From a bacterium (GTDB lineage Bacteria > UBP15 > UBA6099 > JAJRTR01), in the NCBI GenBank assembly GCA_024278215.1, contig JAJRTR010000072.1, positions 1 through 38,561 on the forward strand: 38,561 bases of DNA, in the 5' to 3' direction. Position 1 is the first letter of the stretch; each line of letters opens with the position of its first letter. The notes beneath the pieces were generated by a model. The model saw only the letters and a program-made list of their open reading frames with translations, had not been told where the DNA came from and searched no databases. Shown here in pieces: positions 1 to 38,561 of this stretch. The translations under genes were made by a program, and so were the position numbers.

Positions 1-456
1 CCTCGGAAATGATAAATCGGCCTCGCCGATCATGCAGTAATCAAGGTTGGGATTCGCAAGCGCGTGTTCAGGTTGTGTCGTAGGATAAACACCGCCGAAA
101 ACAGTGACTGCGCAGGGGCATACTTCTCGTGCGAGTGCGAGCACAGCGTGGGCGGTGGGGTACAGTTCCGTGCCTCCTACCGAAATGCCGATTAAATCCG
201 GATTGAATTCGGCAACACGCTTTGCTATATCTTCATCAGTCAACCCTATGCGCACTACACCGTCTGCAAAAGGCAGCGCGCTGTCGAAGCCTTCCATCAC
301 CGTATCGAGAATCCGTATTTCATATTTATCCTTTATCGGTGCAGCAAGCGCGGCAAGGCTGAGCGGGGGAACTATCCTTTTTACCGCATTCGCAGCAGGC
401 ATAGTCAGCGGTGGTATCAACAACATTATTTTTTCAATGGTTCTTTTCAATTCCAC
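1..456 (-). CDS. B12-binding domain radical SAM protein, N-terminal part (cut by window edge)
   Basis: Reading leftwards from a GTG at 456 (alternative ATG at 426, same frame) the frame stays open to the window edge, about 150 residues. The translation has the typical start of a cobalamin-binding radical SAM protein: a hydrophobic first strand (MLLIPPLTMP), then an Arg/Val-Pro-Pro-Leu-Ser-Leu-Ala segment, a second strand ending in ILDT, DLIGISVGGTELYPTA, VFGGVYPTTQPEHAL, and DYCMIGEAD, the signature that ends the Rossmann-type B12 domain just before the radical SAM core. The CxxxCxxC cluster motif would lie beyond the edge and is not seen. Such proteins carry out methylations or rearrangements on varied substrates, and the substrate cannot be told here. 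Which start is used is open because neither has a strong Shine-Dalgarno sequence. A possible -10 (TATAAT on the minus strand) lies at 471-476. Confidence 0.8.
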   Translation of the reverse strand, partial: MELKRTIEKIMLLIPPLTMPAANAVKRIVPPLSLAALAAPIKDKYEIRILDTVMEGFDSALPFADGVVRIGLTDEDIAKRVAEFNPDLIGISVGGTELYPTAHAVLALAREVCPCAVTVFGGVYPTTQPEHALANPNLDYCMIGEADLSFPR

Positions 457-616
457 CTGACTATCCGCTAATTATATTAAGTTGCTGAGAAGTAAATATG
501 TTTGAACTTTATGCAAGGCAGAGCGTATCGGCATAAATATACTGTTCCTTCGCGACCAGTAAATTATACAGTTTTGTTTTTGGATTTTGAAATCAGTTTT
601 AAATAATGACATCTGA

Positions 617-670
617 AGAGGCAATTATTTCGTTCGACCTCGCTTCGAACATAATTTTGCAATTGGCTCT
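617..670. repeat. R2 family element, short internally deleted copy (54 bp)
   Basis: Ends are inverted repeats: AGAGGCAATT at 617-626 and AATTGGCTCT at 661-670 (9 of 10 match). Read leftwards from 670, about 45 bases follow the same sequence as the left end of the 180-bp R2 element at 32741-32920 (AGAGCCAATTGCAAAA, then GTTCG-AGCGAGGTCGA-CGAAAT), and then jump directly to the other terminal repeat. The element ends three bases from the stop codon of the histidine kinase gene at 674. Confidence 0.65.
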
Positions 671-673
671 GAA

Positions 674-3241
674 TTATACGAATTCACCGACGACTTTGAT
701 GAACTGATCCTTGTCGAAAGGTTTCGTGACAATTGACACAGCGCCTGTCTCAGCCGCCGAACGCATGTCCCTTTCTTCAGATGACGCGGAAACAGCAAGA
801 ACAGGAATATGTATTTCTTCAGAAAGCATCTGTTTCCAGACAGTGATCTCGAATTCATCTATTTCCGAATTATCGAGTTCAATGAGAATAAGACTGATAG
901 ATTCCTTATCAAGAACACCGGCGGCGCTGCGCGGGGACTGGGCCGACAACACCCTGTGCGCAGTACCTTCGAAACATTCGACAAGTTCGGTCAGAAAATC
1001 AGGATCGAGTCCTATATAAAGCAGTGTTACAGGACCATTGAAGTAAGGTGCCGGCAATTCTGCCGCATCCATCGCGTCTCCCGAGCGTTTGATGATATGC
1101 GGATCCTGGCCCGGCGCTATGTGCGGCAGAAACACATTGACTTCAGTGCCTTCGCCCTCTATGCTCACTATGTCGATGTCTCCGCTGTGGACATCTACTA
1201 TTTCGTGTACGATAGATAGCCCCAACCCTGTGCCGCCGTACTTGCGTGTACTGGAAGCGTCCGCCTGGAAGAAACGGTCGAACACATGTCCTATATCCGA
1301 TTCGGATATCCCTATACCGTTGTCTTTCACACTGACGATTGCGCCCCGGTCACAGGGTTTTGAACTAATGCTGATTTCCCCACCCTCCGGAGTAAATTTT
1401 ATAGCGTTTTCGATCAGGTTTGTCATCAGCCTGCCGAACATCGCCGGGTCCGCTTGTACTTTTGACGCGTCCTTATGGAATTTTGTGCTGATGCGTAAAC
1501 TTTTACTATTGATATTCTCTTCCAGTCCGTCGAGTGCTTCCGCTGCCGTCTCCTCGATAAGGATTTCCTCGCGTTTGAGCTCGACCCTGCCGGAATCGAT
1601 CTTCGCCAGGTCCAGCAGGTTGGCAATCAGATCGTTGAGTTGCCAACCGCGTCGAAGCATGATATCGAGTTTCTTCTGTAATTTTTCCGATATTTCGCCA
1701 TAGGTTCCACGGCGTGCCATGCTGAGGTTTCCGAGAATGACGGATAGCGGAGTCCTCAGTTCATGAGAAACCATAGACAGGAAGTTCGATTTGACCTCGT
1801 CCAGTTTTCTCAGTTGTTCGACTTCCTTTTCGAGATCGATTGCCTTTCTTCTTTTTTCCTCGATTTTCTTTGCCTCGGTAATATCTACAAAACTCTCGAT
1901 GCAGCCGACAACCTCGCCGTTATTGTCCCTGATGTAATCTGTGTTTTTATTTATAAATATTTTTTGTCCGTCTTTTCTGACGAAAACGCACTCGCGGCCT
2001 GCCACAGGTTTAGCGGAACTGTCGAGGCTGGTTCCGCAACCACCCCATTCCAGGTTGTCGCAGCCCGCGCACTCTTTGTCGCCGCACAGTATCTTAAAAT
2101 ACTTCCCTTTTATTTCATCTTCACAGTAACCTGTAATCCGCTCAGCCATCCGGTTCCATGTAAGGATTTTACCACGGCTGTTAAGTGTATATATACCGCT
2201 TGGAACAGTTTTTATGATTGTTTCGAGTTGGTCGCGACTGGCTCGGAGTTCTTCCTGAAGGCCGATTTTTTCTTCAAGCAGTTTTTTCTCACTTGCCAGT
2301 TGTTTCGCTCTGACACTTGCCCTTATCCCCTTATAAGTGGCAAACATTATCAGCACGACAATCGATATTTCGATGAGCCAGATATTTCGCGAGTGGATAT
2401 TAACCGGTCGCGCAATATCTTTATACGGTGTGGATAGAATAACCGTCCAGGTCCTGTCGTTGATGCTGATCGGCGACATCGCAAAAAGCGTGCCGTCGAT
2501 TTTCACCGTGACGTTCTCTTTGGCCCCGATCATCTCCAGCAGACGTTCTCTCGATCTCTGCGTGAAAAGACCACTGTCCATTAGGTGCTTGCCGAATAGA
2601 CTCCTGTTCGGGTGATAAAGAATGTCTCCGTTTTCGTCTACAAGCCAGGCATAGCCATGCTTTTCAAGTTTTATGCGCCCGACGTATGCTTCGGCGATCT
2701 TCGACATTTTCACTATCGTCGCCACGCTACCGTCGAGCTTGCCATCTTTGAATACAGGCGCATGGACCGCGATAGCGTCGAATCCCTCGATGGCCTTGAA
2801 CATGCCGCTCACTACAAGTTCCTTTGTCCTGAAAAGCTTCTTTACATGCTCCTGGTAACTTATATCCGCATTAAGCCCTTTCGGGTCGATAGGGTACATA
2901 ACCCTGAGCCGGCCCCGCGCGTCCATCCTGTATCCCGCGAAAACTATGTCCTCGTTCTCGAAGAAAAATTCCTGCACGCGGTCGAAGCACTCTTCCGAGT
3001 CAATATCCTGCACCATTGGTGATGCGGCCATCGAGCGCATACTGTTTGTCAGCCGCGTCACCATTCCCTCGATGCCCCTGGACACACCTTCGGCTATTGT
3101 CTGCTGATGTCTTTGAAATTGATCTTCCAGCGATTGCCTGAAAAACGACTGTGCCAGAAAACCATATACAATCAGCGCAACGATCCCAACGAAAGCGAGA
3201 TAAAGAAGCAATTTGTCGGATGTGCTTTTAGAATCGTTCAT
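674..3241 (-). CDS. Membrane sensor histidine kinase: Cache sensor, PAS, HisKA, HATPase_c, degenerate receiver
   Basis: 855 residues. A membrane helix (about 11-31) and a second one (about 287-303) bracket an extracytoplasmic Cache-type sensor with the GYAWLVDENGDILYHP stretch (about 196-211) seen in double-Cache domains. A short coiled coil leads to a PAS domain (about 335-455) that holds four close cysteines (386, 391, 394, 402). The kinase core has the H-box (VSHELRTP, His493), N-box (NLIENAIKF, Asn612), G1 (DNGIGI, 640-645) and G2 (GGTGLG, 669-674). Residues 736-855 fold as a receiver by sequence, keeping the VTKPF lysine (840). However, the phosphoacceptor position reads Glu788 and the acidic pair before it is Gly-Leu, so this tail probably cannot be phosphorylated. 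No partner regulator is adjacent. The ligand is unknown; it is probably a small molecule outside the cytoplasm. Confidence 0.93.
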   Translation of the reverse strand: MNDSKSTSDKLLLYLAFVGIVALIVYGFLAQSFFRQSLEDQFQRHQQTIAEGVSRGIEGMVTRLTNSMRSMAASPMVQDIDSEECFDRVQEFFFENEDIVFAGYRMDARGRLRVMYPIDPKGLNADISYQEHVKKLFRTKELVVSGMFKAIEGFDAIAVHAPVFKDGKLDGSVATIVKMSKIAEAYVGRIKLEKHGYAWLVDENGDILYHPNRSLFGKHLMDSGLFTQRSRERLLEMIGAKENVTVKIDGTLFAMSPISINDRTWTVILSTPYKDIARPVNIHSRNIWLIEISIVVLIMFATYKGIRASVRAKQLASEKKLLEEKIGLQEELRASRDQLETIIKTVPSGIYTLNSRGKILTWNRMAERITGYCEDEIKGKYFKILCGDKECAGCDNLEWGGCGTSLDSSAKPVAGRECVFVRKDGQKIFINKNTDYIRDNNGEVVGCIESFVDITEAKKIEEKRRKAIDLEKEVEQLRKLDEVKSNFLSMVSHELRTPLSVILGNLSMARRGTYGEISEKLQKKLDIMLRRGWQLNDLIANLLDLAKIDSGRVELKREEILIEETAAEALDGLEENINSKSLRISTKFHKDASKVQADPAMFGRLMTNLIENAIKFTPEGGEISISSKPCDRGAIVSVKDNGIGISESDIGHVFDRFFQADASSTRKYGGTGLGLSIVHEIVDVHSGDIDIVSIEGEGTEVNVFLPHIAPGQDPHIIKRSGDAMDAAELPAPYFNGPVTLLYIGLDPDFLTELVECFEGTAHRVLSAQSPRSAAGVLDKESISLILIELDNSEIDEFEITVWKQMLSEEIHIPVLAVSASSEERDMRSAAETGAVSIVTKPFDKDQFIKVVGEFV

Positions 3242-3290
3242 CTAATTCACTTATACGCTTTTCTTAATATGTTCCGGATATTATTACTTC

Positions 3291-3319
3291 ATTATATCTT
3301 AATAGTTTATTTCTTTAAA
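3291..3319 (-). promoter_or_regulatory. Candidate sigma70 promoter of the histidine kinase gene
   Basis: On the minus strand TTTAAA (3319-3314) and TATAAT (3296-3291) are separated by 17 bases, about 50 bases before the ATG at 3241. The -10 is perfect; the -35 matches TTGACA at 4 of 6. The region is AT-rich, which raises the chance of coincidence. Confidence 0.45.
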
Positions 3320-3354
3320 TAACTGGTGTTAATTATTATCATACACCTTTCTCG

Positions 3355-3420
3355 CCGTAAGCGACAGGTAGTTGTCGACAAAAACCTTACGGAGGAAACC
3401 GGCGCTTCCGGCTTTGCCGG
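3355..3420. repeat. Two nested or adjacent REP-like hairpins
   Basis: CCGTAAG (3355-3361) pairs with CTTACGG (3386-3392), and inside it CGACA (3362-3366) pairs with TGTCG (3373-3377). The inner part resembles one half of the R4 REP doublet at 38034-38123 (GCGACAAT..ATTGTCGC). A second hairpin CCGGC-TTT-GCCGG follows at 3408-3420. The pair sits in the intergenic space between the divergent histidine kinase and AAA+ genes. Confidence 0.5.
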
Positions 3421-3522
3421 TTCAGACATGCGAAATAAAAGTGGGTTTCGAGTGGACGATAGGATATAATATTCTTACAATGTCGAAATCCTATAAAAAC
3501 AATATTGTGGAGTAGATGGAAT

Positions 3523-4581
3523 ATGAGACCCAGAGAAATATATAACATATTAAGAAAAGACATCATCGGGCAGGATGAAGTCTTGAAATATGTAGCGGTG
3601 GCTATCTTCAAACACGTATGCAACGAACCCTTCGGCAATATCATCATGATCGGAAATTCGGGCACAGGCAAAACGTCTATCATGAGGGCGATGGAACGCA
3701 TGTATGCCGAGTATGATTTTTTCGAAAAGAACCGTGTCGTTGTACGTATGAACGCAAACAGTCTAGCAAACGAGGAAGGCGAGGTCATCACCGGCAAACA
3801 ACTTTTCGAGACTCTGCGCGACCGGGCCGTCCAGCTTCTGGGCAATAACGCGACACCGGAAAAGATAAAGGAATACATGGAACACTCCACGGTGTGTATT
3901 GATGAAATTGATAAGATCACGGCTCGCATAGGCGGCAAACCTAACGTCATCGGCATCAACATCCAGCAGTCGCTTCTTACACTGATGGAAGATGAAGTGA
4001 TTATGTTCGACACGCAGGTATTCGACGGCGAAAAGTACAAACCCATCCAGATGGAAATATCGACAAAGGACATCCTCTTTATATGCGGCGGCGCGTTCGA
4101 GGAACTTTTCGACCAGGTCTACAGCCGTGTTTTCGAGGAAGGCAAACAGGACAAACTTACAAAGATGATGCGCGACGAATCGGGCAACATCTATTTCAAA
4201 CAGATATTCACTCTGAAAGCTAACTTGATGCAGGAAGATATGTTCAAGTACGGCATGATGCCGCAGTTTCTGTCGCGTTTTGACACAACAATTGTTCTCA
4301 ACGACCTCTCGCCGACCGACCTGAAAACTATTTTCATGGACACAAGGGATTCGGTGTTCAAGATTTCAAAACAATTCTTCAAAAGATTCAACATCGAGTT
4401 GAGCATTACGGAAAAGGCGCAGTGGCTTGTGGCGCACAGAGCTTCGCTCCAATCTCGTGTCGGCGCGCGCGCGCTGAAAGATGTTTATAACCGCATTATC
4501 AAGGATTACGAGTTCGACCCGTTCGAGACGGGCAAGGTGGCGAAGCTTGGAGAAAACCAGTTCGAACTGACAGTCACCTAG
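3523..4581 (+). CDS. ClpX-like AAA+ ATPase lacking zinc domain, pore aromatic and IGF loop
   Basis: 352 residues from the ATG at 3523, chosen because GGAG stands ten bases upstream (3509-3512); a TTG at 3505 in the same frame would overlap that site. Walker A is GNSGTGKT (44-51), Walker B CIDEIDK (125-131), followed by a ClpX-like FICGGAFEEL segment (186-195), a PQFLSRFD segment with an arginine-finger-like Arg252, and a sensor-2 motif VGARALKDV (313-321). This order and the LMEDEV/IDEIDK wording place it with ClpX/HslU-type Clp ATPases. It has no N-terminal zinc-binding domain. The pore-loop site where ClpX has GYVG reads SLANEEGEVITGKQLF (80-95) with no aromatic at the usual place, and no IGF (ClpP-docking) tripeptide is seen in the 200-225 loop. 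It may therefore remodel proteins or nucleic-acid complexes without ClpP. A -10-like TATAAT lies at 3465-3470. It stands alone on its strand. Confidence 0.85.
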   Translation: MRPREIYNILRKDIIGQDEVLKYVAVAIFKHVCNEPFGNIIMIGNSGTGKTSIMRAMERMYAEYDFFEKNRVVVRMNANSLANEEGEVITGKQLFETLRDRAVQLLGNNATPEKIKEYMEHSTVCIDEIDKITARIGGKPNVIGINIQQSLLTLMEDEVIMFDTQVFDGEKYKPIQMEISTKDILFICGGAFEELFDQVYSRVFEEGKQDKLTKMMRDESGNIYFKQIFTLKANLMQEDMFKYGMMPQFLSRFDTTIVLNDLSPTDLKTIFMDTRDSVFKISKQFFKRFNIELSITEKAQWLVAHRASLQSRVGARALKDVYNRIIKDYEFDPFETGKVAKLGENQFELTVT

Positions 4582-4644
4582 CGCATGGTCAAGGACGGAC
4601 TGGGCTTGAAGTGAAGATGCAAAGAATTTGACTTTTATTGCTGT

Positions 4645-5328
4645 TCAGCACACACCCATATCCTTCATGCTTGTAAAAGTATCGCCGCCGATAATTATAT
4701 GATCCAGCACCTCTATACCAAGCAGTTTACCGGCATCAATTAGTTTGCGTGTAATTTTCACATCTTCCGCGCTCGGCGCTGCGTCGCCACTCGGGTGATT
4801 GTGTATCAGGACAATAGAATTGCATCCTTCGGTAATCGCCGTCCTGAATGTTTCACGCGGATGAATCAGGGACGCGGTCAGTGTGCCCTGTGTGATAGTC
4901 ACGATCCTGATAACTTCGTTTTTTGTGTTCAGAATAACGGCAAGAAACTTTTCCTGCTTGAGATCGCGAAGTTCGGCTTTTACGAGATCCGCTATATCTT
5001 CAGGGCCGGTGATGCGAGGCCTGCGGATATCGTGCCTGCCCGCGGACCGTCTTCCGAGTTCGAAAGCCGCCGCGATCTGGCAGGCCTTCGCGGTTCCGAT
5101 TCCATTCACTTCCGTCATTGCCCCAACGCCTGCGCCCGCAAGTGCGGAGAGTGAACCAAAATGCGCAAGCATCGAAGAGCCGAGTTCAACAGCAGTGTTT
5201 TTCGATGTGCCGGTGCGCAGTACAATAGCCAGCAGTTCGGCATTCGACAGCGCTTCAGGGCCGTGTGCCTCGAGTCTCTCGCGCGGCCTTTCCTGTTCGG
5301 GCAGGTCTTTTATTCTGTAATGCTCCAT
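4645..5328 (-). CDS. radC: RadC family JAB/MPN-domain protein
   Basis: 227 residues, the usual length. The N-terminal part has the RadC opening (IKDLPEQERPRERL) and helix-hairpin-helix region (ALSNAELLAIVLRTGT; MTEVNGIGTAKACQ, about 71-84). The C-terminal JAB/MPN domain carries the metal motif HNHPSGD (176-182) with the following SAEDV aspartate (189), matching the JAMM pattern. RadC was once linked to DNA repair; its real role in most bacteria is unsettled, and a metallo-hydrolase fold is all that can be claimed. It is convergent with the ClpX-like gene, 63 bases apart, and diverges from the binding-protein gene at 5581. Confidence 0.95.
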   Translation of the reverse strand: MEHYRIKDLPEQERPRERLEAHGPEALSNAELLAIVLRTGTSKNTAVELGSSMLAHFGSLSALAGAGVGAMTEVNGIGTAKACQIAAAFELGRRSAGRHDIRRPRITGPEDIADLVKAELRDLKQEKFLAVILNTKNEVIRIVTITQGTLTASLIHPRETFRTAITEGCNSIVLIHNHPSGDAAPSAEDVKITRKLIDAGKLLGIEVLDHIIIGGDTFTSMKDMGVC

Positions 5329-5475
5329 TTTACGCTCCGGCTCTATGGATTTGAAATCAATGGATAAGTAATAAGTAAATATACATCGGCCTCCGTTCCG
5401 GGTCCAGTGAAGATAGTACTATTGCATGAAAATCTGTAAGATCGAGTCGAAAAAACACATTGACTAAAACAGCAA

Positions 5476-5503
5476 TTGCACTGTGTCCAGGATGCGATAT
5501 AAT
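5476..5503 (+). promoter_or_regulatory. Candidate sigma70 promoter for the tandem binding-protein genes
   Basis: TTGCAC (5476-5481) and TATAAT (5498-5503) are 16 bases apart, about 78 bases upstream of the ATG at 5581. A better -35 hexamer (TTGACT, 5460-5465) exists but is 32 bases from the -10, too far to pair with it. Confidence 0.45.
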
Positions 5504-5580
5504 ATTATGATGGGAAACAGGATTGCACTCGGACAGATAAAATATGAGAAACAGGAACCGGCGGAAGGAATGTTAATTAC

Positions 5581-6531
5581 ATGACTGGAATAAAACGAAC
5601 AACCTTTTTTTGTCTCATGATCTTTCTATGTCTGTCGTTGCGGTCGGCAGCGCTCGAAAGGGTGATTGTCGGGCTGCCTGTGATCAAAGGCATGGAAAAA
5701 ACAAGCATGGTCGATCTGTTCACCGATATAGTTAATACGGTGTCCGGAAAGATGGATGTAAAAGCGATTCCGAATATTTTCACTTATGAACATGACGACG
5801 ATGTCGCAAAAATTGTGATGGATAATGTGGAAAGCGGCGACTCGGACATCATTTTCTGGACGGGACAGGATTATTCGGAATATCTCGACACGGGGAAAGA
5901 TACGCTCGTACCGCTTTTTTCACTGACAATGATGGGCAAGACAATTGTCGACAGCTGCATCTATGCCCGAAAGGGAGAGATCAAGAATATTTCTGAGCTT
6001 CGCGGCAAACGATGGGCCGGCACACGGGTCTCACCGACACGCTACCTGCTGTATAAAGAAGGCATCGACGAGCCGGTCGACAAGTTTTTCGGCTCTGTTC
6101 AGTTCAAGTCGGATTCGCCTATAACAAACATAGTCGAGGGGCTCGAAAACAACGAGTACGATGCTTTCACATCTTATGATACATACATAGGCATATCCGG
6201 AATGGACACTAAAAAAGACAAACCGTTCGAGCCGGTGGTCTGCCACGAATACGACAATACGTGGACGTTCATGGCGAGCAAGCGGCTGCCACACGAATTT
6301 ATGGAGAAGTACAGGAAGATCATGCTTAAATCATATAAGGACCCTGACTTCGCTAAATTCAAATTCGCATTTAATATGATCAGAGGCAGGTTCATACCGG
6401 TGAAGAATGATGAAGTGCAAAGAATAAAAAAGATATATGATCTGAGGATTGAAAAAGGCTGGGACAGAGAAGATAAGAAGTTCTGGAAAGAGTATTACAG
6501 TCCGCCGGAAAAGGAAAAAGAAAAAGAATGA
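5581..6531 (+). CDS. Periplasmic substrate-binding protein, PhnD-like (paralogue 1)
   Basis: 316 residues. A signal peptide (about 1-25, ending SLRSAA) is followed by a type-2 periplasmic-binding fold: IVGLPVIKGMEK opening, DIIFWTG (about 85-91), NISELRGKRWAG (about 140-151), the SPTRYLLYKEGID helix (about 154-166) and a C-terminal AKFKFAFNMIRGRF segment. The ELRGKRW and RYLLYKEGID region resembles phosphonate/phosphite binding proteins of the PhnD group, which bind a small anion for an ABC importer or a signalling protein. The tail is a run of Lys and Glu. GGAAGGA lies about ten bases before the ATG. No permease or ATPase is next to it, so it may be an orphan sensor or receptor. The gene at 6818 is a clear paralogue. 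The ligand is unknown. Confidence 0.75.
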   Translation: MTGIKRTTFFCLMIFLCLSLRSAALERVIVGLPVIKGMEKTSMVDLFTDIVNTVSGKMDVKAIPNIFTYEHDDDVAKIVMDNVESGDSDIIFWTGQDYSEYLDTGKDTLVPLFSLTMMGKTIVDSCIYARKGEIKNISELRGKRWAGTRVSPTRYLLYKEGIDEPVDKFFGSVQFKSDSPITNIVEGLENNEYDAFTSYDTYIGISGMDTKKDKPFEPVVCHEYDNTWTFMASKRLPHEFMEKYRKIMLKSYKDPDFAKFKFAFNMIRGRFIPVKNDEVQRIKKIYDLRIEKGWDREDKKFWKEYYSPPEKEKEKE

Positions 6532-6586
6532 TATCTGCGGTACGCAGGTTTTGACAGTACGCAGGTTTCACCGATAACGAAGGTCT

Positions 6587-6794
6587 TAACCCGCATATTT
6601 CACCAATGCGGGCCAAAAATCGAGAGAATGCCTGCAATACAAGGCGAGGCAATTGAGTGGTGAGGGAGCAGTCGGCAACGTCGGCCTCTTGCGCAAAAAG
6701 CGAGCATGTGACCGAACCCGAATCGCCACCGCAACGCAGGATAATAGGCGTTATCACGATTTTCCGGATTTCTTTACGAGAAATCCGGGTTAAC
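6587..6794 (+). repeat. R1 family element, complete copy A
   Basis: About 208 bp between the two binding-protein genes. It begins with TTAACCCG (one base before this start) and ends with CGGGTTAA, an 8-bp perfect terminal inverted repeat. Each end also forms its own hairpin: CCCGCAT-ATTTCACCA-ATGCGGG at the left, GGATTTCT-TTACG-AGAAATCC at the right. The interior includes GTGGTGAGGGAGCAG, CCTCTTGCGCAAAA and GGCGTTATCACGATTTTCCG, shared with copies at 27501 and 28801 and, in part, at 21930 and 38444. Confidence 0.85.
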
Positions 6795-6817
6795 AGCAAA
6801 TAGGGGCTGGGGAAAAC

Positions 6818-7774
6818 ATGAAAAAAATAATTACAACCGCATTACTTGTCATGGCGATATTCGCAACCGCGACCTACGCGCAGGAAGAGCATGAAAAATA
6901 CATTGTCGGTTTACCCATGCCGGCAGGAATGGAGAAATCCAGCATTGCCGGTTTGCTCAAAGATATCGTCGCGTATGTTGGAGAGTTGCTCGGCGAAGAC
7001 ACGGAAGCAAAAGTGCTCGTGTATGAATACGGGACCGACGTCGCAAAATTTGTTGAAGAAAAAATGGAATCCGGAGAAGTAGATGTCAGCTACCTGCTCG
7101 GCAATGAGTATGCGGCTTATCTTGATTCCGGCAAAAATAATCTGACACCGTTTTTCACACTTTCGATGTCCGGCCAGTCGATCATGCCCACGTGTCTTTT
7201 CGCGGCGAAAGGCAAATACAAAAGTGTCGAAGACCTGCGGGGGCTCAGGTGGGGCGGTGTGTATACCCAGCCGACTCGTTACCTGCTCTACAAAGCAGGC
7301 ATAGACGAGCCTCTGGATAAATTCTTCAGCGAAGTCAAGTTTGTCAGCGACATGCCGGTTACAGGCCAGATAGAGGGATTCGATAACGGCGATTATGATG
7401 TCTTCAACACCTACGATGTAACACTGCGTGTCGCAGGTTACATGAACAAGAAAGACATTTCATTCGAGCCGGTTTCATGCGTCGATTATAATTATTCGTG
7501 GATATTCTTATATCGCGACGGACTCGACGAAAAAGTGATGGAGGAATTCCGTGACCTGATGATAGGTGCGGATAAAGATAAAAGGTTCGCAAAATTTCAT
7601 TTTGCTTTCAAGATGATACAGGGGCGGTTCGGGCCGATAGACTATGATGAACTTGATAAAGTAGTCGATATATATAAATTGGGAAAGAAACATGGCTGGG
7701 ACAAGGAAGAGAAAAAGTACTTCAAAGAACAGTCGAAAATGAAGGCGGGTCATAAAAAATCAGGAGATAGCTGA
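6818..7774 (+). CDS. Periplasmic substrate-binding protein, PhnD-like (paralogue 2)
   Basis: 318 residues, paralogous to the preceding gene over its whole length: IVGLPMPAGMEKSS, DVSYLLGNEYAAYLDSG, SVEDLRGLRWGG, QPTRYLLYKAGIDEPLDKFF and AKFHFAFKMIQGRFGPI all have direct counterparts. The signal peptide is clearer here (MKKIITTALLVMAIFA..AYA, cleavage before Gln22). The C-terminus is Lys-rich. A Shine-Dalgarno-like GGGG lies shortly upstream. An R1 repeat element fills the 286-bp gap to paralogue 1, and no promoter was seen in the gap, so the pair may share a transcript through the element. The ligand and partner are unknown; a role like PhnD-type anion binding is an inference from the fold. 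Confidence 0.75.
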   Translation: MKKIITTALLVMAIFATATYAQEEHEKYIVGLPMPAGMEKSSIAGLLKDIVAYVGELLGEDTEAKVLVYEYGTDVAKFVEEKMESGEVDVSYLLGNEYAAYLDSGKNNLTPFFTLSMSGQSIMPTCLFAAKGKYKSVEDLRGLRWGGVYTQPTRYLLYKAGIDEPLDKFFSEVKFVSDMPVTGQIEGFDNGDYDVFNTYDVTLRVAGYMNKKDISFEPVSCVDYNYSWIFLYRDGLDEKVMEEFRDLMIGADKDKRFAKFHFAFKMIQGRFGPIDYDELDKVVDIYKLGKKHGWDKEEKKYFKEQSKMKAGHKKSGDS

Positions 7775-7796
7775 TAAGGGGAAGTGTGGCGCTTCA

Positions 7797-7828
7797 TTTG
7801 GAGTGCGATGTTGTCACCGTCTTGTTTT
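7797..7828. repeat. R4 (REP) half element
   Basis: TTTGGAGTGCG (7797-7807) followed by ATG-TTGTCACCGTCTTG copies the left end of the REP doublet at 38034 (TTTGGAGTGCG, then GTGAT..ATCACCGCCTTG). The right half is absent: the sequence breaks into the R3 element whose terminal repeat starts at 7835. Confidence 0.55.
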
Positions 7829-7834
7829 GCATAT

Positions 7835-7993
7835 AGTGTCGTATCACACTTTTAAATGTGAAACAAGAGCGCGGACATCGTACCCCACCTCAACTTGTAC
7901 CTGTAAAAACCGTTTTCGCGAGAAATACGCTCAGGCGGGCTGCGGTGCCCCCGCCCTACACTCGATACGTAAAAACAAAGTTGACACGACACT
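7835..7993. repeat. R3 family element, copy 1 (159 bp, terminal inverted repeats)
   Basis: AGTGTCGTATC (7835-7845) and GACACGACACT (7983-7993) are inverted repeats (10 of 11). The core, about 7879-7961, holds two GC-rich hairpins around CTTGTACCTGTAAAAACCG and TTTTCGCGAGAAATACG. The same core appears in the opposite orientation at 13986-14075. With the R4 fragment before it, this fills the space between the second binding protein and the MaoC-like gene. Confidence 0.75.
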
Positions 7994-8052
7994 ATTATCT
8001 CCACAGGTCTGACTTAATAAACCCGGAAAACAAAATATCGAGGTAGACGGAT

Positions 8053-8919
8053 TTGAGAATTGAATCGAGGCATGTCGGCACAAAGCTGAAAGAAAGAATC
8101 GTCGGGATCGAATGGCGCGACACGATGAATTTCGCGGCTGCCGTCGGGGATGATAATCCAGCTTATTTCGACGACGAGCAGAAGAGTGGTGTTGTCGCGC
8201 CACCCATGACGGCGGTTGCCGTCACATGGCCGATCCTCGAGCGTATATGGGAGAATATCGAATCGGACGACTTCCCGACGGAAGTGCTCATGACTCAGGT
8301 TCATTATACGGAACATCTGCGACTCCACAGGTTGATGAAACCCGGCGACAGGCTGACGATCAGCGGAAAGGTAGCGGCGATTGTTCCGCACAGGGCCGGT
8401 ACGCATTGTGTGATACGGCTCGACGCGGTGGACGCGAAAAGAGAAGCGGTGTTCACCGAGCATATAGGCGCACTGCTGCGCGGCGTCGATTGCGAAGGCG
8501 GCGCACGGGGTGATGACGAGTTGCCAGATATGCCTGCCGCCGCCGCGTCCGCAGGCTGCGTATGGAAATCAAAAATTCACATTGATCCGCTGATGCCTTT
8601 TGTATACGATGGCTGCACACGCATATTCTTTCCGATACACACATCCAAACGCTTCGCGCGAAGCGTGGGCCTGCCCGGAATCATTCTACAGGGAACTGCC
8701 ACACTTGCACTGGCGATACGTGAAATAGTCGATAGAGAAGCAGGCGGCGATCCGGCAAAGATCAAAGAAATCGGCTGTCGCTTCACCGGGATGGTGTTGC
8801 CGAATAGCAGCATATATATTATTCTCGAACAGCATGCCCCGGATGGATGCTTACACTTTCACGTGGAATCTAAAAATGGGAATAAAGCAATCAGCGGCGG
8901 CTTCGCTCTGATCGAATAA
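8053..8919 (+). CDS. Double-hotdog MaoC-like dehydratase/hydratase family protein
   Basis: 288 residues from a TTG at 8053 with GAGG ten bases upstream; the next ATG (residue 25, MNFAAAVGDDNP) would cut into the first domain. The N-terminal hotdog has the FAAAVGDDNPAYFDD motif (about 27-41) typical of MaoC_dehydrat_N domains, and GVVAPPMTAV. The C-terminal hotdog has IFFPIHTSKRFARSVGLPG followed by GIILQGTATLALAIREIV, the helix and strand that hold the active site in MaoC/enoyl-CoA hydratase 2 enzymes. The Pro-Ile-His is kept, but the catalytic Asp/Asn positions just before it read Ile-Phe-Phe, so hydratase activity is uncertain. An acyl-CoA or acyl-ACP ligand is expected from the family. There is no operon partner on this strand. 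Confidence 0.75.
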   Translation: MRIESRHVGTKLKERIVGIEWRDTMNFAAAVGDDNPAYFDDEQKSGVVAPPMTAVAVTWPILERIWENIESDDFPTEVLMTQVHYTEHLRLHRLMKPGDRLTISGKVAAIVPHRAGTHCVIRLDAVDAKREAVFTEHIGALLRGVDCEGGARGDDELPDMPAAAASAGCVWKSKIHIDPLMPFVYDGCTRIFFPIHTSKRFARSVGLPGIILQGTATLALAIREIVDREAGGDPAKIKEIGCRFTGMVLPNSSIYIILEQHAPDGCLHFHVESKNGNKAISGGFALIE

Positions 8920-8965
8920 GTCTTCGGCAATGTTACCCGGGGCTTTGTGTTTTTTATCGTAAATC

Positions 8966-9060
8966 AGTGGCTGAACGAAACCCCGCTCCTGGCGGAATAT
9001 GTAAAAATCGCCCTCTATCTTCGTTATCCTCAGTCAACAATGCGCTATATTGCTTCTGCT
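8966..9060. repeat. R5 family element, truncated copy
   Basis: AGTGGCTGAACGAAA starts at 8966 and is followed by GCTCCTG-CGGAATAT and a CTATCTTCGTT stretch, the same order as in the complete R5 element at 19768-19887. Similarity fades near 9060-9075 and the right terminal repeat (TTCAGCCACT) is missing. Confidence 0.6.
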
Positions 9061-9134
9061 TCCTATGGAGGTACTCAATTTCGCAGAAAAGACTTTACAC
9101 AACTAGCTCCGACAACATTCTCCGCGCAATAATT

Positions 9135-9271
9135 AGTGTCGTGTCAATCATTGAGAGTCGGCGAAAACGGTAGAAAACGCCATCTGTCCATGCATGAAAA
9201 TGAGATATTATCATGCGCAAAAGAAAGTATACTTTACACTCAATACATCAATTCAAAGCCGACACGACACT
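9135..9271. repeat. Element with perfect 11-bp terminal inverted repeats of R3 type
   Basis: AGTGTCGTGTC (9135-9145) and GACACGACACT (9261-9271) are perfect inverted repeats, and the same terminal sequence is found at 7835 and 7983. The 115-bp interior is mostly unlike R3 copy 1 except for a short GGCGAAAACGG stretch. No clear target-site duplication is visible. The rest of the 376-bp gap (8920-9295) holds only the truncated R5 copy and the R1 end fragment; I see no gene in it. Confidence 0.7.
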
Positions 9272-9274
9272 TTT

Positions 9275-9298
9275 CCCATATTTCACCAATGCGGGTTA
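9275..9298 (-). repeat. R1 left-end fragment that supplies a stop codon
   Basis: Read leftwards it is TAACCCGCATTGGTGAAAT..GGG, the terminal hairpin of R1. The TAA at 9298-9296 is the stop codon of the ACT-domain gene, so the element end begins exactly at the end of the coding sequence. Confidence 0.6.
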
Positions 9299-9727
9299 AA
9301 GCGAATAGAGTTCATCGCCAAGTACGGCAATGTAGTTTTCTTTCAGGACTTCATTTGCTTTTTTGTTGTCGTCGACGCGATATATGATGATGGCGTCTTC
9401 ACCGTGACGGCGCAGATGGGGATAAAGATACTGAACATTGACACCCTCCACGCTGAACGGCTTCAGTACGGAACTGAGTCCGCCGGGATGATCGGGAGTT
9501 ATGACCGCTATTACGTCGACGGCCCACACATGATATTTAGCGCTCTTGAGTACTTGAATTGTTTTCGCCGGGGCGTCTGTTATCAGCCTTACTATCGACC
9601 TGTCGGTGGATTCCGCGAGCGACATAGCCCCGATGTTTATTCCTTCTTTACCCAGCAACTCACTCACTGCGGAGAGTTTGCCCGGTTCATTTTCCAGCAG
9701 TACCGACACCTGTTTAACTGTAGACAT
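9296..9727 (-). CDS. Tandem ACT-domain regulatory protein
   Basis: 143 residues made of two ACT domains and nothing else. The first starts at residue 5 (KQVSVLLENEPGKLSAVSELL), with INIGAMSLAES and a VRLIT strand; the second has VIAVITPDHPGGLSSVLK (about 72-89), VNVQYLYPH and a DAIIIYRVDD strand. ACT domains bind amino acids and usually act as allosteric parts of enzymes; free tandem-ACT proteins of this size are common beside biosynthetic genes, but the ligand is not known. AGAGGTGA lies eight bases before the ATG. It lies 233 bases after lysA in the direction of transcription, so a link to lysine or diaminopimelate is possible but only a guess. Its stop codon is part of an R1 repeat end. 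Confidence 0.85.
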   Translation of the reverse strand: MSTVKQVSVLLENEPGKLSAVSELLGKEGINIGAMSLAESTDRSIVRLITDAPAKTIQVLKSAKYHVWAVDVIAVITPDHPGGLSSVLKPFSVEGVNVQYLYPHLRRHGEDAIIIYRVDDNKKANEVLKENYIAVLGDELYSL

Positions 9728-9960
9728 AATTATTCACCTCTTGATGTTTATATGTGGTTAAAATATCCATGGTTCAACTACTCAATGCACTATTATCATG
9801 TTTGTCTAATGTGCTATCCCCGCAAAAACTGGAACACATTATAACAATCCGCAGCAGGATATAACACCTCCGCAACAAGTTATTCCTGTAATCGACAAAC
9901 AAACCTCATTACCAGCATTTCAGTTTCTCATGCTGATCGGTCAGTAATTCATCGCTTATT

Positions 9961-11292
9961 TCATACCTTTTTCACGAGTCGTTTCGGCATAACATCTTTT
10001 GCATAAAGGTCTTCGATGGTTTCCCTTTCAACAATGATGTCGGATTTTCCGTTGTTCACGAGGACAACAGCCGGTCGCGGGAACTTGTTGTAGTTGCCAG
10101 CCATCGAATAGTTGTATGCGCCGGTCGAGAACACAGCCATTATGTCGCCGGGCTTCGGGTCGGCCAGAGCTATCTCTTTTATAAGCGTATCCGTCTCACA
10201 GTGGCGACCACTGACACGGTATTTTTTCAAACCCCTTTTCGTGTCTGCCCGGCCCGCGATAACGGCTTCATATTCAGCGTCGTAAAGCGCGGGGCGGGGG
10301 TTGTCCGACAGGCCGCCGTCTACCGAAACGTATGTCCTGACACCCGGAATCTCTTTCACCGGGCCGACTGTGTATAGTGTTATTCCGGCGGGTCCTACCA
10401 CCGAGCGACCGGGTTCGAGATACAGGTGCGGAAGCGGCAGTCCGGCTGCCTTCATCTCTTTTTTAAGTGTGCCGCATATCGCCGCCGCGAATTTGTCGGG
10501 AGCAGGCAGCGCCTGCTTCGATGTATACCGTACGGGGTATCCGCCGCCGACGTCGAGGTCTCTTATTTCCACTCCGTATTTTTCTACGACTTCCGCAATA
10601 AGTCCGGCAACCCTGCGAACTGAAACCCTGAACGGCTCGACATCGAGAATCTGCGAACCGATGTGATAGTGCAGTCCTGTAAAATCCAGTCCTTTCATCT
10701 TCGACACGGCCCCGACTATTTCCGACGCCGCGCCGCCCTCAATGGGAACTCCGAACTTTGTGTCCAGTTTGCCTGTCTGTATCATCTCGTGTGTGTGGGC
10801 TTCGACACCGGGTGTAACCCTGATTATTACACGCGCCTTCGTTTTCATTCCGCGCGCCACCCTGTCCAGCGTTTTCGCCTCCAGCAGTGAATCGACAACG
10901 ACTGTGCCTATGCCCCATTTGAGAGCCTGCGCCAGTTCTTCCTCTTTCTTATAGCTCCCGTGCAAAAACATCATGGATGTGTCGGCACCCGCTTTTATTC
11001 CACCGTACATTTCTCCCGTGCTCGCCACATCAAGTCCGAATCCCTCATCCGATACTATTCCGGATACGGCGATTGTTGTAAGTGCCTTGCACGCCAGCAG
11101 TACGGTCACATTATCATATCGTTGCTCGAACGCGGTTCTGTATTCGCGGCACCGGTTCCGCAGTGTCGTCTCGTCGATAACGTACAGTGGAGTGCCGTAT
11201 TCTTTCGCAAGTTTCGTAACATCCGCACCGCCAAAATACAGCTTTCCTCTTTTGACACCGGTTCCGGGATACCTGTCTATTCTGATCGCCAT
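9961..11292 (-). CDS. lysA: Diaminopimelate decarboxylase
   Basis: 443 residues, the usual length. This fold-III PLP enzyme decarboxylates meso-diaminopimelate to lysine. Visible signatures: LLACKAL with the PLP lysine Lys69, GFGLDVASTGE, HIGSQ (210-214), the phosphate-binding glycines DVGGGYPV (248-254), EPGRSVVG (293-300), and SGRHCETDTL with the active-site Cys365 from the neighbouring subunit, then AYNYSMAGNYNKFPRP. The ATG at 11292 directly follows the TAA of the upstream RDD gene, with AAAGGA in the end of that gene as its ribosome site, so the two are surely co-transcribed. Confidence in the assignment is high; ornithine or arginine decarboxylase relatives lack this combination. Confidence 0.96.
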   Translation of the reverse strand: MAIRIDRYPGTGVKRGKLYFGGADVTKLAKEYGTPLYVIDETTLRNRCREYRTAFEQRYDNVTVLLACKALTTIAVSGIVSDEGFGLDVASTGEMYGGIKAGADTSMMFLHGSYKKEEELAQALKWGIGTVVVDSLLEAKTLDRVARGMKTKARVIIRVTPGVEAHTHEMIQTGKLDTKFGVPIEGGAASEIVGAVSKMKGLDFTGLHYHIGSQILDVEPFRVSVRRVAGLIAEVVEKYGVEIRDLDVGGGYPVRYTSKQALPAPDKFAAAICGTLKKEMKAAGLPLPHLYLEPGRSVVGPAGITLYTVGPVKEIPGVRTYVSVDGGLSDNPRPALYDAEYEAVIAGRADTKRGLKKYRVSGRHCETDTLIKEIALADPKPGDIMAVFSTGAYNYSMAGNYNKFPRPAVVLVNNGKSDIIVERETIEDLYAKDVMPKRLVKKV

Positions 11293-12345
11293 TTATTTTT
11301 TCCTTTCGTTCCGATCCTCGATAATAATGATCGTGCCGCCTAGCAGATCGTGAAAACCTCTCTTGTATTTTCCGATAAAAGTTATCAGAATTCCCAGTGA
11401 AAACACAAGAGCTATCATTATAGCCGCCATTGCCATAGCCAGCGCGTAATATATCGAAATCCTGCCGCGCAGCAACTCCAGCGTCCTGAAAATATTCTTC
11501 GCGAACCAGAATCCCGTAACTGTCCAGACGATGCCCGTAAGTAATCCCGTCCAGCGCCACAGTGAAGCGAAAAACGTGATCCTTCCGCCCGTGACATTCG
11601 ATACAACCTTAATCCTGAAAGGATATTTTCCCAGCGTTTTTCCATATTTCCAGTGAGAAAACACAAAATACAGGCTGCCTGTAAAGAGAGCGCAAAGATA
11701 AAAGCTGAGCGAAAAACCCATTCCTTTCACTTCTATGAAGAGCGGTACTGTGACAACACTCACCAGCCACGAGAAAGGAAGTGAGATAATAAAAACAAGA
11801 GTGAAATCAATTATTCGCGCGATAATCCGTCGTATTTCTTTGCTGCCCCCCCCTGTCAAACGGGCGGACGCGCCTCGGAAAGCGGATTTTGCAGAAAAGG
11901 TTTTCTTTTTGACATCTTCATTATCAGTTTTATTTTTTTTATTATCGCCACGCTCTTTTTCGACATTGAGTTTCGGCGTCATCCCGCCGGTATCTCTTTT
12001 GTCTTCCGCTATTTTCTTTATCGTTCCTTTCGAGCCGGTTTCGCGCGCGACGCCGGTCGCTTTTTTCGCAGGCATGTCTTGTTTCCGACCGCTGCCGGTT
12101 GTTTCCCGTGCATCATGAGACTTTTGGGTCGGAACTGCCTTTGGCGCTGTCTCCGCCCCTGCATTCACGGTGCTGAAACAACTGTCGCACAGAGGTCTTC
12201 CATGCTTTTGCGCACACTCGCTGCAAAGCGGTTTTCCGCAACCTACACAGAATCCAGCGCATTCTTTATCAGGGTGATTTATGCACTTGGGTCTCATGCT
12301 TTCAGACTGCTCACCAGGCATCTTGACAACAGAAATAACCTTCAC
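11293..12345 (-). CDS. B-box-type zinc finger plus RDD membrane protein
   Basis: 350 residues from a GTG at 12345, which overlaps the stop of the upstream lptC-like gene by four bases (GTGA), so translation is likely coupled. The N-terminus has a dense metal site: Cys21, His24, Cys29, Cys33, Cys36, Cys41, Cys44, His48, Cys53 and Cys56, in the manner of B-box zinc fingers. A long Lys/Thr-rich linker (about 65-165) joins it to a C-terminal RDD domain with Arg-Ile-Ile-Asp-Phe near residue 185, KYGKTLGKYPFRIKVV about 245-260, and four or so membrane helices. RDD proteins are poorly understood; some act in ion exchange. It is read between an lptC-like gene and lysA. The function is unknown; only the architecture is supported. 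Confidence 0.8.
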   Translation of the reverse strand: MKVISVVKMPGEQSESMRPKCINHPDKECAGFCVGCGKPLCSECAQKHGRPLCDSCFSTVNAGAETAPKAVPTQKSHDARETTGSGRKQDMPAKKATGVARETGSKGTIKKIAEDKRDTGGMTPKLNVEKERGDNKKNKTDNEDVKKKTFSAKSAFRGASARLTGGGSKEIRRIIARIIDFTLVFIISLPFSWLVSVVTVPLFIEVKGMGFSLSFYLCALFTGSLYFVFSHWKYGKTLGKYPFRIKVVSNVTGGRITFFASLWRWTGLLTGIVWTVTGFWFAKNIFRTLELLRGRISIYYALAMAMAAIMIALVFSLGILITFIGKYKRGFHDLLGGTIIIIEDRNERKK

Positions 12346-12962
12346 CTGTTGATCGTCGCTTCCACTCCATTCGTCAAATATAAAATCTTATCCCTGTTAC
12401 TGATCTTAACCATTCCGGCGGTAACAACAGCGTTTGGTGACTTCAGCTTCACATCTTCCGCTGTCAGCAGGTCGGATTCCTCGCCCCACTTCATATTATC
12501 CGCAACCAAATGAATCTCTTCCGGATAAAGCGTACCGGTTATCGTGCCGGAAATAACAACCGATTTTGTGCTGTCGTCATAAAGAGTAACAGGCGCGTCG
12601 AATTCGAATATTTCTTCCGGATCGTCGGGATTTCTGTAGAAAGTACCTTTCGAATTCAGAAATTTCGCTACCGTGCCACCTGTATTCGTCTCAAGTTTCT
12701 CCGAAACGATATTCAGCACTACACGACCTTCATCAAGAAAGGAAATTTCGGGCTGCCTGACATTTACTTCAGGTGGAGCATTCCTGTCCTTTCCCCGTTC
12801 CGCCTTTTTGAGTTCTTCCACATTTTTCTTAAATTCTATCGCACCCTCGTCAGGCACTTTGAAAACATAATAATAAGTCGCCCAGATTATTGCTATCACC
12901 ATAGCAGGCAACAATATATAATAAAATATTCTCTGAAATAATACCTGTATAGACATCAGCAT
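12342..12962 (-). CDS. LptC-like lipopolysaccharide-export periplasmic protein
   Basis: 206 residues. A single membrane anchor (about 8-33, FQRIFYYILLPAMVIAIIWATYYYVF) is followed by a short linker and a beta-rich periplasmic part: PEISFLDEGRVVLNIVSEKL (about 71-90), GTFYRN, TLYDDSTKSVVISGTITGTLYP, DNMKWGEESDLLTAEDV and a final KISNRDKILYLTNGVEA. This run of short strands with a W-x-x-x-S-x-x-L-T-A-E-D pattern is how LptC/OstA-type beta-jellyroll proteins look: they pass lipopolysaccharide from the inner-membrane LptBFG complex to LptA. No other lpt gene is nearby. It is first in a tight unit with the RDD gene and lysA. I am moderately sure; a generic jellyroll envelope protein is the alternative. 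Confidence 0.65.
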   Translation of the reverse strand: MLMSIQVLFQRIFYYILLPAMVIAIIWATYYYVFKVPDEGAIEFKKNVEELKKAERGKDRNAPPEVNVRQPEISFLDEGRVVLNIVSEKLETNTGGTVAKFLNSKGTFYRNPDDPEEIFEFDAPVTLYDDSTKSVVISGTITGTLYPEEIHLVADNMKWGEESDLLTAEDVKLKSPNAVVTAGMVKISNRDKILYLTNGVEATINR

Positions 12963-13050
12963 AGAATCCTGATTTCCGGCATCTCCAGTCGATTACGCCG
13001 ATTCGTTCAATTCATTATCATTATAACAGCGAAAGCGATTGTTGTATAAA

Positions 13051-13119
13051 ACAATACCGTTCACTTAAAAAACAGGTTTGAATCGGGAGCGCTTTGTGCC
13101 TGTAAACAAACGGTATTGT
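13051..13119. repeat. 69-bp inverted-repeat element between lptC-like and GT2 genes
   Basis: ACAATACCGTT (13051-13061) and AACGGTATTGT (13109-13119) are perfect 11-bp inverted repeats. The right end stops two bases before the stop codon (13122-13124) of the minus-strand glycosyltransferase gene. The interior AAAACAGG and CCTGTAAAC stretches extend partial symmetry. Only one copy is seen in the window. It may be a terminator-like structure or a small mobile element. Confidence 0.55.
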
Positions 13120-13121
13120 GT

Positions 13122-13832
13122 TTAAATATCACTGTGCCGTTTCCTGATTTTTACAGCCTCGGCAAGCCCCGAAACAAGCGTTATGAACCTGAGTTTGCTT
13201 GCGCCCGCCCTTCTCTCTTCAAAAATAAAAGGTATTTCCGTGACGGTCGCGCCTTTCCTCGACGCAATGTACAGAACCTCCTGCACAACCGACGGGCCGC
13301 TTGCTTTCACTCTATCCCACGGAATTGTTTTTATTAAATCGTTTCGGAAGCCCCTGTAGCCTGTGGTGCAATCCTTAACATCCAGTTCGAGAACCGTTCT
13401 TAAATACAGATTCGCGGCTATTGTGATCAGCCTTCGCACTATTCCCCTGCCCTTTTCACCGCCGCCTGGTATCAGCCTCGAACAGATAACGACATCCATG
13501 CTTTCAAGTTCTTTTATTATGTTGCCTATATATGCGGGATCATGCGAACCATCGGCGTCCATCTCAACAACATAAACGTAATCTCTCGCGGCGGCCCATT
13601 TGAAACCGGCGACCCCCGCATATCCACGGCCACGATTTTCTTTCCTTACAATAATATGAACTCTCGGGTTGTCGCCATACTTTTTCGTCACTATATCCGC
13701 CGTACCGTCCGGCGACGAATCGTCTACTACAAGCGCTTCGACACGCTCGTCACCCGCAAGCACACCATCAAGTATGTATTCGATATTTTCGCACTCATTA
13801 TATGTCGGAAGTATTACTATCGTGTCGCCCAC
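13122..13832 (-). CDS. Family 2 glycosyltransferase, polyprenol-monophosphomannose-synthase type
   Basis: 236 residues from a GTG at 13832 with GGAG six bases upstream. It has the short, soluble form of dolichol/polyprenol-phosphate mannose synthases: ILPTYNECENI opening (7-17), VDDSSPDGT (36-44) for nucleotide binding, RGRGYAGVAGFKWA (67-80), the metal-binding MDADGSHDP (91-99), ICSRLIPGGG, CTTGYRGFR, and the EIPFIFEERRAGASKL end that contacts the acceptor. It likely transfers a hexose from GDP- or UDP-sugar to a polyprenyl phosphate at the inner face of the membrane, giving a donor for envelope glycan or protein glycosylation. No membrane helices follow, unlike the GtrB type. It lies near the sugar transferase at 15372. 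Confidence 0.9.
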   Translation of the reverse strand: MGDTIVILPTYNECENIEYILDGVLAGDERVEALVVDDSSPDGTADIVTKKYGDNPRVHIIVRKENRGRGYAGVAGFKWAAARDYVYVVEMDADGSHDPAYIGNIIKELESMDVVICSRLIPGGGEKGRGIVRRLITIAANLYLRTVLELDVKDCTTGYRGFRNDLIKTIPWDRVKASGPSVVQEVLYIASRKGATVTEIPFIFEERRAGASKLRFITLVSGLAEAVKIRKRHSDI

Positions 13833-13952
13833 AAGTTGCTCCGTAATATCGTACTTACTGAACTTGTGCGAATTCAGATGTGTTGTAAGAATTTCGGGGA
13901 AATGACTGGAGTTTGCTCATTAATTCCGGATCGTGCCCCCATAAATTCTACT

Positions 13953-14139
13953 ACTGTCACGTCAGGTTTGTAATGTCGCAAGAAGGTGTAGGGCGGGATC
14001 ACCGTACCCCGCCTGAACATATTTCTCGCGAAAACGGTTTGTACAGGCACAAGTTGAGGCGGAGTACTGTGACCCCGCCCTGCATTTTTATAGTTTTTAC
14101 ACTACCCTATCTTACATCTTTTCTTTGTTGACATGGCAA
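13953..14139. repeat. R3 family element, copy 2 (degenerate ends)
   Basis: The core 13986-14075 is the reverse complement of the core at 7879-7961: GTGTAGGGCGGG, CCCCGCCTGA, ATTTCTCGCGAAAACGG, ACAGGCACAAGTTGAGG. It folds into two GC-rich hairpins (GGGCGGG..CCCCGCC; GGCGG..CCGCC). The outer ends ACTGTCACGTCAGG (13953) and GTTGACATGGCAA (14127) are recognisable but decayed forms of the 11-bp R3 terminal repeats. It fills the space between the glycosyltransferase start and the glycerate kinase stop; no gene is seen in this 354-bp gap. Confidence 0.65.
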
Positions 14140-14186
14140 TTCCTTTTATAAAAACGCACAAGCTAAGTTACTCACAAAGATGTAAA

Positions 14187-15326
14187 TTACGAAAGTTTCA
14201 TCCCTGCCTCAATCAGCGCCGCCGTACGCGCCGCCGCACGTGCCGTCAGCCCGACACTGTCCGCGACAGCGTTTTCAACACGCATAGGCCTGTCGACGAC
14301 AGGAATAACCGCCGTAAAACCCGCGCGCTTCAGCCCGCTCTCGTCTTCGAGTCCACCGCAGAATGCGATAATCGGTATCCCTCGTTTTTTTGCAAGCCTC
14401 AGAACACCAAAAGGCGCTTTGCCCTGCGCGGACTGCGAATCCATGCGGCCTTCGCCAGTCACCGCAAGGTCCGCGCCCTTCATCTTTTCGGCCATTTTCG
14501 TCGCATCGAGCATCAGGTCTATACCCGGTTCGAGCCGCGCACCGAGGAATACCACGAGTCCGTAGCCTGTTCCGCCCGCTGCACCTGCACCGGGGAAACT
14601 ACTTGATTTTTTACCGAGATCGCGCTCGACGACCGACGCGAGGTTGGCAAGTCCCTTCTCCAGTTGTTTCACCTGCGCGTCCGACGCGCCCTTTTGCGGC
14701 GCATATACCGCCGCAGCCCCACTTGGGCCAAGCAACGGGTTCACGACATCAGACGCGACCAGCAGTTCCGCGCTCTTTATGCCGGAATAGATATTCGATG
14801 AATCTATACTTTTTATACTTTGCAGATTCCCGCCACATGGTTCTATCTCCCTGCCACCGTCGCCGATGAACCTGTAACCCAGCGCGGTCGCCATTCCGGT
14901 GCCGCCATCATTTGTGGCGCTGCCTCCGATCCCGATTATCACCTTTCGCACGCCTCTCTCCAGCGCGTCGCGAATAAGCATACCTGTGCCGTATGTTGTG
15001 GCCTTCATAACATCGCGTTCGTGACGACCGAGCATCGCAAGCCCCGACGCTTTCGCCATTTCCACGACAGCCGTCTTCCCGTTGTCGATGATCAGATACT
15101 CGGATTTACACCTGCGCCCGAGTGCGTCAATCACAAACATATTCACCCGCTCGCAATCCACCGAAAATGCCACTGCATCGAGAGTACCGTCGCCGCCGTC
15201 TGCGATCGGCACTTTCACGACTTCCGCCGTTTTCCATACGGAAAGGAATCCTTCTTCAATCGCGGCGGCGGCTTCCAGCGAAGTCATGCTTCCTTTGAAC
15301 GGGTTACATGCGATGATGATTTTCAT
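14187..15326 (-). CDS. Glycerate 2-kinase (GarK/GlxK family)
   Basis: 379 residues, the standard length. It phosphorylates D-glycerate with ATP to 2-phosphoglycerate, feeding photorespiratory-like or glyoxylate/tartronate routes into lower glycolysis. Signatures: opening MKIIIACNPFKGSMTSLEA (family form IAPDSFKGSLSA), IADGGDGTLDAV (about 41-52), GTGMLIRDALERG, VIIGIGGSATNDGGTGMATALG (about 131-152), VTGEGRMDSQSAQGKAPFGV and a final GLTARAAARTAALIEAG. GGAG lies eight bases before the ATG. It follows the sugar transferase gene by 45 bases and is probably in the same transcript as nadE and the cysteine desulfurase. Confident. Confidence 0.95.
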   Translation of the reverse strand: MKIIIACNPFKGSMTSLEAAAAIEEGFLSVWKTAEVVKVPIADGGDGTLDAVAFSVDCERVNMFVIDALGRRCKSEYLIIDNGKTAVVEMAKASGLAMLGRHERDVMKATTYGTGMLIRDALERGVRKVIIGIGGSATNDGGTGMATALGYRFIGDGGREIEPCGGNLQSIKSIDSSNIYSGIKSAELLVASDVVNPLLGPSGAAAVYAPQKGASDAQVKQLEKGLANLASVVERDLGKKSSSFPGAGAAGGTGYGLVVFLGARLEPGIDLMLDATKMAEKMKGADLAVTGEGRMDSQSAQGKAPFGVLRLAKKRGIPIIAFCGGLEDESGLKRAGFTAVIPVVDRPMRVENAVADSVGLTARAAARTAALIEAGMKLS

Positions 15327-15371
15327 TACTTTTCTCCGGCAGACGTTCTAAAGCAGACGACAATAAGCAAC

Positions 15372-16673
15372 TTAAAGATTAAACCTGAGAATAAACTGGA
15401 CTGTCTGGTACATAATAGCGAGGTCGAGGAGAGGCGAATAATTGTAAATGTAAAGCAGGTCGTACATGAGTTTTATAGACGGGTCGGACTCATAATCGCC
15501 GTTGACCTGGGCGTGGCCCGTGATGCCGGGTAGCACCTTCTTCCTTTCGGAATATCCGGGATGAGTACGCTCGAACTGTTCGACGAAAACGGGTCTTTCC
15601 GGCCGCGGCCCTACAAGGCTCATTTCACCTTTGAGCACATTTATCAGTTGCGGAAGCTCGTCGAGCTTATATCGGCGCATAAAGTCGCCGATGGATGTGA
15701 CGCGCGGATCGTTTTCCGTCGACAGCATGGGTCCTGTTCTCTTTTCGGCATCCTTGATCATTGTGCGAAATTTGATGATATTAAATATCCGTCCGTTGCA
15801 TCCCACTCTCGGCTGAGTGTAAAAGACAGGCCCGGGCGACGTCGCTTTCACAGCAATCACCAACACGACAAGCAGGGGCGACAATATGACCAGCACAAGT
15901 GCTGAAATCGTGAAGTCCATAAGGCGTTTCATGAGAAACAACCGCCCGATGATGGTCTTGTGCGAAAGAGAAATGAGGGGAATATCTCCAAGAACGATAT
16001 GGTGTTTCGCGCCGGTGACAATGTGCGAAAGCTTGGGCATCAACAGAAGTATAACATCGGGATACTTGAGAAAAAGATCGAAAGCACGGTCCTGCGCGTT
16101 TGCCACTCCATCGGTGATAAGCACGCAATCCGCTTCCTTTTGCTTTAAAATACGATTCAGTTCGCTTTCATTTTCTTCCGGTATTGTCGCAGTCGGTTTA
16201 TATTGTTGTGTCTCACTGTTCATATACTTTTCGATATGGTCGAAACGCTCGGGACGTCCGTATATTACCGTTCTACGAACAGGAAGCCCCCTGAGAAAGC
16301 GCAGGTGTACAAAGATACGCCAGAGGCTGAACAGCAACAACATCAGCAGGTAACTGAGTAAAATTACTGTGCGCGGAAACGCGAATTCGCGAATAAAAAA
16401 TGTCAGTGCCATTACACCGACTATGCAAAGTCCGACCGAGGAAAATACTTTAAAGAATATTGATATGGTGTCATCTGTTTCATCAAAATCATACAGGCCC
16501 TGGATGTAGCAGATAACAATGAAAATAATGGTAATGTAGATAGTCGAATTAAGATAAGCATTCAGGTTGCGCTGCGGGACGCCGTGGTAGAACCTGATGG
16601 AAAAGACCGCGATGAAGCACAGGTTCAGAAGTATCGCGTCACAAATGAGGACAAATGTCGGTTTTTTCAGCAT
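15372..16673 (-). CDS. Polyprenyl-phosphate sugar phosphotransferase (WbaP/WcaJ/EpsL type)
   Basis: 433 residues. Four membrane helices in the first 120 residues are followed by a Rossmann-like middle part ([13 protein letters not shown], about 183-195) and, after another helix (about 252-275, [19 protein letters not shown]), the catalytic bacterial sugar transferase domain: [18 protein letters not shown] (288-305), the Asp-Glu pair of [20 protein letters not shown] (335-354), GPRPERPVF and [12 protein letters not shown]. Enzymes of this form move a hexose-1-phosphate from a UDP-sugar to undecaprenyl phosphate, the first step of exopolysaccharide or O-antigen units. No other polysaccharide cluster genes are in the window apart from the GT2 gene. 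The sugar cannot be told from sequence alone. Confidence 0.92.
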
Positions 16674-16739
16674 AACTTCGATTTCTGCTCAATCCATATC
16701 CCGCTTGCAAGTCGTTACCGCCGGACTATATATGAAGAA

Positions 16740-18401
16740 TTACAACCACTTATTCGTTATCGGCATTCTCCTGCCGGAGCCGAAAGATTTACGTTTTATC
16801 TTTATGCCCTGCGGCATCTGGCCGCGCTTGAATTCCGCGATCTTGTACATGCGCACTACCCTTTTCACTGTCCCGGCGTCGTGTCCCCTGCGTATAATCT
16901 CCTCCGGGTTGCGCCGCTCTTCGACGAGTAATTTAAGTATCGGGTCGAGGTCCTCATACTCGGGCAGTGAGTCCGAATCCTTCTGTCCCGGCGCGAGTTC
17001 GGCGGACGGCGGTTTTGTAATTATGTTTCTCGGGATAATTTCTTCGTCCCTGTTGATATACCTCAACACATCGTAAAGTTCGGTCTTGAAAAGGTCGCCC
17101 GGAACATTCTTTCCGCCCGCGCCGTCACCGTACAGTGTCCAGTAGCCGACAGACAATTCCGATTTATTACCTGTCGTGCAGACAAGTTTCTTATACTTCA
17201 TCGAGATTTTCATCAGTATCTGCATTCGGCATCTCGCCTGCTCGTTTTCCTCGGCGACGCCGAACTCCGTTTTTCCGAAAGCTTCTTCGAATGTTTCGAG
17301 CCCTGCGTTATATATCTTCTCTATCGGGATCACATGGTGCTCGACGCCAAGGTTTTCCGCGAGTTGCGCGGCATCGGATTTGCTGTGGTCCGACGAGTAC
17401 ATGGACGGCATCGAGACGCTGACAACATTTTCAGGGCCGACAGCGAGGGACGCGATATAGACGGTGTAGGCTGAATCCGCGCCACCGCTCGAACCGACGA
17501 CAACACCGTCAAAAAAGCCGCCCTTTTCGATGTAATCTCGCAGGTTCAGGACATGCGCCCTTATGATCTCTTCTTCGGTGCAAAGATCAGCATCGACACC
17601 GGTGGGCGCGCCCTCCCGGTTATTGTCGAATTCCGCATAAGCGAGGTCGGCGGCGAATGCTGCGCCTCTTGCGACCATCACTCCTTTCGCGTCGACGGCG
17701 AAACTCCGCCCGTCGAACACAAGCTCGTCCTGGCCGCCCGCCATGTTTACATAGACAAGCGGCACGCCATGTTTGTTCACCGCATCGACGGCGAGCGTCT
17801 CTCTTTTCTTGTTTTTACCGATAAAAAACGGTGAAGATGAGAGGTTGACGATCAACTGTGCACCTTTTTCAACAAGCCGTCCGGTCACATCATAACCGTA
17901 GTACTCGCTCCATAAGTCCTCGCATATCTCGACACCAAGCTTGAGCGTTCTCCCACCGGCAGTCACTTCCACCGGCGCAATATCTTCTTTCTCCCCCGGT
18001 CGGAAATATCTTTTTTCATCAAAAACATCGTAACCCGGCAGCAGTGTTTTCCAGACTTTTCGTACAATCTTTCCGCCACACAAAACAGCCGCACAGTTGC
18101 CACGCCAGGGCGTACCTTCTTCGTCGAGGCGGTCTTCGTCGGGTATGTCTATAAATCCGACAACCGCAACGATACCTTTCGCGGCGGGTGCCGCCATCTC
18201 CTCGAGCACAGCTATGTTTTCCGCGACAAAACCCTCTTCGTACAGCAGATCATAAGTCGGGTATCCGGTGATAGCCATTTCAGGAAACACGATTATGTCC
18301 GCGCCCGCTTCCGCGGCAGTTTTTATATTCCGGACAATCTTCGCGCCGTTTTCCCTGAGCGCCCCGACAGTCGGGTTCATCTGCGCCATCGCCACTTTCA
18401 T
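16740..18401 (-). CDS. nadE: Glutamine-dependent NAD(+) synthetase
   Basis: 553 residues, the two-domain form. The N-terminal nitrilase-type amidase (1 to about 265) has the triad Glu41 (FPEMAITGYP), Lys118 (WKTLLPGYDVFDE) and Cys160 (GVEICEDLWS), and releases ammonia from glutamine. The C-terminal synthetase has the ATP pyrophosphatase loop GSSGGADSA (303-311), MPSMYSSDHSKSDA, TGNKSELSVGYWTLYGDGAGG and LFKTELYDVLRY. It amidates deamido-NAD to NAD in the last step of NAD synthesis. GGGAG lies ten bases before the ATG. It follows the cysteine desulfurase (116 bases) and precedes the sugar transferase (66 bases), all on the same strand. High confidence. Confidence 0.97.
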   Translation of the reverse strand: MKVAMAQMNPTVGALRENGAKIVRNIKTAAEAGADIIVFPEMAITGYPTYDLLYEEGFVAENIAVLEEMAAPAAKGIVAVVGFIDIPDEDRLDEEGTPWRGNCAAVLCGGKIVRKVWKTLLPGYDVFDEKRYFRPGEKEDIAPVEVTAGGRTLKLGVEICEDLWSEYYGYDVTGRLVEKGAQLIVNLSSSPFFIGKNKKRETLAVDAVNKHGVPLVYVNMAGGQDELVFDGRSFAVDAKGVMVARGAAFAADLAYAEFDNNREGAPTGVDADLCTEEEIIRAHVLNLRDYIEKGGFFDGVVVGSSGGADSAYTVYIASLAVGPENVVSVSMPSMYSSDHSKSDAAQLAENLGVEHHVIPIEKIYNAGLETFEEAFGKTEFGVAEENEQARCRMQILMKISMKYKKLVCTTGNKSELSVGYWTLYGDGAGGKNVPGDLFKTELYDVLRYINRDEEIIPRNIITKPPSAELAPGQKDSDSLPEYEDLDPILKLLVEERRNPEEIIRRGHDAGTVKRVVRMYKIAEFKRGQMPQGIKIKRKSFGSGRRMPITNKWL

Positions 18402-18517
18402 TTCTCAAATCTCCCTGTCCACATAATTAATATCATCGTATCAGTGCCGAACTTGTGTGTTTCTGAAAAAGGAAACCTGATTTCGACAGGCAATGTGAGA
18501 GCGCGCCGGAATCGGAC

Positions 18518-19699
18518 CTACCTGATCAGATGTTCTGGTGTGATAGGCGACATATTCCTGAATTTCTGTACAATAGCAGGCAACAGTTCGATCACCCTCT
18601 CGACATGCTCCGGCTCGTTGCAGCGGCCAAGCGACAGGCGCAGAGAACCATTGGCGTCCGACATCGACCTGCCGACAGCCATGAGCACATGCGAAGGACC
18701 GGCGGTGCCCGAAACACAGGCTGACGCGGTCGAACCGACCACACCCGCGAGGTCAAGCGCAAGCAACACGGATTCACCTTCGACATATCTTATGCAAATA
18801 CTCATATTATTGGGAAGCCGCCTCTCGCGATGCCCGTTTACGACCAGCTCCGGAATCGCATCGAGGATACCGTCGAAAAGTCTGTCCCGCATCGGCGTCA
18901 GCTTCGCAATTCGATCCGCGCCTCTTTCTTTCGTGAGTTCCGCCGCCCTGCCGAAACCCGCGATGCACGGTACATTCTCCGTGCCGGGCCGACGCTCCGA
19001 TTCCTGCGCACCGCCGTAAAACATCGGTTCAATCCGAGTGCCCCTTCTCATATAGAGCGCGCCGATGCCCTTGGGACCATACATTTTATGCGCTGTAAAA
19101 CTTACCAGATCAAGATTCAGCGCGTCGACGTCGACGTCTATTGCGCCTACAGTCTGCGCGGCGTCGGAGTGGAAAAGAACATCGGCCTCCCGCGTAATCT
19201 TTCCAATCTCTGATAGTGGTTCGACCGTGCCGATTTCATTATTTGCGTGCATTATCGAAACGAGCACCGTGTCGGCGCGCAACGCCTTTCTGACATCGTC
19301 CGGATCGACAATGCCGTCGCCGTCCACAGGCAGTTCCGTTACATCCCAGCCGAGTTCCTGCAGTCGACGGCACGCCATAAGCACCGCATGGTGCTCGATG
19401 GAACTTGTAATGATATGCCTGCCCTTCGACTCATGCGCCCGTGCGATGCCGAACACAGCCCAGTTGGCCGATTCCGTGCCGCCGCTTGTGAAATAGACCT
19501 CCTCGGGGCGGGCTCCGATCAGGTCTGCAACCCGCTGCCGCCCGGTCGCTACCGCATACTTCGCTTCCTGCCCCATACCGGAAAGACTCATCGCACTCGC
19601 GAATTTCACATCCAGATACGGTTCCATAGCTTCCTTCACTTCAGGGTGAAGCGGAGTCGCCGCCGCATGATCCATATAAATTATTTCATCTTTGCTCAT
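18518..19699 (-). CDS. Cysteine desulfurase (IscS/NifS group)
   Basis: 393 residues, a class V PLP enzyme that takes sulfur from cysteine for Fe-S clusters or thio-modifications. Signatures: IYMDHAAATPLHP opening (7-19), FTSGGTESAN (70-79), SSIEHHAVL with His104, HANNEIGTVEP (151-161), HSDAAQTVG (177-185), the PLP-lysine FTAHKMYGPKGIG with Lys205, and the mobile-loop Cys328 in GSTASACVSGTAGPSH. The loop has the longer NifS/IscS form (group I). Stands at the head of the nadE strand run with GGGGAG seven bases before the ATG. No iscU or nifU lies beside it, so whether it serves cluster assembly or tRNA thiolation is open. Confidence 0.95.
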   Translation of the reverse strand: MSKDEIIYMDHAAATPLHPEVKEAMEPYLDVKFASAMSLSGMGQEAKYAVATGRQRVADLIGARPEEVYFTSGGTESANWAVFGIARAHESKGRHIITSSIEHHAVLMACRRLQELGWDVTELPVDGDGIVDPDDVRKALRADTVLVSIMHANNEIGTVEPLSEIGKITREADVLFHSDAAQTVGAIDVDVDALNLDLVSFTAHKMYGPKGIGALYMRRGTRIEPMFYGGAQESERRPGTENVPCIAGFGRAAELTKERGADRIAKLTPMRDRLFDGILDAIPELVVNGHRERRLPNNMSICIRYVEGESVLLALDLAGVVGSTASACVSGTAGPSHVLMAVGRSMSDANGSLRLSLGRCNEPEHVERVIELLPAIVQKFRNMSPITPEHLIR

Positions 19700-19767
19700 G
19701 TCCTGCTCCCCATCCTGTATATTGCAAACCGCAATACATTATACAGACCATTTCCGGGCATATAAAT

Positions 19768-19887
19768 AGTGGCTGAACGAAAACCTGCTCCTGCCGGAAT
19801 ATACGCAAAGTGCCCGCTATCTTCGTTTGCACTTTTCGTATATACTTCCTTCGCTGACAGTCCTTTCAGGGTCTGCATTCAGCCACT
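19768..19887. repeat. R5 family element, complete copy (120 bp)
   Basis: AGTGGCTGAACG (19768-19779) and the inverted TGCATTCAGCCACT end (to 19887) form 10-bp perfect terminal repeats (AGTGGCTGAA/TTCAGCCACT). A truncated second copy starts at 8966. The end joins directly to an R1 end fragment. Confidence 0.7.
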
Positions 19888-19925
19888 AACCCGCATATTT
19901 CACGAATGCGGGTGAAAAACCGGGA
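19887..19925 (+). repeat. R1 left-end fragment
   Basis: TAACCCGCATATTTCACGAATGCGGG followed by GAAAAACCGGGA is the first 39 bases of R1 (compare copy C). The rest of the element is missing. It abuts the R5 copy so closely that the two share the final T. Confidence 0.65.
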
Positions 19926-19957
19926 TAGTTATTGTTTTACCGTTACTGTATTGCGTT

Positions 19958-20419
19958 TCATAATTGAAAAGACCGGCCTTCGAGCTTTTCGCATTTTGCA
20001 ACGATTCCTTCGGGGATATTCGTCCTTCTGGTGTTGTTGTAATCGAAGAATACAGTAATGCAGTCACCTTTTGCGACAACACATTTCTGCCCATGGCTCA
20101 CCGCGAGGAATTCCATACGCCACTGAGTAGGTTCGATCTTCGCGACACGCACAGCGAGGGCAAGTGTGTCGGGATATGTCACCGGTCTGACATAAGTTAT
20201 ATGCGCGTCGGCAAGTATCGGGCCGACGCCTGTTTTCCTTTTGTGTTCCCCCAGACCGAGCACATCGCCGTAACTGACACGGACATTCTCGAAATAATGA
20301 AAATATTGCACGTTATTTACATGCTGAAAAGCATCCATATCGCCCCACGCCACCGGCCAGTCGAGCACTACCGGATATTTTCTCAGCAACTTTTCAACTT
20401 TTGCGTCACGTTCCGTCAT
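19958..20419 (-). CDS. Acyl-CoA thioesterase, 4-hydroxybenzoyl-CoA thioesterase hotdog family
   Basis: 153 residues from the ATG at 20419, preferred over one at 20440 because CAGGAG (20434-20429) stands nine bases before it. A single hotdog domain: DWPVAWGDMDAFQHVNNVQYFHYFENVR (about 16-43), where GDMDAFQHVNN carries the catalytic Asp and the start of the hotdog helix, followed by ITYVRPVTYPDTLALAVRV and CITVFFDYNNTRR. Family members hydrolyse acyl-CoA thioesters in the cytoplasm (FadM/YbgC-like). The substrate is not deducible. It lies downstream of an SDR gene on the same strand, with a REP-like hairpin between. Confidence 0.85.
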   Translation of the reverse strand: MTERDAKVEKLLRKYPVVLDWPVAWGDMDAFQHVNNVQYFHYFENVRVSYGDVLGLGEHKRKTGVGPILADAHITYVRPVTYPDTLALAVRVAKIEPTQWRMEFLAVSHGQKCVVAKGDCITVFFDYNNTRRTNIPEGIVAKCEKLEGRSFQL

Positions 20420-20470
20420 ACGAATAAACTCCTGTTGCATAGGATTGGACTATTTTGGATAAGGTATTAA

Positions 20471-20498
20471 ATGGATCCCGGCTTATGCCGGAATCCAT
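20471..20498. repeat. REP-like hairpin
   Basis: ATGGATCCCGGC-TTAT-GCCGGAATCCAT is a near-perfect palindrome with a 12-bp stem and one mismatch. It sits 3' of the SDR gene and upstream of the thioesterase gene, so it may also end or stabilise the SDR transcript. Confidence 0.6.
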
Positions 20499-20589
20499 AT
20501 TTTCTGCAAGGTGCGAACCGCCCGCACAAGCGACGACTCACACAGACAGACCTCACCGGTATCCTTACATCATATCGAAAAACTGCGGC

Positions 20590-21645
20590 TTACTTGAACC
20601 ACTTGATGCGAAGCGGCTCCATGTCCTCGGATTTGATCCAGTCGGTCATTTCGATAAGTCCCACACGGCAATCCGGATACTGGAACTTGAAGCCGAGGTC
20701 TTTGAGCTTCTGGTTCGAGAAGATATAATCGAATTTCATGTAATATACAGTCGCGTCCTCGATAACCGGCCTGACGTGAGTAATATGCTTCGATACTTTT
20801 TCAGATAAATTCGCGGCGATGTGGCCGGCGGTCAATACCATCTCGAGCGGAATGTTTACATTAACCCTGATCGAAGGTTTACCAAGAAGTCCGGCGATAA
20901 GATGAAGGAAGTCGGGCAGCAGGATATTCGAGTCGTCTATCAGTGTTAACACCTCGCCGTCTACATCTTTATCCGGTGCCTCCATAAGAAACACGCCGCA
21001 ACGTGCTACGTCTTTAACATGCACAGACGGCAGCCGGGTTTCCATCTTTTCAGGCACGATCACATATTTACTGAAAGTCACAAGTTTCATAATGTTGACG
21101 AATCCGTAGCGGTTGCCCGGACCGTAGACAGGCGCGGGCCGGATCACGGTAACAGCGAAATCGCCGGCTTCTGAATACTCGAGCGCCACCTTCTCCTGCT
21201 CCAGTTTTGATATCTCGTAGGCATTGCCGGGATTTACGGGAGAGTTCTCCGTGATCGGCATCTCTTCCTGTTCGCCGTATACACCGATAGTTCCCCACAA
21301 CACCATCTTCTTGACACCGGCCTCTTTGCAGGCCTCACAAAGGTTTCGCGCTCCTTCGACATTTATCTTTCTGTTGAGTCCAAGAGGCGCCGAGTAGTCA
21401 AAGAGTGAAGCAACGTGCATCACACAGTCGACATCCTTTACTGCCGCTCCCAATGTTTCCGGTTTTGTCAGATCGCTCGGGATAAACTCAACTCCCATGT
21501 TTTCATAAAACTCCGGTTTTGCTGTCCTTTCGCCAGTTGCCAGATCGGTCGCCCTTGGCGTATAGCCTTTTTCTTTGAGCAGCTCGAGGATATACCTGCC
21601 GTTGAAACCGCCTGCTCCCGTCACCAGTACTCTGCCTTTTTTCAT
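20590..21645 (-). CDS. NAD(P)-dependent extended SDR (epimerase / 3-beta-HSD-like)
   Basis: 351 residues. The Rossmann opening VLVTGAGGFNGRYILELL has the GxxGxxG motif (10-16), followed by SDLTKPETL (57-65), CVMHVASLFDYSAP (74-87), NVEGARNLCEAC and the catalytic pair Tyr143 and Lys147 in NAYEISKLEQEK, with Thr/Gly-Thr-Ile-Gly-Val-Tyr-Gly (118-124) at the usual serine strand. VIRPAPVYGPGNRYG (about 167-181) is the typical strand after the active site. This is the extended SDR form of sugar epimerases, dihydroflavonol reductases and 3-beta-hydroxysteroid dehydrogenases; the KINVEGARNL and RPAPVYGPG wording fits the latter group better. The substrate is unknown. GGAGG precedes the ATG by six bases. 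Confidence 0.85.
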   Translation of the reverse strand: MKKGRVLVTGAGGFNGRYILELLKEKGYTPRATDLATGERTAKPEFYENMGVEFIPSDLTKPETLGAAVKDVDCVMHVASLFDYSAPLGLNRKINVEGARNLCEACKEAGVKKMVLWGTIGVYGEQEEMPITENSPVNPGNAYEISKLEQEKVALEYSEAGDFAVTVIRPAPVYGPGNRYGFVNIMKLVTFSKYVIVPEKMETRLPSVHVKDVARCGVFLMEAPDKDVDGEVLTLIDDSNILLPDFLHLIAGLLGKPSIRVNVNIPLEMVLTAGHIAANLSEKVSKHITHVRPVIEDATVYYMKFDYIFSNQKLKDLGFKFQYPDCRVGLIEMTDWIKSEDMEPLRIKWFK

Positions 21646-21787
21646 ACTGCGCCTCCATAATTATTTTATTTTCTGCTTACAGCACCTCATGCTGTAGTAG
21701 AATTCAGTTGTATCCTTAACTTCTCCGGCATAAATCCGATACTATTTCACCTGGCCCGGCAAAGCCGGAACCAAAAGGTCGCATTTT

Positions 21788-21904
21788 CGTGCCCAAACAA
21801 ATGCGGTTTGAGCACGGCACACAGAGTTTCTTCGTTCCCATGGTCATCGCACTCACACTTTGCCACACAGGGGTTCTTCGTTCACATGTTTTTCCATGGG
21901 AACG
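21788..21904. repeat. Pair of palindromic units: hairpin and 11-bp inverted repeat
   Basis: CGTGCCCAAAC (21788-21798) pairs with GTTTGAGCACG (21806-21816) at 10 of 11. Just after, CGTTCCCATGG (21833-21843) and CCATGGGAACG (21894-21904) are perfect inverted repeats. A direct repeat of TTCTTCGTTC occurs inside. Together with the R1 fragment at 21930 this occupies most of the 450-bp gap between the SDR and beta-propeller genes; no gene is seen there. Confidence 0.6.
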
Positions 21905-21929
21905 ACTGGAACTGGAAACCCCTGCATAT

Positions 21930-22020
21930 TGATGTTACCGATCCCGAGCCGCCACCGCAATGGAAGTATAATGGGCGTTATCACGATCTTCCGAATTTCT
22001 TTGCGAGAAATCCGGGATAA
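21930..22020 (+). repeat. R1 family element, right-half copy E
   Basis: From CCGATCCCGAGCCGCCACCGCAA through ATGGGCGTTATCACGATCTTCC to the terminal hairpin GAATTTCT-TTGCG-AGAAATCC and CGGGATAA it follows the right half of copy A (6587-6794). The left half is absent. Confidence 0.75.
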
Positions 22021-22024
22021 GAAT

Positions 22025-22059
22025 TCCGAGCCGCTTGCTTACGCGCGCGGCTTTTCGGA
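22025..22059 (-). terminator. Hairpin 3' of the beta-propeller gene
   Basis: TCCGA-GCCGC (22025-22034) pairs with GCGGC (22047-22051) and TCGGA (22055-22059), leaving a three-base bulge. It lies 36 bases after the stop codon at 22096 in the reading direction. There is no clear U-run, so this is only a candidate terminator. Confidence 0.35.
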
Positions 22060-22095
22060 TATAATCCTTTGCAACTGTTCTCGTGAACAGTTACG

Positions 22096-23289
22096 TCATT
22101 TGTTTCTCTTGCGTGGTGTTGAGAAAAGCACTTTCTTGTCTACTCTGAAAAGGCCTCTCATTGATACAATCCATAAATACTCATCATCGACGAGAACTTT
22201 TCGAACCTGTCTCATGGCCACTGAAATATTGTGGTTAATAACAATGGGTTTCATCGTTTTCATGTCGAAAACCGTTATCCCCATCAGGGTGCCGGCATAA
22301 AGAAAATTTTCATCTCTCGCAAGGCTCTGCACATCGTTGGTCTGAAGGCCGTCTTCTTTTGTCAACAGCGTCCATTTGTCGTCACGGTAGATCAGTAGTC
22401 CGGGATGCGTGTTGATATTGGTCACGATAAGCTTTCCGGTCTGCACATCGTTTATAATCCTGTCGCGCTCGCTTTTTTTATAGGTGTACCACCTGTCGGT
22501 TTCCTTTATGTATATTTGTATTGTGTTGCTGTTTATTTTCAGTTTATCACCGAGAATGCTGGTCCTGTCGCCGAACGTGGCGAAAGCAAGGCCGCCCGGG
22601 ATCTCGATAATATCCTTCACCAGGGCACCGCCGCCGTGTTCATAAGGCTGGAAGTAGCGGTACTCCTCGGTCAGGCTGTCGATCCTGAGTATTCCGGCCG
22701 GCACACCCAGCCACAGGCGCTTTCCGACGATAAGCATGGCGCTCACCGGTTTTGTTTTCAGCAGCTTTATCCATTTCTCGGTATGCCTGTCGATGAGTGA
22801 AACCCCTTCCCAGTCGGGACCTCCTGAGGAAGCGACGTAAAGAACGTCTTTTGTCGGGATGAAAGCCGAGCCGGGACCGGTATGTTCCAACACGCTCCAG
22901 TGGCTGAGAGAATGCCAAGCCCCGTCGGTCGTATCGAACCGGCAGATGGTGCCTGTGTTCGTGAGTCGTGCCCAGATATAGGGGGCGTCGGCTATGAGGG
23001 AAATTGTGCCGAATCCGGGACATTGCGCAGTGTACCGGTAGAAAGACCACTCGCCGGTTTGCCTGTCGTATCGGCGAAAACCACCGGCGCGCCCCACCCA
23101 CAGATACTTGTCCGTAAGTGTCATGGCCCTGGTCGGATAACCCGTGTCCACCCGTCCTGCCGAGCCCGGCGCTGTGTCGAATTCCACAACACCTTCAGGC
23201 AGTTGCGCTGCGGACGCAATGAAGCAGGCAACCGCAACTATGGCTGCAATGGAAACCATTGTAATTGATTTTGCGGTGGTTGCTCTCAT
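22096..23289 (-). CDS. Secreted beta-propeller-like protein
   Basis: 397 residues. A signal peptide or anchor (about 8-28, ITMVSIAAIVAVACFIASAA) is followed by about six or seven repeats of a blade-like pattern: ...YLWVGRAGGFRRYDRQTGEWSFY, ...YIWARLTNTGTICRFDTTDGAWHSL, ...LYVASSGGPDWEGVSLIDRHTEKWIKL, ...LWLGVPAGILRIDSLTEEYRYF, ...LLIYRDDKWTLLTKEDGLQTNDVQSL, ...LYAGTLMGITVFDMKTMKP, ...LWIVSMRGLFRVDKK. The DGLxxNDVxSL and LWxGTxxGL phrases are those of the two-component-regulator propeller repeats. It is probably exported and binds something in the envelope. No enzyme motif is seen. The start has a weak ribosome site. The next gene downstream in its direction is the SDR, 450 bases away. Confidence 0.7.
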   Translation of the reverse strand: MRATTAKSITMVSIAAIVAVACFIASAAQLPEGVVEFDTAPGSAGRVDTGYPTRAMTLTDKYLWVGRAGGFRRYDRQTGEWSFYRYTAQCPGFGTISLIADAPYIWARLTNTGTICRFDTTDGAWHSLSHWSVLEHTGPGSAFIPTKDVLYVASSGGPDWEGVSLIDRHTEKWIKLLKTKPVSAMLIVGKRLWLGVPAGILRIDSLTEEYRYFQPYEHGGGALVKDIIEIPGGLAFATFGDRTSILGDKLKINSNTIQIYIKETDRWYTYKKSERDRIINDVQTGKLIVTNINTHPGLLIYRDDKWTLLTKEDGLQTNDVQSLARDENFLYAGTLMGITVFDMKTMKPIVINHNISVAMRQVRKVLVDDEYLWIVSMRGLFRVDKKVLFSTPRKRNK

Positions 23290-23455
23290 TTATGTCACGG
23301 AGAACGGACGTTGCGCCCGGTCGTGCGCATCCCCGATTCTTTCGGCTCCTTATATCTTCACAAATTCCCGCACATCCTGTGACCGGCCTATGGATTCTCG
23401 TATTCAATCTCGCGTTTATGTTATTTGATACTGTTAAAATTACGATTCAAATTGA

Positions 23456-24868
23456 TCATTTGATTAAAATATAGTTCTCTTTCAATATCTGCTTCGCACG
23501 ATTATAGCCGCTGTTTACAAGCTTCCTCATGTAATGCGGGAAGATGTTGAAGTGGTCCATCCAGAAAATATCAGACGATGACGGCAGGTAAATATATTGA
23601 AGATTCAGGTCGATCTGCAACATTTCGCAAACTTTTTCTTCGAGGAATTCCGTAAGTGTTTTTTTGAACTTTTCTTTGTCGTCTGTGGCAAGGTCCTTAA
23701 CAATGGCTTCGAGGTCGTCCTGGAACTGCTGTGTACCGAGATAATCGTATACCTGTCTGCGGATAGAGTAGTTCGCCCATGCCGATCTGATCTTTTGAGC
23801 TACCAATATGTACGCGGATTGAATAAGGATTGTTATCAAGCCGTGCTCTACAAGCGAGCCTTTCTTCTCCTGGTATCTGTAGGGTTCCAGTGTATGAGAA
23901 ATAATGATCAGGTCGGCCCCATTCTGTCTCGGCACATGTGTGCTCAGGGTTTTCTTCACTTCGCCGTCGATAAAATATGTCTTTTCGCCTTCGATGATTA
24001 TCTTTTTAGGTCTATAGATGACAGGCAGGGCGCATGAAGCGGCGCAGGCGGTCGATATCGGCACGGTGTCTATCCATCTGTCTGCCCACGGGTCTGCCGT
24101 GTAGGGCGTTTTCTTGTGTCCGAATATCGCCTTGCGAGGCCTGTCCAGTTCGGAGGCGATTACATAAAAATCTATACCCTTCTTCCTGCGCAGCTGATGA
24201 AAATCATTTATCTCAAGGATGTCTTCAAGATATTTTTCAATCCGGTCGGTATTGGAAAAAGCCGAAAAACTCAGGAACTCACGCAGGAAGTTTTCAATCC
24301 CGAAATAGTCGACATCCGCGTAATCTTCGAGCACCTTTTCCATGCTGCCCTCGAGATCGCCGGTGCGCATGAACTCGGGAATAAACGCCCGGGCGTATTC
24401 GTTCACATCATTTACCAGTGAGCTGAAACGCTTAAGGTCGGTAAACCTCTTCAATGTGTGAAGAAGCTGTTCCATGTCCGGCACATTCGGTGGGAATACG
24501 TCATGATACGACAGTCCGTACATCTTACCCTTTTCACGCCGGGCCGGGTTTATAAAGTATCTGATGAAACTTTTATCCGCCAGGAAACGCGCTATAGTTT
24601 CGTCTGAAAAACCGTTGGTAATAAAAGCGCCGAAAAGAGAACCTGCGCTCGAGCCGACGATTTCGTCTATCTCGAATTTCGCACCGGAGCCCTTTATCCC
24701 TATACCCTCTTCCTCCAGCGCCTTGAGCACACCAAGGTGATACCATAAAGCCTTGGCCGCTCCGCCGCTGCCGACAAAGGCTATTCTGTTTTTATTCCGC
24801 AGGTCTATTGTTTCTTTCTCTTGCCCCTGCCTTGTTTGAAAAGCATCATAATCTGTTGCTATTGTAGA
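23456..24868 (-). CDS. Patatin-like phospholipase; start codon unclear
   Basis: The first usual start in frame is a GTG at 24730 (424 residues), but the same frame is open back to a TGA at 24871-24869, and the patatin oxyanion motif is encoded in that extension: IAFVGSGGAAKALWYHLGV lies at about 24784-24728. The nucleophile elbow GSSAGS follows (Ser at residue 28 from the GTG), then a Tyr-Phe-Ile-Asp-Gly-Glu segment giving the catalytic dyad aspartate. So the true protein starts near 24808 or earlier, although no ATG, GTG or TTG is in frame there: candidates are ATA (24808), CTG (24802), or a frameshift from the ATG-ATG at 24849/24846, whose frame stops at 24805. The coordinates given cover the whole open frame. 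Patatins hydrolyse acyl esters of lipids. The C-terminal half has a long DUF-like helical part. Confidence 0.8.
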   Translation of the reverse strand, partial: STIATDYDAFQTRQGQEKETIDLRNKNRIAFVGSGGAAKALWYHLGVLKALEEEGIGIKGSGAKFEIDEIVGSSAGSLFGAFITNGFSDETIARFLADKSFIRYFINPARREKGKMYGLSYHDVFPPNVPDMEQLLHTLKRFTDLKRFSSLVNDVNEYARAFIPEFMRTGDLEGSMEKVLEDYADVDYFGIENFLREFLSFSAFSNTDRIEKYLEDILEINDFHQLRRKKGIDFYVIASELDRPRKAIFGHKKTPYTADPWADRWIDTVPISTACAASCALPVIYRPKKIIIEGEKTYFIDGEVKKTLSTHVPRQNGADLIIISHTLEPYRYQEKKGSLVEHGLITILIQSAYILVAQKIRSAWANYSIRRQVYDYLGTQQFQDDLEAIVKDLATDDKEKFKKTLTEFLEEKVCEMLQIDLNLQYIYLPSSSDIFWMDHFNIFPHYMRKLVNSGYNRAKQILKENYILIK

Positions 24869-25064
24869 TCACTCCCTGTCTCCGCTGCGACATCGCCTTC
24901 GAGGCCGTTCTCCGTGCATTCCGCAGTTGCCACCGGTTCTACGGGTTTACTGATTTTTTTGTGCTTTAATCTTAGAGTAATTACGTTTTTTTGTCCAACC
25001 GGATGCAAGAAAGCCGATGTTCAAACCTTAACAATGCGCAGGAAAACAAGAACAATAAGCTGCC

Positions 25065-25225
25065 TGCAAAAGTCTGTTCGTAGCGAGGCCGAGCGAAATT
25101 GTTCAGAGCAGTGAGAATGCGTAAAATTCCCGCAGGTGTATTCGTAGAGTACGCTGAGGAGTTTTTTTTCGTTGACAACAAGGGGCCGGACAATGCAGCC
25201 GACCGTAGCAGTACAGACTGTTGCA
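25065..25225. repeat. R2 family element, diverged copy (161 bp)
   Basis: TGCAAAAGTCTG (25065-25076) and CAGACTGTTGCA (25214-25225) are inverted repeats (11 of 12). The interior follows the 32741 copy: GTTCGTAGCGAGG, CGAGCGAAATTGTTCAGAGCA, GTAAAAT-CC-CGCAGG, TAGAGTACG, GACAA-GCAGCCGACCG-AGCAG. It ends eight bases from the stop codon of the PLP-decarboxylase gene at 25234. The remainder of the gap 24872-25064 shows nothing I recognise. Confidence 0.75.
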
Positions 25226-25233
25226 ACCGTCAC

Positions 25234-26667
25234 TTATGTAAACAGGTCATTTATATATTCGACAAGAAGTTCCTTTGACACTTCGTTGGGCAGCGAATCG
25301 AGTATGCAGCTTATGAGCGCCATCTCTTGCGGAAGTTCGTCATTTGATATACCTGCCATTGCGGTCAGATGTTCTATTGCATCGTCACCGAAACTCTCCA
25401 TCATCATCTGCACCTGTTGCCGTATTTTGTTGATGTCCAGCGGCTCTTTACTTTCCTTCACCTCTTTTATTCCTTCAGGCAGTTCCGCCAGGAATTCGTC
25501 CACTTCGGAAACACTCGAATAATTCATGGTAATATGCAGATTGAGCGGCGATTTGTCTGTCGAAAACTGCGGCTGGAGATACCAGCCCCGCTTCGCCATT
25601 ACATCCGCGAGCTGAAACACGTTGATCGTGTCGGACGCGAACGAAAAGATGCACATCTGCGGATTGCCCAGCACATGCAGGTCACCCGTCGCGTTAATGC
25701 CGTCGATCAGTTTCTTTGTACCTTCCATAACTTCACCGAACAGTTTCTCGTAGCCTTCCCTGCCGAAATATTTCAGCATCGCCCACGCGCCCGCCATGGG
25801 GCCGCCTGACTTGCTGCTCAGCAATGTCGGGTTTACGAGCGCGTACGATGTCGCCGATGTCTCCGCGAATATCTGGTGTTTGCGTATATCTTTGTTCCTG
25901 TAAAGCACGGTGGAAGCGTTTTTCAGGGCGTATCCGAATTTGTGCATGTCGGCTGATATCGATGTAACGCCCGGCACGGAGAAATCAAAGTCGGGAATGT
26001 CGAAATCCGGCATATCGCGCATAACAGACAGCATGATCCCCCCCATGCACGCATCGACATGGAACATGAGGTCTTTCTCGAGCGCGAGCTCGGCTATCTC
26101 CCTTATCGGGTCTACAACGCCCTGCGCGTAACTCGGCGCTGAACCTACAAGAAGTATCGTGTTTTCGGTTATCGCATCGCGCATGGAATCGACATCTGTA
26201 AGGAAAGTTTCAGGAATAAAATCCGTAATAACCGTTTTCAGGCCAAGGTAATGAGCTGCTTTGTGGAAGGCGCAATGGGCGGTGCGTGAGAACACTATCT
26301 CAGGCTCCTTTATATGCGGCTTCTCGACCCTCGCGCGATCACGTGCGGACTTTACAGCGAGCATGATGCTCTCGGTGCCGCCGGAAGTGAAGTTGCCCAC
26401 AACCTGCTTGTCGCCACGCAGCAACCCGGCGATCATGCGCATGACTTCCCGCTCGAGCCGCACAAGACTCGGAAACGATGTCGGGTCAAGCGCGTTCTCA
26501 TGTATAAATTCCATATAGGCTTCTTTTGCGATCTCCTCTGCGTCCTGCCCGGCATGAAATGTATATGCGAATATCCTGCCGCTCCTCCAGTCGGCATCGC
26601 CCGCCCTGTATCGCTTCAGAGTTTCCATTATTTCGTGCCTGCCTTTGCCTTTTTCAGGAAATTTCAT
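25234..26667 (-). CDS. PLP-dependent lyase/decarboxylase, sphingosine-phosphate-lyase-like group
   Basis: 477 residues from the ATG at 26667, preferred over 26682 because GGGAGG (26678-26673) stands five bases before it. Group II decarboxylase fold: NFTSGGTESIMLAVK (PLP phosphate), TAHCAFHKAAHYLGL, SAPSYAQGVVDPI, HVDACMGG with the PLP-pairing Asp, and the lysine loop SISADMHKFGYALKNASTVLYR (Lys243 by this start). SxSxDxHKxGYxxK followed by Ser/Thr-x-x-x-Tyr-Arg is the mark of sphingosine-1-phosphate lyases, in contrast to glutamate decarboxylases. In bacteria such enzymes may cleave sphingoid phosphates or act as amino-acid decarboxylases, so the substrate is left open. It is read directly after a TetR-type regulator whose stop overlaps the first ATG. 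An R2 element abuts its 3' end. Confidence 0.88.
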   Translation of the reverse strand: MKFPEKGKGRHEIMETLKRYRAGDADWRSGRIFAYTFHAGQDAEEIAKEAYMEFIHENALDPTSFPSLVRLEREVMRMIAGLLRGDKQVVGNFTSGGTESIMLAVKSARDRARVEKPHIKEPEIVFSRTAHCAFHKAAHYLGLKTVITDFIPETFLTDVDSMRDAITENTILLVGSAPSYAQGVVDPIREIAELALEKDLMFHVDACMGGIMLSVMRDMPDFDIPDFDFSVPGVTSISADMHKFGYALKNASTVLYRNKDIRKHQIFAETSATSYALVNPTLLSSKSGGPMAGAWAMLKYFGREGYEKLFGEVMEGTKKLIDGINATGDLHVLGNPQMCIFSFASDTINVFQLADVMAKRGWYLQPQFSTDKSPLNLHITMNYSSVSEVDEFLAELPEGIKEVKESKEPLDINKIRQQVQMMMESFGDDAIEHLTAMAGISNDELPQEMALISCILDSLPNEVSKELLVEYINDLFT

Positions 26668-26678
26668 GGTATCCTCCC

Positions 26679-27337
26679 TCATTTTTCGCCGGGTTCGAGC
26701 CCGGACATGCTGAATATATAGTCATGCAGAAACTTCTTAAATGCCGCCATGCTTTTCGGATCGAGCGGGTCGCCGTGCCATGTTTTCAGGTCCACGCTCC
26801 CGGAAACGAAATAGCCGTAGATCATCCAGTCGAGACTGCGGAGCGTCAGCCCGAGATCGAAACGCCTTGTTATTTTTCCGGACTTCCTCGCTTTCTCGAC
26901 GACACTGCCAAGTTTTTCATAAAGCGCGAGATAGCCTTCCACCTCCTCGCGCCTTGATGTGTCCGACCTGTCGAGCCATCTTCGCATGTAGAGCCGAGCT
27001 CGCGAAGTGTCGCGCGCATTCAGTTCCACCATCGCGTCGACAAGTAGAACAATCATTTTTCGCATATCGCCGCTGTTTCTTACTTCCCCGTCGAATCGCT
27101 CAATTATATTGCTTACGAGTGCTTCTTCCTCATGAAAAGGCGGCTTATCACCTTCCCGTATAGTTCGCTCTTGGAGCCAACATGATAATTGATAGTTGCA
27201 ATACTAAGCCCTACAGCCGATGCAAGCTGCCGTGTGGACAGACCCTCGTAGCCATGCTCGGCGAACAGTTCGGTCGCAACATCCAGAATCCTGTCAGCCG
27301 AATCCTTTGACCTTGTACCCTTGTTTGTATTCTTCAA
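26679..27337 (-). pseudogene. TetR-family regulator, interrupted by a one-base frameshift
   Basis: The N-terminal frame (27337 to 27113) has the full TetR DNA-binding domain: ADRILDVATELFAEHGYEGLSTRQLASAVGLSIATINYHVGSKSELYGKVISRLF, with the helix-turn-helix at about 35-54. It then runs into a stop after MRKKHS. The C-terminal ligand domain continues in another frame from the same place: HEEEALVSNIIERFDGEVRN and on to the TGA at 26679. Adding one base to the A4 run at 27135-27138 (T4 on the coding strand, after CGCC) joins the two frames as RLF-HEEEALV, as in intact relatives. So either a base is missing in this genome or assembly, or the gene is a recent pseudogene. It probably regulated the PLP-lyase gene that follows with overlapping ends. 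The ligand is unknown. Confidence 0.8.
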
Positions 27338-27500
27338 AGTTATATTCCCGCGTGATATACGATCAAAAAGAATCTTCCGCAGCTCATTACGGTATTACCA
27401 TGGATTTCCGCTTTCGCAGGCATATCTTGATACGCCGAAGCTTACTGCTGTGAATTTTACTAATTCTATCAATCGTTCGATAGATTGTCAATGTAATCCG

Positions 27501-27682
27501 TAGTCCGCATAATTCACAAATACGGGTTCAAAATCGGGAGAAGGTCTTATAATACAAGGCGCGGCGGACGAGTGGTGAGGGAACATACTGCTGGTATGTG
27601 ACCGGTCCCGAGTCGCCGGCGCAACGAAAGTAGAATGGGCGTTATCACGATATTCCGGATTTCTTTGTGAGAAATCCGGGGC
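27501..27682 (+). repeat. R1 family element, copy B (internal deletion)
   Basis: TAGTCCGCATAATTCAC..ATACGGG, GTGGTGAGGGA, TATGTGACCG, TCCCGAGTCGCC, GGGCGTTATCACGATATTCCGG and the end hairpin GGATTTCT-TTGTG-AGAAATCC match copies A and C, with about 25 bases of the middle missing. Its right end lies 30 bases from the stop codon of acr3, and it faces copy C at 28801 in opposite orientation. Confidence 0.8.
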
Positions 27683-27711
27683 AGCGGTCCTTCTCGTGGA
27701 GTCCACTCCGG

Positions 27712-28767
27712 TCACATTCGCGGGGCAGGCACGTCGGAAAAATACTTCCGCTTGAAAATCAACGCAACATTCACAAGTCCGATGAGAACAGGCACTTCGA
27801 CAAGCGGACCAATGACCGCGGCAAAAGCGACTCCTGAATCGATGCCGAACACGGCGACCGCCACGGCAATTGCAAGCTCGAAGTTGTTGCTGGCTGCCGT
27901 AAACGACAATGTGGCCGACTGTTTATAATTTGCTCCGACTTTCTTGCTCATGAAAAATGACACAAAAAACATGATCACGAAGTAAATAAGCAGGGGCACC
28001 GCGATGCGAAGCACATCAATCGGAATTCTAACGATATATTCGCCCTTCAGCGAGAACATAACGATGATTGTAAACAATAATGCTATGAGGGTAATCGGGC
28101 TGATCCTGGGAATAAACACATTATGATACCATTCTTTATCCTTTAGCTTTATGAGCGTAAACCTTGTTATGATTCCGGCGATGAATGGAATGCCGAGATA
28201 AATGAAAACACTTTTCGCGATTTCGCCGATTGATATTTTCACAATTGTGCTTTCAAGGCCCAGCCAGGTCGGCAACAGTGTCATGAATACATAGGCGTAA
28301 ACGGAGAAAAACAGGACCTGGAAGATAGAATTAAAGGCAACAAGCCCGGCACAATACTCCGTGTCGCCGCCGGCAAGATCGTTCCACACGATAACCATGG
28401 CAATGCAGCGTGCCAGCCCGATCATAATAAGCCCCATCATATATTCCGGGTAACCGCGCAGGAACACGACAGCCAGTATGAACATCAGGACCGGCCCGAC
28501 AATCCAGTTCTGCACAAGTGACAGGCCAAGCACCTTGTAGTTGCGAAACACTCTGCCGAGTTCCTCGTATTTTACCTTTGCCAGAGGCGGATACATCATC
28601 ATGATGAGTCCTATTGCAATAGGTACATTGGTCGTACCTGCCTGAAACACCGGCTGGGTAATGAATTTAACCCAGGCCTCACTGAAATACCCTGCGCCGA
28701 CTCCCGCCGCCATAGCCAGAAAAATCCACAATGTCAGAAATCTGTCGAGGAAAGAAAGTTTTTTCAT
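27712..28767 (-). CDS. acr3: Arsenite efflux permease, ACR3 family
   Basis: 351 residues from the ATG at 28767 ([10 protein letters not shown]), with AGGAG and AAAGG just upstream. An in-frame ATG further up would begin inside a repeat element and is unlikely. About ten membrane helices. ACR3 marks: opening [51 protein letters not shown], the conserved cysteine (about 121) in [39 protein letters not shown] and [13 protein letters not shown] with the essential glutamate. It exports arsenite (and often antimonite) by proton exchange. It is the last gene of the arsR-arsC-acr3 unit, but R1 copy C stands between arsC and it, and R1 copy B stands after it, so the gene is bracketed by inverted repeat copies. 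Confidence 0.96.
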
Positions 28768-28800
28768 CCTTTTTCTGTTCTCCTTATTGAAGCGATGTGT

Positions 28801-29034
28801 GTAGCCCGGATTTCTCACAAAGAAATCCGGAAAACCGTGAGAACCCCCATTCTACTGCGTTGCGGCGGCGATTCGGGATCGCTCATATACCTGCATTTTG
28901 CGCAAGAGGCCGGCTGGCCGGCTGCTCCCTCACCACTCACTTGCCGCGCCTTGTATTATTGGGCATTCTTCCGGTTTTTCACCCGCATTTGTGAAATATG
29001 CGGGTTAGCACGTATTGGTGAAATATGCGGGATA
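28801..29034 (-). repeat. R1 family element, copy C, with a doubled end
   Basis: Read leftwards from 29007 it is the fullest copy: TAACCCGCATATTTCAC..ATGCGGG hairpin, AATACAAGGCGCGGC, GTGAGTGGTGAGGGAGCAG, CCTCTTGCGCAAAATGCAGG, GATCCCGAATCGCCGCCGCAACGC, and the closing hairpin GGATTTCT-TTGTG-AGAAATCC to CGGGCTAC at 28801. A second partial left end (TATCCCGCATATTTCACCAATACG) is joined at 29008-29034. It lies within the ars unit, between the arsC stop and the acr3 start. Confidence 0.85.
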
Positions 29035-29043
29035 ATGTTTTTT

Positions 29044-29490
29044 TCAACTTTCAAAACAACCCGGCAAAGTTTCTACAAAGCTTCGAATCTCATCACGTAC
29101 ACGGCGATATATATCCAACTTTTCATCTTCGCTGTCGACTCCGGCAGCCAGAGCGGGAGGATCGTCGAATCCCACATGTATAACTTTTGCTTCTCCTGGA
29201 AAGACGGGGCATGTTTCGTGAGCATGGCCGCAGACAGTCACCACATAATCAAAAGGAATTCGGATCAAATCGCCGACGTTTTTCGACGCATGTTCTGAAA
29301 TGTCCACACCGGCTTCCGACATTACTTTTACAGCGTTTTGATTCAGACCATGTATTTCAATTCCTGCTGAATAAGCATCTACAACATTGCTTTTTAGATG
29401 TCGCGTCCATCCCTCGGCCATCTGGCTGCGGCAGGAATTACCAGTGCATAGAAACAACACTTTCAGTTTCTCTTCAGCCCTGCATTTCAT
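29044..29490 (-). CDS. arsC: Arsenate reductase, thioredoxin-coupled type
   Basis: 148 residues from the ATG at 29490 (MKCRAEEKLKVLFLC); GGGAAG lies five bases before it. Upstream ATGs at 29556 and 29589 in the same frame would add residues unlike the family and overlap arsR. Low-molecular-weight phosphatase fold: P-loop CTGNSCRS with nucleophile Cys15 and Arg21, AEGW, and the two resolving cysteines Cys87 and Cys94 in TVCGHAHETCP. The spacing (72 and 79 residues after the nucleophile) equals that of Staphylococcus ArsC (Cys10, 82, 89). FDDPPALA holds the general acid. It reduces arsenate to arsenite for export by ACR3, with electrons from thioredoxin. Read just after arsR. Confidence 0.94.
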   Translation of the reverse strand: MKCRAEEKLKVLFLCTGNSCRSQMAEGWTRHLKSNVVDAYSAGIEIHGLNQNAVKVMSEAGVDISEHASKNVGDLIRIPFDYVVTVCGHAHETCPVFPGEAKVIHVGFDDPPALAAGVDSEDEKLDIYRRVRDEIRSFVETLPGCFES

Positions 29491-29570
29491 TTGTCTTCCC
29501 TGTTCCGCAAGATATCGTGCTCGTATATTTGTTTGAATGCGCCCATTTGTTTCCATGGTCGGCACTTCAT

Positions 29571-29906
29571 TTATGGCGTCACCAGGCAATGTTTATCACC
29601 CTTAGAAAAATAATCCGCCAACAATTCAAGAACATCGTCCCGCACCGTGTAATAAGACCACTGTCCACATTGATAAACATTCACAATACCAGCATATCTC
29701 AACTCTTTGAGATGATGCGACAGGGTCGGAGCCGACACATTAAGTTGATTGAGAATCTCGCAGACGCAGACAGCACCATCAGGAACATCATCCGACCTGT
29801 TTCCGTTCCTGCATTGAACAACATCCGCGTGTCCATTACGGATTATCTCGAACGCCTTGAGCCGGTTCCTGTTCGAAAGCGCTTTAAATATCGTTGATAA
29901 ATCCAT
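29571..29906 (-). CDS. arsR: ArsR-family metalloregulator of the ars unit
   Basis: 111 residues. Winged-helix ArsR/SmtB repressor: FKALSNRNRLKAFEII opening, AVCVCEILNQLNVSAPTLSHHLKELRYAGIV (about 45-75), with Cys47 and Cys49 in the CVC pair at the start of the recognition helix, the alpha-3 arsenite site of ArsR. Extra cysteines at 32, 80 and 107 may help bind. It should release its operator when arsenite or antimonite binds. GGGAG lies seven bases before the ATG. First gene of the arsR-arsC-acr3 unit; arsC follows directly. A promoter and a 16-bp palindrome stand about 140-190 bases upstream. Confidence 0.93.
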   Translation of the reverse strand: MDLSTIFKALSNRNRLKAFEIIRNGHADVVQCRNGNRSDDVPDGAVCVCEILNQLNVSAPTLSHHLKELRYAGIVNVYQCGQWSYYTVRDDVLELLADYFSKGDKHCLVTP

Positions 29907-29930
29907 TGTTTTTCTCCCGATTTAAAACAA

Positions 29931-29979
29931 TACCGGTTACTTCATGCTTTTTACGACAGGCGAGACGCCTGTGCCGGTA
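29931..29979 (-). promoter_or_regulatory. Nested hairpin in the arsR 5' leader
   Basis: ACAGGCG-AGA-CGCCTGT (29956-29972) is a perfect 7-bp stem with a three-base loop, enclosed by ACCGG (about 29932) and CCGGT (about 29974). It lies in the transcribed leader, 25 to 70 bases before the arsR start. It may shape mRNA stability or translation; nothing shows a ligand. Confidence 0.4.
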
Positions 29980-30048
29980 ATGAACTTAAGCAACCTGTAT
30001 TGGGATAAAAAATCATTTTTCATTCTACAGTATGCCGGGCTTATCTAC

Positions 30049-30064
30049 TTAGACAATTGCCTAA
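30049..30064. promoter_or_regulatory. Candidate ArsR operator palindrome
   Basis: TTAGACAATTGCCTAA is a 16-bp inverted repeat with one mismatched pair. It lies directly after the -10 hexamer of the ars promoter, over the expected transcription start, where an ArsR repressor would block RNA polymerase. Confidence 0.6.
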
Positions 30065-30072
30065 CTATAGTA

Positions 30073-30100
30073 ATTATACAGTCGGTTTGAAAATTATCAA
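30073..30100 (-). promoter_or_regulatory. Sigma70-type promoter of the ars unit
   Basis: On the minus strand TTGATA (30100-30095) and TATAAT (30078-30073) with a 16-base spacer. Both hexamers are near consensus, and the operator palindrome follows eight bases downstream. Confidence 0.65.
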
Positions 30101-30132
30101 TACTTTGCGTTTTTATCTCGATAGGAGAATAC

Positions 30133-30163
30133 GTCTCTTTCGGGCGTAAGTCCCGAAGGAGAC
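30133..30163. terminator. Strong hairpin between the P-type ATPase and arsR units
   Basis: GTCTCTTTCGGG (30133-30144) pairs with CCCGAAGGAGAC (30152-30163) at 11 of 12 positions with a seven-base loop. It lies 116 bases after the ATPase stop and 33 bases before the ars -35, so it could end the ATPase transcript and shield the ars promoter. There is no U-run, and a REP is possible. The remainder of the gap 30164-30278 holds nothing I recognise. Confidence 0.45.
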
Positions 30164-30278
30164 ATTTCGGAGTTTGGGAGTTCAGAAAAGAACAAAAGTT
30201 TTGCGCTACTGTTTACAGGGTGCATCCCTTTCTCTTTCCGGGGCACATAAGAGGAACGCAGGGAGGCGACGGCGGCGG

Positions 30279-32636
30279 TCACCCTGATGTGTCGTTTTGT
30301 TTTATCAGTCTAAGGCTGTTGATTATAACTATGAGAGAAGCGCCCATGTCGGCGAAAACCGCCATCCAGAGAGTAGCGATACCGCCGACAGCCGCAATAA
30401 GAAATACAACTTTTATCAATAGTGAAAGGATTATGTTTTGCTTTATCACATACAGTGTTTTTCTGCTGAGTTTTATTGCGTAGGGCAACTTGCGAAGATC
30501 ATCGGACATCAGGGCAATGTCCGCCGTTTCAAGAGCGGCGTCAGTGCCGGCGGTGCCCATCGCGATCCCGATAGTTGATGCGGCCAGAGCCGGTGCATCG
30601 TTTACGCCATCGCCCACCATAGCAACCGTTCCATATTCGTCGAGCAGAGTCTTTATCGCATCGAGCTTATCTTCCGGCAAGAGGTCGGCCTTGATTTCAT
30701 CAATATCAAGTTTTTCCGCGATGGCCTGCGCTGTCCATAAATTGTCTCCGGTCAACATTATGGTTTTCTGTATTCCGCCCTCTTTAACTTTCTTCAAAGC
30801 CTCCCGGCTTATCTCCCTGACATCATCCGCTATCGCTATGAGGCCGAGTATCGCCTGCCCGTTTCCCACCAGAACAACAGTCTGGCCTTTTCCCTCCAGT
30901 TCCATAAGTTGTTTATCTCTCGCGCTATCGCAGAACCCCATTTCCTCGAAGAGACGATGGTTCCCGATATAAAACAATTCGCCTTCGACTGTTCCTTTCG
31001 CCCCTTTCCCGGTGATGGCTTCAAACTCCTCGGCCTCGGTATGAGACACTCCAAGCTCGACCGCCTTTTCCAATATCGCTTTCCCCAGATGGTGCTCGGA
31101 GCGCGATTCGAGCGCGGCGGCTACCCGCAAAACAGCTTTTACGTCTTTTTCGTCGACCGGTATTATTTCAACCACGCGCGGAACTCCGTGGGTAAGTGTG
31201 CCGGTTTTATCGAATGCAATTGCCTTCAGGTGGCCCATCGCTTCAAGGTATACGCCTCCCTTGATCAAAACGCCGTTGCGTGCTGCTGTGGAAAGTGCCG
31301 TGACGATGGCAACCGGTGTCGAGATAACCAACGCGCACGGACACGCTATAACCAGTAGTACGAGAGCGCGATATATCCACGGTGTGAACGGCTGGTTGAA
31401 AAACAGCGGCGGGATACTCACAACGAGAAGAGAAGCCAGAATCACGAGTGGAGTATAGTACTTCGCAAATCTGTCTACGAATTTCTGAGAGGGCGCTTTC
31501 TGCGATTGCGCTTCCTCTATCATGTGGATGATTCTTGAAAGGGTTGTGTCTTTTGACAGTTTCGTCACGCGCAATTCAACAGTTCCACGTTCATTAAGTG
31601 TGCCTGCGAAAACTTCGTCGCCCGGTTCTTTTTTTACCGGCAGGGATTCGCCTGTTATGGGTGCCTGGTTTATGTACGTGTTTCCCCGGACGACTTCGCC
31701 GTCCATAGGAATCTTTTCCCCCGGTTTTATCAAAACTACTTCCCCGATTTCGATATCTTTCACATCGACATCCACGACAGCCCCGTTCCTGCGAACCGCG
31801 GCATGATTGGGGGCAATCTGCATCAGGGTTCTGATCGCCCTGCGGGCACGATCCATACTGTATGTTTCAAGTAGATTTGCTAAAGAGAAAAGGAAAACCA
31901 CCATAGCGGCTTCCTGCCACTCGCCGATAGCGGCGGCACCAGTCACCGCGATAACCATCAGGCAGTTCATATCGAGACTGCGATTTTTGAGGGCTGTCCA
32001 TCCCTTGCGTGCCGTAAGTGCTCCGCCAGTGACAATCGCCGGGATATATAACAGGTATGTAAGTGAATCCGGGAACTTGTGGATATAACCGTGAAAAATT
32101 GCGGCAAGCAGCAGCACTCCTGACGCGGCTGTTAATATCATTTGCCTGTTTTTAACAAAAAATGATGTCGAAGTGTTTTCCCCATCGTTTTCGGAGTCCA
32201 CAATTTCGGCTTTGAAGCCCACCGACTTAACCGCTCTTTTTATATCTTCCGTCTCGCACGTATGTGTCACAATCACGTTTTGTTCAACGAGGTTGAACCG
32301 AAAATCAAGAATCCCGTTAACGGACAGTAACTTTTTTTCAATAATTGAAGACTCATCCGCACAATCCATTCCTTCAATACTGAAAGTCGTGCTGCTCTCT
32401 CCGGAAAGTACATTTGACGTATAGCCCGCCTGCGATATCCGTTTTATAATCTCTTTTGGATCAACAGAATTATCATCAGCGGCAAGCACCGTGATAGTCG
32501 AACTCATGAGATTGACATTAACCCGCTCAATCCCGTCGAGGCCCAAAAGAGTACTTTCCAACCCTTCCACACAACTTGCGCAGTCGATACCCTCGACACT
32601 CAGTTTGATCTTTTTCCGTCCAGTCTCATTTTTCAT
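30279..32636 (-). CDS. Heavy-metal P1B-type ATPase (Zn/Cd/Pb group)
   Basis: 785 residues. Two N-terminal HMA domains: the first has GIDCASC (Cys19, Cys22), the second GMDCADES (Cys92) lacking the second cysteine, with Asp/Glu in its place as in other Zn/Cd pumps. Membrane part with the ion-site ACPCALV (Cys432-Pro-Cys434), TGES (328-331), phosphorylation site DKTGTLT (Asp476), and later MLTGDN and VGDGVNDAPALAAS. The HP motif reads SRSEHHLG rather than SEHP. CPC with such HMA domains fits the CadA/ZntA group that expels Zn, Cd and Pb from the cytoplasm. AAAGGA is ten bases before the ATG. An R2 element lies in its upstream region; whether it has its own promoter or is read from the operon above is unclear. 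Confidence 0.94.
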   Translation of the reverse strand: MKNETGRKKIKLSVEGIDCASCVEGLESTLLGLDGIERVNVNLMSSTITVLAADDNSVDPKEIIKRISQAGYTSNVLSGESSTTFSIEGMDCADESSIIEKKLLSVNGILDFRFNLVEQNVIVTHTCETEDIKRAVKSVGFKAEIVDSENDGENTSTSFFVKNRQMILTAASGVLLLAAIFHGYIHKFPDSLTYLLYIPAIVTGGALTARKGWTALKNRSLDMNCLMVIAVTGAAAIGEWQEAAMVVFLFSLANLLETYSMDRARRAIRTLMQIAPNHAAVRRNGAVVDVDVKDIEIGEVVLIKPGEKIPMDGEVVRGNTYINQAPITGESLPVKKEPGDEVFAGTLNERGTVELRVTKLSKDTTLSRIIHMIEEAQSQKAPSQKFVDRFAKYYTPLVILASLLVVSIPPLFFNQPFTPWIYRALVLLVIACPCALVISTPVAIVTALSTAARNGVLIKGGVYLEAMGHLKAIAFDKTGTLTHGVPRVVEIIPVDEKDVKAVLRVAAALESRSEHHLGKAILEKAVELGVSHTEAEEFEAITGKGAKGTVEGELFYIGNHRLFEEMGFCDSARDKQLMELEGKGQTVVLVGNGQAILGLIAIADDVREISREALKKVKEGGIQKTIMLTGDNLWTAQAIAEKLDIDEIKADLLPEDKLDAIKTLLDEYGTVAMVGDGVNDAPALAASTIGIAMGTAGTDAALETADIALMSDDLRKLPYAIKLSRKTLYVIKQNIILSLLIKVVFLIAAVGGIATLWMAVFADMGASLIVIINSLRLIKQNDTSG

Positions 32637-32740
32637 ATCTCATACATCCTTTGCCTGCAATCATTTTTAACCGCTTCCTCGGGAACGGTCCGCACCTGCC
32701 TGTCCAGGAATACCGTAATGCCTGAAAAGAGAACTTCTTT

Positions 32741-32920
32741 AGAGCCAATTGCAAAACCATGTTCGTAGCGAGGTCGAGCGAAATTGTTCAGAGCAAGGCG
32801 GAGGTGTAAAATCCTCGCAGGCGTACTTGTAGAGTACGTCGAGGACGATTTTATGCCGACAACGCAGCTATGGACAATAGCAGCCGACCGCAGCAGAATC
32901 AGAATTTTGCAATTAGCTCT
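32741..32920. repeat. R2 family element, complete copy (180 bp)
   Basis: AGAGCCAATTGCAAAA (32741-32756) and TTTTGCAATTAGCTCT (32905-32920) are inverted terminal repeats, 15 of 16. The middle forms a nested hairpin: TAAAAT-CCTCG, GTAC-TTGTAGA-GTAC, CGAGG-ATTTTA (about 32816-32853). No reading frame of note. Other copies: 617-670 (deleted), 25065-25225 (diverged), 38356-38443 (cut). No clear target-site duplication. The rest of the gap 32637-33009 holds nothing I recognise. Confidence 0.85.
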
Positions 32921-33009
32921 TTATATAAACAGCTTACTGTATGCGGGCAGTACTTGTCCAAGGCACAACCTACTTATGCTGTGAGCGGTTACCACATGGC
33001 ACCACGACA

Positions 33010-33516
33010 CTACAACGCCTCGGAAGATGTTTTTTCAGCGGAATCACCCACATTGCATGAACTCACATCACTCAGTTCCATACTGGACCTGGTGCCTGTA
33101 AACTTACTTCCGTCCGGCGCGATCCACGTAGGTATCTTCTTGATACCTTTTGCTTTACAGAACTCGGAAAACTTCCGGCTTCCGTTCGGACTGCACTCGA
33201 TATAATTGATGTATTTAAAAGACTTTCCGAAAATCGCCTTCTGTTTGGCGCAATTAGGACACCAGTGTGTGCCGTACATTTTGTAGCCTCTGGAAGTAAG
33301 GCATTTTGCCAGTGCGTCATGAGGACCCGGCCGCAATAGGCTTACCGTTATTGCGGAGCCCCCGACAAGCGCGGCTATCGAAAGAATAACGGCAATAACT
33401 ATACGTCGGCGGCGGCGATCCGCGATTTTCTTTTCGACATCCTTCTCAAGGCAGCATTTCTTATATTTCAAACCACTCCCGCAGGGACAGGGCGCATTCC
33501 TCTTTATTGACGGCAT
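33010..33516 (-). CDS. SEC-C motif, membrane helix and thioredoxin-like domain fusion
   Basis: 168 residues. The first 22 residues are a SEC-C zinc motif (Cys10-x-Cys12, then Cys21-Cys22: APCPCGSGLKYKKCC). A basic stretch RRRRR (34-38) precedes one membrane helix (39-61), so by the positive-inside rule the SEC-C end is cytoplasmic. The outer part (about 66-150) is a thioredoxin-like domain: MYGTHWCPNCAKQKAIFG with Cys86-x-x-Cys89, then YINYIECSP and a cis-proline IPTW (Pro129). The MYGxxWCPxCxxQKxxFG wording is that of the domain fused to vitamin-K-epoxide-reductase-like proteins, which pass disulfides. GAGGAGG lies before the ATG. Last gene of the metal operon; it may keep cysteines of its secreted neighbours in the right state (inference). 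Confidence 0.82.
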   Translation of the reverse strand: MPSIKRNAPCPCGSGLKYKKCCLEKDVEKKIADRRRRRIVIAVILSIAALVGGSAITVSLLRPGPHDALAKCLTSRGYKMYGTHWCPNCAKQKAIFGKSFKYINYIECSPNGSRKFSEFCKAKGIKKIPTWIAPDGSKFTGTRSSMELSDVSSCNVGDSAEKTSSEAL

Positions 33517-33555
33517 AAGTTCACCTCCTCACATTTTATTTTTTCCGCCACGGCG

Positions 33556-33969
33556 CTATCCTATAGCAATAAGCCTCGATTCGGCAGTTTTACGCACCTG
33601 TATAATGGAACTTATGAAACTGTCCAGGTCACTTCTTTCAAGCGGTTTTTCCATATACCGTTTAGCACCGGAAATATATGCAACCAGCTTCGTTGCCAGG
33701 TCTATACGTTCGGAAATGCAGATTACCGGAATATCCGGAACCTGTTTGCCTTTAAAGACATTTTTCAAGAACTCAATCCCTCCGGAATCAGGCATATCCA
33801 GGTCCAGGATAATTACATCCGGCCTTTCAACACTGCACGCTTCCAGTGCATCTTCTGCGGAAAACGATTCGAAGATAATTTCACCCGGTCTGGAAAACCA
33901 CTGGCCGGATGTCTCTTGCAGAAACCTGTCGGCTTCAACGATAAAAACTCTGATCTCTCTGTCTTTCAT
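33556..33969 (-). CDS. Single-domain response regulator (receiver only)
   Basis: 137 residues from the ATG at 33969, chosen because GAGGAGG stands eight bases upstream; an in-frame GTG or ATG above would run through that site. A lone receiver domain: VFIVEADRF (acidic pair Glu12/Asp14), VIILDLDMPDSGG with phosphoacceptor Asp56, VICISERID with Ser86, and YMEKPL with Lys108. All catalytic positions are present, so it should be phosphorylated. No DNA-binding or enzyme output follows; it would act through protein contacts, as CheY-like or Spo0F-like regulators do. It lies inside the metal operon, and no histidine kinase is adjacent. Confidence 0.88.
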   Translation of the reverse strand: MKDREIRVFIVEADRFLQETSGQWFSRPGEIIFESFSAEDALEACSVERPDVIILDLDMPDSGGIEFLKNVFKGKQVPDIPVICISERIDLATKLVAYISGAKRYMEKPLERSDLDSFISSIIQVRKTAESRLIAIG

Positions 33970-34039
33970 CTTATATTCCTCCTCACATCGATTTTTCAGG
34001 ACAACCACGGAGCATATCTGTCACATTGTCATGAAAAAC

Positions 34040-34546
34040 TCAGGATATAAGGACAATCGTATTGATTGAAGCCGGCATGAAATTGTTTGTTGCATGATAG
34101 TTTTTACGTATGGATATTGCAGATGATAAATTGAGAGCGTCAACAGGCTTAATGAAAAGGAAAACATTAAAAGGAATTCTTTTAATATCAAGCAGCTTAC
34201 CTCTGTCACCTTTTTTTATAATGAATTGCTTCACGGAATTTGAAATGGATAAAGGAATGTCTTTGCATGAATCGCCGGCACTGCATTCATATCGGTCGAC
34301 AACAACGTTTTTTTGTTCTGCGGGTCCTGATTCCAGCGCATCGGAAGGGATAGCTTCATTGCTGTAATTCGCCCCGCATGTGTTCGGGGGCAAATAAGAC
34401 TTGGCGTCTTCAACCTCAATCGCAACCTGTCCGTCGCTATAAAGACACAGCACCATTCCATCGACTATTCCGGTGCCGAAAAACAGATACCCGAACAGGA
34501 TGAGCATTGCAGTGCTTTTTATGCGATCGGCTTTCTTGAAGATCAT
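34040..34546 (-). CDS. Secreted four-cysteine protein, paralogue A (unknown function)
   Basis: 168 residues. A signal peptide or anchor (about 12-30, TAMLILFGYLFFGTGIVDG) is followed by a mature part with four cysteines (34, 57, 88, 94). Not a family I can name. It is paralogous to the gene at 36971: both have GMVLCLYSDGQVAIE / GLVLCVSDNGRVAIE, then Cys, then CSAGDSCKDIPLSIS / DCGDSCHDVDISIS, and end in a hydrophobic TIVLIS / TVILLT. The fixed cysteine spacing suggests disulfides or a metal site, and the hydrophobic C-terminus may hold the protein at the membrane. GGGGGA lies before the ATG. It is part of the metal operon between the outer-membrane protein and the receiver genes. Confidence 0.7.
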   Translation of the reverse strand: MIFKKADRIKSTAMLILFGYLFFGTGIVDGMVLCLYSDGQVAIEVEDAKSYLPPNTCGANYSNEAIPSDALESGPAEQKNVVVDRYECSAGDSCKDIPLSISNSVKQFIIKKGDRGKLLDIKRIPFNVFLFIKPVDALNLSSAISIRKNYHATNNFMPASINTIVLIS

Positions 34547-34577
34547 CAGGTTTCATTCCCCCTTTCCGGTTTTCTTT

Positions 34578-34610
34578 AACCTGGATTTCTCACAAAGAAA
34601 TCCGGAAGAG
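34578..34610 (-). repeat. R1 terminal-hairpin fragment F
   Basis: TAACCTGGATTTCT-CACAA-AGAAATCCGG copies the right-end hairpin of R1 (compare 28801-28830). The body of the element is missing or has diverged beyond recognition. It lies in the operon between the outer-membrane protein and four-cysteine A genes. Confidence 0.6.
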
Positions 34611-34612
34611 TC

Positions 34613-34641
34613 GGGAAGGGGCGACATTCTTTGCCCCTCCC
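34613..34641 (-). terminator. GC-rich hairpin 3' of the outer-membrane protein gene
   Basis: GGG-A-AGGGGC (34613-34622) pairs with GCCCCT-CCC (34633-34641), a nine-pair stem with one bulged base and a ten-base loop, 63 bases after the stop codon at 34704. It has no U-run. It may lower read-through to the distal part of the operon. Confidence 0.4.
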
Positions 34642-34703
34642 CTGTTAAAACATCTTCGAATCTGCTGCATTTACACAGCTATATATAAAAAGCGCCGTTC
34701 TTC

Positions 34704-35525
34704 TCAGAAAGCATACTGAGCGCTCATAACGTAACCGTTGCCAAGGCCGACCTTTGATGTGGAGTTGATGTCCCCGGCGTCGACGAAAGCGCCCACGAGC
34801 GAGAGATTCTTATTCACGAACCATGCGACATGCGCATCCCAGTAGTCGGCATTTTTAAAATCGCTGAATCTCGCTCCCTGCTTGAACTCCAGTCCCAGCG
34901 CGAGGTTCGGCAAAGGCAGGATAGCCACGTTTCCGAATATCGTGAGATCACGTTTTGAATCGTGCCCGAATACACCCGTCACAAGCTCATCTGTGGACAG
35001 CAGGCCGCCTGATACGAGGATCGGTTTCGATGTGGAAGTAAAAAGTTTCGTCCCGACGATATAAAGGTCCAGACCGGACTTGCTGAAGCCGGCTCCGGGG
35101 TTGATGTCGGTGTCCTTCCATATTCCACCTATCGATACTGCCGGTACAGACTTGTTGCCGTTCTTGTTTTCAGGAACGATAAGATATTTCATACCGAGAT
35201 TGTTCTTATGGATGTTGTCGCCGTTGTCCACGGCGATCAGTTCGTAGCCATAAGATAATTCGAGTCGATCCCCGATAGTTTCGGCCACCCCGTTTGCGAC
35301 CCAGTCTACATTTGCCTTGCCCAGTTTCACGTACCAGCCGCCGATCTGAGGATTGCTCAACCTCTGGCCGGCTTTGGCGTTCTGCCCGGCAGGATATGCA
35401 AGCGGGTTGAAAGCGATACCGCCCACTCCCTGAAGGTTGTTAAGCGGTACGCCCGCAGCGGAGGGAATGGAATTCACGATCAGGATACCTATTGCTAAAA
35501 TGATGGTCTTTACATGCGAGTTCAT
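34704..35525 (-). CDS. Outer-membrane protein, DUF3034 type
   Basis: 273 residues. Signal peptide (about 1-24, ending PSAAG), then GVPLNNLQGVGGIAFNPLAYPAG, the start typical of DUF3034 proteins. The rest is alternating polar/non-polar strands (YVKLGKANVDW, LELSYGYELI, AVSIGGIWKD, LDLYIVGTKLF, LALGLEFKQG, WDAHVAWFVN, LSLVGAFVDAGDI) ending in SAQYAF, with the C-terminal aromatic residue recognised by the outer-membrane assembly machinery. A small beta-barrel is likely. Members of this family occur near metal-efflux genes, but their role is not established. AAAGGAG lies seven bases before the ATG. Middle gene of the metal operon. Confidence 0.8.
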   Translation of the reverse strand: MNSHVKTIILAIGILIVNSIPSAAGVPLNNLQGVGGIAFNPLAYPAGQNAKAGQRLSNPQIGGWYVKLGKANVDWVANGVAETIGDRLELSYGYELIAVDNGDNIHKNNLGMKYLIVPENKNGNKSVPAVSIGGIWKDTDINPGAGFSKSGLDLYIVGTKLFTSTSKPILVSGGLLSTDELVTGVFGHDSKRDLTIFGNVAILPLPNLALGLEFKQGARFSDFKNADYWDAHVAWFVNKNLSLVGAFVDAGDINSTSKVGLGNGYVMSAQYAF

Positions 35526-35574
35526 CTGATTTCTCCTTTCATTTCAAAGTGTTTTGTGTCGCATGACATGAGGC

Positions 35575-36009
35575 TCACCAGCAGCCCCATCCGCCATATA
35601 CCTGGCGCCCATTCGGATTATTGCCGTCCCATCCGCCATAACCGCATCCGCATCCATAGTAGTGTCCTCCGCTATATGATGCCGGAGCGGGTGTGTAAGC
35701 ACGCGAGTCACCCCAGTTCTGCCGTGACATCTGCTGTCCTCTGTGCCGGTTATAGCTGTACTGATCGGCATAATTACGGTTGTTGTCCCATTGCCGGGAG
35801 TAGTTCACATTCGCCGGATCGTGGCCGCAGCCATAGTAATGTTCATGTCCGCTGTAGTTGCTATTCTGCAGATAGTGTTCACAACCATAGTAATGCTGAT
35901 GCTGCGCGGTCTGTGACACCTGTCCGATCGTAGCCTTTGCAGTCAGAACGACTGCCACCGCAATAATAGCGACCAGTCCGAGTAACTTGATATTCCTGAT
36001 CTTATTCAT
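35575..36009 (-). CDS. Secreted HYYGC-repeat protein with GWGCW end
   Basis: 144 residues from the ATG at 36009, chosen because AGGAG stands about eight bases upstream; an earlier in-frame start would read through that site. Signal peptide (about 8-29, LLGLVAIIAVAVVLTAKATIG). The mature part is rich in Tyr, Gly, Asn, His and Cys with no known domain. It carries His-Tyr-Tyr-Gly-Cys motifs: HYYGCEHY (39-46), HYYGCGHD (57-64) and HYYGCGCG (116-123), the first two exactly 18 residues apart, and ends in GGWGCW (139-144). The same motif and the same ending occur in the gene just upstream. His and Cys in a repeated pattern suggests metal binding in the envelope, which is an inference. I know of no named family. 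Confidence 0.75.
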   Translation of the reverse strand: MNKIRNIKLLGLVAIIAVAVVLTAKATIGQVSQTAQHQHYYGCEHYLQNSNYSGHEHYYGCGHDPANVNYSRQWDNNRNYADQYSYNRHRGQQMSRQNWGDSRAYTPAPASYSGGHYYGCGCGYGGWDGNNPNGRQVYGGWGCW

Positions 36010-36063
36010 CGTTACAGCTCCTTTTTTAGTTTTTTTCGTTTCGCTGACCGGCAATCGCCGAAA

Positions 36064-36846
36064 TCACCAGCAACCCCAGCCCCTGTTGTTCCGCCCGTCA
36101 TAGTGTCCGCAGCCGTCGTAATGCTGATGGTAACCATCCGAGTTGATATAGTGAGAACATCCGTAGTAATGGCCCTGTTCACCATGAGACATGCTGCCGT
36201 TATAATGCCCGCAACCATAGTAGTGGCCCTGGTTGGGACCGCTCTGAGGAAGGGCCGATGTCTGTGAATTACCCTGCAATCGGTAGTCGGCTCCCGGAGC
36301 CGCCGTTTCCATCGTTACGATATTGCCGCAATTGATCATCTCACTACCGAAATACGGATTGCGCGCAGTCGGATATGTCTGAACCCAATTGCTGTTTTTC
36401 ATCGGGCAGTTGAATACGAAGTACCGGCTCGCGAGTTCCGGCGGAAAATAATTCTTCACGAGCGTAATAATTGCTTCACTCAAGGGGGCGAAAGCCGCAC
36501 GGGCTCCGTCCAGTTTGAGTTTTTTATCCGTTAAAGGCTTTGCGGCTTTTTCAACATCACCAAGAGCCTTTTTCAGGTCATTGCCTTTATCCGCACCGGT
36601 AAGCTTCAGAGCGGAATCCACAAACGTGACTATGGAATTCGCATGTTCTCTCACGCCATCTACCGAATCCGCGGTGAGCGCCTCATGAATCCGGAGATAG
36701 CTGAACGTAACCAGATTCATATTGTCCTGCAACGATTTCTCCTGGCCGGCGGCGTGAGATGCACCTGCGAACAATGCACCATATATTGCCATCGTCACCG
36801 CTATTATCGTTACTGCTGTTTTTATCTTGTTTTTTGTAAGTTCCAT
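36064..36846 (-). CDS. Secreted DUF3347-like protein with C-terminal HYYGC repeats
   Basis: 260 residues. Signal peptide (about 10-33, ending SHAAG). Residues about 35-185 are helical and then carry FNCPMKNSNWVQTYP (145-159) and NPYFGSEMINCGNIV (163-177): the CPM..W and NPYFG..M..CG motifs end DUF3347 domains, which are known as stand-alone periplasmic proteins or parts of CusB-type copper-efflux adaptors. After a short linker come HYYGCGHY (208-215), HYYGCSHY (226-233) and HYDGCGHY (242-249), then RGWGCW at the very end (255-260). The repeats and ending match the next gene, so the two are related by their tails only. AAAGGAG precedes the ATG by nine bases. I infer binding of copper, zinc or a similar ion outside the cytoplasm. 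Confidence 0.82.
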   Translation of the reverse strand: MELTKNKIKTAVTIIAVTMAIYGALFAGASHAAGQEKSLQDNMNLVTFSYLRIHEALTADSVDGVREHANSIVTFVDSALKLTGADKGNDLKKALGDVEKAAKPLTDKKLKLDGARAAFAPLSEAIITLVKNYFPPELASRYFVFNCPMKNSNWVQTYPTARNPYFGSEMINCGNIVTMETAAPGADYRLQGNSQTSALPQSGPNQGHYYGCGHYNGSMSHGEQGHYYGCSHYINSDGYHQHYDGCGHYDGRNNRGWGCW

Positions 36847-36970
36847 GTCTGAACACTCCTTTCGATTATCTCGGAATTTACCATATATGCCGCACTCAAC
36901 GCTCCCGGAATCAAACGCATTACCGGAGCGCGTTAAGGGAACAAAAATATTCAGTTTTAGAATTTGATTA

Positions 36971-37486
36971 TCAGGTCAGAAGAATAACTGTGCTTAAAGA
37001 ATAAAGCGTTGAATTTACACCATGAGAATATTCTACGGGGTCATTTAAAAAACGATTCAGCGGAAACAGCGCCGTCGGTGTTGCCGACAACACAGCATAA
37101 ACATTATTCGGCAATGGCGATATCTTTAACGCTGTTTTGGCACGCACTATTTTTGCGATAGCTGCAACTGCGGAAATGGAAATGTCGACATCGTGGCACG
37201 AGTCGCCGCAATCTTTTTGTGAATCATCCGCGGCAGTAACAGAAATGCCCCGTGCATTTTTCAGGGGGGCGATTAAGTCGCTTTTTCCCTCATTCATAGT
37301 GCAGAATTCCATATTAACGGCATTGAATTCTTTTTCATCGAGTTCGATGGCAACTCTGCCGTTATCAGAAACACAGAGGACAAGCCCCTCCGCAACCCCG
37401 GCCCCGTAAATCGTATACATGACCAAGATGAGAAGCGCCAGTCGCTTACGTGACTGTAGAATTTTCTTGAAAAAGGTCTTCTTCAT
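36971..37486 (-). CDS. Secreted four-cysteine protein, paralogue B (unknown function)
   Basis: 171 residues. A membrane or signal segment (about 16-34, LALLILVMYTIYGAGVAEG) with a basic N-terminus is followed by cysteines 38, 62, 93 and 97, spaced 24, 31 and 4 apart, against 23, 31 and 6 in paralogue A (34040). Shared blocks: GLVLCVSDNGRVAIEL, DCGDSCHDVDISIS and a hydrophobic C-terminus SLSTVILLT. No known domain recognised. It is the first structural gene after the ArsR-type regulator (40 bases), so it should be the most strongly induced. Its ribosome site is weak. Function unknown; a small envelope metal or redox protein is one possibility. Confidence 0.7.
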   Translation of the reverse strand: MKKTFFKKILQSRKRLALLILVMYTIYGAGVAEGLVLCVSDNGRVAIELDEKEFNAVNMEFCTMNEGKSDLIAPLKNARGISVTAADDSQKDCGDSCHDVDISISAVAAIAKIVRAKTALKISPLPNNVYAVLSATPTALFPLNRFLNDPVEYSHGVNSTLYSLSTVILLT

Positions 37487-37526
37487 TTTTATTTACCCTG
37501 CAACTTCGCCACAACACCTCTTTTTG

Positions 37527-37829
37527 TTAACTTGTTCTGGCCTTCGCCTCTTCCATAAGACAAAGTCCCTGATTCAAAAGACCAACAACGCAGGGATCGG
37601 CAATGGAATAATAAATGTTGTTCCCATTGCGCCGTGTGCTTACGATACCGCGATACACCATCCTCTGAAGTTGATTCGAAACCGCCTGGGGTTTCATCTC
37701 TATCGCTTCGGCCAAATCAGAAACGCATATTTCATCTTCTCGAATAATCGTGTGCAATATTCTCAAACGGGTCTGATTGCCAAGAATCTTGAACATTGAT
37801 TCCAGTTCGGCAGCAGTTTTAATGCTCAT
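37527..37829 (-). CDS. ArsR/SmtB-family metal sensor, regulator of the HYYGC operon
   Basis: 100 residues from the ATG at 37829 (MSIKTAAELESM) with GAGG five bases before it; an in-frame ATG at 37898 would add 23 residues not seen in the family. Winged helix: MFKILGNQTRLRILHTII, ICVSDLAEAIEMKPQAVSNQLQRMVYRGIV (helix-turn-helix at about 35-62), and a wing STRRNGNNIYYSI. Cysteines 35 (start of the recognition helix region), 80 and 90 (DPCVVGLLNQGLC, last helix) could form a Cys3 site as in Cd/Pb sensors such as CmtR, although the exact positions differ. It should repress its own operon without metal. It differs from the ars regulator, which has the CVC pair. Confidence 0.9.
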   Translation of the reverse strand: MSIKTAAELESMFKILGNQTRLRILHTIIREDEICVSDLAEAIEMKPQAVSNQLQRMVYRGIVSTRRNGNNIYYSIADPCVVGLLNQGLCLMEEAKARTS

Positions 37830-37930
37830 AAGACCTCGCTCCCTTATATGAAGCTTCGGTTTGCAGGTTGTTCCGTCTTTCACCGCATCTAAAATCAAAA
37901 TCAGGATTCCCTTCTACACCGCGATCTCTT

Positions 37931-37960
37931 ACACAATTACATTATAGCGTGTATTTGTGT
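37931..37960. promoter_or_regulatory. Inverted-repeat operator overlapping the HYYGC operon promoter
   Basis: ACACAATTAC (37931-37940) and GTATTTGTGT (37951-37960) are inverted repeats (9 of 10) with a ten-base gap that contains the -10 hexamer. This spacing and place are usual for ArsR/SmtB operators. Confidence 0.6.
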
Positions 37961-37968
37961 TCTTTCAA
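37941..37968 (-). promoter_or_regulatory. Sigma70-type promoter of the HYYGC metal operon
   Basis: TTGAAA (37968-37963) and TATAAT (37946-37941) on the minus strand, 16 bases apart, about 110 bases before the regulator start. The -10 lies inside the operator loop. Confidence 0.65.
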
Positions 37969-38033
37969 GTAGTTCATAATCTTTTGCTTACAAGCTTTCC
38001 TAATCTACACAACAATATTAGAGCACAAAGCAC

Positions 38034-38123
38034 TTTGGAGTGCGGTGATTCATCACCGCCTTGCCTTTTCGCCTGTAATTAACTTCCGACCGCGAAAGCG
38101 ACAATAAATTGTCGCACTCCAAA
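38034..38123. repeat. R4 element: REP doublet with perfect terminal inverted repeats (90 bp)
   Basis: TTTGGAGTGCG (38034-38044) and CGCACTCCAAA (38113-38123) are perfect 11-bp inverted repeats. Inside, GCGGTGAT-TC-ATCACCGC (38042-38059) and GCGACAAT-AA-ATTGTCGC (38098-38115) are two perfect 8-bp hairpins. A fragment is at 7797, and a possible half at 3355. The stretch 38124-38355 shows no gene or repeat I recognise. Confidence 0.8.
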
Positions 38124-38355
38124 TTCAAGTCGGTTTTTGTTAATTGATGCCTGGGCAGAAACACAAAAGCCCTTATTGCGACTGGACAAAAGAGCGAAAA
38201 CGGGAACGAAGATTCGTGGAGTGAAAGCAGGCCCGGAGTAAGCAAGGTTTTTATAAAGTGATCGGCTGAAAAACATTTGCGTGGAATACGATTGCATACT
38301 TTGTCGAACAAAAACATAATGAAAATGGATTGGATGCTTTTTTGTCAAAACATAC

Positions 38356-38443
38356 GAGCCAATTGCAAAATCATGTTCGTAGTGAGGACGAGCGAAATTG
38401 TTAAGAGCAAGGCGGAGGTGTAAAATCCTCGCAGGTGTACTTG
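38356..38443 (+). repeat. R2 family element interrupted by R1
   Basis: GAGCCAATTGCAAAA, TCATGTTCGTAGTGAGG, CGAGCGAAATTGTTAAGAGC, AAGGCGGAGGTGTAAAATCC, TCGCAGGTGTACTTGTAG follow the left half of the 32741 copy to its centre, where R1 sequence begins abruptly. The other half would lie past the window edge or was lost. Confidence 0.75.
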
Positions 38444-38561
38444 TAGTCCGGATTTCTCATAAAGAAACCCGGGGAATCGCGATAACCCCTATACTACTGC
38501 GTTGCGGCGGCGGTTCGGGATCGGTCACATACCTGCATTTTGCGCAAGAGGCCGGCTGCTC
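38444..38561 (-). repeat. R1 family element, copy D, nested in R2 and cut by the window edge
   Basis: TAGTCCGGATTTCT-CATAA-AGAAACCCGG, then ACTGCGTTGCGGCGGCGG, TTCGGGATCGGTCACATACC, TGCATTTTGCGCAAGAGGCC and GGCTGCTC match copy C from its 28801 end, in the same orientation, up to the edge. Confidence 0.8.

Follow-up and report, generated by a model that had tools for sequence, protein, structure and literature searches.

SilE is a precedent for a periplasmic metal sponge. The protein is disordered without silver and becomes compact on binding about six ions, and its His/Met repeats have the forms MxxHxxxxxHxxMxx and HxxMxxxHxxMxx (PMC5008109). A second point of comparison is the Leptospira protein LIC13259. 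An intramolecular disulfide has been predicted for its CPM...C cysteine pair, and results from mutagenesis speak for thiol-disulfide exchange (PMC13344006). DUF3347 proteins lie beside metal pumps in many lineages, and there is almost no literature on them.

We analyzed two adjacent genes in a 38,561-nucleotide stretch of bacterial DNA (the window). Their products, P0001 and P0002, share a short repeat and a C-terminus, and we compared them with these systems.

Results

Two adjacent secreted proteins share a repeat and a C-terminus

The two genes and the features shared by their products are as follows.

35575-36009, minus strand: P0001, a 144-aa secreted protein with a signal peptide, three HYYGC repeats and a GWGCW C-terminus, without a family match
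35578-35592, minus strand: GWGCW C-terminus of P0001
36064-36846, minus strand: P0002, a 260-aa secreted DUF3347 protein with C-terminal HYYGC, HYYGC and HYDGC repeats and a GWGCW end
36067-36225, minus strand: HYYGC repeat tail of P0002 (residues 208-260)
36067-36081, minus strand: GWGCW C-terminus of P0002

By eye, each open reading frame is preceded by a plausible ribosome-binding site (AGGAG and AAAGGAG). Both proteins begin with a hydrophobic, signal-like segment, and we infer that both are exported to the periplasm. An initial annotation, made from the DNA sequence, had described three HY[YD]GC motifs per protein, and the positions it gave match exactly (starts at residues 39, 57 and 116 in P0001 and 208, 226 and 242 in P0002). 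It was also correct that both sequences end in GWGCW, that the repeats of P0002 follow a DUF3347-like domain (which passes the Pfam cut-off, see below), and that P0001 is a signal peptide plus a repeat region: scans of P0001 with Pfam and NCBIfam models found no family, and the Pfam DUF3347 profile did not match it. The third repeat of P0002 (position 242) reads HYDGC; the other five read HYYGC.

The motifs were not reproduced by shuffling. In 200,000 composition-preserving shuffles per region (mature P0001 or the tail of P0002), none gave even two motifs, compared to the three observed in each protein.

The repeat unit is H-x3-C-x-[H/C]

We found that the repeat unit is H-x3-C-x-[H/C], spelled H-Y-[Y/D]-G-C-x-[H/C]. 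At offset +6 from the first His, two residues after the Cys, five of the six repeats have His and one has Cys. The sole departure at this position exchanges one presumed metal ligand for another. Offset +6 is outside the motif used to select the repeats. With the motifs held fixed and the remaining residues shuffled, none of 100,000 shuffles placed His or Cys there in all six repeats (1e-5 if any offset tested is allowed). The earlier remark that a residue and then His usually follow the motif was therefore borne out, and the unit is longer than had been noted. His is also found at offset -2 in three of the six repeats (p 0.006, for that offset alone). Mature P0001 contains one Met and eight His, and the His/Met repeats of SilE and PcoE were not found in it.

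The repeats do not appear to be recent duplicates at the DNA level. The six repeat 15-mers are all different, and in pairwise comparisons, which are biased in that the repeats were picked by peptide match, they differ at 36/75 third, 0/75 second and 5/75 first codon positions. The first-position differences all come from the one Tyr to Asp change. Because third positions differ freely and second positions do not, the copies are probably old. The two GWGCW ends likewise differ only at synonymous sites, and the sequence preceding GWGCW differs between the two proteins.

The repeat appears to be new

We searched for relatives of the repeat with patterns and the P0001 sequence. The pattern HYYGCxHY had 34 single matches in about 85,000 species genomes, a collection that may omit the source genome and very near ones; about 30 were expected by chance (our own estimate from pattern length). 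None of the 34 was a repeat protein. When translated, the matches were mostly short out-of-context frames, plus some H/Y/G-rich low-complexity proteins (L037, L052). The initial annotation had proposed this search for hits that cluster with particular genes, and what it returned was at chance level. Two viral contigs match the pattern.

Searches with P0001 of plasmids, the genomes of the order and 386 genomes recovered its own locus, the tail of P0002 and weak matches only. Among the weak matches that we rejected, L063 falls in an ABC-F gene region, L102 falls in a cytochrome oxidase gene region, and L103 is the His-rich N-terminus of a DUF3347 protein. P0001 matched the source genome only among the seven genomes of the order, in which the source genome is the sole representative of its genus and family. 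A relaxed pattern found, across the order, only single non-repeat sites outside the window. One extra HYYGC match (contig C144) is in none of the listed HYYGC-bearing frames and was taken as chance.

The GWGCW-coding sequence is present at only two places in the whole genome, the P0001 and P0002 genes; the initial annotation had asked whether this end recurs, and it was found in these two genes alone. The literature matches listed for GWGCW look, by title, like nucleotide ambiguity strings and not proteins. We found no literature for HYYGC, PDB sequence searches gave nothing useful, and no orthologue of the repeat module was found in any library or collection searched. The HY[YD]GC-x-[H/C] repeat appears to be new.

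P0002 belongs to DUF3347, and four relatives in the order end in Cys/His-rich tails

P0002 is a true member of DUF3347 (PF11827; E 1.8e-7, 32.3 bits versus a cut-off of 25.5, residues 49-133). The conserved C-terminal core of its DUF3347 relatives, CPM...NPY/F..G..M..CG, is present, and in the form CPM...W.Q...RNPYFG..M..CG it matches four other proteins of the order. P0002 is not a member of the LIC13259/LIC11441 family (NF047615; 33.6 bits versus a cut-off of 100). Because the CPM...C pattern is shared and there is this sub-threshold NCBIfam match, the Cys pair of the DUF3347 core seems to match Cys108 and Cys133 of LIC13259.

In the four other DUF3347 proteins of the order, the core is likewise followed by a tail, of 34-50 aa. 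These tails are unrelated in sequence to the HYYGC tail, and they are rich in Cys and His and not in Tyr. In contrast, the DUF3347 proteins seen outside the order mostly end 5-17 residues after the MxxCG core, and the few longer extensions in other lineages lack Cys and contain few His, if any. The exception is an adaptor (L085) with DUF3347 at its N-terminal side. In other genomes, DUF3347 is often fused at the end of CusB-type adaptors; in L085 (205-1911) the usual order is inverted, with HMBD-like and CusB-like sequence coming after the DUF3347 core.

One of the four proteins is a second DUF3347 copy (paralog) in the source genome. It heads an operon that also encodes two OEP (outer-membrane efflux) proteins, a CusB-type adaptor with HMBD domains and an RND pump.

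L097 (contig C47), 930-9336: operon of the source genome's own DUF3347 paralog, complete CusCBA-type

A sensor kinase and a sigma-54-type response regulator are encoded divergently beside this operon.

In the examples found, a Cys/His-rich tail after the DUF3347 core seems to be the rule in the order. Given these tails in the relatives of P0002, the best interpretation of the HYYGC tail is a metal-binding extension, one version of a metal-ligand-rich tail. P0001 would then be a free-standing version of the tail, without a detectable relative.

Structure predictions are compatible with disordered repeat regions

AlphaFold predicted a helical bundle at residues 31-133 of P0002. The pLDDT was below 50 for the whole tail of P0002 and nearly all of mature P0001; these were single-sequence runs, in which low confidence is weak evidence of disorder. 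The values are compatible with repeat regions that are probably disordered. A fold search gave non-significant matches only, mostly to four-helix bundles.

The genes are in a run headed by an ArsR-family repressor

The P0001 and P0002 genes are part of a minus-strand run. In order, it encodes ArsR, a 171-aa secreted orphan protein, P0002, P0001, a DUF3034 protein, a 168-aa paralog of the 171-aa protein, a response regulator and a SEC-C/thioredoxin-like protein, followed after a gap of 373 nt by a ZntA-like ATPase.

37941-37968, minus strand: sigma-70-like promoter ahead of the ArsR gene, TTGAAA-16-TATAAT (11/12 matches)
37931-37960, no strand assigned: inverted repeat over the -10 box, a candidate ArsR operator (11 nt, 10/11 paired, 8-nt spacer)
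37527-37829, minus strand: ArsR/SmtB-family repressor that heads the run (NF033788; 82.7 bits versus a cut-off of 55)
36971-37486, minus strand: 171-aa secreted orphan protein, paralog of 34040-34546
34704-35525, minus strand: DUF3034 protein with a signal peptide, a probable outer-membrane barrel (PF11231; E 1e-20)
34040-34546, minus strand: 168-aa paralog of the 171-aa protein (31% identity)
33010-33516, minus strand: SEC-C motif plus a membrane-anchored CxxC thioredoxin-like protein (SEC-C over its cut-off; Thioredoxin_2 weak, below its cut-off)
30279-32636, minus strand: ZntA-like Zn/Cd/Pb P-type ATPase with two HMA domains

For the ArsR gene, we prefer the ATG at 37829 as the start; a longer open reading frame begins at 37898. 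An inverted repeat of this kind occurred anywhere in 2% of shuffled segments. A -10 box inside an inverted repeat is the arrangement expected of an ArsR/SmtB operator, and we regard this one as a candidate. The last helix of the repressor contains two Cys (DPCVVGLLNQGLCLMEE) close to the place where SmtB and CzrA use His, and the metal that the repressor senses may differ.

The initial annotation had placed the two genes in an ArsR-controlled operon next to arsenic and Zn/Cd resistance. An ArsR gene does head the run, and the ATPase is ZntA-like. However, the arsenic genes (ArsC and ACR3-type) form another unit, which has its own ArsR (29571-29906) and follows a separate promoter-like site. 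There is no RND pump within the P0001/P0002 run.

Other proteins of the window have features of their own. The 171-aa and 168-aa secreted paralogs, which flank P0001 and P0002 in the run, share a GDSC[HK]D motif. Neither has relatives in the 386 genomes, and the 171-aa protein has none in plasmids. The protein at 33010-33516 has its SEC-C zinc motif before the membrane segment and its CxxC thioredoxin-like domain after it, and could act on periplasmic thiols. Two adjacent paralogous proteins (5581-6531 and 6818-7774) look by eye like periplasmic solute-binding proteins.

Discussion

With moderate confidence, we read the HY[YD]GC-x-[H/C] proteins as a periplasmic metal sponge that is SilE-like but new in sequence. 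The repeat would be a flexible, exported metal-ligand module, placed behind a DUF3347 helical bundle in P0002 and standing alone in P0001. Each repeat would offer His, Cys and His (or Cys) as ligands, and several repeats per chain could bind periplasmic ions of soft or borderline metals (Zn, Cd, Pb, Cu or Ag). Bound metal would be buffered until efflux removes it, as for the SilE and PcoE sponges beside RND pumps, and entry of a toxic metal would probably release expression from ArsR. We favor this reading because the six repeats share H-x3-C-x-[H/C] with only a ligand-for-ligand swap, because the DUF3347 relatives in the order have Cys/His-rich tails and the paralog is in a CusCBA-type operon, because an ArsR/SmtB repressor and a ZntA-type ATPase are encoded nearby and ArsC and ACR3-type proteins farther along the window, and because the candidate operator overlaps the -10 box. 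We infer metal binding, the identity of the metal and induction from sequence, the tails of relatives and gene context. On these grounds a role of P0001 and P0002 with metals is well motivated. The initial annotation had suggested that two secreted proteins, different in other respects, share a metal-ligand module, and the relatives' tails and the metal-resistance context support that part of its proposal; its other suggestion, a common sorting or modification handle, was not supported (see below).

The main rival is a thiol-redox or cross-linked scaffold, in which the cysteines are in disulfides and the Tyr/Gly-rich repeats build a cross-linked envelope or surface layer. We give it this place because the Cys pair of the DUF3347 core appears to match that of LIC13259, with its predicted disulfide and its mutational support for thiol-disulfide exchange. 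Tyr and Gly are conserved in the repeats to the same degree as the presumed ligands, something that a pure sponge would not need, a CxxC thioredoxin-like protein is encoded in the same run, and periplasmic Cys of the repeats may be oxidized to disulfides, which would count against a sponge. However, the His of the repeat, with one swap to Cys, is as conserved as the Cys, the tails of the order's relatives are not Tyr-rich, and the neighborhood is one of metal resistance. We consider a scaffold unlikely.

It is less likely still that the tail with GWGCW is a docking or modification tag, read by a common partner such as a sorting, processing or peptide-modifying enzyme or the DUF3034 protein. 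GWGCW is identical in the two proteins despite the differing sequence before it, and the DUF3034 gene is directly downstream. A handle of general use is hard to reconcile with a sequence encoded only twice in the genome. Known C-terminal sorting signals also have a transmembrane segment and a basic end, both of which are missing here; no modification enzyme was recognized among the neighbors scanned, and an MNIO enzyme (PF05114) was found in none of the seven genomes of the order. Modification of the MNIO type was rejected on the absence of this enzyme from the source genome. We give the lowest probability to drift of H/Y/G/C-rich low-complexity sequence without a specific role, with the second copy made by duplication. 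The sequence is rich in Gly, Tyr, Asn and Gln, it has no orthologue anywhere searched, and the in-frame matches elsewhere are in low-complexity proteins (L037 and L052, above), as such drift would have it. Nevertheless, the peptide is repeated exactly while synonymous differences are near-saturated, the ligand at +6 is fixed outside the selected motif, and the GWGCW ends differ only synonymously.

If the repeats bind metal as a periplasmic sponge, HY[YD]GC-x-[H/C] would be a compact sponge motif based on Cys and His, in contrast to the His/Met repeats found in SilE. DUF3347 proteins might then be platforms for interchangeable metal-binding tails, a role that can be tested. P0001 is small, and the repeat is simple enough for study with synthetic peptides. 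A broader proposal is that HYYGCxH is a new class of repeated metal-coordinating peptide that travels as one unit between a DUF3347 domain and a free-standing exported protein, with conserved Tyr also taking part in ligation or redox, as a lineage-specific, ArsR-controlled periplasmic sponge. We hold this only tentatively, as a possibility that is rather doubtful at present.

Comparison with known systems

P0001 is like SilE and PcoE in being small, exported and probably disordered, with repeated ligand motifs, in a metal-resistance cluster. It differs in that its ligands are His and Cys rather than His and Met, it has no family match, and its run has no RND pump. Because of the different ligands and the lack of model matches, P0001 is not a member of the SilE family, and the likeness would be one of working principle only. 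Bufferins, the MNIO-modified copper-binding peptides, resemble P0001 as small, secreted, Cys-containing proteins in a metal context. The source genome, however, has no MNIO enzyme, and P0001 has no family match.

P0002 has distant similarity to LIC13259/LIC11441 over residues 30-174, including the CPM...CG Cys pair, but the NF047615 model ends with the core and has no repeat tail. With the DUF3347 proteins of Cus/Czc-type efflux operons, P0002 shares the CPM...W.Q...NP[YF]..G..M..CG core and passes the Pfam cut-off. It differs from most relatives outside the order, which end within 5-17 residues, in carrying an 86-residue extension with the HYYGC repeats. Secreted metal-binding tails and sponges near efflux systems are an already known kind of protein; what appears to be new here is the repeat.
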